Of a stretch of 64,000 nucleotides of DNA, positions 1-64,000 are shown in pieces. The notes under the pieces are model-generated. The model saw only the letters and a program-made list of their open reading frames with translations. It did no database searches and was not told where the DNA came from. This stretch comes from Winogradskyella aurantia (lineage in GTDB: Bacteria > Bacteroidota > Bacteroidia > Flavobacteriales > Flavobacteriaceae). Location: NCBI RefSeq assembly GCF_002266855.1, contig NZ_NGJN01000007.1:62001-126000 (forward strand). The letters are read 5' to 3'. Position numbers and translations under genes: made by a program. Position 1 is the first letter of the stretch; each line of letters starts with the position of its first letter.

Positions 1-700
1 CCCATTTTAATTGATCAGCCGTATAACCTATTTTTTCAAAATCTGTTTTAAACGGAATCATTACATCCTTAAAGTAGAGTAATTTACCCTGATAAATCAT
101 TTCATCCAGAAATCTCTTTCTTTGAATTTGAGAAATATATTTTTTCGCATAACCTTCAGCAACATCAAGGACTATATTTTTTGGTTCCATATTAGCCGTA
201 ATATACTTTGGAATGTTTTGGTAAAATCTGTGGTCTTGCCCTAAATAGTTGTCTAGTGCTATTAAAATAATGGTATCGGTAACGATAGTTTTGTCCCTGT
301 AAGCGACATCGTTTGTTAAAGTGACAACTCTAGGCACAGCAAATGTTTTATCGTAAAACTTTAGGTGTTGAAATAATTGATTGAGCTCGGCTTTCGTTTT
401 CGCAAAATTACTATACTCCTTACTCACCTCAGCAAGCAACTCATTTTGAAGCGAATCTGTTATTCGCTTTACCCATATGGAATCCGCAATATGCTTGGAA
501 AATAAAAAGGGATAATCCATTTTGAGTTTTGGCAGGTCCTTTGGTGACGCGTTTTGGAATGCGCTATCAAAACGCTCTACCCCAAAGTTTACGTTAACTT
601 TAGAAATTTCTTCTTCAATTTTGGAATCCTCATCACAAGACCAGCAAAACAGGCTAATGGCTAGCGCCAACATTATTCTCAAAGACGACATACAAAACAT
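1..700 (-). CDS. gldB: gliding motility lipoprotein GldB (C-terminus beyond window)
   Basis: This reading frame stays open from an ATG at 700 down to the window edge, about 233 codons, so the C-terminus is missing. The N-terminus is a short hydrophobic signal followed by a cysteine (FCWSC then acidic residues), as in a lipoprotein. The next stretch, with VERFD and FLFSKHIADSIWV, matches what I recall of GldB. The middle carries ALDNYLGQDHRFY, also typical of that family. GldB is a lipoprotein of the gliding/type IX secretion system. It diverges from nadE across a 73-bp gap, an arrangement I associate with flavobacteria. A second ATG at 691 could be the real start. The family call comes from memory of conserved motifs. 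Confidence 0.82.
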   Translation of the reverse strand, partial: MFCMSSLRIMLALAISLFCWSCDEDSKIEEEISKVNVNFGVERFDSAFQNASPKDLPKLKMDYPFLFSKHIADSIWVKRITDSLQNELLAEVSKEYSNFAKTKAELNQLFQHLKFYDKTFAVPRVVTLTNDVAYRDKTIVTDTIILIALDNYLGQDHRFYQNIPKYITANMEPKNIVLDVAEGYAKKYISQIQRKRFLDEMIYQGKLLYFKDVMIPFKTDFEKIGYTADQLKW

Positions 701-723
701 TTTTAATCCTAACACTATTCCGT

Positions 724-744
724 TATTTTTGTTGTGCAAAGGTA
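724..744. promoter_or_regulatory. overlapping divergent promoters of gldB and nadE
   Basis: Two exact matches to the Bacteroidota -7 consensus TAnnTTTG lie back to back in the 73-bp gap. TATTTTTG at 724-731 on the plus strand faces nadE, and TACCTTTG at 744-737 on the minus strand faces gldB. Neither has a perfect -33 TTG at the ideal distance. Confidence 0.5.
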
Positions 745-773
745 CACTTCTTTGCCTAAAATTTAAACACATT

Positions 774-1562
774 ATGCAAACGGAAAAGGTTGTTGACCAC
801 ATTGTTAAATGGTTAAAGGATTATGCTATTAATGCAAAGGTAAAAGGTTTTGTCATTGGAATTTCTGGCGGAATTGATTCTGCGGTTACCTCGACGCTGT
901 GTGCAAAAACCGGATTAGAGGTTTTATGTCTTGAAATGCCTATTCATCAATCAGAAAATCAGGTCTCCAGGGCACTAAACCATATAGAATGGCTGCAATC
1001 CAAATATCCACTAGTAAGGATGACTAAAGTTAATCTTACCCCTGTTTTTGACGGTTTGGTTGAAGTCCTACCAAAAGTTGAAAATGAAGAAAGTCGCTTT
1101 ATGTCCTTAGCCAATACACGCGCGCGACTACGAATGACATCGCTGTATTATTTTGCCGCATTGGAGAAACTTCTTGTCGCTGGGACCGGCAATAAAGTAG
1201 AGGACTTTGGTGTTGGCTTTTATACCAAGTACGGTGACGGTGGGGTAGATCTGAGCCCCATTGCCGATTTATTAAAATCTGAAGTCTATGAAGTTGCCAA
1301 ATATTTAGGTATCAATCAGGAAATTATCGTAGCACCACCAACCGATGGTCTTTGGGGAGACGATCGTACAGATGAAGATCAAATAGGAGCGTCTTATCCT
1401 GAATTGGAATGGGCCATGAAAATGAAAGATGAGGGCAAAACTGCAGACGATTTTACAGATAGGGAACGTGAGGTGTTTAACATCTTTATGAAGTTCCATA
1501 AGTCAAACAAACATAAGATGATTCCTATTCCAATTTGCGAAATTCCCAATAATTTTAAATAG
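774..1562 (+). CDS. nadE: NAD(+) synthase, ammonia-dependent
   Basis: NadE adenylates nicotinate adenine dinucleotide and amidates it to NAD in the cytoplasm. From the ATG at 774 the protein has 262 residues, normal for the short form that uses free ammonia and lacks a glutaminase domain. The PP-loop ATP-binding motif SGGIDS is at residues 31-36. Later conserved blocks include ANTRARLRM, GTGNKVED and the APPTDGLWG / DEDQIG segment. The frame is open upstream to 522, but that part overlaps gldB on the other strand and does not look like NadE, so I chose 774. It is probably monocistronic; the next gene has its own -7 box. Confidence 0.95.
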   Translation: MQTEKVVDHIVKWLKDYAINAKVKGFVIGISGGIDSAVTSTLCAKTGLEVLCLEMPIHQSENQVSRALNHIEWLQSKYPLVRMTKVNLTPVFDGLVEVLPKVENEESRFMSLANTRARLRMTSLYYFAALEKLLVAGTGNKVEDFGVGFYTKYGDGGVDLSPIADLLKSEVYEVAKYLGINQEIIVAPPTDGLWGDDRTDEDQIGASYPELEWAMKMKDEGKTADDFTDREREVFNIFMKFHKSNKHKMIPIPICEIPNNFK

Positions 1563-1609
1563 TTGTTGTTTTTTATGAAAAAATAAAGCCAAACTGTTAA
1601 ATTTTTAAT

Positions 1610-1617
1610 TATTTTTG
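1610..1617 (+). promoter_or_regulatory. -7 box for the LuxR-type regulator
   Basis: TATTTTTG is an exact TAnnTTTG match about 80 bases before the start at 1696. The -33 half is unclear. The 133-bp gap holds no other gene that I can see. Confidence 0.35.
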
Positions 1618-1695
1618 TTTAACGCGTTTCCTAAACTCGCTATACTTAACTTCAGTTATTCGATTTTTAACCCTAACTAAACAAAATCAAATATC

Positions 1696-2325
1696 ATGAT
1701 AAAATTATTGATTGTCGATAGTCATCCTATTGTAAGGACCGGACTAGAGCTCTATTTTAATAACAAGCCTGACATCAACGTTGTTGGAAGCCTAGGAAGC
1801 GGCATTGAGATATTTGATTTTATTCGTCGCAACCCCGTAGATGTTATTATCTCTGAGATAGATTTACCTGAACTCAACGGTATAACAGCACTTCGTGCAA
1901 TAAAAAAAGAAAACAAAAATATAAAAGTCCTTATGTTCAGCCACCAACCAGAGGAAATCTATGCCATAAGTACTATAAAGGCTGGCGCTTCAGGTTACCT
2001 CAACAAAAAGGCCAGTGTTGAGGATATTGAAGCTGCCGTGCGAAAAATTTATAACGGCGAGACGTCCTTAAGTGAAAAAATGGACAAGCATCTCAGGTAT
2101 GAAGACACGCGTAAGAGCAGAAGCAGACTTTTTAAAAAGCTGTCCACACGGGAGGTTGAAGTTTTAAAATTACTTTCAATAGGACGCAAGAATAAGGAAA
2201 TTGCAGAGGAGTTAGATATTAATGAGAAAACCGTCAGCACCTACAAGGCGCGCTTATTTAAAAAGCTTAATGTGACTAATATTGTTGACCTGATACATCA
2301 GGCAAAACACCATAACCTTACTTAA
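1696..2325 (+). CDS. orphan NarL/LuxR-type response regulator with Glu at the phospho-acceptor site
   Basis: The protein has 209 residues: an N-terminal receiver domain (about 1-120) and a C-terminal LuxR helix-turn-helix (about 145-205). The HTH shows LSTREVEVLKLLSIGRKNKEIAEE-type residues and the EKTVSTYKARLFKKL recognition helix. The acidic pocket Asp8 is present and Lys is retained near 104. The position that normally carries the phosphorylated Asp (xxDIxMP) reads SEIDLP, so Glu54 replaces Asp. No histidine kinase is adjacent. The gene ends inside the end of dnaG, with the two stop codons overlapping (2318-2325). It probably acts as a DNA-binding regulator whose activity does not depend on phosphorylation; the target is unknown. 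Confidence 0.85.
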   Translation: MIKLLIVDSHPIVRTGLELYFNNKPDINVVGSLGSGIEIFDFIRRNPVDVIISEIDLPELNGITALRAIKKENKNIKVLMFSHQPEEIYAISTIKAGASGYLNKKASVEDIEAAVRKIYNGETSLSEKMDKHLRYEDTRKSRSRLFKKLSTREVEVLKLLSIGRKNKEIAEELDINEKTVSTYKARLFKKLNVTNIVDLIHQAKHHNLT

Positions 2326-4297
2326 CCGCTTGACCACCAACAACCTTACCTAATTTACGCGACAGCAACATTTTAAGACCGAGATAGTCTTTGACGTCTT
2401 CAATTATAGTCTTAGAATTAGCATCCTCCTTAAGTGTCTCCTCTTTGTATTCGGCAACTTTTTTATCAATAAGGTGACATCTTAAGCTTAAGATTGTCTG
2501 ACTTACCAATTGCGCGATGGTATCCTCTTTTCCTTTGGGAATGATATTATTGCGATGCCAGTCGTGAAGATTATACTTCTCATCCTCCATTAGAATGCTC
2601 GTTACCGTACTCGCTAAATTTTGATCGAGCTGATTGATAAAATCCTTAGTGGAAAACTGCTCATCTTGGTGTAATCTATCTATAATGTTATAATAAAGTG
2701 TCTTGAAACCTTCATTGGTAAATTGCATTTCGTCTTCCTGAAGATCTAAATAAATCTTTTCAAATACCTTTGCTGCTTGTTTTACCGGTTCTAAAATTAA
2801 GTCGCCCGAAACCTCATCTTCTTTTAAGATTAAATCTTCAAATTCTTCTTCCCTATTACCGTAAAGCATTAAAATTTGAATGATTTTCTGTTCTAGCTCA
2901 AATTGAATATCTATTTTAGGTCTGGCTACTTCTTCATTCCTGACCACCTCAAAGGCCCTTTGGTCCTTTTTGTATTTTTTATTGGCGTCTTGATACTCCT
3001 TTTTGTTAATTTGGGCAAGGGTACTAAACAGAACATTCTCGCTAATATCCATAATCTGGGCACACTCCTGAATATAGATTTCGCGCTTAATAGGGTCAGG
3101 TATTTTAGCAATACTATTAACAATCTCCCTTATGGTTTCTGCTTTTTTTATAGGGTCATTCTGAGCTTCCCTAACCAATAAAGATGCCTTAAATTGAATG
3201 AAATCCTTTGTGTTTTCCTGGAGATAAACGGTCAGCTCCTCAAGGGTGTTTTCCCTTGCAAAACTATCTGGGTCCTCTCCGTCAGGAAACGTACAAACCT
3301 TAACGTTCATACCCTGTTCCAAAATCAAATCAACACCCCTTAAAGACGCTCTTATACCGGCTGCATCGCTATCAAAAAGCACGGTAATATTATTGGTTAA
3401 TCTATTGATCAATCGGATTTGTTCTGGCGTGAGGGCCGTACCAGAAGAGGAGACTACGTTTTTAACCCCTGTTTGGTAAAATTGAATCACATCCGTGTAA
3501 CCTTCCACTAAATAACAATTATCTTCTTTAGCAATATTTTGCTTGGCAAAATATAAGCCGTATAACACCTTACTCTTGTGATAGATGTCGCTCTCAGGAG
3601 AATTTAAATACTTGGCCGCTTTTTTATCGCTGGTTAAAATACGGCCGCCGAAACCGAGCACCCTACCACTCATGCTATGAATGGGAAACATAACGCGGCC
3701 TTTAAACCTATCAAAGTGCTTTTGCTCCTTTACAATAGTAAGACCCGTTTTTTCTAAAAATTCAAGCTTATATGCTTTGCCCAAGGCGTCATCTGTAAAG
3801 GCTTGCCATTCATCGAGAGAGTAGCCCAATTGGAATTTTTTTATGGTCTCTTCGGTAAACCCGCGCTCTTTGAAATAACTTAGACCAATGGCCCTACCTT
3901 TATCAGTAGTGTGCAATATTCTTTGAAAGTAGGTATTAGCATATTCACTAACCAAATAGAGACTCTCGCGTGCGTCAGCTTGCGCCTTTTCCTCATCCGT
4001 TCGCTGAGTCTCTTCTATTTCAATATTATACTTTTTTGCGAGGTATTTAATGGCCTCAGGGTAGGTAAAATGCTCGTGTTCCATTAAAAACGTAACGGCA
4101 TTACCTCCTTTACCTGAAGAGAAATCCTTCCATATCTGCTTTACGGGAGACACCATAAAGCTTGGTGTACGCTCTTCACTAAACGGACTTAGACCCTTGT
4201 AGTTACTTCCCGATTTTTTAAGCTGAACAAAATCACCTATAACCTCTTCTACGCGAGCGGTTTCAAATACTTGTGCTATGGTGTTTTGTGAAATCAA
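2318..4297 (-). CDS. dnaG: DNA primase DnaG lacking zinc-ligand residues
   Basis: DnaG makes the RNA primers for lagging-strand replication. The 659-residue protein has the usual order: N-terminal zinc-ribbon fold (about 1-100), catalytic core with TOPRIM (VEGYTDV and the FDSDAAG acidic motif near the middle), and a C-terminal helicase-binding region. In the zinc ribbon the family pattern CPFH...CFGC is replaced by SPFS (37-40) and DFSS (58-61), so none of the four metal ligands remains, although the surrounding sequence (TPSFMVSP, KQIWKDF, GKGGNAV) is well conserved. The start is a TTG at 4297 (MISQNTIAQVFETARVEEVI), which fits the family N-terminus; no better ATG exists. Confidence 0.95.
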   Translation of the reverse strand: MISQNTIAQVFETARVEEVIGDFVQLKKSGSNYKGLSPFSEERTPSFMVSPVKQIWKDFSSGKGGNAVTFLMEHEHFTYPEAIKYLAKKYNIEIEETQRTDEEKAQADARESLYLVSEYANTYFQRILHTTDKGRAIGLSYFKERGFTEETIKKFQLGYSLDEWQAFTDDALGKAYKLEFLEKTGLTIVKEQKHFDRFKGRVMFPIHSMSGRVLGFGGRILTSDKKAAKYLNSPESDIYHKSKVLYGLYFAKQNIAKEDNCYLVEGYTDVIQFYQTGVKNVVSSSGTALTPEQIRLINRLTNNITVLFDSDAAGIRASLRGVDLILEQGMNVKVCTFPDGEDPDSFARENTLEELTVYLQENTKDFIQFKASLLVREAQNDPIKKAETIREIVNSIAKIPDPIKREIYIQECAQIMDISENVLFSTLAQINKKEYQDANKKYKKDQRAFEVVRNEEVARPKIDIQFELEQKIIQILMLYGNREEEFEDLILKEDEVSGDLILEPVKQAAKVFEKIYLDLQEDEMQFTNEGFKTLYYNIIDRLHQDEQFSTKDFINQLDQNLASTVTSILMEDEKYNLHDWHRNNIIPKGKEDTIAQLVSQTILSLRCHLIDKKVAEYKEETLKEDANSKTIIEDVKDYLGLKMLLSRKLGKVVGGQAVK

Positions 4298-4360
4298 ATT
4301 TTGGGTTTTTAGCAGAGGTGTAAAATTAAGATAAAATTACATTAGTAGAAACGATAAATG

Positions 4361-4390
4361 AAAAAGCCTTGTCCGAAAAACAGACAAGGC
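4361..4390 (-). terminator. intrinsic terminator after the outer-membrane protein gene
   Basis: GCCTTGTC (4366-4373) pairs with GACAAGGC (4383-4390), and on the minus strand the stem is followed by a T5 run. It ends the sigma / anti-sigma / OMP operon before dnaG. Confidence 0.8.
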
Positions 4391-4414
4391 TCCTAACACT
4401 CAAAATTAATTGAT

Positions 4415-5518
4415 TTAGTCTATATCAAACCGTACACCAAATGAAATATTATTCTGATCGACTGCTTGGTTCTTAAATAGCGGGTTAAGATCATATTTTA
4501 CATAAAGCGCTACATCATCAATACCGACATACCCACTTAATCCATAAATAAATTCACTTACTTCATAACCACCACGCTGTTTATTTTTTATTCGATTTCC
4601 ATCATCTTTATATTTCAATTTTTGCATATTCCACACATTCAATCCTGCATAACCTCCTAAGCCAATTTTAAATTGATTTCTCGTAGAATATCTGAAATAG
4701 TTATCGCGCTCTATTTTTTTTGATGGTCCAAATTCAAAGTGTAAAGGAATCACAATATTTGTAGCTCTAAATTTGGCCTTATCCAATTCCTGAGGAAATT
4801 CCTGAAGTAAAATTTCATCATCTACATTGACAAAATAATTGTTATCCTTAATATCAAGCTTATTCCATTGAATGGAAAGACCATACTTTACTCTCAAAAA
4901 ATTTGAGTTATTTAAAAGTCGTGTTTTCCATGAAAAACCCCATTCTATAAATCCTGAGCCACCCAATTTATAAGGTGAGTCATCAAGGTTTTGGCCATCA
5001 ATAAGTGTATTATTAAACCCGATAGCAAAGACATTTTCTTCTACTGTCCTTCTATCATATTTTCTAGGTTTATCATACTCCTTTTCGCCAATATAAATAA
5101 AACTGTCATTGGTTTCCTCATCGCCTCCAATTCTTACAATCAATTGGGTACCATCTTCTTTACCCTCATAGTAGATTCCATTGCGCTCCACCAGCGCAAT
5201 TTTGTTATCTACAATTGCTAATCTATTTTCTATGTTCTCTGCTCTTTTTTTTGCGGCATCTTTCTTTAATTGCTCTGCTTCTGCTGCCGTAATCTTACCG
5301 TTATCCAAACGTTTATTGATCAACTCAATATCTGACTTCAGCAATTCGCGTTCTTCTTTTTCAATGTCTTTTTTTAATTCCTCAAGTTTACTTATTTCTT
5401 TTTGCTTTTTAGACTCAGTGGCATCCATAATGGAGTCTTTCTTTATCTCCTGAGCGTTAATAGTGCTTAAGGCTAAGCATAAAACAAAAGGGACTAGTAC
5501 TCTAGTAATTGTATTCAT
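4415..5518 (-). CDS. predicted outer-membrane beta-barrel protein with N-terminal coiled coil
   Basis: I do not recognise a named family. The 367-residue protein starts with a clear signal peptide (to about residue 22, ending in NAQ). Residues about 25-110 are highly charged (Lys/Glu rich) with heptad-like spacing, suggesting a periplasmic coiled coil. The rest has alternating hydrophobic and aromatic residues typical of an outer-membrane barrel, ending in ISFGVRFDID. It follows the ECF sigma factor and its membrane partner on the same strand, 84 bases after the latter, and ends at a strong terminator, so it is probably the last gene of that operon and an envelope target or sensor. OmpW/PorT-like naming would be a guess. 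Confidence 0.7.
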   Translation of the reverse strand: MNTITRVLVPFVLCLALSTINAQEIKKDSIMDATESKKQKEISKLEELKKDIEKEERELLKSDIELINKRLDNGKITAAEAEQLKKDAAKKRAENIENRLAIVDNKIALVERNGIYYEGKEDGTQLIVRIGGDEETNDSFIYIGEKEYDKPRKYDRRTVEENVFAIGFNNTLIDGQNLDDSPYKLGGSGFIEWGFSWKTRLLNNSNFLRVKYGLSIQWNKLDIKDNNYFVNVDDEILLQEFPQELDKAKFRATNIVIPLHFEFGPSKKIERDNYFRYSTRNQFKIGLGGYAGLNVWNMQKLKYKDDGNRIKNKQRGGYEVSEFIYGLSGYVGIDDVALYVKYDLNPLFKNQAVDQNNISFGVRFDID

Positions 5519-5602
5519 AACTGTTCGTTTTTTGATGATTTATAATTATTTTAATTTGATTCTGAACGAAAATGTTTTTTAGATTTATAAGACCAGGACG
5601 AT

Positions 5603-6385
5603 TTAGTGATTACGATGCACAACTGCCGTTTTAATAGTTTCATAACCATCTTTAAGCGCTTCAAATACTTTAGTCCTAAAGGATTCACCCATTTCATCTT
5701 CTACACTTATTAATAAGGAAGTCGCATCTACCGTTCTTGAAGCATCCTTTAAAAATTTACCTTTTAACAGTTCTTTATTTGCCATTTTTAAAAGTGAATC
5801 TACTTCCCTATCCGTAACTGGCTTAGTTTCTGATCTAAAATTCTTTAACGTTGCAGCCACGCTTTCTCTTAACTCATCTTCGCCAATAACATTTTGCATA
5901 TCTTGTTTGGGCTTTTGGCCTTTTCGAGTAGTTAACTTATCATCTAGTGAACTTCTATTTCCGGCAATCTTTGTCTGACTTTTTGATTGATTTTGCACTG
6001 TCTTTTTATAGTCTGTTAAGGGTGCTTTAGTCGTTGTTGATTCATTATTTTTATTGTTAGACGTTTCATCCGTAGCAACTACAGCATTCGTTTTTACCTC
6101 ATCAACTATGATATCGGTGGGTTTTTTTGGCGTAGTTTCAACCTCTTCTTCAACCAGGGTTGGTATGATGGCTTCATTCTCTTCATTATTGAAAAACTGA
6201 ATGGTAACTGCCATTAAAATAACCAAACCAGCAGCAACACCTAACCACCAATAGAATGGTTTTTTGCTCCTTCCTTCTTCGGTACCTAAACGTTCAGCCA
6301 ACTTAGACCAACTTCCTTCTGATGGTGATAAAGTACGCTTTTCTAGCTTTTCCTTTAACTGTTCTTCAAATTTAATTGGTGCCAT
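5603..6385 (-). CDS. probable anti-sigma factor (single-pass membrane protein)
   Basis: The 260-residue protein has a cytoplasmic N-terminus with a short conserved helix (FEEQLKEKLEKR, PSEGSWSKLAERL), one membrane span at about residues 44-64, and a periplasmic part rich in Thr, Lys and Asn with low complexity. I see no zinc-binding HxxxCxxC anti-sigma motif. Its start codon lies inside the end of the ECF sigma gene (14-base overlap), so the two are translated together. That context, rather than a recognised domain, supports the anti-sigma role. Proteins of this layout are common after ECF sigma factors in flavobacteria. Confidence 0.65.
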   Translation of the reverse strand: MAPIKFEEQLKEKLEKRTLSPSEGSWSKLAERLGTEEGRSKKPFYWWLGVAAGLVILMAVTIQFFNNEENEAIIPTLVEEEVETTPKKPTDIIVDEVKTNAVVATDETSNNKNNESTTTKAPLTDYKKTVQNQSKSQTKIAGNRSSLDDKLTTRKGQKPKQDMQNVIGEDELRESVAATLKNFRSETKPVTDREVDSLLKMANKELLKGKFLKDASRTVDATSLLISVEDEMGESFRTKVFEALKDGYETIKTAVVHRNH

Positions 6386-6935
6386 AGTTGCTCTTATTTA
6401 ATTCTTTAATATTTTTCTGAAGCATCTGTCTCGCTTTAAACAATTGTGATTTAGATGTCCCTTCTGATATATTGAGTAATTCTGCAATTTCGCTATGCTT
6501 ATACCCTTCAATCGCATACATTACAAACACCATTCTATAACCTTCTGGCAAACTATCTATGAGTTGTTGTATTTCTGCAACTTCAATATTAGACTTAATA
6601 TTATTAGAATAATCCCGTTCAATATATTCGTCCTCAGCAGCAAATTCAATAGTCTTTTTCTGTCTTAAATACGAAATAGCTTCTCTCACCATAATGCGTC
6701 TTACCCAGCCTTCAAAACTTCCTTCATTTTTAAAGGTCTTTAGATATTTAAACACCTTAAAAAACCCATTGAGCATTACCTCCTCTGCTTGATGCACATC
6801 TTTAATGTAATACCTACACACACTTAACATTTTAGGCGAATGCAATTCGTACAACACATGTTGTGCTTCACGATTGTTTTTCGCGGCTCTTTGTATCAGT
6901 TGTGTTTCGTTCTTATGAAGTTGAATAACTTTCAT
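6372..6935 (-). CDS. ECF-type RNA polymerase sigma factor
   Basis: The 187-residue protein has the two-domain layout of ECF sigma factors. Region 2 covers about residues 20-90, with VLYELHSPKMLSVCRYYIKD and the DNA-melting segment FKNEGSFEGWVRRIMVREAI. Region 4 covers about 125-180, with LPEGYRMVFVMYAIEGY and the helix-turn-helix HSEIAELLNISEGTSKSQ. It is the first gene of an operon with the membrane protein that overlaps its 3' end and the barrel protein downstream. ECF factors of this group usually answer to envelope stress; the signal here is unknown. Confidence 0.92.
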   Translation of the reverse strand: MKVIQLHKNETQLIQRAAKNNREAQHVLYELHSPKMLSVCRYYIKDVHQAEEVMLNGFFKVFKYLKTFKNEGSFEGWVRRIMVREAISYLRQKKTIEFAAEDEYIERDYSNNIKSNIEVAEIQQLIDSLPEGYRMVFVMYAIEGYKHSEIAELLNISEGTSKSQLFKARQMLQKNIKELNKSNYGTN

Positions 6936-7053
6936 TCTACGTTTTACAGTTGTGCTTCTATTTGTATAGACGCATTAAATCATCAAATGGTTGTCTGGGT
7001 AATTAATTTTTTACTAAAAAAAATGCAATGGCCTAAAAAATAGACTCTTATAA

Positions 7054-8031
7054 CTACTTTTTCCGGTCAATTACATAGTCGACCATGAGCATAAGTGAAG
7101 ATTTGTATGATGAATCGGGGTAAACAGACAACAAGGCCATAGCTTCTTTTTGGAAGAATTTCATTTTTTCAACCGCATACTCAAGGCCACCGTGTGCCTT
7201 TACAAAAGCAATAACCTCCTTGACCCGTTTTTTATCCTTGTTATGATTCTTCACGGAATTAATGAGCCAAGCCTTTTCTTTTTTAGAACAGGTATTTAAG
7301 ACATAAATAAGCGGTAAAGTCATTTTTTGTTCTTTGATATCAATACCAGTGGGTTTTCCAATAGCCTCTTTACCATAATCGAATAAATCATCTTTGATTT
7401 GAAAGGCCATCCCAATGAACTCACCAAATTTTCTCATAGTATCTACTTCGTTAGAATTTGGTTTTACGGATGCTGCTCCCAAACTGCAACAAGCGGCAAT
7501 GAGTGTGGCTGTTTTTTGTCTTATAATATCATAATAAATATCTTCTGTGATATCAAGTTGCCTAGCTTTCTCAATTTGAAGCAACTCGCCTTCGCTCATT
7601 TCCCGGACAGCTACGGAAATTATTTTCAACAAGTCAAAATCGTTGTTATCTATTGACATTAAAAGCCCTTTTGACAACAAATAATCCCCAATCAATACAG
7701 CAATCTTATTTTTCCAAAGTGCATTTATGGAGAAAAAGCCACGACGCCTATTACTATCATCTACAACATCATCATGCACCAAGGTAGCTGTATGGATCAA
7801 CTCTATCACAGATGCTCCTCTATAGGTGCGTTCGCTGATTTCGCCATTGTTCACCATTTTGGCTACCAAAAACACAAACATAGGACGCATTTGCTTTCCT
7901 TTTCGGTTGACTATGTAATGCGTAATGCGATTAAGAAGTGCTACCTTACTGGCCATAGCGAGCTGAAACTTCTGTTCAAAGAGTTCCATTTCATAAGCTA
8001 TGGGCTGTTTTATTTGTTCGGTGATTTTCAT
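7054..8031 (-). CDS. polyprenyl diphosphate synthase (octaprenyl/heptaprenyl type)
   Basis: This trans-prenyltransferase condenses isopentenyl diphosphate onto allylic diphosphates. It is 325 residues long, normal for the family. The first aspartate-rich motif is in LIHTATLVHDDVVDDSNRRRG, and the second in FQIKDDLFDYG. Its length and the RRGFFSINALWKNKIAVLIGDY-type context fit the medium-chain synthases that make the menaquinone side chain, rather than short-chain farnesyl synthases; chain length cannot be read with certainty. Flanking genes are unrelated, so it is probably transcribed alone. Confidence 0.9.
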   Translation of the reverse strand: MKITEQIKQPIAYEMELFEQKFQLAMASKVALLNRITHYIVNRKGKQMRPMFVFLVAKMVNNGEISERTYRGASVIELIHTATLVHDDVVDDSNRRRGFFSINALWKNKIAVLIGDYLLSKGLLMSIDNNDFDLLKIISVAVREMSEGELLQIEKARQLDITEDIYYDIIRQKTATLIAACCSLGAASVKPNSNEVDTMRKFGEFIGMAFQIKDDLFDYGKEAIGKPTGIDIKEQKMTLPLIYVLNTCSKKEKAWLINSVKNHNKDKKRVKEVIAFVKAHGGLEYAVEKMKFFQKEAMALLSVYPDSSYKSSLMLMVDYVIDRKK

Positions 8032-8215
8032 TTTAGAGTTCCAAATCCTGATATTTCATGAATTTACGAGCTAATAAACGATATAGAACTGCGAAATTAC
8101 GAATAATGCCTTTTACAATTGTTAATTTGCGAAAATTATAAGGTTCACGTAAACTAATCAAAATAAATTGTAACTTTAGTAATACTATTTTTCACATATT
8201 TTAAATATCGAGCTT

Positions 8216-9145
8216 ATGAAAAAAATTACATTAGTTTTTATTTTTTTATTTACCCTTTTATTGTGCTCCGCCCAGCAAACGATTTCCTTTGAGGCATCGG
8301 AGGGTTACAGCCTTGGAGATATAAATACTCAAAATGGTTGGGTAACTACGGGTACTGGACCTGGAACTTTTATAACCAACCAGGTTGTCTCTGATGAATT
8401 GGCAACTGACGGTTCCTTCGCTCTAAAAATTGTTCAAGAGACTGCTTTTCCAGGTCAAGCAAATGCCATTGTTGGGGCCTTTTATGATTATAGTGTTCCA
8501 GTAGCTCAGGATGGTTCCACCTTTTCTGCAGACATAAATATCACCCAACAAGATGCCAATAGTTCAAATTTTTTGTTCGGACTTGTTAATTCAACTGCGG
8601 GATCATTTATTGCTTGGTTTGAATTTGATTTCCAGGGTAATATTTTTGTCTTAGTGGATGACGGCCTAGGTACTGTTGTAAGAAATGACACAGGAGTTAG
8701 TTGGGCCATTGATACTTGGTACAATGTTCGAATGGAAATAAATGGTTCAACTATTAACTTTTTTTTAGACGACACACAAATAAGTACTGGTACCGTAATT
8801 TTAGCGGATGACGTGGAGCAAGTTAGATTTTCTCATGATAATTTTGGCGGGTCTGCGTATATAGATAATTTTAGAACAAATGATGAAAATTTATCGGTTG
8901 ATGCTTTTGAACAAAATTCTTTTTCATTTTATTACGAAAAATCAACGAAATCCTTGAATCTAGAGTCCTCAATAGCCCCAATGAAGAATATTGAGATTTA
9001 TTCTATTATAGGAAATCGTGTCATGAACATGTCTCTATCAACTCGTTTTGAATCTATTGACTTAACTTCCTTGTCAGATGGTATTTATTTAGCAAGAATA
9101 AGTACAAATGATTATTCGAAAACTATTAAATTTTTGAAGAATTAA
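8216..9145 (+). CDS. secreted protein with type IX secretion sorting domain
   Basis: The 309-residue protein starts with a signal peptide (about 1-20, ending CSAQQ). Residues about 22-220 form one beta-rich domain with an LamG/concanavalin-like pattern (EASEGYSLGDINTQNGW, WFEFDFQGNIFVLVDDG, INGSTINFFLDDTQI). The last 75 residues resemble the T9SS type A C-terminal domain: NIEIYSIIGNRV, LTSLSDGIYLARIS and a final TIKFLKN. It is therefore likely exported across the outer membrane and attached or released by the type IX system. I see no catalytic residues; it may bind a glycan or act as an adhesin. It stands alone between polyprenyl synthase and a bidirectional terminator. Confidence 0.8.
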   Translation: MKKITLVFIFLFTLLLCSAQQTISFEASEGYSLGDINTQNGWVTTGTGPGTFITNQVVSDELATDGSFALKIVQETAFPGQANAIVGAFYDYSVPVAQDGSTFSADINITQQDANSSNFLFGLVNSTAGSFIAWFEFDFQGNIFVLVDDGLGTVVRNDTGVSWAIDTWYNVRMEINGSTINFFLDDTQISTGTVILADDVEQVRFSHDNFGGSAYIDNFRTNDENLSVDAFEQNSFSFYYEKSTKSLNLESSIAPMKNIEIYSIIGNRVMNMSLSTRFESIDLTSLSDGIYLARISTNDYSKTIKFLKN

Positions 9146-9156
9146 TTTATATTGAT

Positions 9157-9183
9157 AAAAAAGCGGCTATTTGCCGCTTTTTT
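9157..9183. terminator. bidirectional terminator between the T9SS protein gene and rlmN
   Basis: AAAGCGGC (9160-9167) pairs with GCCGCTTT (9173-9180) around a 5-base loop, with A and T runs on both sides, so it can stop transcription from either gene. The last codon of rlmN lies within its T run. Confidence 0.85.
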
Positions 9184-10222
9184 AAGTCTTATTGGCCAAT
9201 TGGCCGCAAGCTGCGTCAATATCCTTTCCTCTACTTCGTCTAACGGTTACTGTAATATTATTGGCTTCTAGGACCTTAACATACATATCTATAGCTTCGG
9301 AATCGGCTTGTTGAAATTCGCCGTCGTCTATAGGGTTATACTCAATGAGGTTGACCTTGCTAGGTGCAAACCTACAGAAATCCACCAAGGCGTCGACGTG
9401 TTTTTTATCATCATTAATACCTTGCCACACTACATATTCATAGGTAATCCTGTTTTTAGTTTTGGCATACCAGTATTCTAAGGCTTCTCTCAAATCCTTT
9501 AAGGGAAAGGTTGCATTAAATGGCATAATAGATGTTCTCACCTCATCAATGGCAGAGTGAAGAGAAACGGCAAGTTTAAACTTCACCTTATCGTCAGCTA
9601 ATTTTTTTATCATTTTGGGCACACCTGAGGTAGAGACGACGATTCGTTTTGGCGACATCCCCAAGCCTTCTGGAGATGTAATTTTATCTATAGCTTTAAG
9701 AACGTTATTGTAATTCATAAGAGGCTCTCCCATGCCCATAAAGACAATATTGCTCAATGGTCTGTTATAGTACAATCTACTTTCATTATCAATAGCTACG
9801 ACTTGGTCATATATTTCATCTGGATTTAGGTTTCGCATTCGTTTTAATCTGGCTGTTGCACAAAACCTACAATCTAAGCTACATCCAACCTGTGAAGAGA
9901 CACAGGCTGTAGTGCGATTTGCTGTGGGGATTAATACAGATTCTACTACTAAATCATCATGGAGTCTAACGGCATTTTTTATCGTGCCATCACCACTGCG
10001 CTGCATTTGGTCTACCTTAATGTGGTTGATTACAAAATTAGCCTCAAGCATTTGACGTGTTTCTAGGGAAATATTGGTCATGTCATCAAAGCTATAAGCA
10101 GCTTTTTGCCATAGCCATTCATAGACCTGATTTCCTCTAAACGCCTTATCTCCCTTTTCTACGAAAAAAGCCCTTAATTGCTCCTTCGTTAATGCCCGTA
10201 TATCTTTCTTTTTAACATCCAT
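9182..10222 (-). CDS. rlmN: 23S rRNA (adenine2503-C2)-methyltransferase RlmN
   Basis: RlmN is a radical-SAM enzyme that methylates A2503 of 23S rRNA, and A37 of some tRNAs. The radical-SAM cluster motif CSLDCRFC is visible at about residue 120. GMGEPLMNYNNV and the C-terminal cysteine in AACGQL, which carries the methyl intermediate, are also present. From the ATG at 10222 the protein has 346 residues (MDVKKKDIRALTKEQLRAFF), the usual size. An in-frame TTG at 10231 would add three residues but lies inside a promoter-like box. That box ends only six bases before the ATG, so the mRNA may be leaderless or nearly so. Confidence 0.95.
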   Translation of the reverse strand: MDVKKKDIRALTKEQLRAFFVEKGDKAFRGNQVYEWLWQKAAYSFDDMTNISLETRQMLEANFVINHIKVDQMQRSGDGTIKNAVRLHDDLVVESVLIPTANRTTACVSSQVGCSLDCRFCATARLKRMRNLNPDEIYDQVVAIDNESRLYYNRPLSNIVFMGMGEPLMNYNNVLKAIDKITSPEGLGMSPKRIVVSTSGVPKMIKKLADDKVKFKLAVSLHSAIDEVRTSIMPFNATFPLKDLREALEYWYAKTKNRITYEYVVWQGINDDKKHVDALVDFCRFAPSKVNLIEYNPIDDGEFQQADSEAIDMYVKVLEANNITVTVRRSRGKDIDAACGQLANKT

Positions 10223-10228
10223 AAAAGA

Positions 10229-10236
10229 CAAAGGTA
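10229..10236 (-). promoter_or_regulatory. -7 box for rlmN, very close to the start codon
   Basis: TACCTTTG is an exact TAnnTTTG match. Only six bases separate it from the ATG of rlmN, which places the expected transcription start at or next to the start codon. Confidence 0.4.
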
Positions 10237-10260
10237 GTTATTATGCCGTCCTTAAAACAG

Positions 10261-10288
10261 AAAAGCCTCCTTGTTTAGGGAGGCTTTA
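10261..10288 (-). terminator. terminator after queA
   Basis: AGCCTCC (10264-10270) pairs with GGAGGCT (10279-10285), extended by A/T pairs, with a T-rich tail on the minus strand. It separates queA from rlmN. Confidence 0.75.
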
Positions 10289-10310
10289 TAATTATAATCA
10301 ATCTTTTTAC

Positions 10311-11360
10311 TTATATAATCAACATAGCATCCCCATAGGAGTAAAATCTATATTTCTCCTTAACAGCGACTTCATAGGCATGCTTTACAAACTCATGACC
10401 TGCAAAAGCAGAGATCATCATTAGCAAAGTTGATTTTGGTGTATGAAAATTGGTGATCATACTATTTGCTATACTAAACTCGTAAGGCGGAAAAATAAAC
10501 TTATTGGTCCAGCCATCATAGGGATTCAATCTGCCATTAGAAGATACTGAACTTTCTATGGTTCGCATGGATGTGGTACCTACAGCACAAACACGCTTTT
10601 TATTTTCGATACCTTTATTAACAATGGCCGCTGCACGTTCATCTATAACAATTTCTTCACTGTCCATTTTGTGTTTTGACAAATCCTCAACTTCGACCGG
10701 ATTAAATGTGCCAAGACCAACATGAAGGGTTACCTCTGCCATTTCAACACCCTTAATTTCTAAACGCTTTAATAAATGCTTTGAAAAGTGAAGTCCAGCT
10801 GTGGGGGCTGCCACGGCACCTTCATTTTTGGCAAAAATGGTTTGATAGCGGTCTTCATCCTCTGGCTCCACATCGCGTTTTATATATTTGGGCAATGGGG
10901 TCTCTCCAAGTTCAGTTAGTTTTCTTCTAAAATCGTTATAAGAACCATCGTACAAAAAACGCAGGGTTCTACCTCTAGATGTGGTATTGTCAATGACTTC
11001 AGCCACCAAAGTTTCGTCCTCGCCAAAATATAATTTGTTACCTATTCTTATTTTTCGAGCTGGGTCAACCAAGACATCCCATAGTCTCTGGTCTTGGTTC
11101 AACTCACGGAGTAAAAATACCTCTATCCTAGCACCCGTTTTTTCCTTATTTCCAAATAAACGTGCTGGAAAAACCTTAGTATTATTGAGAATCATCACAT
11201 CACCTTCATCAAAATAGTCTATAACATCCTTAAAAAGTTTGTGCTCTATGGTTTGTTTTTCCCTATTCAAGACCATTAACCTAGACTCATCTCTATGTTC
11301 TGCTGGATGCTCTGCTAATAATTCTGGTGGAAGGTTAAAATTAAAGTGTGATAATTTCAT
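10311..11360 (-). CDS. queA: S-adenosylmethionine:tRNA ribosyltransferase-isomerase
   Basis: QueA transfers the ribosyl part of SAM to 7-aminomethyl-7-deazaguanine in tRNA, giving epoxyqueuosine. It is 349 residues, normal for the family. Characteristic blocks are the N-terminal [37 protein letters not shown], the [10 protein letters not shown] segment, HVGLGTF, and the C-terminal [11 protein letters not shown] and [12 protein letters not shown]. It has its own promoter and terminator, so it is a single-gene unit between rlmN and aroA. No other queuosine gene is in the window. Confidence 0.97.
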
Positions 11361-11383
11361 AAATGGATTTTTTTTGCAAGGTG

Positions 11384-11415
11384 CAAATATACAATCTCAA
11401 TAGGGGGGTTGTCAA
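11384..11415 (-). promoter_or_regulatory. queA promoter
   Basis: The minus strand carries TTG at 11415-11413, a 21-base spacer and TATATTTG at 11391-11384. This matches the flavobacterial TTG-N17-23-TAnnTTTG pattern and lies 23 bases before the queA ATG. Confidence 0.55.
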
Positions 11416-11452
11416 GGAAAGCGGTAATTATTTTAAAATTAAGTCTAAAAGG

Positions 11453-12685
11453 CTATACGGAAGTTATGTGAAAGCCAATTGATCTAAGGTCTTCCCAAAA
11501 ATTTGGATAGGACTTGGTTACCACGTAAGCATTTTGAAATGATATCGGAACCAGTAATCCTAAAGGTGCAAAAGCCATAGCCATTCTATGATCGCTATAG
11601 GTTGCTATAGACACATTACTATTAATAGTAACTGAAGGTTCCAATTTCAGGGATTCCTCAGTAATAGCAATATTCGCTCCTAATTTTTGCAATTCGGTTT
11701 GTAAAGCTTCAAGTCTATCTGTTTCTTTAATTTTAAGTGTATGAAGACCATTTAATTGACATGCTACACCTAATCCAAAAGCTGTTACAGCTATAGTCTG
11801 AGCTATATCTGGTGCATCGCTAAGGTCTAATCGAATGTTTGATCTCGTATCTTGAGCCAGAGTTTTTTTTATTTTAATAGTCGTCCCTTTAAATTCCGTC
11901 TCAACACCAAAACCTTGGTAAATTGAAGCTAGCTTAGAATCTCCTTGTAATGATTCTTTTTTATAGGTGGACAAAGTTATCTCTGTTCCTACTTTACTCA
12001 AAGCGATAATACTATAGAAATAGGAAGCCGATGACCAATCTGATTCTACCTCAAAACTACAGGACGTAACCGGCATACTTTTAGGTTTTATTTGAATACG
12101 GTTCTCTTTAAAGTAAGCTTGAACGCCTAACTGCTTAAGAAGACTGAGCGTCATGTGTATATAGGGAACGGATGTTACTTTTCCTGTTAATGATAAGTCT
12201 AAACCTTGTGGCAGGCTAGACCCTATCAATAACAGGGCAGAAATATACTGACTACTAACATTTGCTGTTAGCGATACTTTACTTTTGGTTAATGTCTTTC
12301 CTTTTATCCTTAAGGGCGGGAACCCTTCATTTTCCATATATGCAATATCCGCTCCAAGTTCACGCAGCGCATCCACTAAAATCTTTATCGGACGTTCGCG
12401 CATACGTGAAGACCCTGTCAAAACAACTTCCCTATTCTCTTGAATTGCAAAATAAGCAGTAAGAAAACGCATTGCAGTGCCCGCATGATGGATATCTATA
12501 ATATCCGAAGTAGAGGTCAAGGCTTTACCCATCAATTGAGTATCATCTGAATTTGATAGATTTTGTAAACTAACATTTGGATATAAAGCTTGTAAAAGCA
12601 ATAAGCGATTAGACTCACTCTTAGATCCAGTTATTTGAATATGTTGGTGATTTAGTAATTTTGACTTTTGGATACTAATGTCCAT
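11453..12685 (-). CDS. aroA: 3-phosphoshikimate 1-carboxyvinyltransferase (EPSP synthase)
   Basis: AroA joins phosphoenolpyruvate to shikimate-3-phosphate, the sixth step toward chorismate. The 410-residue protein is slightly shorter than the 427-residue E. coli enzyme, as in other Bacteroidota. Visible motifs are ITGSKSESNRLLLLQAL near the N-terminus, HHAGTAMRFLTAYFA, LTGSSRMRERPI, NVSSQYISALLL, LSDAPDIAQTIAVTA, KIKETDRLEAL and YSDHRMAMAFAPLGL. The substrate-binding Ser/Arg and Asp/Glu/Lys residues therefore appear intact. It is 31 bases downstream of the MazG-like gene on the same strand and probably ends an rsgA-dtd-mazG-aroA transcript. Confidence 0.95.
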   Translation of the reverse strand: MDISIQKSKLLNHQHIQITGSKSESNRLLLLQALYPNVSLQNLSNSDDTQLMGKALTSTSDIIDIHHAGTAMRFLTAYFAIQENREVVLTGSSRMRERPIKILVDALRELGADIAYMENEGFPPLRIKGKTLTKSKVSLTANVSSQYISALLLIGSSLPQGLDLSLTGKVTSVPYIHMTLSLLKQLGVQAYFKENRIQIKPKSMPVTSCSFEVESDWSSASYFYSIIALSKVGTEITLSTYKKESLQGDSKLASIYQGFGVETEFKGTTIKIKKTLAQDTRSNIRLDLSDAPDIAQTIAVTAFGLGVACQLNGLHTLKIKETDRLEALQTELQKLGANIAITEESLKLEPSVTINSNVSIATYSDHRMAMAFAPLGLLVPISFQNAYVVTKSYPNFWEDLRSIGFHITSV

Positions 12686-12716
12686 AAATGAAACGGTCTA
12701 GACTTAAGACGTAAAG

Positions 12717-13043
12717 CTACTTTAATTTCTCGTTATTATGGTGCCTATCATGATCTCGATTTGCTTTTTTATCCAACTTTTTATCAAAAGCCGCTTCTAA
12801 ATCTATTCCTGTTTGGTTGGCCAAACAGAGCACCACAAACACAACATCTGCCAATTCCTCCCCCAAATCCTTGTCCTTGTCACTGTCCTTTTCACTTTGT
12901 TCACCATAGCGACGTGCTATTATTCTGGCCACCTCACCAACTTCTTCGGTGAGTTGGGCCATATTCGTTAGTTCATTAAAATAGCGAACTCCGTGATCCT
13001 TGATCCAATTGTCTACTGCTTGCTGTGCATTTCTAATATTCAT
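12717..13043 (-). CDS. MazG-like nucleotide pyrophosphohydrolase
   Basis: The 108-residue protein is a single-domain all-alpha NTP pyrophosphohydrolase of the MazG/dUTPase superfamily. The metal-binding pattern EExxE...ExxD is visible as LTEEVGEVARI (about residues 31-41) and GEELADVVFVVLCLA (about 61-75). The segment between them and the tail are strongly charged (SEKDSDKDKD, KKANRDHDRHHN). It likely removes pyrophosphate from non-canonical nucleotides; the exact substrate cannot be read. It starts one base after the dtd stop codon, so the two are translationally linked. Confidence 0.88.
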   Translation of the reverse strand: MNIRNAQQAVDNWIKDHGVRYFNELTNMAQLTEEVGEVARIIARRYGEQSEKDSDKDKDLGEELADVVFVVLCLANQTGIDLEAAFDKKLDKKANRDHDRHHNNEKLK

Positions 13044-13044
13044 A

Positions 13045-13497
13045 CTACTCTTTGTTTTTTGAGTCTATAATTATGGTAACAGGACCATCATTAACCAATT
13101 GTACCTTCATATCTGCACCAAATATACCAGTCTGGACTGGTTTACCCAGATATGTCTCTAGAGTTTGGTTAAATTTCTGATATAATGGAATGGCAATTTC
13201 TGGTTTTGCAGCCTTTATATAACTAGGTCTATTCCCTTTTTTTGTACTCGCATGGAGGGTAAATTGACTTACAACAATAATATCCCCATCAACCTCCAAA
13301 ATAGATTTATTCATAATACCTTCTTCGTCTGGAAAAATCCTAAGATTGACAATTTTTTTACACAACCAATCAATATCCTCCCAGGTATCGTCATCAATTA
13401 TACCGAGTAAGACCAAAAGACCATTTTCCATAGAGGCCACCTGCTTATTATCAATCTTCACTGATGATTGAGAAGCCCTTTGTATCACTACCCTCAT
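13045..13497 (-). CDS. dtd: D-aminoacyl-tRNA deacylase
   Basis: Dtd hydrolyses D-aminoacyl-tRNAs and glycyl-tRNA(Ala), acting as a chiral proofreader. I chose the ATG at 13497 (MRVVIQRASQSSVKI), giving 150 residues, because it fits the family start. It overlaps the rsgA stop as ATGA, a standard coupling arrangement. The family's SQFTLHA motif and the glycine-cis-proline region near the C-terminus (NDGPVTIIID) are both present, as is the RIFPDEEGIMNKS block. The gene is followed one base later by the MazG-like gene. Confidence 0.95.
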   Translation of the reverse strand: MRVVIQRASQSSVKIDNKQVASMENGLLVLLGIIDDDTWEDIDWLCKKIVNLRIFPDEEGIMNKSILEVDGDIIVVSQFTLHASTKKGNRPSYIKAAKPEIAIPLYQKFNQTLETYLGKPVQTGIFGADMKVQLVNDGPVTIIIDSKNKE

Positions 13498-14444
13498 TCC
13501 ATATCCCAATTATCGGTTCTGTAGTTCTCGTCTTCGCCCTCTAGGATCTGAAGGTAACTTCTATATCTGGAAAATGATACTTTGTCATTCTCAAGCGCGT
13601 CTTTTACGGCACATTTAGGCTCCTTAACATGGAGGCAATTATTGAACTTACAATGTTCCTTTAATTTGAAGAATTCAGGAAAATAATCCCCCACTTCTTC
13701 CTTTTCCATGTCTACAACACCAAAACCCTTAATACCCGGAGTATCTATGATTTTAGCATCAAAGCTCAAATCGAACATTTCCGCAAAGGTAGTGGTATGC
13801 TGTCCTTGCATATGCTGTTCAGAAATCTCTCTTGTTTTTAAATCTAAGCTAGGCTCAATAGCATTAATCAATGTTGACTTGCCAACCCCTGAATGGCCTG
13901 CGAACATATTTACTTTCCCTTCCATTAACAGCTTTACCTTATCAATATTTTTGCCTGTCTTAGCAGAGATACCAATGCAGTTATAGCCTATTTCTCGGTA
14001 AATACTCGCTAGATATTTTACTTCAAGAATGGCTTCATCATCGTAGGTATCTATCTTGTTAAAAAGCAGAATCGTTTTGATGGAATAAGCCTCTGCCGTG
14101 ACTAAAAAACGATCTATAAAACTGGTTAATGTTGGTGGGTTATTTATGGTGACCAACAAAAAAACCTGGTCAATATTAGCAGCTATAATGTGGGTTTGTT
14201 TTGATAGATTAACCGACCGTCTAATTATATAATTTTTGCGTTCTTCAATACGCTTTATAACCCCTGTTTCGGTGTTGTTCTTGGTTTCTAAATCAAACTC
14301 CACCACATCCCCAACAGCTATAGGGTTGGTACTCTTGATGCCTTCTAATCTAAAGCGACCCTTGATCCTACATTCATAAAATTTTCCGTTCAAGGTTTTT
14401 ACGTTGTACCAACTACCTGTAGATTTATAAACCGTTCCTATCAT
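13494..14444 (-). CDS. rsgA: ribosome small-subunit GTPase RsgA
   Basis: RsgA is a circularly permuted GTPase that matures the 30S subunit. From the ATG at 14444 it has 316 residues. An N-terminal OB fold (about 1-75) is followed by the permuted motifs: NKID (129-132), P-loop GHSGVGKS (183-190) and DTPG (234-237). The C-terminal zinc knuckle reads CKFNNCLHVKEPKC with the expected Cys/His spacing. The codon just upstream at 14447 is a TTG and less likely to be used. It is the first gene of the rsgA-dtd-mazG-aroA run and diverges from a small secreted protein gene. Confidence 0.96.
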   Translation of the reverse strand: MIGTVYKSTGSWYNVKTLNGKFYECRIKGRFRLEGIKSTNPIAVGDVVEFDLETKNNTETGVIKRIEERKNYIIRRSVNLSKQTHIIAANIDQVFLLVTINNPPTLTSFIDRFLVTAEAYSIKTILLFNKIDTYDDEAILEVKYLASIYREIGYNCIGISAKTGKNIDKVKLLMEGKVNMFAGHSGVGKSTLINAIEPSLDLKTREISEQHMQGQHTTTFAEMFDLSFDAKIIDTPGIKGFGVVDMEKEEVGDYFPEFFKLKEHCKFNNCLHVKEPKCAVKDALENDKVSFSRYRSYLQILEGEDENYRTDNWDME

Positions 14445-14525
14445 CAACTAATTTTGATATAACAAAGAAACAACATTTAACAAAAAAATCACTAATTTGA
14501 GAGTATATAACAAAAATCATATACT

Positions 14526-15011
14526 ATGAAAAAATCCACTTTACTCATTGCTGTTATAATCACAGGCTTTATCTCTTATTCATTTATAAAGTCAGACCAA
14601 CCCTCAACAGGAGTAGAATACCGAGTTGTCACAAGCGTGGAATCCATTGTACCCAATGGCCTAGGACGTTCTCGATTAATTTCATCTAATGTCGGCAGGG
14701 ATTACGACGACTACACCTCTGAACGCTCCAGTGATAAAAACGAGGATAGCAGAAACAAATCTAAACGCAGTGATATACGCGTTAAGGATTTTGAAGAAAC
14801 CAAGTTGCTTAACTTCTATAATATTGGTGGTATTCGTTTTCAAAATATCGTTGCCAATGACGCCGTAATTACCTCTAAGCTCATTGCTATGGCAGACAAG
14901 GGCTGGGAACTTGCTTTTGTAAGCAGCAGTTCTGAAAGTGATGCCGGGAAAGACGACGGCCAAGGTATTTTTGTAACGCGTTATATTTTTAAACGCCCCA
15001 AACAGCAGTAA
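14526..15011 (+). CDS. small exported protein of unknown function
   Basis: I do not recognise this 161-residue protein. The N-terminus is a signal peptide or membrane anchor (MKKSTLLIAVIITGFISYSF). The middle (about 60-90) is very rich in Ser, Asp, Arg and Lys and probably unstructured. The end has a pattern (LIAMADKGWELAFVSS and a final FVTRYIFKRP) reminiscent of the small DUF4177 fold, in which a conserved GWEL is followed by a strand ending in RP. That similarity is from memory and weak. It is a single-gene unit, diverging from rsgA and ending at a bidirectional terminator. Confidence 0.7.
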   Translation: MKKSTLLIAVIITGFISYSFIKSDQPSTGVEYRVVTSVESIVPNGLGRSRLISSNVGRDYDDYTSERSSDKNEDSRNKSKRSDIRVKDFEETKLLNFYNIGGIRFQNIVANDAVITSKLIAMADKGWELAFVSSSSESDAGKDDGQGIFVTRYIFKRPKQQ

Positions 15012-15040
15012 AAAAAGGCTCGCATTTTGCGAGCCTTTTT
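15012..15040. terminator. bidirectional terminator at the end of the Phe/Tyr operon
   Basis: AAAAAGGCTCGC (15012-15023) pairs perfectly with GCGAGCCTTTTT (15029-15040), a 12-bp stem with A/T runs on both sides. It serves both the exported protein gene and the convergent aromatic operon. Confidence 0.9.
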
Positions 15041-15048
15041 CGTCTTAT

Positions 15049-16131
15049 CTAGTGATTTATAATGTCCTCTTGGTGGTTTATAGATTCTTGGTGAATAGCC
15101 TTGAACATTCTCAGGATAAATTCTTCGCTTAAGTTTTTCTCCTCTCCCTCTAAAATCATTTTACCCAAGATTTCATTCCAACGCTTAGATTGAAGAACGG
15201 CGACATTATGGTCCTTTTTTAATTGACCGATGTCATCTGCAACTTTCATCCGTTTTCCCAATATTTCAATCAATTGATGATCAATAACATCAATTTTGGT
15301 CCTTAAGGTATTTATCTTGTTGGTAAAGGCAGCGTCATCGCCAGACTCCTTTCTAATCCTTAAGTCTTCTGTGTATTTTATTAATTCCTTTGGTGTTATT
15401 TGCTGTGCCGCATCACTCCAAGCATTATCTGGATCGTGATGTGTTTCAATCATGAGACCATCATAATTTAAATCCAAAGCCGTCTGACTTAAGTCAAAAA
15501 TAATATCTCGCCTACCAGCTATGTGCGAAGGGTCTAAAATTAATGGTAAGTCAGGAAAGCGGTTTTGTAGGTCTACAGCAATCTGCCATTCTGGATTATT
15601 TCTATACCTTGTTTTTTCATATGTTGAAAACCCTCTATGAATGACCCCAAGATTCTCGATATCTGCCTTGTAAAAACGCTCTACTGCCCCCAACCAAAGT
15701 GATAAATCTGGATTTACGGGATTTTTAATGAGTACTGGTTTATTTGTACCCCTTAAAGCATCTGCAATATCTTGAACGATGAATGGGCTTACGGTAGTTC
15801 TGGCGCCGATCCAAAAAATATCTACATCATGCTCTAGCGCAAGCTCTACATGGTGGGGGTTTGCGACCTCAGTGGTTATCATTAAACCTGTTTCTTGTTT
15901 TGCCTTTTGCAACCACTTCAAGCCCAAGGCACCAACACCTTCAAAATTTCCAGGTCGTGTTCTTGGCTTCCATATACCTGCCCTAAAAACCGTGGCATCA
16001 CTTTCTTTTAACTGATGCGCTATATTTAATACTTGTTCTTCCGTTTCTGCACTACACGGTCCTGCAATAACCAAGGGATGGTCTAAACCCATGGCATCTA
16101 ACCAGTGTCTCAATTGTTTTTTGTTTTCCAT
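15049..16131 (-). CDS. bifunctional DAHP synthase / chorismate mutase type II
   Basis: The 360-residue protein combines the first step of the shikimate pathway with the first step of the Phe/Tyr branch. Residues about 1-260 are a type II-like, KDPG-aldolase-related DAHP synthase: LVIAGPCSAETEEQV, FRAGIWKPRTRPGNFEG, WIGARTTVSPF, DPSHIAGRRD. Residues about 268-350 are an AroQ chorismate mutase helix bundle: LRTKIDVIDHQLIEILGKRM, VADDIGQLKKDHNVAV. Putting mutase and synthase on one chain is known in Bacteroidota. It is the last gene of the attenuator-controlled operon, 29 bases after tyrA, and is followed by a perfect terminator. Confidence 0.95.
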   Translation of the reverse strand: MENKKQLRHWLDAMGLDHPLVIAGPCSAETEEQVLNIAHQLKESDATVFRAGIWKPRTRPGNFEGVGALGLKWLQKAKQETGLMITTEVANPHHVELALEHDVDIFWIGARTTVSPFIVQDIADALRGTNKPVLIKNPVNPDLSLWLGAVERFYKADIENLGVIHRGFSTYEKTRYRNNPEWQIAVDLQNRFPDLPLILDPSHIAGRRDIIFDLSQTALDLNYDGLMIETHHDPDNAWSDAAQQITPKELIKYTEDLRIRKESGDDAAFTNKINTLRTKIDVIDHQLIEILGKRMKVADDIGQLKKDHNVAVLQSKRWNEILGKMILEGEEKNLSEEFILRMFKAIHQESINHQEDIINH

Positions 16132-16160
16132 AATGCTAATTAATCTCTTTTTCTAAATTT

Positions 16161-17012
16161 TTATTGTATTCCTTTAAGTATGTGTTTTATATAATTTGTG
16201 GATTCCATCTCATGGTAAACCGCACTAAAATCTTCATTTTCTATTAAATCCTTAAAATGCTTCAAATTGTTTATATATTCTTCCAAAGTCTCTACCACAT
16301 TGGTCTTGTTCTGTTTAAAAATTGGTGTCCACATGGCAGGTGAACTTTTTGCCAATCGCACCGTACTTTCAAAACCACTGCCAGCCATGTCGAAGATGTC
16401 ACGTTCGTTTTTTTCCTTTTCAATAACGGTTTTACCCAACATAAAAGCACTAATATGGGACAAATGCGATACGTAGGCTATATGCTTGTCGTGGGCCTTG
16501 GGATTCATATACCTTATACGCATTCCTAGGTCAGAAAACAATTTGAGCGCTCTTTCCTGAAGTTTAAAGGCTGTTTCTTCAACCTCACAAATGATATTGG
16601 TTTTGTGCTCATAGAGGTTATGGATAGCGGCATTTGGCCCAGAAAATTCTGTTCCAGCAATTGGATGGGCCGCTAAATAATTTCTACGCTTTGGATGATT
16701 TTTTACCCTAAGACAAATATCTTCCTTAGTGGAGCCTGCGTCAAACACCACGGTATCATCGGAAATCTTATCCAAGACATTGGGCAATACCTCTAAAGTG
16801 GCATCTACCGGAATAGCAATTATAACCATATCCGCCTTTTTAAGAGCTTCAAAAGTTTCTTTAACATCGATGACCCCTAATTTCAAGGCTTCATCCAAGT
16901 GTGCTTCATTAGAATCAATTCCACTGATTATAACCGATGGATAATTTTTTTTGATACCCAAAGCGAAACTTCCGCCAATTAATCCAACACCTATTATAAA
17001 AACATTCTTCAT
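16161..17012 (-). CDS. tyrA: prephenate dehydrogenase
   Basis: TyrA oxidises and decarboxylates prephenate to 4-hydroxyphenylpyruvate on the way to tyrosine. The 283-residue protein has the N-terminal Rossmann motif IIGVGLIGGSFALGIKK and the segment VFDAGSTKEDI. The conserved AAHPIAGTEFSGP carries the family's catalytic histidine. The C-terminal helical part contains HIAYVSHLSHISAF and GSGFESTVRLAKSSPAMW. No ACT domain follows, so feedback by tyrosine at this protein is not evident. It starts five bases after the aminotransferase stop codon. Confidence 0.95.
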   Translation of the reverse strand: MKNVFIIGVGLIGGSFALGIKKNYPSVIISGIDSNEAHLDEALKLGVIDVKETFEALKKADMVIIAIPVDATLEVLPNVLDKISDDTVVFDAGSTKEDICLRVKNHPKRRNYLAAHPIAGTEFSGPNAAIHNLYEHKTNIICEVEETAFKLQERALKLFSDLGMRIRYMNPKAHDKHIAYVSHLSHISAFMLGKTVIEKEKNERDIFDMAGSGFESTVRLAKSSPAMWTPIFKQNKTNVVETLEEYINNLKHFKDLIENEDFSAVYHEMESTNYIKHILKGIQ

Positions 17013-17017
17013 CTTTC

Positions 17018-18160
17018 CTAAATTCTTTCTAAAGCTTCAGCAATAGCATCTTCGGAAGCACAGAGTGAAAACCTAACGTAACCTTCGCCATTACTGCCAA
17101 AAACTGTTCCTGGTGCTATAAAAATGGAGTACTCTTTTAAAACTAAATCCGTAAATTCCTCTGATTTTAAATGTGGTGGCAGCTTTGCCCATACAAATAA
17201 TCCAGAGGTATCCTTATCGAATGTACAGTTGAGCCCCTCTGCCAATTTCCAAATCATTTTTCTTCTTTGTTGATAAACGTTATTTAAACTTACATACCAA
17301 AGGTCAGAAGATTTTAGGGCTTCAATAGCGCCTTTCTGAATACCGTAAAACATACCAGAATCGATATTGCTCTTCACTTTTAAGACAGCACTGACATAGT
17401 CGTAACTCCCAACAAGCATCCCAACGCGCCAACCTGCCATATTAAAGGTTTTACTCAATGAGTTTAGCTCTAGGCAAACACGCTTTGCATCTCGGTAGCG
17501 CATAATGCTTATTGGCTTGTCATTTAGCACAAAACTGTATGGGTTATCGTTGACAATGAGAATATCATGCCGCTTACCAAAGGCAATAACCTCGTCGTAG
17601 AATTTATTGCTCGCATTAGCGCCAGTTGGCATATGGGGATAACTAACCCACATAATTTTTATCTTGCTGAGATCCATGCGTTCCAAAGCAATAAAGTCTG
17701 GCAACCAATGGTTTTCTTCCTTTAAATCGTAATAGACAGGAGTAGCCTCTAACAATTTTGTTACTGCAGCATAGGTTGGATATCCTGGATTTGGAACCAG
17801 AGCCTCATCTCCTGGATTAAGAAAAGCCATGGAAATATGCATAATACCCTCCTTACTTCCTAATAATGGTAATACCTCTGTCTGGGAGCTTAAATTAACC
17901 TTATACCGTTTTTTATAAAAGTTTGAAATTTCCTCTCTCAACTCAGGCAAGCCCTGGTAGCTTTGATATTTATTGGCGCCTTCATCTATTAAACTATCCT
18001 GAAGTAACATGGTTGCCTTAAATGGCGGCTCTAAATCAGGGCTTCCAATCCCCAAATTTATAATAGGCTTTCCTTGAGCCTTTAAAAGTGCCACTTCCCT
18101 TAATTTCTTTGAAAAATAATATTCCTCAACGTGTTTTAGCCTATTAGCCACTTCAATCAT
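17018..18160 (-). CDS. class I/II pyridoxal-phosphate aminotransferase (aromatic branch)
   Basis: The 380-residue protein has the fold-type I motifs of the aspartate aminotransferase family: GSPDLEPPF near the N-terminus, YQGLPELREEI, NPGYPTYAAV, the PLP lysine in LSKTFNMAGWRVGM, and an Arg near the C-terminus in GYVRFSLCASED. Its position between pheA and tyrA suggests it transaminates phenylpyruvate and 4-hydroxyphenylpyruvate (or prephenate), giving phenylalanine and tyrosine. From sequence alone it could also be an LL-diaminopimelate or aspartate aminotransferase, so the substrate is inferred from context. Its start overlaps the pheA stop by four bases (ATGA). Confidence 0.92.
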   Translation of the reverse strand: MIEVANRLKHVEEYYFSKKLREVALLKAQGKPIINLGIGSPDLEPPFKATMLLQDSLIDEGANKYQSYQGLPELREEISNFYKKRYKVNLSSQTEVLPLLGSKEGIMHISMAFLNPGDEALVPNPGYPTYAAVTKLLEATPVYYDLKEENHWLPDFIALERMDLSKIKIMWVSYPHMPTGANASNKFYDEVIAFGKRHDILIVNDNPYSFVLNDKPISIMRYRDAKRVCLELNSLSKTFNMAGWRVGMLVGSYDYVSAVLKVKSNIDSGMFYGIQKGAIEALKSSDLWYVSLNNVYQQRRKMIWKLAEGLNCTFDKDTSGLFVWAKLPPHLKSEEFTDLVLKEYSIFIAPGTVFGSNGEGYVRFSLCASEDAIAEALERI

Positions 18161-18984
18161 AGTCTCGCATTTTTATATTCACCTAACACTTTAAAATTTT
18201 CTGCCATAATTTCCATTAAGGATTTGGCCTTGCTGTAATCTTTGTAATCTTTGAAAGTCACGTCCACAAAAAAGGCATATTTCCATGGTGTGTCCATAAT
18301 TGGCAAGGATTGAATCTTTGTTAAATTTAGTTTACAATCGCTCAAGACATTAAGTATTGTGGCTAAACTTCCGCGTTTATGGTCCAAAACAAATTTAAGA
18401 GATGCCTTGTCCATCCGGGTAAAATCGTTGTTTTCTGTCTCTCTTTTAACTATTACGAAGCGTGTTTCGTTATGTTTTATGGTTTGAATACTTTCTGCCA
18501 AGACTGAGAGTTTATATAGCTCAGCAGCCTTCTTACTCGCGATAGCGGCGATATGCTTCACGTTTTTTTCGGCAATTTGCTTAGCAACCTCCGCTGTATC
18601 CCTGGCCTCAACCAATTTAATATGCGGTAGGTCCTTTAAAAACATCTTACACTGCAATAAAGCCATAGGGTGGGAATGAACCTCAGATATATCTGCAATA
18701 GATTGACCAGGTAGTGCCATTAAATGATGTTGGATATCCAAATAATATTCCCCTACTATGTTTAAGTTATTATTATCTATGAGTGCGTAATTTGGAATTA
18801 TCGAACCTGCTATTGAATTCTCTATAGCCATAACAATCTCATCAGAACTACCCTCTAATAGACTTTCTATAACACCATCAAAAGACATACACTCCTCGAC
18901 TGCTGCACTGTCATTGAAATAGTGCTGTACAACTTCATGGTGAAACGAACCCTTTATCCCTTGTATCGCTATTGGTTTGGTCAT
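18157..18984 (-). CDS. pheA: prephenate dehydratase
   Basis: PheA converts prephenate to phenylpyruvate. The 275-residue protein has an N-terminal dehydratase domain: IQGIKGSFHHEV, AIENSIAGSI, and the active-site region ETRFVIVKRE at about residue 165 (TRF in the classical enzyme). A C-terminal ACT domain (about 190-270) carries SLATILNVLSDCKLNLTKIQSLP, with the ESRP-like element that binds phenylalanine, so the enzyme should be feedback-inhibited. There is no chorismate mutase domain; that activity is on the operon's last gene. Its ATG lies four bases after the T run of an intrinsic terminator, the attenuator described separately. Confidence 0.95.
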   Translation of the reverse strand: MTKPIAIQGIKGSFHHEVVQHYFNDSAAVEECMSFDGVIESLLEGSSDEIVMAIENSIAGSIIPNYALIDNNNLNIVGEYYLDIQHHLMALPGQSIADISEVHSHPMALLQCKMFLKDLPHIKLVEARDTAEVAKQIAEKNVKHIAAIASKKAAELYKLSVLAESIQTIKHNETRFVIVKRETENNDFTRMDKASLKFVLDHKRGSLATILNVLSDCKLNLTKIQSLPIMDTPWKYAFFVDVTFKDYKDYSKAKSLMEIMAENFKVLGEYKNARL

Positions 18985-18987
18985 AAT

Positions 18988-19015
18988 AAAAAAGTCTCGA
19001 TTATATCGAGACTTT
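18988..19015 (-). terminator. attenuator terminator directly before pheA
   Basis: On the minus strand AAAGTCTCGA (19015-19006), a 5-base loop and TCGAGACTTT (19000-18991) form a perfect 10-bp stem followed by T6. The T run stops four bases before the pheA ATG at 18984. No gene ends immediately upstream except the Tyr/Phe-rich leader peptide, so this terminator can only act on transcripts about to enter the operon. Confidence 0.9.
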
Positions 19016-19051
19016 ATAGATTTTTATTTTAATAAAACATATTAAGCCTCG
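19007..19051 (-). promoter_or_regulatory. candidate antiterminator helix of the pheA attenuator
   Basis: CGAGGCTT (minus 19051-19044), which covers the last leader codons and part of the stop codon, can pair with AAGTCTCG (19014-19007), the 5' arm of the terminator. This gives 8 bp with one G-U pair. The pairing excludes the terminator. A ribosome that reaches the leader stop codon would cover this arm and favour termination; one stalled at the aromatic codons would leave it free. Confidence 0.7.
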
Positions 19052-19110
19052 TTTCCTTTAGAATAAAAGAAATAAAACCAGTTATAATATGTTTTTGTTG
19101 TATTCATCAT
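19042..19110 (-). CDS. Tyr/Phe-rich leader peptide of the pheA operon
   Basis: A 22-codon frame (ATG ATG start, TAA stop at 19044-19042) contains YYNWFYFFY at residues 8-16: four Tyr, three Phe and one Trp in nine codons. The next residues are SKGNEA. Such a run before an operon for Phe and Tyr synthesis is the hallmark of classical ribosome-mediated attenuation, as in the E. coli pheL and trpL leaders. The frame was too short for ordinary gene calling. Translation of the peptide senses charged tRNA(Tyr) and tRNA(Phe); it probably has no function as a protein. A start at the second ATG (19107) is equally possible. Confidence 0.88.
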   Translation of the reverse strand: MMNTTKTYYNWFYFFYSKGNEA

Positions 19111-19123
19111 TACAATTAGACAG

Positions 19124-19154
19124 CTAAAGTAACTATTATTATGTAAATACAAAA
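19124..19154 (-). promoter_or_regulatory. candidate promoter of the pheA leader
   Basis: On the minus strand TTTTG (19154-19150) is followed after 18 bases by TACTTTAG (19131-19124). The second is close to TAnnTTTG but not exact. The implied start is a few bases upstream of the leader ATG. Confidence 0.35.
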
Positions 19155-19222
19155 CCCATTAAATCAAATTTTATATTTCATCATATTGTAAATGATTATT
19201 TTTACCAAAAACTTAGCTAAGC

Positions 19223-20116
19223 ATGTCTATTGAAGTAGAAAATATTACAAAACGTTACAAAAACCAAGTGGCCCTTAGTGACGTTTCGTTTAAAATAAAA
19301 AAGGCTGAAATCGTGGGCTTTCTTGGACCAAATGGTGCTGGAAAATCTACAATGATGAAGATATTAACAACCTATCTTGAAGCTACTGATGGCAAGGCCA
19401 AAGTTAACGGTTTTGACGTGAGTGCATCAAAGAAAGAAGTTCAAAAGAGCGTGGGTTACCTTCCTGAGCATAATCCATTATATCTCGATTTATATGTAAA
19501 AGAATACCTAGCCTTTAATGCCGAGGTTTATAAAGTCCCTAAGTCTAGAATTGATGAGGTCGTTCAATTGACAGGGTTAACTTCCGAGGCCCATAAGAAA
19601 ATTGGCCTACTTTCTAAAGGTTATAGGCAACGTGTTGGTTTGGCCAATGCCTTATTGCACAACCCAGATGTTCTCATTTTGGATGAACCAACAACAGGCC
19701 TAGACCCAAATCAATTGGTTGATATTAGGCATCTCATTAAAAGTATTGGTAAGGAAAAAACAGTGTTCCTGTCTACACACATTATGCAGGAGGTCGAAGC
19801 AATGTGTGATCGCGTAATCATTATTGATAAGGGTAAGGTAGTTGCGGATAAGTATTTAAAGGATTTGCGGGAAGGAAACGCACAAATAGTAGTGGTTGAA
19901 TTTGATTATCGGGTGGAAGACACGTTTTTGCTTAAACTTCCAAAAGTTTCTTCAGTTGTCAATACGCGTGATTTCATATACGAAATCACCTTTTCAACTG
20001 ACCAGGATATGCGTTCTCATGTATTCGATTTTGCCCATGACAATGCACTTAAAATACTCCAACTTAACCAAAAGAATACTAGTCTGGAAAGTTTATTCAG
20101 AGACCTTACTAGTTAA
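19223..20116 (+). CDS. gldA: gliding motility ABC transporter ATP-binding protein GldA
   Basis: The 297-residue protein is an ABC ATPase with Walker A GPNGAGKST (35-43), Q-loop region, signature LSKGYRQR, Walker B VLILDEPTTGLDP and H-switch STHIMQEVE. Its size, the SIEVENITKRYKNQVALSDV start and the C-terminal NALKILQLNQKNTSLESLFRDLT match what I recall of GldA, which works with the GldF/GldG membrane proteins and is needed for gliding in Flavobacterium johnsoniae. The membrane partners are not next to it here. It diverges from the Phe/Tyr leader across 112 bases and ends inside the end of the convergent gene. Confidence 0.88.
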   Translation: MSIEVENITKRYKNQVALSDVSFKIKKAEIVGFLGPNGAGKSTMMKILTTYLEATDGKAKVNGFDVSASKKEVQKSVGYLPEHNPLYLDLYVKEYLAFNAEVYKVPKSRIDEVVQLTGLTSEAHKKIGLLSKGYRQRVGLANALLHNPDVLILDEPTTGLDPNQLVDIRHLIKSIGKEKTVFLSTHIMQEVEAMCDRVIIIDKGKVVADKYLKDLREGNAQIVVVEFDYRVEDTFLLKLPKVSSVVNTRDFIYEITFSTDQDMRSHVFDFAHDNALKILQLNQKNTSLESLFRDLTS

Positions 20117-20882
20117 AAATTAATTGCCCAGTGTAAAACTCCTGCACATCCACATTAGGTGGCTCGTTAAGTACTATGACGTCGCCTGTCCCTCTTAATT
20201 CACCAGTAATAGATTGCTGTGGATTTACAATCATATCATTACTGGCACGATGGAAAATATTGATATGCTGCGCCACGAGATTGGCACCTTCAAATCTACT
20301 TGCTCCCGAAAAGAAACCGATATCTAAATTTTCTACATGACCATCTATAAAAAATAGGGATATACCATTTGATAGGATATTGACATTTTCAGAATTAACA
20401 TGCACTCTAAAGTCACCAACACTAAAATCTGTTTCTTCTATAAAATCCTCTGAAATCAACGTAAGTGTATTATAATTCAATGGCCCATCAGATCTTACTG
20501 TGAATTGCGTTGATGACCTTACCTCTGTGAGATTAGGCGCTTCGATATAAATTTTAGTAATACCGTAACCCCTTACTAAATTACATGTATTATTATCAGT
20601 CAATACCAAACGGTCCCCAATAACCTCCACATCTATATCATTTAACAAGTTCTCACCCGTCTCAACGGTAACCTTAATACTCGGCGATTCCTTAATAATT
20701 AGCTCAATATCCCTGTTAACAAGTATACGTTCAAACGGCGCTACGCTAAATTCTTCCTGTACAATATTTCCAGCTGTCTGAAAACAATTAATAGCATCTT
20801 CACTGTCACAAGTAGTGAGGGTCATCGCTATAACACTTATTTTGATGACAAATAACATTCTATGTTTCAAATCTAATTTCAC
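20109..20882 (-). CDS. head-GIN-type (DUF2807) lipoprotein
   Basis: The 257-residue protein begins with a signal ending MTLTTC, so Cys is probably lipidated. The rest is a repetitive beta-helix-like domain of the DUF2807 'head GIN' family. It opens with FSVAPFERILVNRDIELIIKES (here AGNIVQEEF...) and runs through short strands (LNYNTLTLISEDF, VHVNSENVNILSNG) to GELRGTGDVIV. The function of the family is unknown; an autotransporter-like adhesin fold has been suggested. The start is a GTG at 20882, which overlaps the TGA of the upstream barrel gene as GTGA, so the two are translationally coupled. An ATG eight codons later is an alternative. Confidence 0.8.
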   Translation of the reverse strand: MKLDLKHRMLFVIKISVIAMTLTTCDSEDAINCFQTAGNIVQEEFSVAPFERILVNRDIELIIKESPSIKVTVETGENLLNDIDVEVIGDRLVLTDNNTCNLVRGYGITKIYIEAPNLTEVRSSTQFTVRSDGPLNYNTLTLISEDFIEETDFSVGDFRVHVNSENVNILSNGISLFFIDGHVENLDIGFFSGASRFEGANLVAQHINIFHRASNDMIVNPQQSITGELRGTGDVIVLNEPPNVDVQEFYTGQLIFN

Positions 20883-21976
20883 AATCTAATTCCAATTCCT
20901 AATTCAACAGCTTCTGCCTTAGCGCCATGAGATTTTAGGGTTATTGCAGCAAATATTTTTTCACCAAAATATCGTTTTAACCCAACCCTAAAATACGTTC
21001 TTCCTTCAAAATCGAATGGATAATATATATAATAACCCAATTGAGTTACAAGAGATATTTTATTCATAAAAAGTTCGTGACCTATAAAAACCCCTACACG
21101 CTTCCAATCTTCATTTCCGCTGACATTTTCCGCTGGAAAAGCAATAGATTTGTAATAAATAAATTCCTTTAAAAAATTAGAGAAAAAGGCGTCTATCCCA
21201 AATTGTAAAGCACTTGTGTGACTTAACCGTTTATCTGCATAAGCTGACAAAATATAAAATGGAAACTGTCCGCTTCCAATGACATCGCTCTCATTAATCC
21301 CTGTTCTAAACGCAATATTATATCTTATCGGTTCCGTAAATTTCTCGTCAGATAAATTTTTAGTATACGCTGTAATTTTATCTTCTAGATTATAATTAAG
21401 TCCAACATTAATTGCCACTGTATTCACACTTGTGTTTGGCGCTTTTACGTTGGCATTGGAATAATGGATGAGTGAAATTCCAGCTTGAAATCCAAGGCGC
21501 TTAAAAATATGTTCCCTTTTATAATTAAGCATTAAATACGTAGAACTTAAGAGGTCTGAACCAAAAGCGACGTTCTTTGGGTTGTCAATTTTATCATATG
21601 GGTTTGTGGTATAGGCAAGACCTTGACTTATCCTAATCATTAAGCTCCGTTTAAGGAAATAAAAATTATAATGTGCATACAATCCATACATTTCGCCAAG
21701 TCTATCGTCCTTTAAATCCTGATATATAAAAGAAGCCCCAAAATCGGGGTAATTAAAGCGCTGCTGCCAAGCTTCGTCTCCGAATGTTTTTTTATTCCAG
21801 CTCAAAATAAGGCCTTCGGGGTAACCGCTAATTAAGTGCAGTATACTACTGTTGTGTAAAGCAATAGTCCCTGTAAAATAGTTGAGGTCAAAATAGGAAG
21901 CCGCTTTATCTTTCTCTTGGGTGTGAAGTGTTAATCCAAAAGCAAGAAAGACACAAAAAAGCCAGGGATACTTCAT
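20879..21976 (-). CDS. outer-membrane acyloxyacyl hydrolase / PagL-like lipid A deacylase
   Basis: The 365-residue protein has a signal peptide (1-19) and alternating strands ending in AKAEAVELGIGIRL, typical of an outer-membrane barrel. The segment GISLIHYSNANVKAPNTSVN carries an HxS pair like the catalytic His-Ser of PagL, which removes a 3-O acyl chain from lipid A. The conserved GxDLLSSTYLML and FLKRSLMIRISQGLAY segments support the acyloxyacyl hydrolase family often annotated in flavobacteria. Enzyme activity is inferred. It is translated together with the DUF2807 lipoprotein that follows. Confidence 0.75.
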   Translation of the reverse strand: MKYPWLFCVFLAFGLTLHTQEKDKAASYFDLNYFTGTIALHNSSILHLISGYPEGLILSWNKKTFGDEAWQQRFNYPDFGASFIYQDLKDDRLGEMYGLYAHYNFYFLKRSLMIRISQGLAYTTNPYDKIDNPKNVAFGSDLLSSTYLMLNYKREHIFKRLGFQAGISLIHYSNANVKAPNTSVNTVAINVGLNYNLEDKITAYTKNLSDEKFTEPIRYNIAFRTGINESDVIGSGQFPFYILSAYADKRLSHTSALQFGIDAFFSNFLKEFIYYKSIAFPAENVSGNEDWKRVGVFIGHELFMNKISLVTQLGYYIYYPFDFEGRTYFRVGLKRYFGEKIFAAITLKSHGAKAEAVELGIGIRL

Positions 21977-22078
21977 TTCAGTTTTATTGGTGGCAAAAAT
22001 AAAACAATAAACAAATTAGAAGGCTTAAAAATGATTAATTAGTCCAGTTATACGCAGAATAATATCTGTTATCACCTA

Positions 22079-22105
22079 TTGTTTCTTTTAAATTTTTTAC
22101 TTTTG
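22079..22105 (+). promoter_or_regulatory. metK promoter
   Basis: TTG at 22079-22081, a 16-base spacer and an exact TACTTTTG (22098-22105) place the transcription start near 22110, just before the riboswitch aptamer. Confidence 0.55.
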
Positions 22106-22118
22106 CTGCAATTAGTAA

Positions 22119-22175
22119 AAGAGGAAAAATTTGATCTGATTGCAACCTCTAAAAAAAATGCTAAAGCAGTATCAA
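22119..22175 (+). ncRNA. SAM-II-like riboswitch controlling metK
   Basis: The leader folds into the H-type pseudoknot typical of SAM-II. P1 pairs AGAGG (22120-22124) with CCTCT (22146-22150). The loop then contributes TTGAT-CTG (22131-22138), which pairs with CAG-t-ATCAA (22167-22175) as P2. The conserved single-stranded ATTGCAA before the P1 3' arm and AATGCTAAAG after it match the SAM-II consensus I remember (ATTGCAA ... GCTAAA). The next gene makes SAM, so binding would give product feedback. The aptamer ends 71 bases before the metK ATG; the expression platform is not obvious. Confidence 0.82.
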
Positions 22176-22246
22176 CACTACTTCTCTAGCAATCTGCAAT
22201 CTTCAAATTTTACCTTATAATTAATTATGACTTAAAATTTTGATTT

Positions 22247-23500
22247 ATGCCCTATTTATTTACTTCAGAAAGTGTTTCTGAAGGTCACCCCGATAAAGTT
22301 GCAGACCAAATTAGCGATGCCTTAATTGATAATTTTTTGGCCTTTGACCCTGATGCTAAAGTCGCATGTGAGACTTTAGTAACCACCGGACAAGTAGTAC
22401 TGGCCGGCGAGGTGAAATCTAACACCTATCTAGATGTACAAAAAATTGCAAGAGACACTATCAATAAGATTGGCTATACTAAGGGCGAATATATGTTCGA
22501 TGGCAACTCTTGCGGTGTCTTTTCTGCGATACACGAACAGTCTGAAGACATCAATCGGGGTGTTGACCGTGCCACTAAAGATGAGCAAGGTGCTGGCGAC
22601 CAAGGTATGATGTTTGGTTATGCAACCCGTGAAACCAATAATTACATGCCTCTGGCATTAGATATATCGCACCTTATCTTAAAAGAATTAGCTGCGTTAA
22701 GACACGAAAACAAGGATATTACCTATTTACGGCCAGATTCTAAAAGCCAAGTTACTATTGAGTACAGTGATGACAATACACCTCAACGTATTTATTCTAT
22801 AGTCATTTCAACCCAACATGATGAATTTGGTGAAGAACAGGCCATGTTGGAGAAAATTCGAGCTGACATAAAATCCATTCTTATCCCACGGGTTATTGAA
22901 AAAGTACCTGATCATATTAAACCTTTATTCAACGATGCTATTATTTACCACATAAACCCTACGGGTAAATTTGTTATTGGCGGTCCTCATGGAGATACTG
23001 GATTAACGGGACGAAAAATCATAGTAGATACTTATGGAGGCAAAGGCGCACACGGCGGTGGTGCCTTTTCTGGTAAAGACCCAAGTAAGGTAGATCGAAG
23101 TGCAGCTTATGCCACGCGCCATATCGCCAAGAATTTGGTTGCCGCAGGATTGTGTGATGAAGTATTGGTACAAGTCTCTTATGCCATTGGTGTTGTAGAG
23201 CCTATGGGTATTTTTATTGACACTTATGGAACATGTCCCTTCAATTTAACCGATGGGGAAATTGCACAAAAGGTAACTGACCTATTTGATATGCGACCAG
23301 CGGCCATAGAGAAACGCCTTAAACTACGTCAGCCCATGTATAGCGAAACAGCAGCCTATGGCCATATGGGGCGTACTAACGAAATTGTCACAAAAACATT
23401 CCAACAACCAGATGGTGAAACCATAACCCTAGATGTAGAGTTATTCACTTGGGAAAAACTAGATTATGTAGACAAGGTTAAGACAGCCTTTGGTCTTTAA
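22247..23500 (+). CDS. metK: S-adenosylmethionine synthase
   Basis: MetK makes SAM from methionine and ATP. The 417-residue protein is longer than the 384-residue E. coli enzyme, normal for Bacteroidota. It starts [21 protein letters not shown] and has the loop [13 protein letters not shown], the substrate-binding [20 protein letters not shown] and [20 protein letters not shown]. All catalytic Lys, Asp and His positions I can align by eye appear present. It is a single-gene unit, with a SAM-II-type element in its leader and a strong terminator after it. Confidence 0.98.
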
Positions 23501-23511
23501 ATCTGTATAAC

Positions 23512-23540
23512 AAAAGCCTTTCGTTTGAAAGGCTTTTTTT
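23512..23540. terminator. bidirectional terminator between metK and the M28 peptidase
   Basis: AAAAGCCTTTC (23512-23522) pairs perfectly with GAAAGGCTTTT (23527-23537) around GTTT. T and A runs flank both sides. Confidence 0.9.
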
Positions 23541-23541
23541 A

Positions 23542-25098
23542 TTAATTCTTCATACCATCTCGCTGCGGAGATCTTGGTGAAGGCCAACTTCGTTGTTCTC
23601 CTGTCCTTGGATTTATTGGGAGCACTATTTTCTGTCTAGAACTTTTCTCTGGATCTTCGGACGCCATGTAAGCTAGAATTGCCGTAAGAATGGCATTACT
23701 TCGCACATCATCAAAAACAATTTTGTCATAGGTATCTCTATTGGTATGCCAAGTGTAATTCCAATAAGACCAATTAAGCGCACTTAAATTAAAAGCTGGT
23801 GCTCCCATTGCTAAAAAAGAGGCATAATCAGAACCGCCACCTCCCGGCATACCAGGAAAATCAGTTTCAATATGTTTTTTGATATCTTCCGGAACAGGAT
23901 ACAACCATCGTGAAATGTAGTCGTATGAATTAAGAAAGCCTCCACCGGAAATACGCACCACACGTCCAGTACCATTGTCTTGATTGAATAAGGCCTGCAA
24001 CCCGTCCACCACCTCAGGATGATCTTCAACAAAGGCTCTGGAGCCATTTAATCCTTGCTCTTCACTCCCCCATAGACCTACAAGGATGGTGCGCTTAGGA
24101 TTTGGGTAGAATTTTTTCAATAATCGCATAGCTTCAAGCATAACAAGGGACCCTGTACCATTGTCGGTTGCTCCGGTCGCCCCATCCCAAGAATCAAAAT
24201 GTGCCGATAACACAATATATTCATTGGGCTTTTCAGTTCCTTTTAGTTCTGCAATAGTATTAAATGTTGGTACTCTTCCCAGTTCTTTGGATTCAGCAAC
24301 AATTTTAACAACTGGTTTATCACCATATTCTGCGAGGCGGTATAGCATCGTATAGTCTTCTAGCTCTACATCTACAGTGGGAATGGCCTTTGTTCGCGCA
24401 CTAAAAATTTTATTAACCCCAAAACCACGCGACCAATTACAAGAAATGATACCTACAGCTCCGGCCTCTTCCAATGCTCCAATTATAGACCTTGAATTAT
24501 AGCCTGTATTTCTTATGTTTTGACGCCATTCTTCCGTTTGTTTTTCACGTTCACTTTTCATTTTCTCAAAGGACTCTTCAGTGGCAAACTCCTCCCAATT
24601 GTAGTCTGGACGTCCTGTTGGTTGTTTCATAGAAACCATTACCAATTTACCTTTAACACTTGGTAACCACTTTTGGAAATCCATGGAATCGATAATCTTA
24701 TTTGGTAAGGTAATGACCTCCGCCTTTACACCCTTTGACCCAGTACTTGGATTCCATGCTAGCTGCATACCTTGTAAGGTCTGTACTCTGGGCTCGAGCA
24801 TATCAATATGGGTAATGCCGCGTTCCCAACCGCGCCATTCACCCCACTTCTCATTCCTAACATCAACATCCCAAGACTTGAAGGTGCTCACCGCCCAATC
24901 ATGAGCTTTTTTCATTTGAGGTGTTCCTACCAGCCGTGGACCGATGACATCTAACATTTCATGAGCTAATCGCTCTAATTGGGAGTTTTCGTTAGCTTCT
25001 TTTACCATAGCATCGATAAGCGCTGTTGTATCTTGAGAAGACATAACAGTAAATGATAATAAAGCTGATGAGAGTAGAATAATTCGAATAAACTTCAT
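23542..25098 (-). CDS. secreted M28-family zinc peptidase with PA domain
   Basis: The 518-residue protein has a signal peptide (1-20), an insert of the PA type (about 130-270), and an M28 aminopeptidase/carboxypeptidase core. Zinc ligands are visible in SAHFDSWDGATGATDNGTG (His and Asp) and LWGSEEQGLNGS (the catalytic Glu pair), with further ligands in NQDNGTGR and near the C-terminal WHTNRDTYDKI histidine. The architecture matches plasma glutamate carboxypeptidase-like enzymes. It is probably periplasmic or outer-membrane facing and takes part in peptide use. It is a single gene between two terminators. Confidence 0.92.
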   Translation of the reverse strand: MKFIRIILLSSALLSFTVMSSQDTTALIDAMVKEANENSQLERLAHEMLDVIGPRLVGTPQMKKAHDWAVSTFKSWDVDVRNEKWGEWRGWERGITHIDMLEPRVQTLQGMQLAWNPSTGSKGVKAEVITLPNKIIDSMDFQKWLPSVKGKLVMVSMKQPTGRPDYNWEEFATEESFEKMKSEREKQTEEWRQNIRNTGYNSRSIIGALEEAGAVGIISCNWSRGFGVNKIFSARTKAIPTVDVELEDYTMLYRLAEYGDKPVVKIVAESKELGRVPTFNTIAELKGTEKPNEYIVLSAHFDSWDGATGATDNGTGSLVMLEAMRLLKKFYPNPKRTILVGLWGSEEQGLNGSRAFVEDHPEVVDGLQALFNQDNGTGRVVRISGGGFLNSYDYISRWLYPVPEDIKKHIETDFPGMPGGGGSDYASFLAMGAPAFNLSALNWSYWNYTWHTNRDTYDKIVFDDVRSNAILTAILAYMASEDPEKSSRQKIVLPINPRTGEQRSWPSPRSPQRDGMKN

Positions 25099-25141
25099 TT
25101 GATCTTATGTTTTAAAAGCTCTAAAATACAATTTAATCCAT

Positions 25142-25170
25142 AAAAAAGCCCTCCATAATAGGAAGGCTTA
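25142..25170 (-). terminator. terminator after the outer-membrane barrel gene
   Basis: AGCCCTCC pairs with GGAAGGCT (one mismatch) around ATAATA, followed by T6 on the minus strand. Confidence 0.65.
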
Positions 25171-25193
25171 TCATCTTAATATTTTATAGATTA

Positions 25194-27893
25194 TTATAAG
25201 GTATACACCACTCTAAAACTTAAAAATCGAGGTTGAATAAACGTTTCCTGTAAGCTAAAGGATATATTCCCGGCATTGGTATTGATTCTAGATTGGGTGT
25301 TTAAAAGGTTCGTAGCGCTTATCTCATACTCCCATTTAGATGCTCTTTCTTTTCTGTATGACAAGGTCGCATTCCAGATATCAAAAGTATTAACGTTAGT
25401 TCCGTCATCAACACTATTATAGGTGTAATCTGTTCTGAAAGTCACAGATTTCCAGATATAGGCGTCGAAATCTATTGATGGGGCATTCGTATAGATTTGA
25501 TTTCTTCTAGTCCCCTGATCCACATCTTGAATGCTGTATTGCCATCTTAGATTAACATTAGGTGCCTCTCTGAAATTAGTGCGGATTCCAGGCCTGTAGG
25601 ATTGCGTATAATTTTCGTTGGTTGAACGATTCCCTCCAATAATCTGATTGAATTTTGAATAGTTAAAATTGGCTTGAAATTCTGCTCTTATCTTTCCAAA
25701 GGTACGCTGATATCTACCGAAGGCCGTAAACGTTTCGTCTGCAAATGGCGAGTTAAACACTGTAGAATTTCGCACCACACTTTCAAAATCAACTATATTC
25801 CTTATTTGGTCTTCTCGCTTACTATAGGTTAAAAAGGCTATTATATTGGTGAAATTGAACAAATTAAAATTGGTATATCTTAAATTGACATTTTGGGATA
25901 AGCCATTTTCTAAGGTAGGCTCACCAACAAAAAGGCTATTGAAGTTGTTTAACACTAAGCCTTGGGCCAAATTAGCCACATCCGTAAACTGGTTTTGCAT
26001 ATTGTAGGTCAACCTTAAATTCTCACTGTTTTTTATGTCCCAACGGATTTCTACATCAGGCAGAATTCTGTAGAAGTCTTCCCCAAACTCTTGTCCATTC
26101 TGAAAGTTATTATTACCATAAGCATGGAAGGACACCGCTGGTTGAAATGTAAATGCACCTACTTTTGCCGTGTAACGCACACCTGCGTACAAATCGCTAA
26201 AACTGTACCTAACGTCGTTAGTTGCGCTTAAGTCATCAAGAGGCGTAGGGTCAAATGTGCTATTATCGTCAAGAAATTGAAATATACGTGAATCGAAATC
26301 TTGTCGACTAAATATCGTTCCTAAAAATAAATTAAGATTACTCTTTTTATTTAACACCTTGTAATAATCCAGCTTACCATCAAATTGATTTGTTTTTATT
26401 CTTCGGTCTTGGACTAAGTCAAAATTAGCTTGATTTAAATCTAACCCTATTACTTCGGCTGTATTTTGATAGGTGTCTTTTTCATCTATTATCGCATTAT
26501 AAAACGGATCTTCATCCTGGAACAAATGCTGTGCCTCAAAGGCAAAAATATTAGTTTCGTTGAGGGTTAGGTAATAATTAAGATTTTGGTTAATGCTGAA
26601 CGGATCATTCTCATCAAACTGTGACGTTCCTCCCAACACAGAAGACACAAAACGCTGACGTTGTTCCTCCTTCGTATAGCGACCTAATATATCGTAATCC
26701 AATTGGTTATTAACGTTTGGTATGTAACGCGTGCTAAACTTCACTAAACCATTATCAGTTCCCTGCCTAGCATCCTGGGTTGTATTCTCATCAGGGATAC
26801 CTAGGTCCGGATCTGTATATTGAACAGAACTTCGCTCTCTTACATCAACGCGGTTGGTATTGTAAATCACAAAACCGCTAAAGTCTAAACTTTCCTTTGG
26901 AGAGTAGCTAAAATTACCTGCCATTAACTTGGACTCAATACGTTCTACCCTATTTCTATTTGTATTTAGAAAATTACCTACGTTGGTTCCTAAATTAAGA
27001 TTGGTACCGCTACCCGTACTTGGGGCTCTAAAACCTCCACCAAAATTTCTCAAATCACGACCATTCAAGGCAGGTTCGCCAATGTTATTTAAATCACCTA
27101 TAAAATTTAGGCTGTATTTTGGATTGTAATAAAACAATTTTGGCTGTGCAACGTATAATGCTTCATCCGTTGAAGCGCCTCCGCCCACTTTAACTTCACC
27201 AAACCAAAAGTTGGTCTTCCCTTCTTTTAGTTTAATGTTAATAGCTACATTGTCTTGATTATTTCTTACACCACTCAATTGGCGTTGCTCAGAATAGTTC
27301 TTTAACACTTGTATTTTATCCACTACATTTGAAGGGATGTTTTTTGTCGCAATGCGGGTATCGCCATCAAAAAAATCTTTTCCATCAACCATTACCTTTT
27401 GTACACGTTGCCCTTCAACCTCTATACCTCCGTCTTCCGTGACTTCTACTCCTGGCAACTTCTCTAAAACGTCTTCTAATTTACGCTCCGTACCATTTTT
27501 AAAGGAGTCTGCATTATATATCAAGGTATCACCTTTAATTTGAACCGGCATTTCATAAGTCAATTCTACAGCATCTAGGGCATCATCAATTTTCATTATG
27601 AAGTCTCTCTTGATGTCTTCTTCCTTGGTGACTATCTCCTCCTGAATGGATTTAAAACCAATGGCCGTAATCTGTAACTTGAATTTTGAGTTTTTGGCTA
27701 AGGATAATTTATAATACCCCTTAGAGTCGGTTATACTGTAGGATTCTAACCCCCCACTTTCAGGCACTATGGCAATGACATTGGTTAACTCCAAAGGTTG
27801 GCCTATACTATCTTTTACCACACCGGACATTGTGATTTGAGCAAAAGAAAGGCTAGTAACGCACATGAGCGCCACAAGTACATAATATTTCAT
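25194..27893 (-). CDS. outer-membrane beta-barrel protein, TonB-receptor-like, with carboxypeptidase-like regulatory domain
   Basis: The 899-residue protein has a signal peptide (1-18), a carboxypeptidase-regulatory-like beta-sandwich (about 20-105, SGVVKDSIGQPLELTNV and TAIGFKSI), a plug region (about 115-215: ADSFKNGTERKLEDVLEKLPGVEV, VMVDGKDFF) and a long barrel ending RFLSFRVVYTL. This matches the 'outer membrane beta-barrel family' related to TonB-dependent receptors. I see no SusD partner. The two GLPGLI genes follow the same orientation directly upstream, as is common for this receptor group, so the set may work together. The ligand is unknown. Confidence 0.85.
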   Translation of the reverse strand: MKYYVLVALMCVTSLSFAQITMSGVVKDSIGQPLELTNVIAIVPESGGLESYSITDSKGYYKLSLAKNSKFKLQITAIGFKSIQEEIVTKEEDIKRDFIMKIDDALDAVELTYEMPVQIKGDTLIYNADSFKNGTERKLEDVLEKLPGVEVTEDGGIEVEGQRVQKVMVDGKDFFDGDTRIATKNIPSNVVDKIQVLKNYSEQRQLSGVRNNQDNVAINIKLKEGKTNFWFGEVKVGGGASTDEALYVAQPKLFYYNPKYSLNFIGDLNNIGEPALNGRDLRNFGGGFRAPSTGSGTNLNLGTNVGNFLNTNRNRVERIESKLMAGNFSYSPKESLDFSGFVIYNTNRVDVRERSSVQYTDPDLGIPDENTTQDARQGTDNGLVKFSTRYIPNVNNQLDYDILGRYTKEEQRQRFVSSVLGGTSQFDENDPFSINQNLNYYLTLNETNIFAFEAQHLFQDEDPFYNAIIDEKDTYQNTAEVIGLDLNQANFDLVQDRRIKTNQFDGKLDYYKVLNKKSNLNLFLGTIFSRQDFDSRIFQFLDDNSTFDPTPLDDLSATNDVRYSFSDLYAGVRYTAKVGAFTFQPAVSFHAYGNNNFQNGQEFGEDFYRILPDVEIRWDIKNSENLRLTYNMQNQFTDVANLAQGLVLNNFNSLFVGEPTLENGLSQNVNLRYTNFNLFNFTNIIAFLTYSKREDQIRNIVDFESVVRNSTVFNSPFADETFTAFGRYQRTFGKIRAEFQANFNYSKFNQIIGGNRSTNENYTQSYRPGIRTNFREAPNVNLRWQYSIQDVDQGTRRNQIYTNAPSIDFDAYIWKSVTFRTDYTYNSVDDGTNVNTFDIWNATLSYRKERASKWEYEISATNLLNTQSRINTNAGNISFSLQETFIQPRFLSFRVVYTL

Positions 27894-27945
27894 AGTGTAT
27901 GCTTAGATAAAGTTTGAAGTAAAATATATGAGACAACTAGTTTAG

Positions 27946-28803
27946 CTAGCTACGTCTTCTCCTGCCACGACTATCTCTGAACTCTTGCATTTTAGAGATA
28001 ATAGTTTTTTTGTATTCCTTTTTTGTGATTTCTTTCCCTTTAGAAGGTGGTTCAATTTTAACTTTTTCCGCTGGATTTAAAGTAATTTTTGAACAAAGCA
28101 TCGTTGTATTGCCTGCACTAACTTCTAAAATAAGACCTGGCAAGCCCCAATATTCAAGTGGTCCATGACTAACAGGTATTTGCGGGGTATACCAAGCTTC
28201 TACCATAGTCATTGGGATTTCTTCTTTGGGCTCTTCACCAATAGCCCTTAACGAATCTGCTATTTTCTTTTCCCTTTCCTGATTTCGTAGTTCATTCCAA
28301 TCAAATGTATACCACGTCAATTCCTCAGTAGGAATAATCGCCGTAGCCTTAAAACACATATAATTTCCAATTTGCCTTGATTCCTTTCCCATAGTCCACT
28401 GGATGTCTTGCAACTTGTCCTTAACTAAAAACTGTTTCCCATAAAACTCTTGGTCTTGAATCTGCGTATTGGTCTTTACATTTTTGTAGCTCTCTCCTGC
28501 AGCAAAATTCTTTCCCCATGAATTTGTGGCTCCCGACATTGCATCTAGTTGTTCGTCCTCATAAAATAATGACTCCTCTTTGTTGAAAGTAAGTATATAT
28601 GTCTTTTCTAACTGACTTTTCAACCTTTCTTTCATTTGCTTTTTTTGAGCTTCACTGAATCGTGCGCCCCAACGGCCCAAATCCATTTTAGTTTTTGAAA
28701 AATAAACAGCTTGCCCCTGAAATTCTTGCACAGGTGGTTGGTGTATAGAAAAAACCGATAAGGTTAGAACTAAAATACTTATTTTGAGTAGCATTGGTTT
28801 CAT
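27946..28803 (-). CDS. GLPGLI family secreted protein (first copy)
   Basis: The 285-residue exported protein carries the family signature in EYWGLPGLILEV at about residue 222, preceded by AWYTPQIPVSHGP. The N-terminus is a signal peptide or anchor, followed by QEFQGQAVYFSKTKMD, the usual start of the mature domain. GLPGLI proteins are restricted to Bacteroidota and have no proven function. The C-terminus is very basic (FRDSRGRRRRS). It lies 52 bases upstream of the barrel gene and 174 bases downstream of a second GLPGLI gene, so it probably belongs to the same functional unit. Confidence 0.85.
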   Translation of the reverse strand: MKPMLLKISILVLTLSVFSIHQPPVQEFQGQAVYFSKTKMDLGRWGARFSEAQKKQMKERLKSQLEKTYILTFNKEESLFYEDEQLDAMSGATNSWGKNFAAGESYKNVKTNTQIQDQEFYGKQFLVKDKLQDIQWTMGKESRQIGNYMCFKATAIIPTEELTWYTFDWNELRNQEREKKIADSLRAIGEEPKEEIPMTMVEAWYTPQIPVSHGPLEYWGLPGLILEVSAGNTTMLCSKITLNPAEKVKIEPPSKGKEITKKEYKKTIISKMQEFRDSRGRRRRS

Positions 28804-28977
28804 AGAAAGTATATTTTAGTTTGATTAGTGTCTAACAAAAGTATTTAAAGTTTAAACGAAATATCTTGGTTTATCAAAACATTAACACTATTGCCTTTAG
28901 TCAAACTACTATATCATTGCTAAGACATTGAACAACTTCGAAAGTTTAAGTTCACTTAGTTAAATAAATCTTAAAGT

Positions 28978-29823
28978 TTATCCACCTATCCTAATCTGAA
29001 TAGACTCGCCATCTCTTCCTCTACCCTTGAAACTTTCGATTAACTCCTCGCGCTTTTTTTCTTGAATCACATCAAAGTCTTCTTGATTAATTTCTTTACC
29101 CTTTTTTGGTGCTCTTATGTCAATAGGATTTTGAGGGTTTAAGATAATCTTACTACAAATAACGGTTTGGCTACCATCATTGACCTCTAAAATTAGACCG
29201 GGCAGACCCTGATACTTTTGTGGTCCATGATTCACTGGAATTTCAGGAGTATACCATGCCGTGATGATTTGGGTCTCCTTGGTGGTTTTATCTTCAGATA
29301 AATCCTTATCCCCGTTAATAGAAATTCCTGATTTCACAACCTCAATTTCCCTGGTTAGAGTTGCCTTGTAGCAAGTATATTGACCAATATATTTCGTGTC
29401 TTTTTTAAGCTCCCAATCTAACTTAGGCAGGCTATCCTGTATTAAAAATATTTTACCCATCAAATCAGTTTGGTTAACAAATCTACCTTCCTTGGTATTT
29501 TTCCATAGTATATCTTGAGAACCTCCTCCCAGGGTCTGGACCATCATACCACTGCCCACACTTGGCTGTGGTGTACTTAACGACAACTCCTCCTTGTAAA
29601 CTGATTGTTCTTTGTCAAAATTAAGTACGAAAGTTTTTTGAAATTGCTTTTTAAGCATCTCTTGCATTTGTTTCTGCATTTCGCCAGACATTTTAGTACT
29701 ATCTAATTTGATATTCACCTTACGCTGAGTCCTGTAGATAGCTTCGCCTTGAAAATCTTGAGCGTTAACAGCAGTAAATCCTGCTGCTAACACTAAGATC
29801 AATATTCTAATAACTGTTGTCAT
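28978..29823 (-). CDS. GLPGLI family secreted protein (second copy)
   Basis: The 281-residue protein is a paralogue of its neighbour: same layout, signal peptide (1-21, ending VNAQ), DFQGEAIYRTQRKV, and the signature KYQGLPGLILEV with AWYTPEIPVNHGP before it. Both copies share the phrase CYKATL/CFKATA before the signature and end in a charged tail. They differ enough in sequence to be an old duplication. Function is unknown. The start codon follows the small 126-residue protein gene by ten bases, suggesting one transcript. Confidence 0.85.
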   Translation of the reverse strand: MTTVIRILILVLAAGFTAVNAQDFQGEAIYRTQRKVNIKLDSTKMSGEMQKQMQEMLKKQFQKTFVLNFDKEQSVYKEELSLSTPQPSVGSGMMVQTLGGGSQDILWKNTKEGRFVNQTDLMGKIFLIQDSLPKLDWELKKDTKYIGQYTCYKATLTREIEVVKSGISINGDKDLSEDKTTKETQIITAWYTPEIPVNHGPQKYQGLPGLILEVNDGSQTVICSKIILNPQNPIDIRAPKKGKEINQEDFDVIQEKKREELIESFKGRGRDGESIQIRIGG

Positions 29824-29833
29824 TTGATTGATT

Positions 29834-30214
29834 TTAATTATTTATTTTATAATACTTCTTATAGTGCTTAATAGCGACCTTTTTAATGGTCTCAACACGT
29901 TTAAGGAACGCCTCTTCATCGTTGGATGAGCCCTCAATTTTATAAGACATATGAGATTTTTTTCCGTTTGACATTGGCTCACCATTACACACCAATTCAA
30001 AAGACACTGTTTTATCTTTACTTGTAAGATCAAACATATTTTTAATATCAGCTATGTTAAAGGTCGATTCCAATTCCTCCAAAGAATCTACTGTGATCAC
30101 GACACCTAAACGCTCTACTTTTTCTTTTGTAATTTCCATATCCTCAATGGATTCAGACTGGCTGAACCCCAAGGCACCAACAAATAATAAAAAAGGTAAA
30201 ATTAAATTTTTCAT
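29834..30214 (-). CDS. small exported protein at the head of the GLPGLI cluster
   Basis: The 126-residue protein has a signal peptide (1-18, ending GFSQS) and a mature part with no motif that I know. The sequence is charged, with Lys/Glu pairs and a Cys in SFELVCNGEPMSNGKKSHMSY, and ends HYKKYYKINN. It is the first gene of the minus-strand group (small protein, GLPGLI, GLPGLI, barrel), ten bases before the first GLPGLI copy and 127 bases from the divergent histidine kinase gene. That position makes it a likely target of the two-component system. Confidence 0.65.
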   Translation of the reverse strand: MKNLILPFLLFVGALGFSQSESIEDMEITKEKVERLGVVITVDSLEELESTFNIADIKNMFDLTSKDKTVSFELVCNGEPMSNGKKSHMSYKIEGSSNDEEAFLKRVETIKKVAIKHYKKYYKINN

Positions 30215-30341
30215 AATTTCTAATGATTTAATGATTAATACACCACAAATATGAGCACACGGATTGGCTTTTTAGGTTAACTAGTGTTAACGTGTGTTAA
30301 TCGATTAGTATTACCTTAGCTTTTACTCATACATTTGATAT

Positions 30342-31889
30342 ATGAATGATAAACGTTATAATTGGATTTTGTACGCAATAGCCGTGGTAATAGTTACCAC
30401 TATTGCTATTCAGATATATTGGAATTACAAAAACTATGAAACCAACAAACAACAACTCATTAATGATGTACAGCTAAGTTTAGACAAGGCGGTTGATGAC
30501 TATTATGCGAATCTCGCCAAAAAAACAACCATGGGATTTTCATTTAAAGGCATTAACACAGATAGCCTTTTTTCGGAAGGTGGTGCTTTCTCGAATGTTT
30601 TAAAAGATATTGACAAGAAAAACGGCCAATTTAAAAATTTAGACTCCGTTGATGTCAGTATGCTAGATGGCGTCACAGTGGTACGAGGACTTGAGGTAGA
30701 TTCAATGATGACGAAATATCGTAAAGAGCACAGTCCTATTTCAGTGGACTCTCTTAAGTCTCAAGTTAAGGCTTTAAGAAATGTGAAAGATTCACTGAAC
30801 CTTTCTAATATTCAAATGCTTACCTCTAAAATCGTTATTTCCATAAAAAATGACTCCTTGGATTTAACCGCTATTGATAGTTTACTCAAGGCCGAATTAA
30901 AACGCAAGAACATAGAATTGGAAAGTAAACTTTCGTACTTTCAGTCTAATGATACTGAAGAATATAAAGGATCAGGAAGACGAATAGACACGCTTGTAAA
31001 AGATCATAATCACCCATCCAAAAATTTAACCTTAAGCACTAATTCAAAATCTACATTCTTACCCAAGGATAGTAGTTTAAAATTGGATTTTTCCGATGAG
31101 ACTTTATTGATTTTAAAACGAGGTGTTGGTGGCATATTAATATCCTCACTTTTAGTATTAGCCATAATTAGTAGCTTGTTTTATCTCTTAAAAATCATAA
31201 AACACCAAAAGGAATTGGCTGAAGTCAAGAACGACCTAATCAGTAATATCACTCACGAATTTAAAACACCAATTGCTACAATTGGCGTAGCTCTAGAGAG
31301 CATTAATAATTTCAATGGTATTAATGACAAGGAAAAAACGAAAAAATATATTAACATGTCATCAGAGCAACTAGAAAAGCTCAATATTATGGTAGAAAAA
31401 CTTCTTGAAACCGCAACTTTAGATAGTGATAAACTAGAGCTTAATAAAGAAGCCACTGATGTCGCATTCCTAGTTCAGGACATTGTAGGTAAATTTCAAG
31501 AACAAACTAAAGAAAAGGTATTTCGCCTTAACCTCAAGGTTGATGCACTTCTAGCCCAAGTAGATGTATTTCATTTTGAAAACGCAATCAATAACATTCT
31601 GGATAATGCTATTAAATACGGAGGTTCTAAGATTTTTGTCGATTTAATCCCTAAAGATTCACATTTTGAGATTCATATCTCAGATAATGGAAGTTCCCTA
31701 TCTGAAGCTAATAAAAGACATATTTTTGAGAAATTCTACCGTGTCCCAAAAGGTAACACTCATGATGTGAAAGGATTTGGGATTGGCTTATTCTACACCA
31801 AAACCATTGTAGAAAAGCATGGTGGAACCATAGATGTTGAGCTAAACAATGCCTTAACGACTTTTAAAATTACAATTCCTAATGCCTGA
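30342..31889 (+). CDS. membrane sensor histidine kinase
   Basis: The 515-residue protein has a transmembrane segment at about 8-27, a periplasmic domain (about 28-260, no recognised fold), a second span at about 263-284, and a cytoplasmic kinase. His305 in SNITHEFKTPIATIG is the phospho-acceptor. The N box is ENAINNILDNAIKYG and the G2 box GFGIGLFYTKTIVEKHGG. The G1 box reads DNGSSLSE where the family usually has DNGxGI, a possible weak spot in ATP binding. The layout resembles RprX-type kinases of Bacteroidota. It overlaps the response regulator by eight bases and faces the GLPGLI cluster on the other strand. Confidence 0.92.
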   Translation: MNDKRYNWILYAIAVVIVTTIAIQIYWNYKNYETNKQQLINDVQLSLDKAVDDYYANLAKKTTMGFSFKGINTDSLFSEGGAFSNVLKDIDKKNGQFKNLDSVDVSMLDGVTVVRGLEVDSMMTKYRKEHSPISVDSLKSQVKALRNVKDSLNLSNIQMLTSKIVISIKNDSLDLTAIDSLLKAELKRKNIELESKLSYFQSNDTEEYKGSGRRIDTLVKDHNHPSKNLTLSTNSKSTFLPKDSSLKLDFSDETLLILKRGVGGILISSLLVLAIISSLFYLLKIIKHQKELAEVKNDLISNITHEFKTPIATIGVALESINNFNGINDKEKTKKYINMSSEQLEKLNIMVEKLLETATLDSDKLELNKEATDVAFLVQDIVGKFQEQTKEKVFRLNLKVDALLAQVDVFHFENAINNILDNAIKYGGSKIFVDLIPKDSHFEIHISDNGSSLSEANKRHIFEKFYRVPKGNTHDVKGFGIGLFYTKTIVEKHGGTIDVELNNALTTFKITIPNA

Positions 31890-32565
31890 CAAGATCAAAC
31901 TATTATTAGCCGAAGATGAGGCCGCTTTAGGCCAGATCATAAAAGAAAGCCTAGAAACTCGAGATTTTGATGTCACCTTATGCGAAAATGGTGAAAAGGC
32001 CTTTGAAAGATATCAATCTGAAACACCAGAAATTTTAGTACTGGATGTGATGATGCCCAAAAAAGATGGGTTTACATTAGCCAAGGAAATTCGAGCTATT
32101 GATGATACCATTCCTATAATTTTTCTAACCGCAAAATCCCAAACCGCAGATGTTGTTGAAGGTTTTTCAATTGGTGGCAATGATTATTTGAAAAAGCCCT
32201 TTAGTATGGAAGAACTTATTGTACGCATACACAATTTGTTGAATAGAGCAAAAACTCAGAAAACCACTGAAGTAATTACGCTAGGCGACTTTATTTTTGA
32301 TTTTCCCAAACAGCAATTAAAGTATAAGGAAAACCCTGAAACACGGCTTACCCATAGAGAAGCCCACTTATTATTTCACTTGATCAAAAATAAGAACAAG
32401 GTCTTGGACCGTTCTCTTATTCTCAACAAACTCTGGGGAACCGATGATTTCTTCTCTGCAAGAAGTATGGATGTGTTTATTACCAAACTGAGGAAAAAGC
32501 TCAAGCGCGATGAACGAATTAAAATCATCAATGTTCGCGGCTATGGTTATAAGTTAACAATTTAG
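31882..32565 (+). CDS. OmpR/PhoB-type response regulator
   Basis: The 227-residue protein has an N-terminal receiver (about 1-120) with acidic residues EDE near position 11, the phospho-acceptor Asp55 in LVLDVMMPKKDGF, and Lys in YLKKPFS. The C-terminal winged helix (about 130-225) includes LTHREAHLLFHLIKN and the recognition segment SARSMDVFITKLRKKLKRD. It starts eight bases before the kinase stop, so both are made together. It resembles RprY of Bacteroidota. The nearest divergent promoter, of the small exported protein and GLPGLI genes, is a candidate target. Confidence 0.93.
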   Translation: MPDKIKLLLAEDEAALGQIIKESLETRDFDVTLCENGEKAFERYQSETPEILVLDVMMPKKDGFTLAKEIRAIDDTIPIIFLTAKSQTADVVEGFSIGGNDYLKKPFSMEELIVRIHNLLNRAKTQKTTEVITLGDFIFDFPKQQLKYKENPETRLTHREAHLLFHLIKNKNKVLDRSLILNKLWGTDDFFSARSMDVFITKLRKKLKRDERIKIINVRGYGYKLTI

Positions 32566-32634
32566 TTTTATTACACTAAATCATTACGTTGTGAGGTTAT
32601 AGAATGGTGCAATTTTTGTATTTTACCTTCCCAT

Positions 32635-33417
32635 ATGCAAAAGCTATTCTACTTTATACTGCTTGCGAGCTTTATTGGCTTTGGACAAAACACTTTTAAG
32701 GCAACCTATAAGGATTCTTTAGCAATTGAAGCTAAAGACATATTCGGTATAGACCCTTTCGGAACACTCTACTACACTACAGACGATAATACTTTTTACA
32801 AAAAGACCAAAGATACTATTGTAACTTACACCAATTTTCAACTCAGCGAGATTACAACCGCCAATGCCTTTAATCCACTAAAAATTAATCTGTTCTATCG
32901 AGATTTTAATACTGTCATTGTTCTAGACAATAGACTCGCCGAAATCTTTAAAGTAGATTTCAATACCATTATACCTTACAAGAATATCACCTATGTCTCC
33001 ACAGGATTTGATAATACACTCTGGATTTTTAATCAAGATCTACAGCAATTGGAATTGTATGATTTTAAGACTAATAAAATAAGGCTAAAAACGGTTCCTG
33101 TTCAGTCTGACATTCTAGATTTAAAAAGCGATTACAATTATTGCTATATGCTTACTGAAAACTATCTCTACATCTACAATTATTTTGGCAGTCTCATTGA
33201 AAAAATTAAAAACGAAGGATTTGAGCACATGGCCTTTAGCAAAGCCCATGTGGTTCTGAATAAAGGTAACCAACTGTATATTTTACCCAAAAACACAACT
33301 CAAATTCTGCCCATAGAACACCCAAATTTGTTAATAAATCAGTTTTTGGTAACAAACGAAACCTTGTATATTTACAACGACGGAAGTCTTCGTCGCTATC
33401 AACTAAAACAAGAATAG
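32635..33417 (+). CDS. exported beta-propeller-like protein of unknown function
   Basis: I do not recognise a named family. The 260-residue protein has a signal peptide (1-17, ending FGQN). The rest has six or so repeats of short strands with aromatic and Asp/Asn residues (TLYYTTDDNTFYKK, VDFNTIIPYKNITYVS, NTLWIFNQDLQQLELYD, YLYIYNYFGSLIEKI, ETLYIYNDGSLRRYQL). Such a pattern suggests a small beta-propeller in the periplasm or outer membrane. It lies three bases before the deoxynucleoside kinase gene, so they share a transcript, which I also associate with flavobacteria. A functional link is not evident. Confidence 0.65.
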   Translation: MQKLFYFILLASFIGFGQNTFKATYKDSLAIEAKDIFGIDPFGTLYYTTDDNTFYKKTKDTIVTYTNFQLSEITTANAFNPLKINLFYRDFNTVIVLDNRLAEIFKVDFNTIIPYKNITYVSTGFDNTLWIFNQDLQQLELYDFKTNKIRLKTVPVQSDILDLKSDYNYCYMLTENYLYIYNYFGSLIEKIKNEGFEHMAFSKAHVVLNKGNQLYILPKNTTQILPIEHPNLLINQFLVTNETLYIYNDGSLRRYQLKQE

Positions 33418-33420
33418 ATT

Positions 33421-34035
33421 ATGCATATTGCTGTAGCAGGAAACATTGGTGCTGGCAAAACAACACTGACTAAATTATTGGCAAAACACTACAAATGGGA
33501 AGCACAGCTAGAGGATGTAGTGGACAATCCATATTTAGACGATTTTTACAACCAAATGGAGCGCTGGAGTTTTAATCTGCAAGTCTACTTCTTAAACAGC
33601 AGGTTTCGACAGATAAAACAAATCCGCAACAGCGGAAAGGACATCATTCAAGACCGCACCATATACGAAGATGCTCATATCTTTGCCCCCAATCTTCACG
33701 CCATGGGTCTTATGACCAATCGCGATTTTGAAAATTATTCTTCGCTCTTTGAATTGATGGAATCCTTTGTTAAAGGACCAGATTTATTGATTTACCTCCG
33801 AAGTACTATTCCTAATTTAGTATCCCAGATTCATAAACGCGGTCGTGATTACGAAAACTCTATAAGTATAGACTACCTCAGCCGCTTGAATGAACGCTAC
33901 GAAGCATGGATTCACGGCTATAACAAAGGAAATTTATTGATAGTAAGTGTTGACGAACTAGACTTTGTCTCTAATCCAGAGGATTTAGGTGGTATAATCA
34001 ATAAAATTGATGCTGAAATTCATGGCCTGTTTTAA
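33421..34035 (+). CDS. deoxynucleoside kinase
   Basis: The 204-residue protein is a member of the dNK/dCK/dGK family that phosphorylates deoxynucleosides for dNTP salvage. The P-loop is GNIGAGKTT near the N-terminus. The conserved ERWSFNLQVYFLNSRFRQ and QDRTIYEDAHIFA (the DR/ER substrate motif) follow, and IHKRGRDYENSI supplies the lid arginines. Length and motifs are normal. It follows the propeller-like gene and ends in the stop codon region of the convergent DUF2183 gene (4-base overlap). Confidence 0.93.
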   Translation: MHIAVAGNIGAGKTTLTKLLAKHYKWEAQLEDVVDNPYLDDFYNQMERWSFNLQVYFLNSRFRQIKQIRNSGKDIIQDRTIYEDAHIFAPNLHAMGLMTNRDFENYSSLFELMESFVKGPDLLIYLRSTIPNLVSQIHKRGRDYENSISIDYLSRLNERYEAWIHGYNKGNLLIVSVDELDFVSNPEDLGGIINKIDAEIHGLF

Positions 34036-35030
34036 ACGATAAAACTGTGTTCTCTAGCATGATTTAAGGCATGCTCGCCCTCTTCAACTATCAATACGGG
34101 GACCTCCTTGTACGTTGCGAACAGTGAGGAAATACGCTTCATCTTTTTTTTGTGTTCAACAGCCCTTAAATAAATAGCCTTGATTCTATCTGGAAATTCC
34201 TTTACAACATCCAAATAGATATAGGCATCCTTTTCGCCACAATCACCGATTAAAATAAAACTTAAATTCGGGTAGGTCTTGAGAATATTATATATCTCAT
34301 GATATTTATGAGCGAGTTCAGTTTTTGGTGTTCTATCAAATGGTGTTCTAAAATCGCGTAACAGAATTGGCCCTTTAGGGAATTTATTACGCTTTAAAAA
34401 AACATCTAGATAACGATAGAGGTTCCAAGGACTATTACTGACATAAAAAATAGGATTAGCCTCATGTTCTGTTTTGCCATTGTGTAACAAGCTGTAAAAC
34501 TCCGAAGCCCCTTCCAAGGCCTTTCGCTTATGTGGTGTTTTAAAAAACGTATTTACCACAACACGCCATTTTAAAGGTGAAGCCACTCCTGTGTGAAGTA
34601 TAGTATCATCAATATCACTTATAACTCCAAAAGATGCCTTATCATTAGGAATAAGCATCTCTCCATCAAACAGATTATTAGACTTAATCTGACGCTTTAT
34701 ATTTTCTACATCATAAGAAATGCTGTAATTCAACCATCCCTCCTTATCTGCAAAGCTTTCTACATTTGAGGTAGATTCATCGATTAAATAATAGCCTTCA
34801 GCATCTGTTTTAGAGTCTATCCTTATATTAGCAACCGTAATTTTTATGGCCGTTTTGCGTATTTCATCCGTTTCAAAACGTTTCCAGGAATTTAGAATAA
34901 TGTCAAACCAACCTTTCTTATCCAGATCAATATCTTCATCTTCAAGTGCTCGTCCCTTTAAATAAAGGTGCGTTTTAGTGCCATAGGTCAAAAATGGAAT
35001 TATCTGTAAAGGGTCCTTTTTAAATATCAT
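34032..35030 (-). CDS. App1-like phosphatidate phosphatase (DUF2183)
   Basis: The 332-residue protein, from the ATG at 35030, has a DUF2183 catalytic domain. The HAD-like DxDxT motif is in GVISDIDDTILHTG, with the conserved YVSNSPWNLYRYLDVFLKRN and LIGDCGEKDAYIY following. The yeast homologue App1 dephosphorylates phosphatidate and diacylglycerol pyrophosphate. The first 130 residues form a beta-rich domain typical of bacterial members. The frame is open further upstream, but that part would run through the hppA terminator and is not coding. No partner genes are nearby. Confidence 0.88.
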   Translation of the reverse strand: MIFKKDPLQIIPFLTYGTKTHLYLKGRALEDEDIDLDKKGWFDIILNSWKRFETDEIRKTAIKITVANIRIDSKTDAEGYYLIDESTSNVESFADKEGWLNYSISYDVENIKRQIKSNNLFDGEMLIPNDKASFGVISDIDDTILHTGVASPLKWRVVVNTFFKTPHKRKALEGASEFYSLLHNGKTEHEANPIFYVSNSPWNLYRYLDVFLKRNKFPKGPILLRDFRTPFDRTPKTELAHKYHEIYNILKTYPNLSFILIGDCGEKDAYIYLDVVKEFPDRIKAIYLRAVEHKKKMKRISSLFATYKEVPVLIVEEGEHALNHAREHSFIV

Positions 35031-35050
35031 ATACACCTGACAATAGGTAT

Positions 35051-35084
35051 AAAAATAAAAAAACCACGCCAATTGGCGTGGTTT
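35051..35084 (-). terminator. terminator after hppA
   Basis: AAACCACGCC (35061-35070) pairs perfectly with GGCGTGGTTT (35075-35084) around AATT, with a T-rich tail on the minus strand. Confidence 0.9.
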
Positions 35085-35104
35085 CGATTGTATTAATATA
35101 ACGA

Positions 35105-37504
35105 TTACCTCTTTTTAATATCCACTTTTTCAATCACCTTTACATTGTCACCTGATTGTTTCTTAATACCTGTTTCAAAGGCTTCTAGTTGTTTATAAAC
35201 TTCAGATTCCGTACCCTCAAACATAATAATTTCTGATACTTTCTCACCATCTTTAATAACTGTATATTGTACAGTAGCACTTGCCATGTCAGTAGATTCA
35301 ACGGCCATTTCAACGGAAACTTCTTCCTCATTTATAGCCATACCTGTTTCAGAAGAATGCCCTCCTAAGATCGGGGCAATTACAAGACCAACCAAACAAG
35401 TTAACTTAATTAAGATATTCATTGATGGCCCAGAAGTATCTTTAAATGGATCACCGACGGTATCACCAGTTACAGCTGCTTTGTGAGCATCCGAACCTTT
35501 ATAAGTCATTTCACCATTAATTTCTACACCCGCTTCAAAAGATTTTTTAGCATTATCCCATGCGCCACCGGCATTATTTTGGAAAATAGCCCACATAACA
35601 CCACTGACACAAACACCAGCCATATAGCCCCCTAATGGTTCAGCACCAAATACCAATCCTATAATCACAGGTGTAATAATAGTAATTAGCCCAGGTAATA
35701 TCATTTCCTTCAAAGCGGCTTGCGTTGAAATATCGACACATTTTGCATATTCCGGTGTTCCAGTTCCTTCCATAATACCTGGAATTTCCCTGAATTGACG
35801 ACGCACTTCTTGTACCATTTCCATAGCAGCTTTTCCTACCGACTGCATTGCCAGAGCTGAGAAAACAACGGGAATCATTCCACCTACGAACAACATAGCT
35901 AAAACATCGGCTCTAAAGATATTAATACCGTCGATCCCTGTAAAGGTTACATAAGCAGCGAAAAGTGCTAAGGCTGTTAATGCTGCCGAGGCAATGGCAA
36001 AACCTTTACCAACAGCAGCAGTAGTATTACCCACTGAATCTAAAATATCGGTACGTTCACGAACATGTGGTTCTAACTCACTCATTTCGGCTACACCTCC
36101 TGCATTATCAGCAATAGGACCAAAAGCATCAATCGCCAATTGCATTGCTGTAGTTGCCATCATTGCCGAAGCCGCCAATGCCACGCCGTAAAATCCAGCT
36201 AAAGTGTAAGACCCATAGATAGCAGCCGCAAATAAAAGAACTGATAAAAATGTTGATTTCATACCTACAGCAAGACCTGCAATAATATTAGTCGCTGCAC
36301 CGGTAGAACTGTTTTTCACAATCCCTAAGACGGGTTTCCTTCCGAGAGAGGTATAATGCGCGGTTACCATAGAAATCAGTGCACCCACAGCCAAACCAAT
36401 CATAGCCGCATAAAATACATGACGCGATGGAATCTCTTTAATACCTTCTCCAAAGAAACTCATTTCCATAGTCATTGGCAACATCCAGCGGATTAAGAAC
36501 CAAGACGCAACAGCTGTAAGTCCTATAGCTACCCAGTTACCAATATCTAAAGCTCTTTGCACTTGAGCTTCCTTGGCATCATTATTTGAGATTCGCACTA
36601 ATAACGTTCCTATTATAGAGGCTAAAATACCAACTCCAGCTATAACCAACGGTAATAGTATAGGGCCCATATTATTAAAGGCATCAGTAAATTGAGTCGT
36701 GACTGACATGTCCTTAATTATATAGTTTCCTAAAACCATAGCTGCCAGCACAGTTGCCACATAAGACCCAAAAAGGTCAGCACCCATACCTGCAACATCC
36801 CCTACATTATCACCAACGTTGTCCGCAATGGTTGCTGGGTTTCTAGGGTCGTCTTCTGGAATACCAGCTTCTACCTTTCCTACTAAATCCGCACCAACAT
36901 CTGCCGCTTTGGTATAAATTCCTCCACCAACTCTAGCAAATAAAGCGATAGACTCTGCACCAAGTGAAAAGCCAGCTAATGTTTCCAAAACAATCGTCAT
37001 ATCACTGTAAAAGTCTCCACCATCCGTCATAAATTGACCTAAAAAGATAAAAAACAAGAGACTCAAGCCTAAAACTGCTAAACCAGCTACACCAAGTCCC
37101 ATTACTGTACCTCCACCGAAAGAAACCTTAAGAGCTTGTGGTAAGCTTGTTTTTGCCGCTTCTGCAGTACGTGTGTTGGCTTCAGTTGCAATACGCATAC
37201 CAACATTACCAGCTAAGGCCGAAAATACAGCCCCTGTGATAAAGGCTGGTATAATTAATATACTTGTTGTATCTACATACTGTGCAATTCCAAAAAGTGC
37301 AACAGACGCTATAACAACGAAGATTAATAGTAATCGGTATTCTGCGCCAAGAAATGCCAAAGCACCTTCTTTGATTGCTTTAGATATGCCCTGCATTTTC
37401 TCACTACCAGCGGCTTGTTTTTTTACCCATGACATTTTAATAAACATAAAAAGCAACCCTAAAATTGCAAATGCCATTGGAATAAAAATTACGTTAGATT
37501 CCAT
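35105..37504 (-). CDS. hppA: membrane-bound ion-translocating inorganic pyrophosphatase
   Basis: This multi-span pump couples pyrophosphate hydrolysis to export of H+ and/or Na+. The 799-residue protein has about 16 hydrophobic segments and the catalytic stretch [20 protein letters not shown] with [20 protein letters not shown] second acidic block is [22 protein letters not shown] has Ala where K+-independent pumps have Lys, so it is probably a K+-dependent type; ion specificity cannot be decided by eye. The last ~80 residues form a soluble, acidic extension (from about [12 protein letters not shown]) absent from most described members. The gene sits next to, but is not co-transcribed with, the soluble pyrophosphatase. 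Confidence 0.95.
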
Positions 37505-37540
37505 ATTTTATTATTTAGTTTGATTTGTTATTTAGCTCGG

Positions 37541-37548
37541 CAAAAGTA
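37541..37548 (-). promoter_or_regulatory. -7 box of hppA
   Basis: TACTTTTG on the minus strand is an exact TAnnTTTG match, 36 bases before the hppA start codon. Confidence 0.45.
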
Positions 37549-37565
37549 GTAAAATGAATGTTAAT

Positions 37566-37597
37566 AGAAAAACCCTTTTAAAGCATATCTAAAAGGG
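37566..37597 (-). terminator. terminator after ppa
   Basis: CCCTTTTA (37573-37580) pairs with TAAAAGGG (37590-37597), followed by T-rich sequence on the minus strand. It separates ppa from hppA. Confidence 0.75.
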
Positions 37598-37625
37598 CTA
37601 AATGAAGCTAGATTTAAGCTGTGAT

Positions 37626-38153
37626 TTATATTGTGAAATTACCCTTTATTTTGTGGTCACTGTTTTGATAACGCTTGATACAATCCTGAACTATCCCGCG
37701 TGCTTCAAGTGCATTTCCCCAACCACCAACATCAACTTTTTTCTTTTCTAGATCTTTATAGACCTGGAAAAAGTGGGTAATCTCATCTAAGCGATGGGGG
37801 TTTAAATCTGAAATATCTTCCTTTAGGCTCCAAATGGGATCTGAAATCGGTACACAAACAATCTTCTCATCTGGCCCTTTCTCATCTGCCATATGAAATA
37901 CGCCTATTGGCTTTACTTCCATAACGCACATTGGGAATGTTGGCTCATGTCCTAGCACCAAAACATCAAGGGGGTCACCATCTAAAGCTAATGTCTCGGG
38001 CACAAAACCATAGTCACCCGGATACATCATAGATGAAAACAACATTCTATCGAAACGGATTTTTTTTAATTCGAAATCGTACTCATATTTGTTTCTACTT
38101 CCTTTTGGTATTTCTATTAATACGTCAAATGTTAAATCCTTTGAAATTGCCAT
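37626..38153 (-). CDS. ppa: soluble inorganic pyrophosphatase, family I
   Basis: Ppa hydrolyses cytoplasmic pyrophosphate to drive biosynthesis. The 175-residue protein has the family I features: the N-terminal IEIPKGSRNKYEYD, MYPGDYGFVPETLA, and the metal-binding DGDPLDVLVLG. Length is normal. It is one of two pyrophosphatases side by side; the membrane pump conserves the energy whereas this enzyme does not. It has its own -7 box and terminator. Confidence 0.95.
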   Translation of the reverse strand: MAISKDLTFDVLIEIPKGSRNKYEYDFELKKIRFDRMLFSSMMYPGDYGFVPETLALDGDPLDVLVLGHEPTFPMCVMEVKPIGVFHMADEKGPDEKIVCVPISDPIWSLKEDISDLNPHRLDEITHFFQVYKDLEKKKVDVGGWGNALEARGIVQDCIKRYQNSDHKIKGNFTI

Positions 38154-38173
38154 GCCTATTATTTTATGGGCTT

Positions 38174-38181
38174 CAAAGATA
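38174..38181 (-). promoter_or_regulatory. -7 box of ppa
   Basis: TATCTTTG on the minus strand is an exact TAnnTTTG match about 20 bases before the ppa start. The remaining gap up to 38353 holds no gene I can support. Confidence 0.45.
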
Positions 38182-38353
38182 AAAATTGGATAGTCTTACT
38201 CCTAAATAATTTTACATATAGTTTTAATTAAAACTACTTAATTTAAGATGGAAAGCCAACCTTCGCCTAGCCTTTTAAGCCCAAGGCTCATTGTCATTTG
38301 GTCAAATATTTTTTCTGGACTGATATCCAACACCTAAATGACTTGTCTGTACA

Positions 38354-40864
38354 TTAAAAAAAGAATCCAAAACTTCCTGTAACCCCAAATTTTCTGGCTC
38401 CAGGATTATCGAGGTAATTACCTCTAAAGTTAAAATCTAACCGTAACACCTTAAATATATTGGCGATTCCAAAACTGTATTCATAATAAACCCGAGAATC
38501 TGGCGCTATTAACGGAAATTCCAAAAGGTTTCCTGTTGTGTTTAAAGCTATGTTATCATCAGATAATTCTCCCCAAACAACTCTAAGACCAAAAATGGCC
38601 CTCAGATTATACTTTTTTAAAAACGGTATTCGAGAAAATATCCTTCCATTAAAATTATGCTCTAAGTGCAATGAAGTATAGGTATCGGTAACAAACTCAT
38701 AAAAATCGAGCTGAGGAAACGTATTGTAAATAGAAAAATAAGTTTGGTTACCTGGGACAACACTCAATAGTGCGAGAGGCACTTCTCCAAAGGTCTTACC
38801 TAATTCAACGGAACTTGTTAGCCTACCAAAGCCTCCAACCTGCCACGGTTGTATGTAAGAAAATTGCAGTTTGGTATAATCAAAATCACTATTAAACCAA
38901 TTACGGTCACCTCTTGTTACCTGAGCAAATAATCTGGCAAAATTATCGTTCTTCTCCTTGCGCTCCACACCATAACCCGTCATTTGTCTTAAAGGAAAAT
39001 ACCCTAACGAAAATCGGCTTTCAAATTGAAACACCTCCGAAGACACCCCTGTAGGGGAATTGGGGTCGTTGTAATCTAAACTAAATGTTGGCGAGGCACT
39101 ACTTATTCTTCTGAAACTCCCATCCCAACGAACCTCAAGATTTCGAAATGGCTCTACAGAAACGCCAAAGTTGGTGAGATTAATGTTAGATAATTTATCA
39201 TTTGCTCCTGCCGTAAATACAGCATTGGACGCTAAACTTCTGCCTAAGACATCCGTTGAACTGGTTAGGCTTGCCCCAATCTGTTCAATATCTCGTCGGT
39301 GTCCTCCAAATATTGTAAATCTACTGCGCTTATCTAAGAGCCATTTACCTGAAATACCGTACTTAAATTTGTTGTCCTTAAACCCATAAGCCAAAAAACC
39401 CTCTAGGCGCCATAGGTCATTGGGTCCAAAATAGGTACGGCCTCCTGTCCTAATGCGCAGACCTTCAACATCATTGTATCCTAAGGTGGAAAAGATGGGG
39501 CCATAATCAAAATTAATACTAGGAAATTCAATATAGCCCGAAGCTAAAATACTACCCAAATTGTAAAGACGCTTAAACTTCTTAACCGTCTTTAGGGTAT
39601 CTAACATTTTGTAAATCCCTTTTTCATCCTTATTAAGTACCTCAAGTCTATTTTCCTGCCAAAATTCATCCTCCCTATTGTACACATCCTTATCGTAATC
39701 GTAAACTACCTTGTCATAGAATTTAGATGCTTTGGGCTGATTAAAATTGTAATTATCATACAGGGTGGTCCGCTTACCATAGACCCCACGCGATGTCTCT
39801 TTTTTATTCAAGGCAAAATCCGAAAGGAAATAATCGCGCTTTATAAGAAATACAGAATCATTTAGCACTTCAAATTCCTGTTCTATGTAGATTTCCTTAA
39901 CCCAATTGATATTGGCACTTTTTGAAGCCTGTAAATTAATTTCCTTGACGGCATATGTGGAATCATTCACCCAAAAATCCCCTTTAAAGGTCAGTTCATT
40001 TTTACGCCTAGGGTAATAAATAATATTATAACACCATTTATCACCTATAAAAGCACTATCTGACAATACGTAATTATAGGTTTGAATTCCTGTTCGACCT
40101 AAAGGACTCACAAAGCTTTTATCAAAAAACTTCAAATAATTATCGTAAATATTGTACTCCGAATATAAATCGTCTATAAAGTCAATGATAATTTGATTAT
40201 TGCTGAATCCAGAGTTTTTATTTCCAACCAAATCTTCACGTTCTTTTTTAAGGAGGTTATCCCCAGAAATATGCTTAACCGACTCATTTAAGAAAATAGG
40301 CAAATACGTTTTACCCGTAACGTTGGAGGTATCTACTTTTTCAAAGACAAACTCCATGCCCTTAAATAACTTACTTTTTATCAGTGCGCTGTCAATAGTA
40401 TTTAAATCAAATTCTACTTTTTCGTATTGGTCATACTCGTATTGTTCAAATTGGTTGAGACCATTTTGGCGTTTTCGTTCCCAAATTTTTTTAAGAATAG
40501 CAATAGCAGGGTTTTCAGAAGCTTTCTTCGATTGCTTTCCGGTAACGATAACGACTTCATCTAGCGATGAAGCTTCTTCTTTAAGAATGAATTTCAAATC
40601 AAAATTAACACTTTTGATTAGAGGGGTTTCTATAGTTTCAAAACCAATAAAAGAAATGATAAGCGTATCCCACCGTTCATCGGATTCTAAATAAAACCGA
40701 CCATTCTCATTTGTTGTGGTACCCTCAGTTGAACCCTTAAAAAGCACATTGGCATAAGCTATAGGTTCATTGTTTTCATCATAGACATTACCACTGACCT
40801 TAGTTTGCGCTATAGATGAAAAAACACTTAGGGTAAGAAAAAATAAGAGTAGTTTTAACTTCAT
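38354..40864 (-). CDS. DUF5686 outer-membrane protein with carboxypeptidase-like domain
   Basis: The 836-residue protein starts at the ATG at 40864 (signal peptide to about residue 20). Residues about 22-105 are a carboxypeptidase-regulatory-like beta-sandwich (KVSGNVYDENNEPIAYANVLF). The remainder is the DUF5686 region: EASSLDEVVIVTG, AIAILKKIWERKRQNGLNQFEQYEYDQYEKVEFDL, then a barrel ending ARKFGVTGSFGFFF. A typical outer-membrane C-terminal aromatic is present. Function is unknown. The open frame continues ten codons upstream, but those do not look like a signal peptide. The gene lies 92 bases after pdhB on the same strand. Confidence 0.88.
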   Translation of the reverse strand: MKLKLLLFFLTLSVFSSIAQTKVSGNVYDENNEPIAYANVLFKGSTEGTTTNENGRFYLESDERWDTLIISFIGFETIETPLIKSVNFDLKFILKEEASSLDEVVIVTGKQSKKASENPAIAILKKIWERKRQNGLNQFEQYEYDQYEKVEFDLNTIDSALIKSKLFKGMEFVFEKVDTSNVTGKTYLPIFLNESVKHISGDNLLKKEREDLVGNKNSGFSNNQIIIDFIDDLYSEYNIYDNYLKFFDKSFVSPLGRTGIQTYNYVLSDSAFIGDKWCYNIIYYPRRKNELTFKGDFWVNDSTYAVKEINLQASKSANINWVKEIYIEQEFEVLNDSVFLIKRDYFLSDFALNKKETSRGVYGKRTTLYDNYNFNQPKASKFYDKVVYDYDKDVYNREDEFWQENRLEVLNKDEKGIYKMLDTLKTVKKFKRLYNLGSILASGYIEFPSINFDYGPIFSTLGYNDVEGLRIRTGGRTYFGPNDLWRLEGFLAYGFKDNKFKYGISGKWLLDKRSRFTIFGGHRRDIEQIGASLTSSTDVLGRSLASNAVFTAGANDKLSNINLTNFGVSVEPFRNLEVRWDGSFRRISSASPTFSLDYNDPNSPTGVSSEVFQFESRFSLGYFPLRQMTGYGVERKEKNDNFARLFAQVTRGDRNWFNSDFDYTKLQFSYIQPWQVGGFGRLTSSVELGKTFGEVPLALLSVVPGNQTYFSIYNTFPQLDFYEFVTDTYTSLHLEHNFNGRIFSRIPFLKKYNLRAIFGLRVVWGELSDDNIALNTTGNLLEFPLIAPDSRVYYEYSFGIANIFKVLRLDFNFRGNYLDNPGARKFGVTGSFGFFF

Positions 40865-40956
40865 ATTTAAAGCATAAACTTCATCAACAACCACGAAAAA
40901 CGAGCGTTTATTGGGTTACTGATGAAGTTTATTGAACGCAGGAATCTGCGAATTAT

Positions 40957-41934
40957 TTACTTATACATCACTTTTTTCACCGCTTTTACCACATCATTGC
41001 TATTGGGCAACCATTCTTCTAATAGGACAGGTGAATATGGCGCTGGTGTATCAGCCGTATTTATTTTCACCACTGGGGCGTCTAAATAATCAAAGACTTC
41101 CGATTGCACTAAATAAGTGATTTCAGTCGCAACATTTCCAAAAGGCCAAGCCTCTTCGAGCACAACTAATCTATTGGTTTTCTTAACGGACTCTAGAATC
41201 GCTTTTCTATCCATTGGGCGGACGGTACGTAAATCTATAATTTCACAAGAGATCCCCTCTTTTTGTAATACATCGGCAGCTTTATAAGCTTCCTTAATAA
41301 TCTTTCCAAAGGATACAATGGTTACATCAGTACCCTCACGCTTTATATCAGCAACACCAATCGGTATGGTATATTCTCCTTCAGGAACTTCACCTTTATC
41401 ACCATACATTTGCTCACTTTCCATAAAAATGACCGGGTCATCATCCCTGATAGCCGATTTTAACAAGCCTTTAGCATCATATGGGTTTGAAGGAACAATA
41501 ACCTTAAGGCCAGGTGTGTTGGCAAACCAACTTTCAAAAGCTTGGGAGTGGGTTGCTCCCAATTGACCAGCAGAAGCTGTTGGCCCTCTAAATACAATCG
41601 GGCATTTAAATTGGCCCCCAGACATTTGTCTAATTTTAGCCGCGTTATTTATGATTTGGTCAATTCCTACAAGAGAAAAGTTGAACGTCATATATTCCAC
41701 AATTGGTCGGTTCCCTGTCATCGTGGACCCTATTGCAATTCCAGCAAAGCCAAGTTCAGCAATAGGTGTATCAACAACGCGTTTTGGTCCAAATTCATCC
41801 AACATACCTTTTGACGCTTTATACGCACCATTATATTCGGCTACTTCCTCACCGATTAGATAAACACTCTCATCCCTGCGCATCTCTTCGCTCATTGCCT
41901 CGCAAACAGCTTCCCTAAATTGAATTGTCTTCAT
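40957..41934 (-). CDS. pdhB: pyruvate dehydrogenase E1 component, beta subunit
   Basis: The 325-residue protein is the transketolase-like beta half of E1, which together with E1-alpha and thiamine diphosphate decarboxylates pyruvate. It begins TIQFREAVCEAMSEEMRRDE, has YLIGEEVAEYNGAYKASKGM with the thiamine-contact Glu, DTPIAELGFAGIAIG, and GPTASAGQLGATHSQAFESW. The C-terminal half has VVLEEAWPFGNVATEI. A branched-chain 2-oxoacid dehydrogenase beta subunit would look similar, but the start and loop sequences fit PdhB best. E1-alpha and E2 are not adjacent, so the complex is encoded in separate places. Confidence 0.9.
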   Translation of the reverse strand: MKTIQFREAVCEAMSEEMRRDESVYLIGEEVAEYNGAYKASKGMLDEFGPKRVVDTPIAELGFAGIAIGSTMTGNRPIVEYMTFNFSLVGIDQIINNAAKIRQMSGGQFKCPIVFRGPTASAGQLGATHSQAFESWFANTPGLKVIVPSNPYDAKGLLKSAIRDDDPVIFMESEQMYGDKGEVPEGEYTIPIGVADIKREGTDVTIVSFGKIIKEAYKAADVLQKEGISCEIIDLRTVRPMDRKAILESVKKTNRLVVLEEAWPFGNVATEITYLVQSEVFDYLDAPVVKINTADTPAPYSPVLLEEWLPNSNDVVKAVKKVMYK

Positions 41935-42246
41935 ATCTTAATTTTAATCGCCCAGCAAAAATAGTAATAATTGAGAATAAAATAACATTAAATCAACGGA
42001 TAAAGTATCTCCATTTTTTATCATTTTGATAGCGTTGCCTGTGGGAATTAGCGGGAGTAAACAACCCGTGTAATTTAGATTTGAATCAGTAAAAAAATAG
42101 ATAGTCGATAAGAAGGTAGTTCTTAAGTTGATTTATTCTGAATTTTAACAATTATGCCTAAACTTTTATCAAAATTTTATTATGCACGCATAGTAAAATT
42201 GATTTTTTATATTTATCTTCGTGCTCGCAAATAAAAACAACGTTAT
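41935..42246. promoter_or_regulatory. 312-bp divergent spacer between pdhB and etfB
   Basis: The minus strand has an exact -7 box TATTTTTG at 41963-41956, about 20 bases before pdhB. On the plus side, TATCTTCG near 42212 is a loose -7 match for etfB. The rest is AT-rich with no open frame, strong hairpin or repeat that I can support. Confidence 0.4.
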
Positions 42247-42993
42247 ATGAAAATATTAGTATGTATAAGTCATGTTCCTGATACAACATCGAAAATTAAC
42301 TTCACAGATAATGACAGTAAATTTGATACTAATGGTGTACAATATGTCATTAATCCCAACGACGAATTTGGCCTGACTCGTGCCATGTGGTTTAAGGAAA
42401 AGCAAGGTGCTAGCGTTGATGTTGTTAACGTTGGAGGTGCTGAGACGGAACCAACGCTGAGAAAAGCTTTAGCTATTGGTGCAGATGCTGCTATTAGGGT
42501 AAATACCGAAGCAACAGATGGCTATGCAGTAGCGAAGCAACTCGCCAAAGTTGTAAAGGACGGAGGTTATGATTTAGTAATTGCCGGTAGAGAGTCAATT
42601 GACTACAATGGCGGTATGGTACCAGGAATGTTAGCATCAATGACAGGAGCCAATTTCGTCACGAATTGTATCGCCTTAGACATAGAAGGCACTAATGCCA
42701 AGGCCGTGCGTGAAATTGACGGAGGAAAAGAAACTGTGAGCACTTCTTTGCCTTTAGTTATTGGAGGCCAAAAAGGGTTGGTTGAAGAAAGCGATTTAAG
42801 AATCCCTAACATGCGTGGTATTATGATGGCGCGTAAAAAACCGTTAACAGTATTAGAGCCTGTTGACGCAAAAGCTGAGACTAAAGCCGTCAGTTTTGAA
42901 AAGCCTGCTCCAAAAGGCGCTGTGAAGCTTGTTGATGCAGATAATATAGACGAATTGGTGAATTTACTTCACAATGAAGCTAAAGTGATTTAG
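42247..42993 (+). CDS. etfB: electron transfer flavoprotein, beta subunit
   Basis: EtfB and EtfA form the FAD protein that passes electrons from acyl-CoA dehydrogenases to the quinone pool. The 248-residue protein starts KILVCISHVPDTTSKI and has the conserved VINPNDEFGLTRA, VAGRESIDYNGGMVPGM and the family signature around VREIDGGKETVSTSLP with LRIPNMRGIMMARKKPL. This subunit binds AMP rather than FAD. It is followed by etfA after 98 bases that contain two small hairpins. Confidence 0.95.
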   Translation: MKILVCISHVPDTTSKINFTDNDSKFDTNGVQYVINPNDEFGLTRAMWFKEKQGASVDVVNVGGAETEPTLRKALAIGADAAIRVNTEATDGYAVAKQLAKVVKDGGYDLVIAGRESIDYNGGMVPGMLASMTGANFVTNCIALDIEGTNAKAVREIDGGKETVSTSLPLVIGGQKGLVEESDLRIPNMRGIMMARKKPLTVLEPVDAKAETKAVSFEKPAPKGAVKLVDADNIDELVNLLHNEAKVI

Positions 42994-43003
42994 TAAATCT
43001 GAG

Positions 43004-43073
43004 AGATTCCATACTCATTTTGGAATCTGAGAAGATTAAAACAAATATTAATAAGTGCCTGAGTAAAGTCAGG
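43004..43073 (+). promoter_or_regulatory. two small hairpins between etfB and etfA
   Basis: AGATTCC (43004-43010) pairs with GGAATCT (43022-43028), and CCTGA (43058-43062) pairs with TCAGG (43069-43073). The second is followed by A-rich rather than T-rich sequence, so it is unlikely to terminate; mRNA processing or stability elements are possible. Confidence 0.35.
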
Positions 43074-43091
43074 AAAAATTTATAAGAAATT

Positions 43092-44054
43092 ATGTCCGTT
43101 TTAGTATATACAGAATCAGAAAAAGGAAAATTTAAAAAAGCAGCATTTGAGGTAGTTTCCTATGCCAAAGCAATCGCAGACAAAATGGGCAGTGATGTCA
43201 CTGCAATAGCCATTAATGCAAATGCCCCTGAAAGCTTAGGAAATTATGGCGCTTCTAAAGTACTTAATGTTTCAGATAGTAGTTTAGATGTGTTCAACGC
43301 CAAAAAATATGCGGCCGCCATAGAAACTGCTGCTAAAAAAGAAAATGCCTCCGTTGTTGTTATCGGTTCAAGTGCAGATAGCAGATATCTTGCTCCTCTT
43401 CTAGCCGTTGGCCTTGAAGCAGGTTATGTATCTAATGTAGTTGACACACCGTCAAATCTATCGCCTTTTACAGTGAAACGCACAGCTTTCACCAACAAAG
43501 CCTTTGCAAACACGGAAATACATACAGATATCAAAATTGTAGGACTGTCGAACAACTCCTTTGGTTTAGTTGAAACAGGTGGGTCGGCTACTGTCGAGGA
43601 TTTTTCACCAGCCATTCCAGATAGCGGTGTTAGAGTTGAATCTGTCGATAAAGCTACAGATAAGGTCACGATTGCAGATGCAGAAGTTGTTGTCTCTGGT
43701 GGTAGAGGGTTAAAAGGTCCTGAAAATTGGGGCTTAATTGAAGATTTAGCAGAAGTTCTTGGTGCAGCTACAGCTTGTTCTAAACCTGTATCAGATTTAG
43801 GTTGGAGACCTCACAGCGAGCATGTTGGTCAAACAGGAAAGCCAGTGGCTTCAAATCTTTACATTGCCATAGGTATTTCTGGAGCTATTCAACATTTAGC
43901 TGGGATTAATTCTTCTAAAGTAAAAGTTGTAATCAACACTGATCCCGAAGCCCCTTTCTTTAAAGCGGCAGATTACGGTATTGTTGGCGATGCGTTTGAG
44001 GTGGTTCCAAAATTGACAGAAAAACTGCGCACTTTTAAAGCTCAAAACGCATAA
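43092..44054 (+). CDS. etfA: electron transfer flavoprotein, alpha subunit
   Basis: The 320-residue protein has an N-terminal domain (SVLVYTESEKGKFKKAAFEVVSYA) and a C-terminal FAD-binding domain. That domain shows VSGGRGLKGPENWGLIEDLAE, SKPVSDLGWRPHSEHVGQTGK, YIAIGISGAIQHLAG and the final INTDPEAPFFKAADYGIVGD. These match the EtfA signature. It is co-oriented with etfB and presumably co-transcribed. A 117-bp inverted-repeat element starts 20 bases after its stop codon. Confidence 0.96.
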   Translation: MSVLVYTESEKGKFKKAAFEVVSYAKAIADKMGSDVTAIAINANAPESLGNYGASKVLNVSDSSLDVFNAKKYAAAIETAAKKENASVVVIGSSADSRYLAPLLAVGLEAGYVSNVVDTPSNLSPFTVKRTAFTNKAFANTEIHTDIKIVGLSNNSFGLVETGGSATVEDFSPAIPDSGVRVESVDKATDKVTIADAEVVVSGGRGLKGPENWGLIEDLAEVLGAATACSKPVSDLGWRPHSEHVGQTGKPVASNLYIAIGISGAIQHLAGINSSKVKVVINTDPEAPFFKAADYGIVGDAFEVVPKLTEKLRTFKAQNA

Positions 44055-44073
44055 TTTTATTACCTTGTAGTAG

Positions 44074-44190
44074 AAAGAACTGTTTAAATTTAGATTTTCT
44101 CCTGACTTTTAACCTTTTATCGAAAGTATTGGGAAAAATATCCAAATCTGCCCCAAGCAGTTGGTAATGTCCAAATTTAAACAGTTCTTT
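44074..44190. repeat. 117-bp element bounded by perfect 18-bp inverted repeats
   Basis: AAAGAACTGTTTAAATTT (44074-44091) is perfectly repeated in inverse at 44173-44190. Nested inside are ACTTT / AAAGT (44105-44109, 44123-44127), CTGC / GCAG (44148-44151, 44157-44160) and AGATTT / AAATCT (44092-44097, 44144-44149), so a branched fold can be drawn. It has no T run and no visible target duplication. It may be a structured 5' leader of the nuclease gene, a 3' element of etfBA, or a small non-autonomous repeat. Confidence 0.7.
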
Positions 44191-44204
44191 GTGTTTGAAA
44201 TTTT

Positions 44205-44819
44205 ATGAGCCTAGTTAAATTAAATATCAAGGGTATTTCTTATAGCCAAACCCAAAATGGCGCATACGCTCTAATCCTAAATGAGGTGGATGGTGATCGC
44301 AAATTACCGATAGTTATCGGTGCCTTTGAAGCACAATCCATAGCCATAGCTCTGGAAAAGGAAATTCGCCCTCCAAGACCCTTAACGCACGATTTATTTA
44401 AGAATTTTGCCGATCGATTTGATATAGTTGTAAAGCAAGTAATCATTCACAAGCTGGTAGATGGTGTATTTTATTCAAGCTTAATTTGCGAACGAGATAA
44501 AATCGAAGAAATCATTGATGCAAGAACAAGTGACGCCATTGCCTTAGCGCTTCGTTTTCAAGCTCCAATATTTACATACAAAAATATATTAGATAAGGCC
44601 GGCATCTATCTTAAGGTAAATCCAAGAAAAGATGAAAATGAACAAGACAGTATCCTTGTTGATGACCTGATAGCTGAAGAGATAGAATCCAAAACTATGG
44701 AACAGGAAAGCTATAAGGAAAAGACCTTAGAGGAGCTCAATAGTCTATTGGAGGAGGCTGTGAATAGCGAAGACTATGAAAAAGCAGCAAAAATTAGGGA
44801 TGAAATTTCTAAGCGTTAA
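44205..44819 (+). CDS. bifunctional nuclease family protein (DUF151 plus UVR domain)
   Basis: The 204-residue protein has an N-terminal DUF151 domain (about 1-135): ISYSQTQNGAYALILNEVDGDRKLPIVIGAFEAQSI then DARTSDAIALALRF. The C-terminal UvrB/UvrC motif, about 165-204, reads KTLEELNSLLEEAVNSEDYEKAAKIRDEI. DUF151 proteins were described as bifunctional nucleases in plants and Thermotoga; the bacterial role is not settled. The UVR helix pair is a protein-interaction element shared with McsA and UvrB. It lies 15 bases before the nucleoside transporter gene, so both are probably on one mRNA. Confidence 0.9.
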   Translation: MSLVKLNIKGISYSQTQNGAYALILNEVDGDRKLPIVIGAFEAQSIAIALEKEIRPPRPLTHDLFKNFADRFDIVVKQVIIHKLVDGVFYSSLICERDKIEEIIDARTSDAIALALRFQAPIFTYKNILDKAGIYLKVNPRKDENEQDSILVDDLIAEEIESKTMEQESYKEKTLEELNSLLEEAVNSEDYEKAAKIRDEISKR

Positions 44820-44834
44820 TTAACACTTACCTTT

Positions 44835-46532
44835 ATGATTCACATATTCAGGGTCCTAATCACTGTCTTATTTGGAATTTCTACAATAGTAGCACAGGAT
44901 CTTGAAAAAACTTGGCAGTTTGAAAATATTGAAGATACCAAGGGACAAACACTCTTAAACCTATCCAAAACTGACACCCTAAGCTTAACAAATGGTTCAT
45001 TTCATTATTCACTAAAAGCGAAGAATAATTTAAAGGCTCGCGGTGATTATCTCTATCAAAATAATCTTTTAGTTTTTTATTACAGCCAACCTACGGACAC
45101 CATAAGACATTACAGGATAACAGAATTGACAGATTCAACGTTAGTTTTCAAGGAAAACGGTGTTGCCTATAGATTCAAACCTTTTCAGAAGGTTATTCAA
45201 GTTGACAATACTATCATTCCTAGCCAAGGCTTTTCAATACAAAGTTTAATGCGGGGTGCTATTGGGATGTTGGTTTTATTACTGTTAGCCCTCATTTTAA
45301 GTAAAAACAGAAAAGCCATTAACTGGAGAACGGTTGGTTTTGGTCTTTTAGCCCAGTTGATACTGGCCATAAGTGTCTTAAAAATCCCATTTGTTCAGGC
45401 GAGTTTTGAATGGATTGGAAAACGGTTTATAGATATTTTGGACTTTACTATGGCTGGCACAAAATTTCTTTTTGCAGCATTTAGCACCAACGAGATAGAC
45501 GATGCGCTCACCACGTTTGCCGTTTCCATTTTACCCACTATAATTTTCTTTTCAGCGCTCACCTCAGTACTTTTTTATCTTGGTATTATACAAAAAGTCG
45601 TAAAAGGGATGGCCTGGCTTTTAACCAAACTGCTGAAAATATCTGGCGCAGAGAGTTTAAGCGTGGCGGGTAACATTTTCTTAGGGCAAACGGAATCTCC
45701 ATTGATGATTAAAGCCTATTTGGAAAAAATGACGAAGTCAGAAATCCTACTGGTAATGATTGGTGGTATGGCTACCGTTGCTGGTGGCGTATTGGCTGCC
45801 TACATAGGCTTTTTAGGTGGGGCAGATGAGGCCTTAAGGGTTTTTTATGCCAAGCATTTACTTACGGCTTCTGTAATGGCGGCTCCTGGCGCTATTGTTA
45901 TTTCAAAAATATTATATCCACAACAACAACCCATTGACGAAAATGTTGAAGTAAGTAAAGACGTCATTGGCTCAAATATTTTAGATGCGATAGCCAATGG
46001 TACAACCGAAGGATTAAAATTAGCGGTAAATGTAGGAGCGATGCTCCTTGTCTTCTTGGCTTTTATCGCTATGATAAATGGCATCCTTGGTTGGGTAGGT
46101 GATGTCACGACAATCAATACATGGATTGCTGCACATACCGCCTATGACAGATTTTCCCTAGAGCTTGTATTGGGTTACCTTTTTGCCCCTTTAATGTGGT
46201 TAATTGGTGTAGCCCAAGAAGACATGACCTTAATGGGGCAACTCATTGGTATTAAATTAGCAGCCAGCGAATTTGTTGGTTACATTCAATTATCAGAGTT
46301 GAAAAATATAGCGAGCCCGATTCACTTAAAATATCAAAAATCCATAATTATGGCCACTTATATGCTTTGTGGTTTTGCTAATTTCGCATCCATCGGAATT
46401 CAAATCGGTGGTATTGGTTCTCTCGCTCCTGGACAGCGAAAGACCTTATCAGAGTTTGGTCTTCGTGCTTTAATAGGAGGAACTCTTGCCTCACTGTTGT
46501 CCGCAACTATTGCAGGTATGATTATTGGATAA
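44835..46532 (+). CDS. concentrative nucleoside transporter with extra N-terminal periplasmic domain
   Basis: The 565-residue protein has a signal peptide (1-20, ending IVAQ), a soluble beta-rich domain at about 21-125 (LEKTWQFENIEDTKGQTLL, FHYSLKAKNNLKARGDYLY) resembling a lipocalin-like fold, then the CNT/NupC transporter core with about 8-10 spans. Core motifs are GLLAQLILAISVLKIPF, NIFLGQTESPLMIKAYL, MATVAGGVLAAYIGFLG and CGFANFASIGIQIGGIG. CNT proteins import nucleosides with H+ or Na+. Most characterised members lack such an N-terminal domain. thyA lies downstream, and a deoxynucleoside kinase occurs about 11 kb away. Confidence 0.9.
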   Translation: MIHIFRVLITVLFGISTIVAQDLEKTWQFENIEDTKGQTLLNLSKTDTLSLTNGSFHYSLKAKNNLKARGDYLYQNNLLVFYYSQPTDTIRHYRITELTDSTLVFKENGVAYRFKPFQKVIQVDNTIIPSQGFSIQSLMRGAIGMLVLLLLALILSKNRKAINWRTVGFGLLAQLILAISVLKIPFVQASFEWIGKRFIDILDFTMAGTKFLFAAFSTNEIDDALTTFAVSILPTIIFFSALTSVLFYLGIIQKVVKGMAWLLTKLLKISGAESLSVAGNIFLGQTESPLMIKAYLEKMTKSEILLVMIGGMATVAGGVLAAYIGFLGGADEALRVFYAKHLLTASVMAAPGAIVISKILYPQQQPIDENVEVSKDVIGSNILDAIANGTTEGLKLAVNVGAMLLVFLAFIAMINGILGWVGDVTTINTWIAAHTAYDRFSLELVLGYLFAPLMWLIGVAQEDMTLMGQLIGIKLAASEFVGYIQLSELKNIASPIHLKYQKSIIMATYMLCGFANFASIGIQIGGIGSLAPGQRKTLSEFGLRALIGGTLASLLSATIAGMIIG

Positions 46533-46764
46533 CCCAATCGCTGGGCTAACAGCGCTCTTATTAAACATAGTTAATAACTTTCTAGCATATCAAGCTCTAT
46601 CAAATATCAAATCTTGTCGCTTTTTTTTATTTTCGCTGTATTGATGTGATAGGATAATAGCCAATACTTTTTTAAGTTCGATTTAATAATTCTCCTATTT
46701 ATTTATTCAATAAATTAAAGTTCAATCAATGAGGGTGTGATTCCCTTTTTTGCTGAAAATACAT

Positions 46765-47589
46765 ATGAAACAATACCACGATTTAGTAAAGCACGTATTA
46801 GAACACGGTAACGAAAAAGGCGATAGAACAGGAACTGGAACAAAAAGTGTTTTTGGCTATCAAATGCGGTTTGATTTGAGTGAAGGATTTCCCATGGTCA
46901 CTACTAAAAAACTACATCTCAAATCTATTATTCACGAACTGTTGTGGTTTTTACATGGAGATACGAATATAAAATACCTAACTGATAATGGTGTTCGCAT
47001 TTGGAATGAGTGGGCGGATGACCACGGCGACTTAGGACCCGTATATGGTCATCAGTGGCGCAATTGGAATAGCGAAGATATCGACCAAATTAAACAAGTC
47101 ATCGACACCTTAAAGTCCAATCCTAATAGTCGAAGAATGTTAGTTTCAGCTTGGAACCCTTCGGTATTACCAGACACTTCGAAATCCTTTTCTGAGAACG
47201 TGGCCAATGGTAAAGCAGCTCTACCACCATGTCATGCTTTCTTTCAATTTTATGTGGCCGATGGAAAATTATCCTGTCAGTTGTATCAACGCAGTGCGGA
47301 TATATTTTTGGGCGTCCCTTTTAATATTGCAAGTTATGCCTTATTGACCTTGATGATGGCACAGGTCTGCGGCTACCAACCAGGGGAATTCATCCATACG
47401 TTTGGAGATGCCCATATCTATAGCAATCACCTAGAACAATTAGATCTTCAATTGTCGAGAGATATTAGACCTTTACCAAAAATGATTTTAAATCCAGAGG
47501 TAAAGGATATTTTCGATTTTACTTTTGAAGACTTCACGCTAGTAGATTACAATCCGCATCCACATATAAAAGGTGCTGTAGCGGTATAA
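46765..47589 (+). CDS. thyA: thymidylate synthase
   Basis: ThyA methylates dUMP to dTMP with methylene-tetrahydrofolate. From the ATG at 46765 the protein has 274 residues ([26 protein letters not shown]). The catalytic cysteine is in [13 protein letters not shown], and [21 protein letters not shown] and the C-terminal [11 protein letters not shown] are intact. An in-frame TTG at 46750 would add five residues and is less likely. It precedes, at 640 bases, a DHFR fusion that regenerates its folate cofactor, with a small CBM48 gene on the other strand between. The 230-bp spacer before it shows nothing I can name. Confidence 0.97.
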
Positions 47590-47591
47590 AA

Positions 47592-47617
47592 AAAGCCTTC
47601 ATAAATTGAAGGCCTTT
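47592..47617. terminator. bidirectional terminator between thyA and the CBM48 gene
   Basis: GCCTTC (47595-47600) pairs with GAAGGC (47608-47613). A long T run follows on the minus strand, and a weaker one (CTTTG) on the plus strand. Confidence 0.7.
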
Positions 47618-47641
47618 GTAGATTAATAGCTTTAATGTTTT

Positions 47642-47944
47642 CTATAAATTTAGAATACAGTTTTCCGCAGCTGCATAGTCGTTCCATGCATAAGAATCTG
47701 CCTGCTCGTCGTTGGCATAAGTCTTGCCATCAACTAAATATCTAAACTCATAAGAATTGTCTTTTTCTAAATCAACAGTCCCTTTAAAGTTTCCGTTCTT
47801 TAATTTTTTTAGTTGTACTGCTTTCTTGGTATTCCATTCGTTAAAGCTTCCAACCACCGCTACTTTTTTAGCCTCCTCAGCCGGTACTGTAAATGTTACT
47901 TTACAAACTGGCTTGCTTTTTAAGTATTGTTTTGTAATTGCCAT
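47642..47944 (-). CDS. isoamylase early-set / CBM48 domain protein
   Basis: The 100-residue protein is a single glycogen-binding-like domain, as in AMPK beta and the N-terminus of branching enzymes. VAVVGSFNEWNTKKAVQLKK and YEFRYLVDGKTYANDEQADSY are the signature stretches, with the aromatic residues Trp and Tyr used for sugar contact. Flavobacteria have several such stand-alone proteins; the role is not established, and glycogen metabolism is a guess. It is a single gene between a terminator and a small unnamed frame. Confidence 0.9.
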   Translation of the reverse strand: MAITKQYLKSKPVCKVTFTVPAEEAKKVAVVGSFNEWNTKKAVQLKKLKNGNFKGTVDLEKDNSYEFRYLVDGKTYANDEQADSYAWNDYAAAENCILNL

Positions 47945-48026
47945 AATAATCGATTTAATTATGGGACAAAATTATACAAGAAATAAATAATAACTCTACT
48001 TTAATTCTTTTAAAAACAAAGAATTA

Positions 48027-48179
48027 TCATTTTGGTAAAATAGACTTAGCTTTTTGATAAACTTCGTAATATTTAAGTCTAAAAATTACTAGATTATCAG
48101 GCTTATTTTTAAAGCTTTTCTTCTGATTTTCAGCGATATCGTTTTCGGAATTTAGATAGTCGTTTACATATTTAGGCAC
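48027..48179 (-). CDS. small 50-residue protein, GTG start
   Basis: A 50-codon frame starts at GTG (48179) and ends at TGA (48029-48027). Residues such as PKYVNDYLNSENDIAENQ and LVIFRLKYYEVYQKAKS look like a real, helical, Lys/Tyr-rich sequence with normal local codon use. An in-frame stop lies three codons upstream of the GTG, and there is no in-frame ATG. I recognise no family. It fills most of the otherwise empty gap before the DHFR fusion. Confidence 0.5.
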   Translation of the reverse strand: MPKYVNDYLNSENDIAENQKKSFKNKPDNLVIFRLKYYEVYQKAKSILPK

Positions 48180-48229
48180 GATAACGTTTTAGTTAAAAAA
48201 AAGTATCTTTATACCATAATTATTGGTTT

Positions 48230-49162
48230 ATGTTTGGTAAAAAGAAACGTGTCTCACATATAGATAAAGAGCAACTAGAGCTCATTAAATATGCACAAAA
48301 ACGCATTAAACAAAAAAAGCGCTTGTATGTGCATTTTGTACTCTTTCTAATTGGTGCTATTTTTTTAATTATTGCGAACACCGTGCTTGGTATTGGTAAA
48401 GATTTTACGATTGCGGGCATCAATTGGTTTGTATATGCTATCTTAATCTGGTTGTTTCTCTTTATATACCATTTCATCAATGTTTTCATAACCAATAAAT
48501 TTATGGGAAAGGACTGGGAAAAAGTACAACTCGATAAATTGGTGGGGCAACAGCAACAGCGTATAGATGAATTAAAGGCCAATTTCTTAAAGGAAGAATC
48601 TAAAATTGCTCAATCACAGGCTATAAGTGAGAAAAAAGCGGATATGGACTTAATTGAAAAAAAAAAGTCTAAAGGCTTAACCATTATAGTCGCTGTGGGC
48701 GAAAATAATGCGATTGGAAAAGATAATGACCTTATATGGCATCTAAGTGACGATCTAAAGCGATTCAAGAAACTCACAAGTGGACATTATATTATCATGG
48801 GACGCAAAACCTTTGAAAGCTTTCCAAAACCACTTCCTAACAGAACTCATATTGTCATTACCAGACAGAGCGACTACCAAGTACCAGATGGTGTGTTGAT
48901 TGTAAATTCATTAGCTGATGCTATTGACGCTGCCAGACATGACAAACAGCCCTACATCATAGGCGGAGGCGAAATCTACAAACAAGCTATGCCATTGGCC
49001 GATAAGCTTGAAATAACCAGGGTACACGCTTCTTTTGAAGATGCAGATACTTTTTTTCCGGAGATAAATGAAGAGGAATGGGAAGAAGTTGAACATATTA
49101 CCCACCAGGCTGATGACCATCACAAACATTCATTTTCCTTCATTACTTATGTAAGAAAGTAA
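48230..49162 (+). CDS. folA: 2TM-domain dihydrofolate reductase fusion
   Basis: DHFR reduces dihydrofolate for thymidylate and one-carbon metabolism. This 310-residue protein is about twice the usual length. Residues about 1-95 are a 2TM domain: basic N-terminus, spans at about 32-50 and 63-84, and the loop FITNKFMGKDWEKVQ. A coiled segment follows (about 95-145). Residues about 149-310 are a complete DHFR: TIIVAVGENNAIGKDNDLIW, LKRFKKLTSGHYIIMGRKTF, THIVITRQ and YIIGGGEIYKQAM. The domains join at an A10 run (48657-48666); an extra A there would meet TAA at once. An internal ATG at 48644 (residue 139) could make soluble DHFR. This is the thyA partner enzyme. Confidence 0.92.
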   Translation: MFGKKKRVSHIDKEQLELIKYAQKRIKQKKRLYVHFVLFLIGAIFLIIANTVLGIGKDFTIAGINWFVYAILIWLFLFIYHFINVFITNKFMGKDWEKVQLDKLVGQQQQRIDELKANFLKEESKIAQSQAISEKKADMDLIEKKKSKGLTIIVAVGENNAIGKDNDLIWHLSDDLKRFKKLTSGHYIIMGRKTFESFPKPLPNRTHIVITRQSDYQVPDGVLIVNSLADAIDAARHDKQPYIIGGGEIYKQAMPLADKLEITRVHASFEDADTFFPEINEEEWEEVEHITHQADDHHKHSFSFITYVRK

Positions 49163-49331
49163 TATCATTTTTTAAGCATAGAATTCCAAAAGAACTTACC
49201 CACGTGAGGCAACCTTTTTTCTTGTTTTGGCGTCTATGTAAATAGATGCAATATTTGCAAGGAATTTCAAATACTTGTAACACAATTCATATTTGCTCGT
49301 CTTACTTGAAACTAAATTTAAAACCAATCCA

Positions 49332-50216
49332 ATGGGTATATTAAAAATCAATAATCTATCTAAAACCTACTCCAATGGGGTTAAAGCCTTAGACAACGTA
49401 ACTCTAGAACTTGAAAATGGCATGTTTGGTCTGCTTGGCCCAAATGGCGCTGGAAAATCCACCTTGATGCGAACCTTGGCTACACTGCAAGAGGCCGACT
49501 CTGGTACTGCTACCTTAGATGATATTGATATTTTAAATCAACCCGCAGAACTCAGAAAGGTCTTAGGGTATTTACCTCAGGAATTTGGGGTGTATCCACG
49601 TATCACGGCAGAACAATTACTGTCGCATTTAGCTATACTCAAAGGCATTAGTAATTCTTCTGAACGCAAGGAACTTGTTAATTATTTACTCAACAAGGTA
49701 AATTTATATGACAAGCGCAACAAATCCGTTAAAGGGTTTTCTGGCGGTATGAAGCAAAGGGTTGGTATTGCCCAAGCTCTTATTGGTAACCCGAAATTAA
49801 TTATTGTTGACGAACCTACTGCGGGATTAGACCCGGGTGAGCGTAATCGATTTTACAATCTCTTGGCTGATGTTGGCAAGGACGTTATTGTAATTCTTTC
49901 TACTCATATTGTAGATGATGTTAGGGAATTATGTACAAAAATGGCCATAATGAATTTTGGCCAAATCGTTTACCATGGCTCTCCGTCAGATGCTATTGAA
50001 GAGCTGAACTCAAAAGTATACCAGAAAATGGTAGATCGTAGTGAATTAGAACAATATGCGAGTGATTATAAGATCATTTCAAATAAAATGGTTGGCGGAC
50101 AACCTTTAATACATGTTTATAGTGACGAGCACCCACAGAATGGCTTTAAACAGGTGACACCCAATTTAGAGGATGTCTTCTTTTCTAAAATAAATACCAA
50201 CAGTGTCCTTGTTTAA
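49332..50216 (+). CDS. ABC transporter ATP-binding protein
   Basis: The 294-residue ATPase starts at the ATG at 49332 (MGILKINNLSKTYSNGVKAL). It has Walker A GPNGAGKST, Q-loop YLPQEFGVYPRIT, signature FSGGMKQRVGIA, Walker B LIIVDEPTAGLDPGER and STHIVDDVREL. The 21-base gap to the permease-peptidase gene makes it the ATPase of that unit. The substrate is unknown; a 13-codon upstream extension of the frame is not supported. Confidence 0.93.
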   Translation: MGILKINNLSKTYSNGVKALDNVTLELENGMFGLLGPNGAGKSTLMRTLATLQEADSGTATLDDIDILNQPAELRKVLGYLPQEFGVYPRITAEQLLSHLAILKGISNSSERKELVNYLLNKVNLYDKRNKSVKGFSGGMKQRVGIAQALIGNPKLIIVDEPTAGLDPGERNRFYNLLADVGKDVIVILSTHIVDDVRELCTKMAIMNFGQIVYHGSPSDAIEELNSKVYQKMVDRSELEQYASDYKIISNKMVGGQPLIHVYSDEHPQNGFKQVTPNLEDVFFSKINTNSVLV

Positions 50217-50237
50217 TCATTTCTAATCGTTCTTATC

Positions 50238-53200
50238 ATGTTTAAAACATTCTTTTTATCAGAATTAAAATATACACTTAAACAACCCATGGTGTATATT
50301 TTCATGTTTGTGCTAGGGTTAATGGAGTTTTTTGCTACGGTTAGCGACAATGTCATCATTGGTGGCGCTATTGGTAATGTGTATCGAAATTCACCCTATA
50401 CCTTGACGATTCACATTAGCATCTTCTGTATTTTCAGCCTTATCATGGCAGTTGCTTTTTTCAATAATGCCGCCTTGCGCGACTTTAACAATGAATTCAA
50501 CGAAATCCTTTTTACAACACCGCTAAGCAAACCAGGCTATTTCTTTGGTCGCTTTTTTGGCGCTCTTGTAGTAGCCACTTTACCTCTAGTTGGGGTTTTT
50601 ATAGGTATGCTCATTGGCACTTGGATGAATTCTATTTTTGAATGGATCGATCCTTCCCGCTTTGGCCCATTTTACTTTGAAACCTTTTTAAACAACTACT
50701 TGCTATTCATCTTACCAAATATGTTTTTGGCTGGAGCCGTCATTTATGCTATGGCCAATAAATGGCGAAGTACCATTATATCCTTTGTGGGTGGTCTTTT
50801 AATTATTGTTGCCTATATCGTTTCTGGCTCCTTAATCTCGGATATTGACAATGAAACTGTGGGTGCTTTAACTGATATATTCGGCATCAACACCTATTCT
50901 ATAGAAACCAAATACTTTACACCTGCTGAGAAGAATACGATTAGTCCAGGTTTTGATGGTCTGTTATTTCAAAATAGATTGATATGGTCAGCCTTTGGAT
51001 TAATTGTTTTACTCATTTCCTATTTCAGCTTTTCCTTTAAACAAAAAAATAAAACAATCAAAAAACAAAAAGCGCAGAAAGACTCGAAAATAGGAACATT
51101 CAGCTTACCTCAGCTCCATCCGAGTTTTAACTCTAATACCAACTGGCAACAGTTTAAGAGCTTTTTTTACACCAATTTTTTGAGTATTGTTAAAAGTGTT
51201 ACGTTTAAGATATTGTTCTTATTTTGTATAATCATTCTTGTTGCAGAATTGAGCGGTGGTTTTGAATACTTTGGATTGCAATCCTATCCCTTGACCTATA
51301 AACTTATCGATTCCATTACGGGCAATACCATTCTCTTTACAGTCATTATTCTCATCTTCTTTAGTGGTGAATTAATCTGGCGTGACCGCGATTACAACAT
51401 TAATGAGGTCATTGATGCCACACCACATATTTCTTTTATTTCCCTAGCGGCTAAAACCTTATCTCTTGTATGTATCACAACCATATTAAACCTCTTTTTT
51501 ATACTTATAGGCGTATTGTATCAGCTTCTCCATGGATTCACCAGAATTGAGCTTGACGTTTACTTACTCGATTTCTTTTACGGCAATCTCCCTCTCTATA
51601 TTATTTATGGTGGAATTATGATAACTATTCAAGTCTTATCTAAAAATAAATACATAGGGTACTTCATCTCTGTACTGGTTCTATTTGTTTGGGAAATCAT
51701 TTTAAGTATTCTAGATATCAGCACCAACATGTTAGACATTGGTAGTAGTCCATCCCTATTCTATTCAGACATGAATAGCTTCGGACCTGGTGTAAAAAGT
51801 GCACTTTGGTTTAATTTCTATTGGATTTTAGTAGCGTTAATTGGGCTCATGTTAGCTGGTGCTTTATGGAACAGAGGTGTACATCGGTCGTTTATGAGCA
51901 GAGTCAAAAAAGCCAAACAAGAAGTGCCTAAAAGCTATAAGGCTGTATTGATAGTAACTACATTCATATGGTTGGGTGTAGCTGCATTTGTGTATTACAA
52001 TACACAAATCTTAAATCCTTACAAATCTAGTGATACCTTAGAACAACTTGCTGCAGATTACGAAAAAACCTACGGAAAATACAAGGATATTATCTCTCCA
52101 AAAGTTACAGATGCTAAATATTTTATTGATATTTTTCCAGAAGACCGAAATATTCACGTCAAAGCGGATATTGCATTAACCAATGAATCCAATGTCCCTA
52201 TTGATTCCTTACACTTTTATTTCAGCGAAGATTGGGAGACGGAATTGAAAATTCCCAATGCTAAACCTGTTTTTACCGATGGCACTTACCTCTTGACTAT
52301 CTATGAGTTAGACCCACCCTTGCAACCCGGCGAAACAACAAGAATTAAATTAGACAATAAATACATCACCAAAGGGTTCAGCAATGGTACTGGTAACACA
52401 AGTGTTGTGAATAACGGTACGTTTATTAATAATGGATTTATTCTACCGACGATGGGCTACAACGAAAATTTTGAACTATCTGATAAGAACACCCGCAAAA
52501 AATATGGACTAGAACCAAAAGAACGTACTCCTGAATTATCTGGTGACATCTCTGAATTGCATTATAGAAACTATATCAATAATGGCCAATCGGACTTCAT
52601 TAATGTAGAGACGGTAATTTCAACAAGTGATGACCAGATAGCCATTGCGCCAGGCTCACTTCAAAATAAATGGGAAGATAATGGTAGACGCTATTACAAA
52701 TACAAAACGGATACACCCTCTTTAGATTTTTATTCCTTTATGTCCGCTGATTATGAAATAGCTACACGGCAATGGAACGGTATAAATATTGAAGTATATT
52801 ACGATAAAAAGCATCCACAAAATATAGAAATGATGCTCGATGCCGTAGAACGCTCGCTTAAATACTATACTGAGAATTTTGGACCTTATTACCACAAGCA
52901 ATGTAGAATTATTGAGTTCCCTAGGTACGGTTCGTTTGCTCAAGCCTTTCCAGGCACAATGCCTTATTCTGAAGCCATAGGTTTTGTTATTAATTTGGAA
53001 GATGAAACCGAAAATAATATTGTGGATGCTGTTATTGCGCACGAGATGGGACATCAATGGTGGGCACATCAGCTTATTGGTGTAAATATGCAAGGTAGTA
53101 CCATGTTAAGTGAAAGCTTTTCTGAATATTCCTCACTTATGACCATGAAGAGTATTACAGACAACCCAATGAAAATGCGTGAATTCCTAAAATATAATCA

Positions 53201-53816
53201 CGATCGCTACCTACGAGGTCGCAGTGGTGAACGCTTAAAGGAATTACCACTTTATAAGGTAGAAAACCAGGGCTATATTCATTATGGTAAAGGAAGCGTA
53301 ATTCTCTATGCATTACAAGACTATATTGGTGAGGACAAAGTGAATACTGCTATGAAATCTTTCTTAGAAGAATATCGTTACAAAAAACCACCATATCCTA
53401 CATCTCTGGATTTCTTAAGACATTTAGAACCTCATGTACCTGATTCGTTGAACTATTTAATTGACGATTGGTTTAAGGAAATCACCCTTTACGACAATCG
53501 CTTAAAAGAAGCCAAGTACAAAGAGTTGTCTAATGGCAAATATGAGGTTACCTTAGAGATAGAAAGTTCTAAAATCAAATCCGATAGTTTAGGTAACGAA
53601 ACCAAGGTAGCCATTAACGATTGGATTGATGTTGGATTTTTCCTAGACGACGAAGAAGAAGAACTCTATAAAGAACAGCGTCTCAAGTTTAACAATGAAA
53701 CCATGTCTATAACCTTAGAACTAGACAAACTCCCAGTAAAAGCTGCCGTAGACCCGAGACATGTACTAATTGACCGTGTTTATAGTGATAACATAAAAAG
53801 TTTAAGTTTAGAATAA
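50238..53816 (+). CDS. ABC-2 type permease fused to an M1 family zinc aminopeptidase
   Basis: The 1192-residue protein combines two parts. Residues about 1-600 contain two sets of membrane spans typical of ABC-2 permeases (KYTLKQPMVYIFMFVLGLMEF, TLPLVGVFIGMLIGTWM; a second set from about 310). Residues about 640-1190 are an M1 peptidase. It has the zinc-binding HEMGH (935-939) in VIAHEMGHQWWAHQLIG, the third ligand in LSESFSEYSSLM, and an immunoglobulin-like domain before (about 640-750). The peptidase probably faces the periplasm. Such fusions are known in Bacteroidota; the substrate is not. The ATPase gene lies directly upstream. Confidence 0.92.
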   Translation: MFKTFFLSELKYTLKQPMVYIFMFVLGLMEFFATVSDNVIIGGAIGNVYRNSPYTLTIHISIFCIFSLIMAVAFFNNAALRDFNNEFNEILFTTPLSKPGYFFGRFFGALVVATLPLVGVFIGMLIGTWMNSIFEWIDPSRFGPFYFETFLNNYLLFILPNMFLAGAVIYAMANKWRSTIISFVGGLLIIVAYIVSGSLISDIDNETVGALTDIFGINTYSIETKYFTPAEKNTISPGFDGLLFQNRLIWSAFGLIVLLISYFSFSFKQKNKTIKKQKAQKDSKIGTFSLPQLHPSFNSNTNWQQFKSFFYTNFLSIVKSVTFKILFLFCIIILVAELSGGFEYFGLQSYPLTYKLIDSITGNTILFTVIILIFFSGELIWRDRDYNINEVIDATPHISFISLAAKTLSLVCITTILNLFFILIGVLYQLLHGFTRIELDVYLLDFFYGNLPLYIIYGGIMITIQVLSKNKYIGYFISVLVLFVWEIILSILDISTNMLDIGSSPSLFYSDMNSFGPGVKSALWFNFYWILVALIGLMLAGALWNRGVHRSFMSRVKKAKQEVPKSYKAVLIVTTFIWLGVAAFVYYNTQILNPYKSSDTLEQLAADYEKTYGKYKDIISPKVTDAKYFIDIFPEDRNIHVKADIALTNESNVPIDSLHFYFSEDWETELKIPNAKPVFTDGTYLLTIYELDPPLQPGETTRIKLDNKYITKGFSNGTGNTSVVNNGTFINNGFILPTMGYNENFELSDKNTRKKYGLEPKERTPELSGDISELHYRNYINNGQSDFINVETVISTSDDQIAIAPGSLQNKWEDNGRRYYKYKTDTPSLDFYSFMSADYEIATRQWNGINIEVYYDKKHPQNIEMMLDAVERSLKYYTENFGPYYHKQCRIIEFPRYGSFAQAFPGTMPYSEAIGFVINLEDETENNIVDAVIAHEMGHQWWAHQLIGVNMQGSTMLSESFSEYSSLMTMKSITDNPMKMREFLKYNHDRYLRGRSGERLKELPLYKVENQGYIHYGKGSVILYALQDYIGEDKVNTAMKSFLEEYRYKKPPYPTSLDFLRHLEPHVPDSLNYLIDDWFKEITLYDNRLKEAKYKELSNGKYEVTLEIESSKIKSDSLGNETKVAINDWIDVGFFLDDEEEELYKEQRLKFNNETMSITLELDKLPVKAAVDPRHVLIDRVYSDNIKSLSLE

Positions 53817-53836
53817 TTTAATCATACTTTTTAGAA

Positions 53837-53870
53837 AACGGCTCTTCTCAATAAATTTTGAAGAGCCGTT
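53837..53870 (+). terminator. terminator after the permease-peptidase gene
   Basis: AACGGCTCTTC (53837-53847) pairs perfectly with GAAGAGCCGTT (53860-53870), an 11-bp stem with a moderately T-rich tail. Confidence 0.75.
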
Positions 53871-53917
53871 CTCGTTTCAGTTAAAAACGTAACACAAGAG
53901 ATTGTTATTTTAATTAC

Positions 53918-53925
53918 TATTTTTG
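53918..53925 (+). promoter_or_regulatory. -7 box of fabD
   Basis: TATTTTTG is an exact TAnnTTTG match 19 bases before the fabD ATG. Confidence 0.45.
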
Positions 53926-53944
53926 CAGCATATAATTAGATGAA

Positions 53945-54838
53945 ATGAAGGCATATATTTTTCCTGGCCAAGGTGCCCAGTTCCCGGGAATGGGGTTAGA
54001 TTTATATGAAAAATCCGATTTGGCCAAAGAGCTCTTTGAAAAGGCCAATGATATTTTAGGGTTTTCTATTACAGATATTATGTTTGAGGGTTCAGCGGAA
54101 GACCTAAAACAAACTAAAGTTACTCAACCAGCTATCTTTTTACATTCGGTTATACTAGCCAAAACTTTGGGTCATAACTTTAAGGCAGATATGGTCGCGG
54201 GTCATTCACTCGGTGAATTTTCAGCCCTAGTTGCGACGAGCGGACTTAACTTTGAGGACGGTTTAAAGTTAGTATCCCAACGCGCTCTGGCCATGCAAAA
54301 AGCATGCGAACTACAACCAAGCACTATGGCCGCTGTTTTAGGATTAGATGATGATATTGTTGAAAAAGTTTGCGCTATGACCGAAGGAGTTGTAGTTGCC
54401 GCTAATTATAATTGCCCTGGACAACTGGTTATCTCTGGAGAAATTGACGCTGTTAACAAAGCTTGTGAAACCCTGAAGGAAGAAGGCGCAAGACGGGCTT
54501 TGGTCTTACCTGTAGGTGGTGCATTTCATTCACCTTTAATGGAACCTGCCAAAGAAGAGTTGGCAAATGCTATTGAAAACACCTCATTCAATGCACCAAG
54601 CTGTCCTATCTATCAGAATGTTACAGCTTCAGCAGTTACAGACGAAAATGAGATTAAAGCCAATTTAATTTCGCAATTAACGGCACCCGTAAGATGGACA
54701 CAGTCTGTGCAGCAAATGGTTGAAGATGGTGCAACACATTTCATTGAAGTTGGCCCTGGAAAAGTTCTGCAAGGCCTTGTTAAAAAGATATATAGAGAGG
54801 CAGAGGTATCTTCTGCTGTATTTGAACTTAATGCCTAA
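53945..54838 (+). CDS. fabD: malonyl-CoA:ACP transacylase
   Basis: FabD loads malonyl groups onto acyl carrier protein for fatty-acid elongation. The 297-residue protein has the start KAYIFPGQGAQFPGMG, the catalytic Ser in VAGHSLGEFSALVA (about residue 90), the Arg in LVSQRALAMQKAC and the His in GGAFHSPLMEPAKEEL. All are as expected. It is directly followed by lspA (two bases between the stop and the TTG start), so the two are one transcript. Confidence 0.96.
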   Translation: MKAYIFPGQGAQFPGMGLDLYEKSDLAKELFEKANDILGFSITDIMFEGSAEDLKQTKVTQPAIFLHSVILAKTLGHNFKADMVAGHSLGEFSALVATSGLNFEDGLKLVSQRALAMQKACELQPSTMAAVLGLDDDIVEKVCAMTEGVVVAANYNCPGQLVISGEIDAVNKACETLKEEGARRALVLPVGGAFHSPLMEPAKEELANAIENTSFNAPSCPIYQNVTASAVTDENEIKANLISQLTAPVRWTQSVQQMVEDGATHFIEVGPGKVLQGLVKKIYREAEVSSAVFELNA

Positions 54839-54840
54839 AA

Positions 54841-55359
54841 TTGCTCCAATTGAATAGAAATTTATTTATTGTCCTGCTTATCGTTGTCAACATAGCCGTT
54901 GATCAAATCTCAAAAGTACTAGTTCGTGCCAATTTTGAATATGGTGAAATTAAATCTTTAATTGGGGATAAATTCATTATGCAATATGTTGAAAACAAGG
55001 GTGCTTTTTTAGGTATGGGAAGCGATATGAACGATTCCCTTAAACTTATATTTCTACTTATCCTGCCTGTTGTGGTTCTTGGGTATGTAGTTTACTATAT
55101 TATCACGAACAAAGATTTAGACCGTACTAGCCTTATCGCTTTTAGTTGTATCGCTGGTGGTGGCATTGCAAACGTGTTTGACCGGATAACCAGAGGTGAG
55201 GTTACCGACTTCTTTTTTATAAACCTTGGTGGAGTCTTTAAAACAGGCATATTCAACTTTGCAGACCTTTCTGTAACCACAGGTATGGTCCTACTACTTT
55301 TAGCTGGACTATTTAATAACAGAAAGAAAAAGTCTAATGAAGCCTCAATGCCTTCTTAA
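54841..55359 (+). CDS. lspA: lipoprotein signal peptidase
   Basis: LspA cleaves the signal peptide of diacylated prolipoproteins in the inner membrane. The 172-residue protein has four spans and the conserved VDQISKVLV, VENKGAFLGMG, the catalytic Asp in AGGGIANVFDRITRGEVTDF and the second in FNFADLSVTTG. The start is a TTG at 54841 (LQLNRNLFIVLLIV), two bases after fabD; there is no ATG that keeps the first span. It ends with the stop codon of a convergent small gene (4-base overlap). Confidence 0.95.
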   Translation: MLQLNRNLFIVLLIVVNIAVDQISKVLVRANFEYGEIKSLIGDKFIMQYVENKGAFLGMGSDMNDSLKLIFLLILPVVVLGYVVYYIITNKDLDRTSLIAFSCIAGGGIANVFDRITRGEVTDFFFINLGGVFKTGIFNFADLSVTTGMVLLLLAGLFNNRKKKSNEASMPS

Positions 55360-55547
55360 CGGGCAATTTGGCAATCTTTACAATCCTTAACTTCACCATA
55401 ATACGTTTCACGATACTTATGGAGGGTCTTAACAGGAATAGTCAGGAAATGTTTTTTGATATAGGTAACATTTGTATATAATTTACCCATTTTTGGAGAA
55501 AATCGCTTTTCAGTGCGTGTTTGCCTTTTAATCTGTATCAATTTCAT
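55356..55547 (-). CDS. small 63-residue basic protein with C-terminal CxxC
   Basis: From the ATG at 55547 the protein has 63 residues and starts MKLIQIKRQTRTEKRFSPK. It is strongly basic, with a C-terminal YYGEVKDCKDCQIAR that contains a CxxC pair. I recognise no family. The frame continues 18 codons upstream to a possible alternative start, but the ATG gives the best N-terminus. It shares its stop codon region with lspA on the other strand. Confidence 0.6.
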   Translation of the reverse strand: MKLIQIKRQTRTEKRFSPKMGKLYTNVTYIKKHFLTIPVKTLHKYRETYYGEVKDCKDCQIAR

Positions 55548-55673
55548 TGTAATTCCGTTTGCATTAACTACAAAAGAACAAAGATGCACATTAAATGACA
55601 AGTATGGAGTGTTAAATTATTGTTAATCAAAAATATAATCCACAGATTATCAACGTGAAAGACTCTTGTTTGG

Positions 55674-56696
55674 TTAAATTTTATTCCTAATACGTTGCTC
55701 CCACTTCCAAGCCGAGGACATAGCATCATCTAGTGATAATTCTGTTTTCCACCCTAGAATTTTTTCCGCTTTTGAAGTCTCGGCATAGGCCGCAGTAATA
55801 TCGCCTTCGCGCCTTTCAACAATTTTATAATTAAGTTTTTCTCCAGTAACCTTTTCAAAGGATTGTATGGCCTCAAGTACAGAGCTTCCTTTTCCTGTAC
55901 CTAAATTAAAGATTTCAAAATTTGATTGGTTCTTGTTTTCAATCAGCCGTTGAAGGGCAACAACATGAGCTTTTGCCAAATCCACGACATGTATATAATC
56001 TCTTATACAGGTTCCATCTGGTGTTGGGTAATCACCACCAAAAACAGATAGCTGCTCTCGGAGACCTATCGCCGTTTGTGTAATATATGGTACTAAGTTC
56101 TGTGGAATGCCTATGGGCAGCTCGCCAATTCGGGCACTATGATGTGCACCTATAGGATTAAAATACCGAAGGGCTACACATTTTAAATTAGAATTCACCT
56201 TACAAGTATCTCCAATAATCTCTTCGCCTATTTGCTTAGTGTTTCCATATGGTGACTCCGCAGGTTTAACTGGAGCATCTTCGGTAATGGGTAATTTATC
56301 GGCTTGACCGTAAACCGTACAAGACGAACTAAAAATAAAGTTCTTTTGGTTTAACCCCTCCAGTTCTTGCAAGATGTATACCAAGGTATTTATATTATTT
56401 TCATAATACATCAAGGGGTTTTGTACACTTTCCCCAACAGCTTTACTCGCCGCAAAATGAATGATGCCCGCTATATCTGGATGTTTTTTAAAAACACCCC
56501 GTACATCTTGTTTATGCTTTAAATCTAACTTTTCAAAATGAGGTCGCTTTCCGGTTATAGCTTGAATCCCATCTAAAACTTCTATCGATGAGTTACTGAG
56601 GTTATCAATAATAAGGACGTCGTACCCTTCATTTTGTAATTCTACAGCCGTGTGAGAGCCGATATAACCTAAACCTCCTGTTACTAATATTTTCAT
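55674..56696 (-). CDS. galE: UDP-glucose 4-epimerase
   Basis: GalE interconverts UDP-glucose and UDP-galactose. The 340-residue protein has the NAD-binding start LVTGGLGYIGSHTAVELQ, the SSSCTVYG segment, YGNTK (the YxxxK catalytic pair) and the C-terminal FNLGTGKGSSVLEAI with the KTELSLDDAMSSAW end. It begins immediately after the stop codon of the DegT aminotransferase (no gap), which suggests both act in nucleotide-sugar or surface-glycan synthesis. Confidence 0.95.
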   Translation of the reverse strand: MKILVTGGLGYIGSHTAVELQNEGYDVLIIDNLSNSSIEVLDGIQAITGKRPHFEKLDLKHKQDVRGVFKKHPDIAGIIHFAASKAVGESVQNPLMYYENNINTLVYILQELEGLNQKNFIFSSSCTVYGQADKLPITEDAPVKPAESPYGNTKQIGEEIIGDTCKVNSNLKCVALRYFNPIGAHHSARIGELPIGIPQNLVPYITQTAIGLREQLSVFGGDYPTPDGTCIRDYIHVVDLAKAHVVALQRLIENKNQSNFEIFNLGTGKGSSVLEAIQSFEKVTGEKLNYKIVERREGDITAAYAETSKAEKILGWKTELSLDDAMSSAWKWEQRIRNKI

Positions 56697-57851
56697 TTAA
56701 GAATTAATAAAGTTAAGAACTGTAGTGGTAATATATGCTATTTGTTCATCATCCAACTCTGTGTGCATGGGCAATGATATCACTGAATCAATGAGGGCAT
56801 TGGTCACCTTAAAATCGTCTTCGTTGTACCGACTGTCTTTATAAGCCTTTTGTTTGTGCAATGGAATGGGGTAATAAACACCACATGGAATTCCTTTTTC
56901 ATTTAAATGGTCTACCAAGGCATCTCTATCGACATCATTTAAATTTAACGTGTATTGGTGAAACACGTGGCAGTCACAAGTATCACAAATCCCATCGCAT
57001 TGTGATAAGCCACTAGGTGTAGTAATTTTAGGGTGATTCTTAAAAGCCTCATTGTATTTTCGCGCTGCATCTCGTCTTGCATTATTATAGCTATCCAAGT
57101 GGGGGAGCTTAGCGTCCAATACAGCTGCTTGTATAGCATCAAGTCTAGAATTTACACCCACCACATCATGGTGGTAACGCTTGTACATCCCATGATTTAC
57201 AATACCTCTAATAGTGTGTGCCAAATCATCATCATTAGTAAAAATAGCACCTCCATCACCATAACAGCCAAGGTTTTTGGATGGAAAAAATGAAGTAGAG
57301 GCCACGTGACCAATAACTCCGGTCTTAGTCTTTGAGCCATCTTTATGGGTATAATTAGCGCCTATCCCCTGTGCATTATCCTCAATGACATATAAGTTAT
57401 GTGCTTTTGCCAATTCCATTATTTCGTCCATATTGGCTGCCAAGCCAAAAAGATGAACGGGCACAATGGCCTTTGTTTTTGGAGTAATGGCTTTTTTGAC
57501 CGCATCCACGTCTATATTAAATGTAATTGGGTCTACGTCTACTAAAACAGGTGTTAATTTTAGAAGTGCGATTACCTCTACAGTAGCAGCAAATGTAAAA
57601 TCCGCGGTAATGACCTCATCACCTTGCTCTAAGCCAAGTCCCATCATCGCAATCTGCAATGCGTCTGTACCGTTAGCACAAGGAATAACATGTTTTACAT
57701 CTAGATAATCTTCAAGATTTTTTTGAAACTGATGAACCTTAGGCCCATTTATAAAGGCTGCATTGTCTACCACCTCTTGAATTGAAGGGTCAACAATGTC
57801 TTTTATTTTAGAATATTGACCTTGTAGGTCAACCATTTGAATTTTTTTCAT
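56697..57851 (-). CDS. DegT/DnrJ/EryC1-type sugar aminotransferase with Cys-rich insert
   Basis: The 384-residue PLP enzyme has CANGTDALQIAMMGLGLEQG, the segment VIEDNAQGIGANY, and the PLP lysine in STSFFPSKNLGCYGDGGA. It transfers an amino group to a keto-sugar nucleotide (for example C3 or C4), with product unknown. Between about residues 287 and 305 it has a segment with CDGICDTCDCHVFHQY, i.e. four cysteines in ten residues before the HQYTLNL strand; homologues I remember have zero to one Cys there. It has galE right after it and diverges from waaA across about 120 bases. Confidence 0.9.
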   Translation of the reverse strand: MKKIQMVDLQGQYSKIKDIVDPSIQEVVDNAAFINGPKVHQFQKNLEDYLDVKHVIPCANGTDALQIAMMGLGLEQGDEVITADFTFAATVEVIALLKLTPVLVDVDPITFNIDVDAVKKAITPKTKAIVPVHLFGLAANMDEIMELAKAHNLYVIEDNAQGIGANYTHKDGSKTKTGVIGHVASTSFFPSKNLGCYGDGGAIFTNDDDLAHTIRGIVNHGMYKRYHHDVVGVNSRLDAIQAAVLDAKLPHLDSYNNARRDAARKYNEAFKNHPKITTPSGLSQCDGICDTCDCHVFHQYTLNLNDVDRDALVDHLNEKGIPCGVYYPIPLHKQKAYKDSRYNEDDFKVTNALIDSVISLPMHTELDDEQIAYITTTVLNFINS

Positions 57852-57970
57852 TCTGAAGATTATATTATTAGTAAATCGTTCCGGTTAGGTCCTAAGCGAA
57901 AATACAAAATTGTAACGGCTATGCCAATGCAATTAATTGAAAGAAATGTATTTTAGCATAAATCAAAAGT

Positions 57971-59209
57971 TTGAGACTATTCTATTCCATAGGAATTTAT
58001 TTGGCCAGCTCTATTATAAAGGTTTTAGCGCTATTTAACCGTAAATTAAAAATTGGAGTAGTAGGACGTAAACAAACCTTCATAAGACTTGCAGATTCCG
58101 TAAAACCCTCTGATAAGGTATTTTGGTTTCATTGCGCCTCCTTGGGAGAATATGAGCAAGGCCTACCAGTGTTTAAAGCCCTAAAGACAAAATATCCCAA
58201 TTACAAAATAGTCCTCTCCTTTTTCTCCCCTTCTGGATATGAAGTAAGAAAAAATACTGATTTGGCAGATACGGTTGTATATCTGCCGTTAGACACAAAA
58301 GCTAATGCCAACCGCTTTTTAGACCTGGTTCATCCAGATTATATCATATTTGTGAAGTACGAAATTTGGCCAAATTTTCTTCTTGAAATGAAAAAAAGAC
58401 GGCTTAAGGCTATTTTGATATCGGCAGTATTTAGAGAGAACCAAAGTTTCTTTAAATGGTATGGCTCTTTAATGCGGGCTGCACTCACTGCTTTTGACCA
58501 TATTTTTGTGCAGGATGAAAATTCGAAAACCTTACTTCAACAAATTAATTACCATAAAACTACCATTTCGGGCGATACACGTTTTGATCGCGTGCTAAGT
58601 CAGCTCAACCAAGATAATGCCGTAAGGTTTATCGAAAATTTTATTGATGGGAAAACCTGCATTGTGTTTGGCAGTACTTGGCCTAAAGATGACGCACTTT
58701 TTATGAACTTCATTAATCGTAATAACGATGAGAATTTAAAATTCATAATTGCGCCCCATGACCTAAAGGCGAACTATATTACCGCGATTAAATCACAATT
58801 AAATGATAGTACTATCAGTTACTCTGATAGGCATGAGGATGAAAAACTAGCAAAAGCTAAAGTATTTATTTTAGATACTATTGGCTATTTGAATAAGGTT
58901 TATAGCTATGCCCAAATTGCATATGTTGGCGGTGCCGCAGGAACTACAGGTCTACATAATGTTCTAGAACCTGCAGTATTTGGCATTCCTGTCATAATAG
59001 GCAAAAACTACGATAAATTTCCAGAGGCTAAATCACTTGTTAAACTCGGTGGGATTACATCAGTAGCTAGTGCAGTTGAGTTTGAGTTTGCCATCTCTGA
59101 ATTACTTTCAAATAAGCCAAAACTCAGGAAACAAGGGGCTATCAATAGCGATTTTATTGCAAAAAATAGGGGCGCCGTAGTCCAAATCGTTGATTATATC
59201 CGTATATAA
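57971..59209 (+). CDS. waaA: 3-deoxy-D-manno-octulosonic acid transferase
   Basis: WaaA adds Kdo to lipid A, a step of the LPS core. The 412-residue protein has an N-terminal membrane-anchor helix, then WFHCASLGEYEQGLPVFKALK with the catalytic Glu in GEYEQG, VKYEIWPNFLLEMKKR, and FGSTWPKDD. The C-terminal half has VGGAAGTTGLHNVLEPAVFGIPVIIG. The start is TTG (57971); an in-frame stop lies four codons upstream and no ATG gives the N-terminus. It diverges from the DegT/galE pair. Confidence 0.95.
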   Translation: MRLFYSIGIYLASSIIKVLALFNRKLKIGVVGRKQTFIRLADSVKPSDKVFWFHCASLGEYEQGLPVFKALKTKYPNYKIVLSFFSPSGYEVRKNTDLADTVVYLPLDTKANANRFLDLVHPDYIIFVKYEIWPNFLLEMKKRRLKAILISAVFRENQSFFKWYGSLMRAALTAFDHIFVQDENSKTLLQQINYHKTTISGDTRFDRVLSQLNQDNAVRFIENFIDGKTCIVFGSTWPKDDALFMNFINRNNDENLKFIIAPHDLKANYITAIKSQLNDSTISYSDRHEDEKLAKAKVFILDTIGYLNKVYSYAQIAYVGGAAGTTGLHNVLEPAVFGIPVIIGKNYDKFPEAKSLVKLGGITSVASAVEFEFAISELLSNKPKLRKQGAINSDFIAKNRGAVVQIVDYIRI

Positions 59210-59299
59210 CACAGCTGAAAATCTAGAAATACTGAAAATTTAAAATTTTCATTGAGTTAGTATTTTCATATTTTAACAATTAACACTAAAACTATTAGA

Positions 59300-59680
59300 A
59301 TGAAAAGAATTGTATTAAGTTTAGCAATGATAGCTGTACTAGGATTATCATTTACATCTTGTAGAGAAACAAAAGAAAAAACCGAAGACGCTGTTGAGGA
59401 AGCTACAAACGCTGCAGAAGAAGCCACTGAAGATGCTGCTGACGCCGTAGAAGATGCTACCAAGGACGCTGCAGAAGCGGCAGAAGACGCTGTGGATAGC
59501 GCCACCGACGCGGCTAATGACGCTGTAGACAGCGTTAAAGAAGGTGCTGAGGATATGGCTAATGATGTTAAAGATGCCGCGAATGACGCTGTAGATAAGG
59601 CAACAGAAGCTGGCCAGAAAGCAATGGAAGATGCTAAAAAAGCTGGTAATGATGCTGTTGACCAAATGAAAGAAAACTAA
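59300..59680 (+). CDS. Ala/Asp/Glu-rich repeat lipoprotein
   Basis: The 126-residue protein has a lipoprotein signal (MKRIVLSLAMIAVLGLSFTSC). The mature part, about 105 residues, is nearly all Ala, Glu, Asp, Lys and Thr in an 11-residue-like pattern (EEATEDAADAVEDATKDA, DAANDAVDSVKEG, DAANDAVDKATEAG). It is acidic, with regular hydrophobic Ala/Val faces, so an amphipathic helix or apolipoprotein/LEA-like rod is likely. It has no known domain. Such proteins may stabilise the envelope. It is a single gene with a terminator. Confidence 0.75.
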   Translation: MKRIVLSLAMIAVLGLSFTSCRETKEKTEDAVEEATNAAEEATEDAADAVEDATKDAAEAAEDAVDSATDAANDAVDSVKEGAEDMANDVKDAANDAVDKATEAGQKAMEDAKKAGNDAVDQMKEN

Positions 59681-59702
59681 GAACTCTAGTTTCTTTGAAG
59701 AT

Positions 59703-59731
59703 AAAGCCTGGTGTAAGCCGGGCTTTTTTTA
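59703..59731 (+). terminator. terminator after the repeat lipoprotein gene
   Basis: AAGCCTGG (59704-59711) pairs with CCGGGCTT (59718-59725), with one G-T pair, followed by T8. Confidence 0.85.
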
Positions 59732-59732
59732 T

Positions 59733-60734
59733 TTAGTTTACTGTTGATTCTTCCAACTTTAATTCACTTGGAATAACTAAAGTCATAAATTGGTGGTCTT
59801 CACTTTTAAAGCTATCCAAAAGAGTTTTCATGGATTGTTGCCCAATATCAAATGCCTTTTGGTGTATAATGGAGATTCTAGGACTAGAAAGCATTGGTGT
59901 TTTATCATAGCCGAACCCAATCACAGACAAATCTTCCGGTACTAAACGCCCTAACTTCTTGGCCATATTTATAGCAACAATACCTGTGATATGATCTATT
60001 GAAATTACGGCATCAATTTTTGGATGATCATTTAAATATCTAAAGACCTCTTCTTCTACATTTTCAACATTTCCCAACTTCAGGACATTACTTTGCAAGC
60101 CATGCTCTTCAATAACTTTATTGTAGCCTTTAATTCGCAGTTTGCCAACGCTTAACTCCTCTATATTGCTTATCAATAGAATATTAGATCTCTCCTCTTT
60201 TTCAATAAGAAACTTTGTAGCTTCGTACACGGATTGAAAATCATTAACAATAACCTTATCACACTCTATATCCTGTATAACACGGTCAAATAACAAGATT
60301 GGGATTCTATTTTCCAATACTCTTGCAAAATGCTTAAACTCAGACCGTACTTGACTTTCGCGGGCCACAGCGATAATGAATCCATCGACACTCCCGTTAG
60401 ACAACAATTCTAGACTACGCTTTTCCTTAGAAAGCAGCTCATCTGAAAGACAGACTAGTATATCATAATCATGTTTTGTAGCGGCTGTTTCAATGCCATG
60501 TAATACCTCAGCAAAAAAAGGATTAGTAACCGTAGGCAAAATAACGCCAATAGTTTTAGTTTTATTGGTTTTAAGTTGTTGGGCTATTCTGTTGGGTTTG
60601 TAATTGAGTTTAGCCGCTAACTCATTAACGCGTTTCTTTGTCTGCTCACTGATTTCATGACTGTCATTTAAGGCCTTTGATACCGTTGATACGGAGATGT
60701 TTAATAACTTGGCTAATTCCTTGAGGGTGGTCAT
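59733..60734 (-). CDS. LacI-family transcriptional regulator
   Basis: The 333-residue protein has the N-terminal DNA-binding helix-turn-helix and hinge (TLKELAKLLNISVSTVSKALND, NYKPNRIAQQLKT), then a periplasmic-binding-like sensor domain (TIGVILPTVTNPFFAEVLHGIE to the C-terminus). It lies downstream of the secreted carbohydrate-binding protein and GH17 genes on the same strand, across a terminator, so it is likely the local repressor or activator of glucan use. The inducer is unknown. Confidence 0.93.
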   Translation of the reverse strand: MTTLKELAKLLNISVSTVSKALNDSHEISEQTKKRVNELAAKLNYKPNRIAQQLKTNKTKTIGVILPTVTNPFFAEVLHGIETAATKHDYDILVCLSDELLSKEKRSLELLSNGSVDGFIIAVARESQVRSEFKHFARVLENRIPILLFDRVIQDIECDKVIVNDFQSVYEATKFLIEKEERSNILLISNIEELSVGKLRIKGYNKVIEEHGLQSNVLKLGNVENVEEEVFRYLNDHPKIDAVISIDHITGIVAINMAKKLGRLVPEDLSVIGFGYDKTPMLSSPRISIIHQKAFDIGQQSMKTLLDSFKSEDHQFMTLVIPSELKLEESTVN

Positions 60735-60752
60735 ATCAATTTAATTTATATC

Positions 60753-60785
60753 AAAAAAAAGGGCGTATTAAAAATACACCCTTTT
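60753..60785 (-). terminator. terminator after the T9SS carbohydrate-binding protein gene
   Basis: AAAGGGCGTAT (60758-60768) pairs with ATACACCCTTT (60774-60784) with one mismatch, followed by T8 on the minus strand. Confidence 0.75.
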
Positions 60786-60809
60786 ATAAACTTATGCTAA
60801 AATGCGGTT

Positions 60810-62237
60810 TTAGTTTTTAACTAATTTAACCGTTCTAGTGCCATTGGCAGAAGTTAACTTTGCCAAGTAGATTCCATCTCTTAAATCTGAGGCGTTAATT
60901 TCAACCTCACTTGAGTTCGGTGCAATTCTAATGACTTCTTTTCCTAGAATATCAAACACTACAACCGTACTTAAATTCTGATCATTAGACGTTTTAATTA
61001 CCCATCTGTCTGATGTTGGATTCGGAGCCACGCTGAAATCAGTCAACTCGAAACTATCAGCACTTAGGGTGTTTGTAGTACTAAAGAAAATATTATCGAA
61101 GAATACTTCTCCATTACCATCAAATTTCCATTGGAATATGTCATTCAAATCATAATTTGCATTAGCCGGCATAAAGTCTAAGAAATGCTGTAATGGAATA
61201 AAGACGCTTTGCCATGAATTTGTCACAATAGCTGCGTCAGGCGTTGCTCCGCCAAATCTAAATCTTGGCTCTGTTGGATCACCGCCACCTATTCCAGCAG
61301 TTGCATCAATCAAGAAGAAATTGAATTCAGTAGTAGTGGTAGCATAGTAGTTCAAATGAACGAACTGGTATCCCCCAGCAACTAAATCTACCGGATCCCA
61401 TTGTGCCCCATAGAAAAAGAATCCTGAACCATCAATACGTCCAGCATTATTACCGTTCCCCTCAATGTCAACTTCTGTAATGGTAGCACCACCAGAAAAT
61501 GCATTAAAATTAAAATTTGTTACTGTAGACCCAGGAAGACCACTATACACGTATAAATCTGTTCCTGTTGACCCAATCTCAGGAGCATCTGTCGTTGGAC
61601 CTGCTGGAGGAGGACATGCTGGACAATCAGGTCCACCGCAGTCTACACCAGTTTCTTGACCATTTTGGATTCCATCATCACATGTTGATGTTGCAGCATC
61701 GACTATGATTGAAACATTGTCGATATTTGCAGAAACACTACAACCAGCATCACCACCACAAACTGCTTCGATGAGAACTGAGACACCGTTACTTACATCA
61801 GTACCAGGAGCAATAGTATAGGTACCACTAAATGTTGTCCAAGTGCCAGATAATGATGGGGCAGGATTGAATACATGAGTAAATGAGGCGCCGCCGGCAC
61901 CCTCACCAAATAACAATACATTAAACACGCCTCCAGGGGGTACAACCGTCCCTATATGGTCAAAGGAAACTGTTATATCGTCTCCTGCAGCCACACTACC
62001 AGCACCAATGGCTTCTTGTTTAAAAGCGGGATTACTTGGACCACCAGTTTCTAGCTTACCAGACCATGTACCACCATTAGCAATAGTATTGTCAATTGAC
62101 ACAGTGCCACCATTTTGAAACAATAGCCATCCGGTGTCATCTCCTGTTTCAAAATCGCCATTTATTGCTATTTCTGTTTGAGAAAAAGACACTAAGGTCA
62201 TCGCAAACATAAAAATCGATAAAGTAATTTTTTTCAT
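60810..62237 (-). CDS. secreted carbohydrate-binding-like protein with T9SS sorting domain
   Basis: The 475-residue protein has a signal peptide (1-19). Residues about 20-175 look like a CBM4/9-type or CBM-like jelly roll (EIAINGDFETGDDTGWLLF, TVSFDHIG, TWTTFSGTYTIAPGT, ANIDNVSI). A Cys-rich linker (CDDGIQNGQETGVDCGG) leads to a second beta domain (about 215-390, ending WKFDGNGEVFFDNIFF). The last 75 residues are a T9SS type A domain (FSVAPNPTSDRWVIKT, VFDILGKEVIRI, LRDGIYLAKLT, KLVKN). No catalytic residues are visible. With GH17 next to it, it is probably a surface glucan-binding protein. Confidence 0.8.
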   Translation of the reverse strand: MKKITLSIFMFAMTLVSFSQTEIAINGDFETGDDTGWLLFQNGGTVSIDNTIANGGTWSGKLETGGPSNPAFKQEAIGAGSVAAGDDITVSFDHIGTVVPPGGVFNVLLFGEGAGGASFTHVFNPAPSLSGTWTTFSGTYTIAPGTDVSNGVSVLIEAVCGGDAGCSVSANIDNVSIIVDAATSTCDDGIQNGQETGVDCGGPDCPACPPPAGPTTDAPEIGSTGTDLYVYSGLPGSTVTNFNFNAFSGGATITEVDIEGNGNNAGRIDGSGFFFYGAQWDPVDLVAGGYQFVHLNYYATTTTEFNFFLIDATAGIGGGDPTEPRFRFGGATPDAAIVTNSWQSVFIPLQHFLDFMPANANYDLNDIFQWKFDGNGEVFFDNIFFSTTNTLSADSFELTDFSVAPNPTSDRWVIKTSNDQNLSTVVVFDILGKEVIRIAPNSSEVEINASDLRDGIYLAKLTSANGTRTVKLVKN

Positions 62238-62367
62238 AAATTGTTGTTTTTAATTAATATTTGGCTCAATATACAGATTTTATCATAGAACTAGCAGCTC
62301 TACACCACTACACCACCTATACATTAGCGGTGTTTACGTTAAAATTTAAGTTTCTATGAATCGTTTT

Positions 62368-63285
62368 CTAGTATTTTAACTTTTCATCCTTATCCCAAAT
62401 CCCCCAATAGGCACCCACATCACCTTCATCACCAACTTTCCAGGATTCATCAAAAGAAGAGAAGTAAAAACAATCAATATCTGCCTTTTGACACCAAAGT
62501 TGGGTATTGATAAAGTACTTCAAAAAGTTTTCATCAGACGGTTGAGCCGCTCCTAAATTTTCACCTTTACTTGGCCATCCTGTTTCAGAAATAATCACTT
62601 TTTTTCCTTTCGCTGCTTGTAATACCTGACCATACATTTGTTGCATATGTGCCAAGGCATAATCTATATGACAGCTTTCCCAAAAAGGGTAACAATTAGT
62701 AAGTATCACATCACAGAGCTCCGTTAAATCAGGATGCACAGAAAACTCATAATACGCGTCTACATAACTTACTGGAATCTCAGCAGGTATAGCAGCTCTA
62801 ACTTCACGAATATGTTCTTTTAATTCTTCTAAAGGGATGTCATTTCTATACAATACTTCGTTTCCTACTGCAGCGATATCGACTAGTCCTTTATTCGCCA
62901 AATCTATCAACGCATCAAGTTCTTGTCTATTTTTTTCTCTGTCATCTCCAATCCAAGCACCTACTAGGGTCTTAATTCCCAATTCTTTTGCCACTTTTGG
63001 CACAAACTCATTACCTTCAATACACGAAAAAGAGCGAATCCACTTGGTGTGTGGTTTTAATATTTTCATTCGTCTCATGACCTGAGCCTCTGTGATATTA
63101 TCACCGGGTTGCTGACCATCTTCATACATACTAAAGCAAAGACCAGACATGCCCCCTTTAACTATTTTACGAAAAAGCTTTACGAGCTCATTTCTTGATA
63201 GTCCTTTGGTATGATTATGTTCATCCAGAGAAGCTAAGAATTTTTTATACTCCTCGGTTAATAAATTTTCCTTTCTGTAAGACAT
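62368..63285 (-). CDS. glycoside hydrolase family 17 beta-1,3-glucanase-like
   Basis: The 305-residue protein is a GH17 (beta/alpha)8 barrel. The acid/base Glu is in AAVGNEVLYRNDIP and the nucleophile Glu in IISETGWPSKGENLGAA, a family signature. The C-terminal FYFSSFDESWKVGDEGDVGAYWGIWD also matches. There is no signal peptide, so it may act in the cytoplasm or periplasm on oligosaccharides. The substrate is probably beta-1,3-glucan (laminarin-type), by family and context. It is 131 bases upstream of the T9SS binding protein gene and downstream of a sugar transporter gene. Confidence 0.9.
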   Translation of the reverse strand: MSYRKENLLTEEYKKFLASLDEHNHTKGLSRNELVKLFRKIVKGGMSGLCFSMYEDGQQPGDNITEAQVMRRMKILKPHTKWIRSFSCIEGNEFVPKVAKELGIKTLVGAWIGDDREKNRQELDALIDLANKGLVDIAAVGNEVLYRNDIPLEELKEHIREVRAAIPAEIPVSYVDAYYEFSVHPDLTELCDVILTNCYPFWESCHIDYALAHMQQMYGQVLQAAKGKKVIISETGWPSKGENLGAAQPSDENFLKYFINTQLWCQKADIDCFYFSSFDESWKVGDEGDVGAYWGIWDKDEKLKY

Positions 63286-63302
63286 AGCTAACTAAATTTT
63301 AA

Positions 63303-63334
63303 ATGTTTGCAATTTTAAACATATAGGTGCCTAT
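63303..63334. promoter_or_regulatory. two adjacent inverted repeats before the GH17 gene
   Basis: ATGTTT-8-AAACAT (63303-63322) and ATAGG-tg-CCTAT (63323-63334) lie 18 bases or more upstream of the GH17 start. They could be operator sites for the LacI-family regulator, but neither has the CG centre typical of LacI operators. Confidence 0.3.
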
Positions 63335-63454
63335 TTGCAACTGTTTCCTTAATTCTTATCGAATAATTGAATGTTAAATAATACAATTTTATAACTTAAC
63401 TCGTTTTTAAAGCTGATTACCGAAATTAATTAGCTTGTCCTCCGATTTTGCACT

Positions 63455-64000
63455 TTATAATTCACCTCTTCTCGCAACAAGTTCTGCTTTTATTTCTCGA
63501 GCTCTTTCTTCACTTAAACTGTATTTCCACATCACCAACATAGCTATGCCTGCCGTTAGTACAGGTATAACAATATCTGCAATTCGCAAATTAGTCATGG
63601 TCTCTGCAGTTTGTGTTGGCGCATCTGAAATAAAACCTACTAGTTTTAAGACAAAGCCTTGCAGAACAAGAGCTAATGCCTGACCCATTTTTACCATCCA
63701 CCAGTAAATGGCTCCGAAGGTGCCTTCCTTTCGCGGCATACCGTTTTCTAACTCATCAAGATCGCATACGTCGGCTGTCATACTCATCATAAGCGTAAAT
63801 AGACCTCCAAGTCCGAATGCCATAAACGGTATAGGCATAAACATTAGCCATGGATTACCAGGATCAAAACCCCACCATTTTAAAATATAGCCTATAATTG
63901 AAATGGCCGTTGAAATAAGAAAGGCATTCCTTTTACCGTATTTATCTGCTATTTTTGATATAATTGGAATAACCGCAAAAGCTGTTACTACAGCTGTTAT
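63455..64000 (-). CDS. MFS/GPH-type sugar transporter (N-terminus beyond window)
   Basis: The reading frame is open from the window edge (codon starting at 64000) to the stop at 63455, about 181 residues, so only the C-terminal part is here. It has several membrane spans: AVVTAFAVIPIISKIADKYG (with the GPH/MFS loop ADKYGKR), ISIIGYILKWWG, MPIPFMAFGLGGLFTLMMSM, and the final spans before SLSEERAREIKAELVARRGEL. DLDELENGMPRKEG with TFGAIYWWMVKMGQA resembles the GPH cation symporter family. It probably imports glucan oligosaccharides for the GH17 gene downstream. Confidence 0.85.
   Translation of the reverse strand: MTAVVTAFAVIPIISKIADKYGKRNAFLISTAISIIGYILKWWGFDPGNPWLMFMPIPFMAFGLGGLFTLMMSMTADVCDLDELENGMPRKEGTFGAIYWWMVKMGQALALVLQGFVLKLVGFISDAPTQTAETMTNLRIADIVIPVLTAGIAMLVMWKYSLSEERAREIKAELVARRGEL

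Follow-up and report, generated by a model that had tools for sequence, protein, structure and literature searches.

A probable Tyr/Phe-responsive transcription attenuator in front of the pheA operon of Winogradskyella aurantia and its relatives

In front of the aromatic amino acid operon of Winogradskyella aurantia lies what is very probably (we put it at roughly 0.92) a ribosome-mediated transcription attenuator of the classical type. It would sense the charging of tRNA(Tyr) and tRNA(Phe), and possibly also of tRNA(Trp). The element lies in a window of 64,000 nucleotides, by which we mean the whole stretch of DNA that was analysed. An earlier note on this DNA had proposed classical attenuation here, and the proposal is well supported by the leader, the covarying helices, their conservation and the modelled positions of the ribosome. 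At the level of sequence, comparison with relatives establishes the leader, its control codons, three alternative helices, the conservation of these parts and their geometry. The features are as follows.

19152-19124, minus strand: putative promoter, TTG (19152-19150), 18 nt, then TACTTTAG (19131-19124)
19110-19042, minus strand: leader reading frame MMNTTKTYYNWFYFFYSKGNEA, 22 codons and a stop, from the sequence and from homologous aromatic-rich leaders in relatives
19095-19034, minus strand: 1:2 (protector) hairpin, in which AAAACATATTA (19095-19085) pairs with TAATATGTTTT (19044-19034); predicted to form when no ribosome is on the leader
19051-19044, minus strand: antiterminator 5' half, arm B, CGAGGCTT, which overlaps the last codons of the leader and covaries with arm C
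19015-19005, minus strand: shared arm C, AAAGTCTCGAT, which pairs with B (antiterminator) or with D (terminator)
19001-18991, minus strand: terminator 3' arm D, ATCGAGACTTT, with a T6 tail at 18993-18988, from sequence and covariation
18984-18157, minus strand: pheA, prephenate dehydratase, the first controlled gene (NCBIfam scan)
18160-17018, minus strand: PLP-dependent aminotransferase (NCBIfam scan)
17012-16161, minus strand: tyrA, prephenate dehydrogenase (NCBIfam scan)
16131-15049, minus strand: DAHP synthase/chorismate mutase fusion (NCBIfam scan)
15040-15012: hairpin of 13 bp, flanked by T/A tails, downstream of the DAHP synthase gene; probably the operon terminator and usable in both directions

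The leader DNA, ATGATGAATACA...GAGGCTTAA, encodes a peptide in which eight of the nine residues of the stretch YYNWFYFFY are aromatic. The control codons are Tyr8, Tyr9, Trp11, Phe12, Tyr13, Phe14, Phe15 and Tyr16, and the 22-codon Tyr/Phe-rich frame described in the earlier note is thus present at the coordinates given there. No Shine–Dalgarno sequence precedes the window leader, which is usual for the Bacteroidota. Short frames with at least six aromatic residues in nine occur upstream of pheA on the sense strand of 167 of 181 loci (a few of them duplicates). The antisense strand of these regions, taken as the chance control, has such a frame in 5 of the 181. Every one of 150 distinct leader cores has at least two Tyr and at least three Phe codons, and 65% have one Trp; relative to the proteins of the window, Tyr is enriched 5.0-fold in these cores, Phe 6.8-fold and Trp 3.7-fold. 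Because the operon contains both tyrA and pheA, the sensing of Tyr together with Phe is the natural reading.

Transcription is predicted to start near 19117, downstream of a putative promoter that departs at one position from the Bacteroidota -33/-7 consensus TTG / TAnnTTTG. A promoter-like match with no mismatch or one is found in 127 of 165 relatives and in 39 of 159 cases in an upstream control stretch, and this excess is position-specific.

The RNA downstream can adopt alternative structures. The terminator, AAAGTCTCGAT-ATA-ATCGAGACTTT (19015-18991), is a perfect stem followed by T6, as had been described before at these coordinates, and the stem is one base pair longer than the 10 bp claimed (11 bp); three bases separate the end of the T run (18988) from the pheA ATG at 18984. 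The antiterminator had been described as 8 bp with one G-U, and this is exactly what the sequence offers, with CGAGGCTT (19051-19044) pairing with AAGTCTCG (19014-19007). Taken in isolation, the helices have energies of -11.8 kcal/mol (antiterminator), -13.0 kcal/mol (terminator) and -17.4 kcal/mol (1:2 hairpin). The 175-nt region as a whole folds at -41.5 kcal/mol compared with -21.8 +/- 3.2 kcal/mol for dinucleotide shuffles (z = -6.2), a value that none of 200 shuffles equalled.

The predicted regulated unit consists of four genes, namely pheA, the aminotransferase, tyrA and the DAHP synthase/chorismate mutase fusion. The gene upstream of the element, gldA, is divergent from the operon, and therefore the terminator serves only the operon below it. 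Among relatives, 159 of 177 loci have the aminotransferase gene directly after pheA, at a distance of no more than 60 nt. The other PF00793 protein of the genome reads as a KDO8P synthase from its sequence, and class II DAHP synthase (PF01474) is absent; the fusion in this operon is therefore the only DAHP synthase that was found. A weak Trp input would fit the control of this enzyme.

To follow the distribution of the element, we searched for PheA in a set of 40 relatives and, more widely, in 150 genera of the family (131 hits) as well as across the order and the phylum; the upstream DNA examined came from about 130 other genera of the family and from other orders. The closest named relatives belong to Winogradskyella, with a PheA that is 79% identical. 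Among 170 leader-bearing loci, counted with leaders of at least five aromatic residues in nine, a terminator candidate lies 3' of the leader in 169, and 165 of these are strong. Outside the order, the leader and terminator design is found in families f17, f18, f19, f22 and f23 of the same class and, beyond the class, in families f29, f32, f41 and f47 of the same phylum. The arm sequences of other orders are quite different, e.g. GCCGGGACT/AGTCCCGGC and GAGGCGGGA/TCCCGCCTC, and a family of the same order (f9) has the further variant GAGCGGTC/GACCGCTC. The aromatic frame, the terminator and compensatory changes in the antiterminator, which the earlier note had named as the marks of a conserved element, are kept at every level compared, from the genus and the family up to the order and further orders of the phylum. 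The predicted attenuator is thus shared by much of the phylum Bacteroidota.

Outside the order the leader always accompanies the IQG..SFH type of PheA, and no aromatic leader was found with the other PheA types (FQGExGAFSE and that of family f5). Families f29, f32, f41 and f47 have the IQG..SFH PheA and the leader, and in some cases their relatives have a different PheA type and lack the leader; the operon and its attenuator may have moved as one. Some loci (L284, L286 and L318, in families f23 and f19) carry two aromatic-rich leaders in tandem before pheA, mostly with one terminator each, and are probably tandem attenuators. In family f16, in genomes of 0.6 Mb (L084-L086), PheA is kept and both leader and terminator are absent, as expected if a reduced, symbiont-like genome has dropped the regulation.

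How well are the helices themselves maintained? Covariation was counted over 95 distinct sequences, with inherited changes included in all counts. Across the eight antiterminator pairs 87% of the cells are paired, and 97 two-sided changes are seen compared with 29.7 +/- 11.4 after shuffling and at most 44 when the arms are slid; the covariation score is 0.41, compared with 0.24 for shuffles. For the terminator, 97.6% of the cells are paired and there are 87 two-sided changes, compared with 10.4 +/- 5.8 after shuffling. The pairing score of B with C is 18.3 for a sequence's own arms, 12.0 for shuffled arms and 12.4 when arms are swapped between divergent species. Furthermore, the frame of arm B with respect to the leader stop is not fixed, all three being represented, and in some species the arm lies past the stop, which argues that it is the RNA pairing and not the peptide that is kept.

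We also placed these changes on trees. On a tree of 72 PheA proteins spread over genera, the independent pairs that differ in arm C show few compensating changes in B, about 6.6 at four positions, with none against and the remainder G-U or unchanged; each column has one to four supported independent pairs, none of them against compensation, at numbers that do not reach significance per column. A tree of 143 full-length PheA is dominated by close relatives, with too few changes for a covariation test. The 1:2 helix, between the proximal part of the leader and the stretch that follows B, is kept with altered sequences as well, e.g. AAATTATACATAT/GTATGTATAATTT and CAAGTAACCGT/ATGGTTATTTG in relatives for AAAACATATTA/TAATATGTTTT in the window, and its pairing exceeds that of shuffles over the set, clearly so in about half. 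With this helix also retained, the full 1-2-3-4 scheme of an attenuator is present.

To relate the helices to translation we modelled a ribosome whose footprint reaches 13 nt ahead of the A site and let the RNA extend as far as the last base of arm C. In the window the antiterminator has a modelled probability of 0.98 with the ribosome at any aromatic codon and of 0.00 with the ribosome at the stop codon. Among relatives, placing the stalled ribosome on the first or the middle aromatic codon leaves the antiterminator available in 162 of 165 sequences, a figure to which the search contributes in that arm B was sought downstream of the aromatic core, making part of the stall geometry a matter of construction; a ribosome at the stop blocks the antiterminator in 164 of 165. 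Of the leader codons, 89% of those for Tyr, 96% of those for Phe and 99% of those for Trp are positioned for an antiterminating stall, unlike the majority of Glu, Lys, Arg and Gly codons. In an equilibrium fold the terminator beats the antiterminator even when the ribosome is stalled, hence the switch must be kinetic and set by the order of folding during transcription. Known attenuators are likewise kinetic switches.

A mechanism can be proposed from these parts. RNA polymerase would start near 19117 and transcribe the leader, with a ribosome following. A shortage of Tyr or Phe would stall the ribosome within YYNWFYFFY, where it would cover region 1; CGAGGCTT could then pair with AAGTCTCG ahead of the synthesis of the terminator's second arm. 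With the antiterminator formed, the polymerase would continue into pheA and on through the aminotransferase, tyrA and the DAHP synthase/chorismate mutase gene. If both Tyr and Phe are plentiful, the ribosome would reach the stop codon and cover CGAGGCTT, the 11-bp terminator would form, and transcription would end about three bases before pheA. Without any ribosome, the 1:2 hairpin would hold region 2 and termination would again be favoured. We infer from this arrangement that transcription and translation are coupled, that termination takes place and that it responds to Tyr and Phe. The aromatic genes of this marine bacterium would then very probably be switched on only when Tyr or Phe is short.

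Alternative explanations of the same features have to be weighed. Could the leader act like TnaC, as a nascent peptide that arrests the ribosome in response to free aromatic amino acid, rather than through slow decoding of Tyr and Phe codons? Within the genus the stretch TYYNWFYFFF is strongly conserved, Trp and Asn included, and Asn is 2-fold enriched in the leader core. However, arrest peptides require fixed residues at fixed distances, and between genera Tyr and Phe swap and shift while the composition is kept, e.g. YYNWFYFFF, YFYFYFF, FYFSNSFYFFF and YFWNGFYFYFFF. Such free interchange fits the reading of codons rather than a fixed arrest peptide, which we regard as very unlikely. Slightly less likely again is that the hairpin simply terminates transcription, or masks the pheA start site and so acts on translation, the short frame being incidental or encoding a small membrane peptide. 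The terminator does lie three bases from the pheA ATG in the window, but among relatives it may be as far as about 120 nt from the gene, and a plain terminator would have nothing to terminate, as the upstream gldA is divergent. Neither version accounts for an antiterminator arm that covaries, nor for a leader whose length, start and end vary freely among relatives.

A stable, structured 5' region ahead of biosynthetic genes might also suggest an RNA that directly binds uncharged tRNA or another ligand, i.e. a T-box or a riboswitch. We consider this very improbable, the least likely of the alternatives: the region has no Rfam match to either class at gathering score, the T-box covariance model gives no match there up to E = 10, and the conserved part consists of leader codons and the 1-2-3-4 arms, without an aptamer-like core. 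Leader-peptide attenuation thus remains our preferred reading. A more ambitious version of it is that Tyr, Phe and Trp together gate the flow of carbon into aromatic biosynthesis as a whole, through the sole DAHP synthase, as well as both terminal branches, and that the attenuator is inherited with this type of PheA across the Bacteroidota, with tandem copies in some families. This is possible and we offer it tentatively, the balance being somewhat against it. If it is true, ribosomes trail RNA polymerase closely in the Bacteroidota.

As far as we know, experiments have established leader-peptide attenuation chiefly in Proteobacteria and Actinobacteria; we know of no experimental proof of it in Flavobacteriia, nor of any published ribosome-mediated attenuator whose control codons include Tyr. 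A literature search of partial coverage likewise found no report of attenuation with Tyr control codons. Single leaders that carry control codons for several amino acids made by their operons are familiar from Enterobacteria, i.e. ilvGMEDA (Ile/Val/Leu) and thrABC (Thr/Ile), whereas the amino acids here are Tyr and Phe, and possibly Trp. No Rfam family covers the pheA element, and at a permissive threshold there are only sub-threshold matches to leaders and sRNAs. The best of these is Phe_leader (RF01859), at 26.7 bits and E = 0.015 compared with a gathering cut-off of 55. The enterobacterial pheL that this family represents is similar in having a leader peptide with Phe codons, alternative 1:2, 2:3 and 3:4 helices and a terminator before pheA. 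It differs in reading Phe alone, whereas here the control codons are Tyr and Phe (often with Trp), in lacking the tyrA and DAHP synthase genes that this operon adds, and in phylum.

Within the Bacteroidota the Bacteroid-trp leader, described in 2010 by Weinberg et al. (PMC2864571) and held in Rfam as RF01692, is likewise an attenuator-type leader, but with Trp codons and trp genes. Its covariance model has no match in the pheA leader. The nearest precedent is an RNA-seq study of F. psychrophilum (Guerin et al. 2021, PMC9723704), which found that a 5' region upstream of pheA is transcribed and structured, occurs in other Flavobacteriaceae too and has no Rfam match; for amino acid operons it reported strong clues that leader peptides attenuate transcription. 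The region is very probably the same element, and the main text of the paper gives no leader sequence, antiterminator, Tyr/Phe specificity or distribution beyond the family. The novelty is therefore below what the earlier note implied, since the kind of element is known and the one before pheA had already been flagged in 2021. The present comparison adds the identity of the leader, the covarying antiterminator, a probable specificity for Tyr and Phe, the connection with the only DAHP synthase found, and the breadth of occurrence.

The genome contains further leaders of this kind. A Trp leader, MKTKLNHTWWWNFTEQFS (WWW), with a terminator-like hairpin precedes trpE and scores 47.6 bits against RF01692, just below the cut-off of 49; a His leader, MFIHFHHHLTSLNQAR (HFHHH), also with a terminator-like hairpin, precedes hisG on the minus strand. 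The His leader is of the same class, has no convincing Rfam match and probably also deserves its own family. In both cases the leader matches the amino acid made, and they serve as internal positive controls that the genome uses such attenuation. A Thr leader before thrA was looked for in the genome and none was found.

The wide occurrence of the pheA attenuator, together with the his and trp leaders, suggests that Bacteroidota depend on a ribosome that closely trails the polymerase. We know of no demonstration of ribosome-polymerase coupling in this phylum, whose members do not use Shine–Dalgarno initiation in the usual way. In practical terms the element is an unannotated gene together with what would be a ready-made Tyr/Phe-responsive expression switch, in more than 100 genera.

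The ilvD/edd family (PF00920) is absent from this genome and present in 14 of 14 control genomes, and the organism may be unable to make Ile and Val. Finally, the only Rfam match in the window is a SAM-II riboswitch at 22115-22174 on the plus strand (68.4 bits, gathering score 44), about 70 nt upstream of metK (22247-23500, plus strand).
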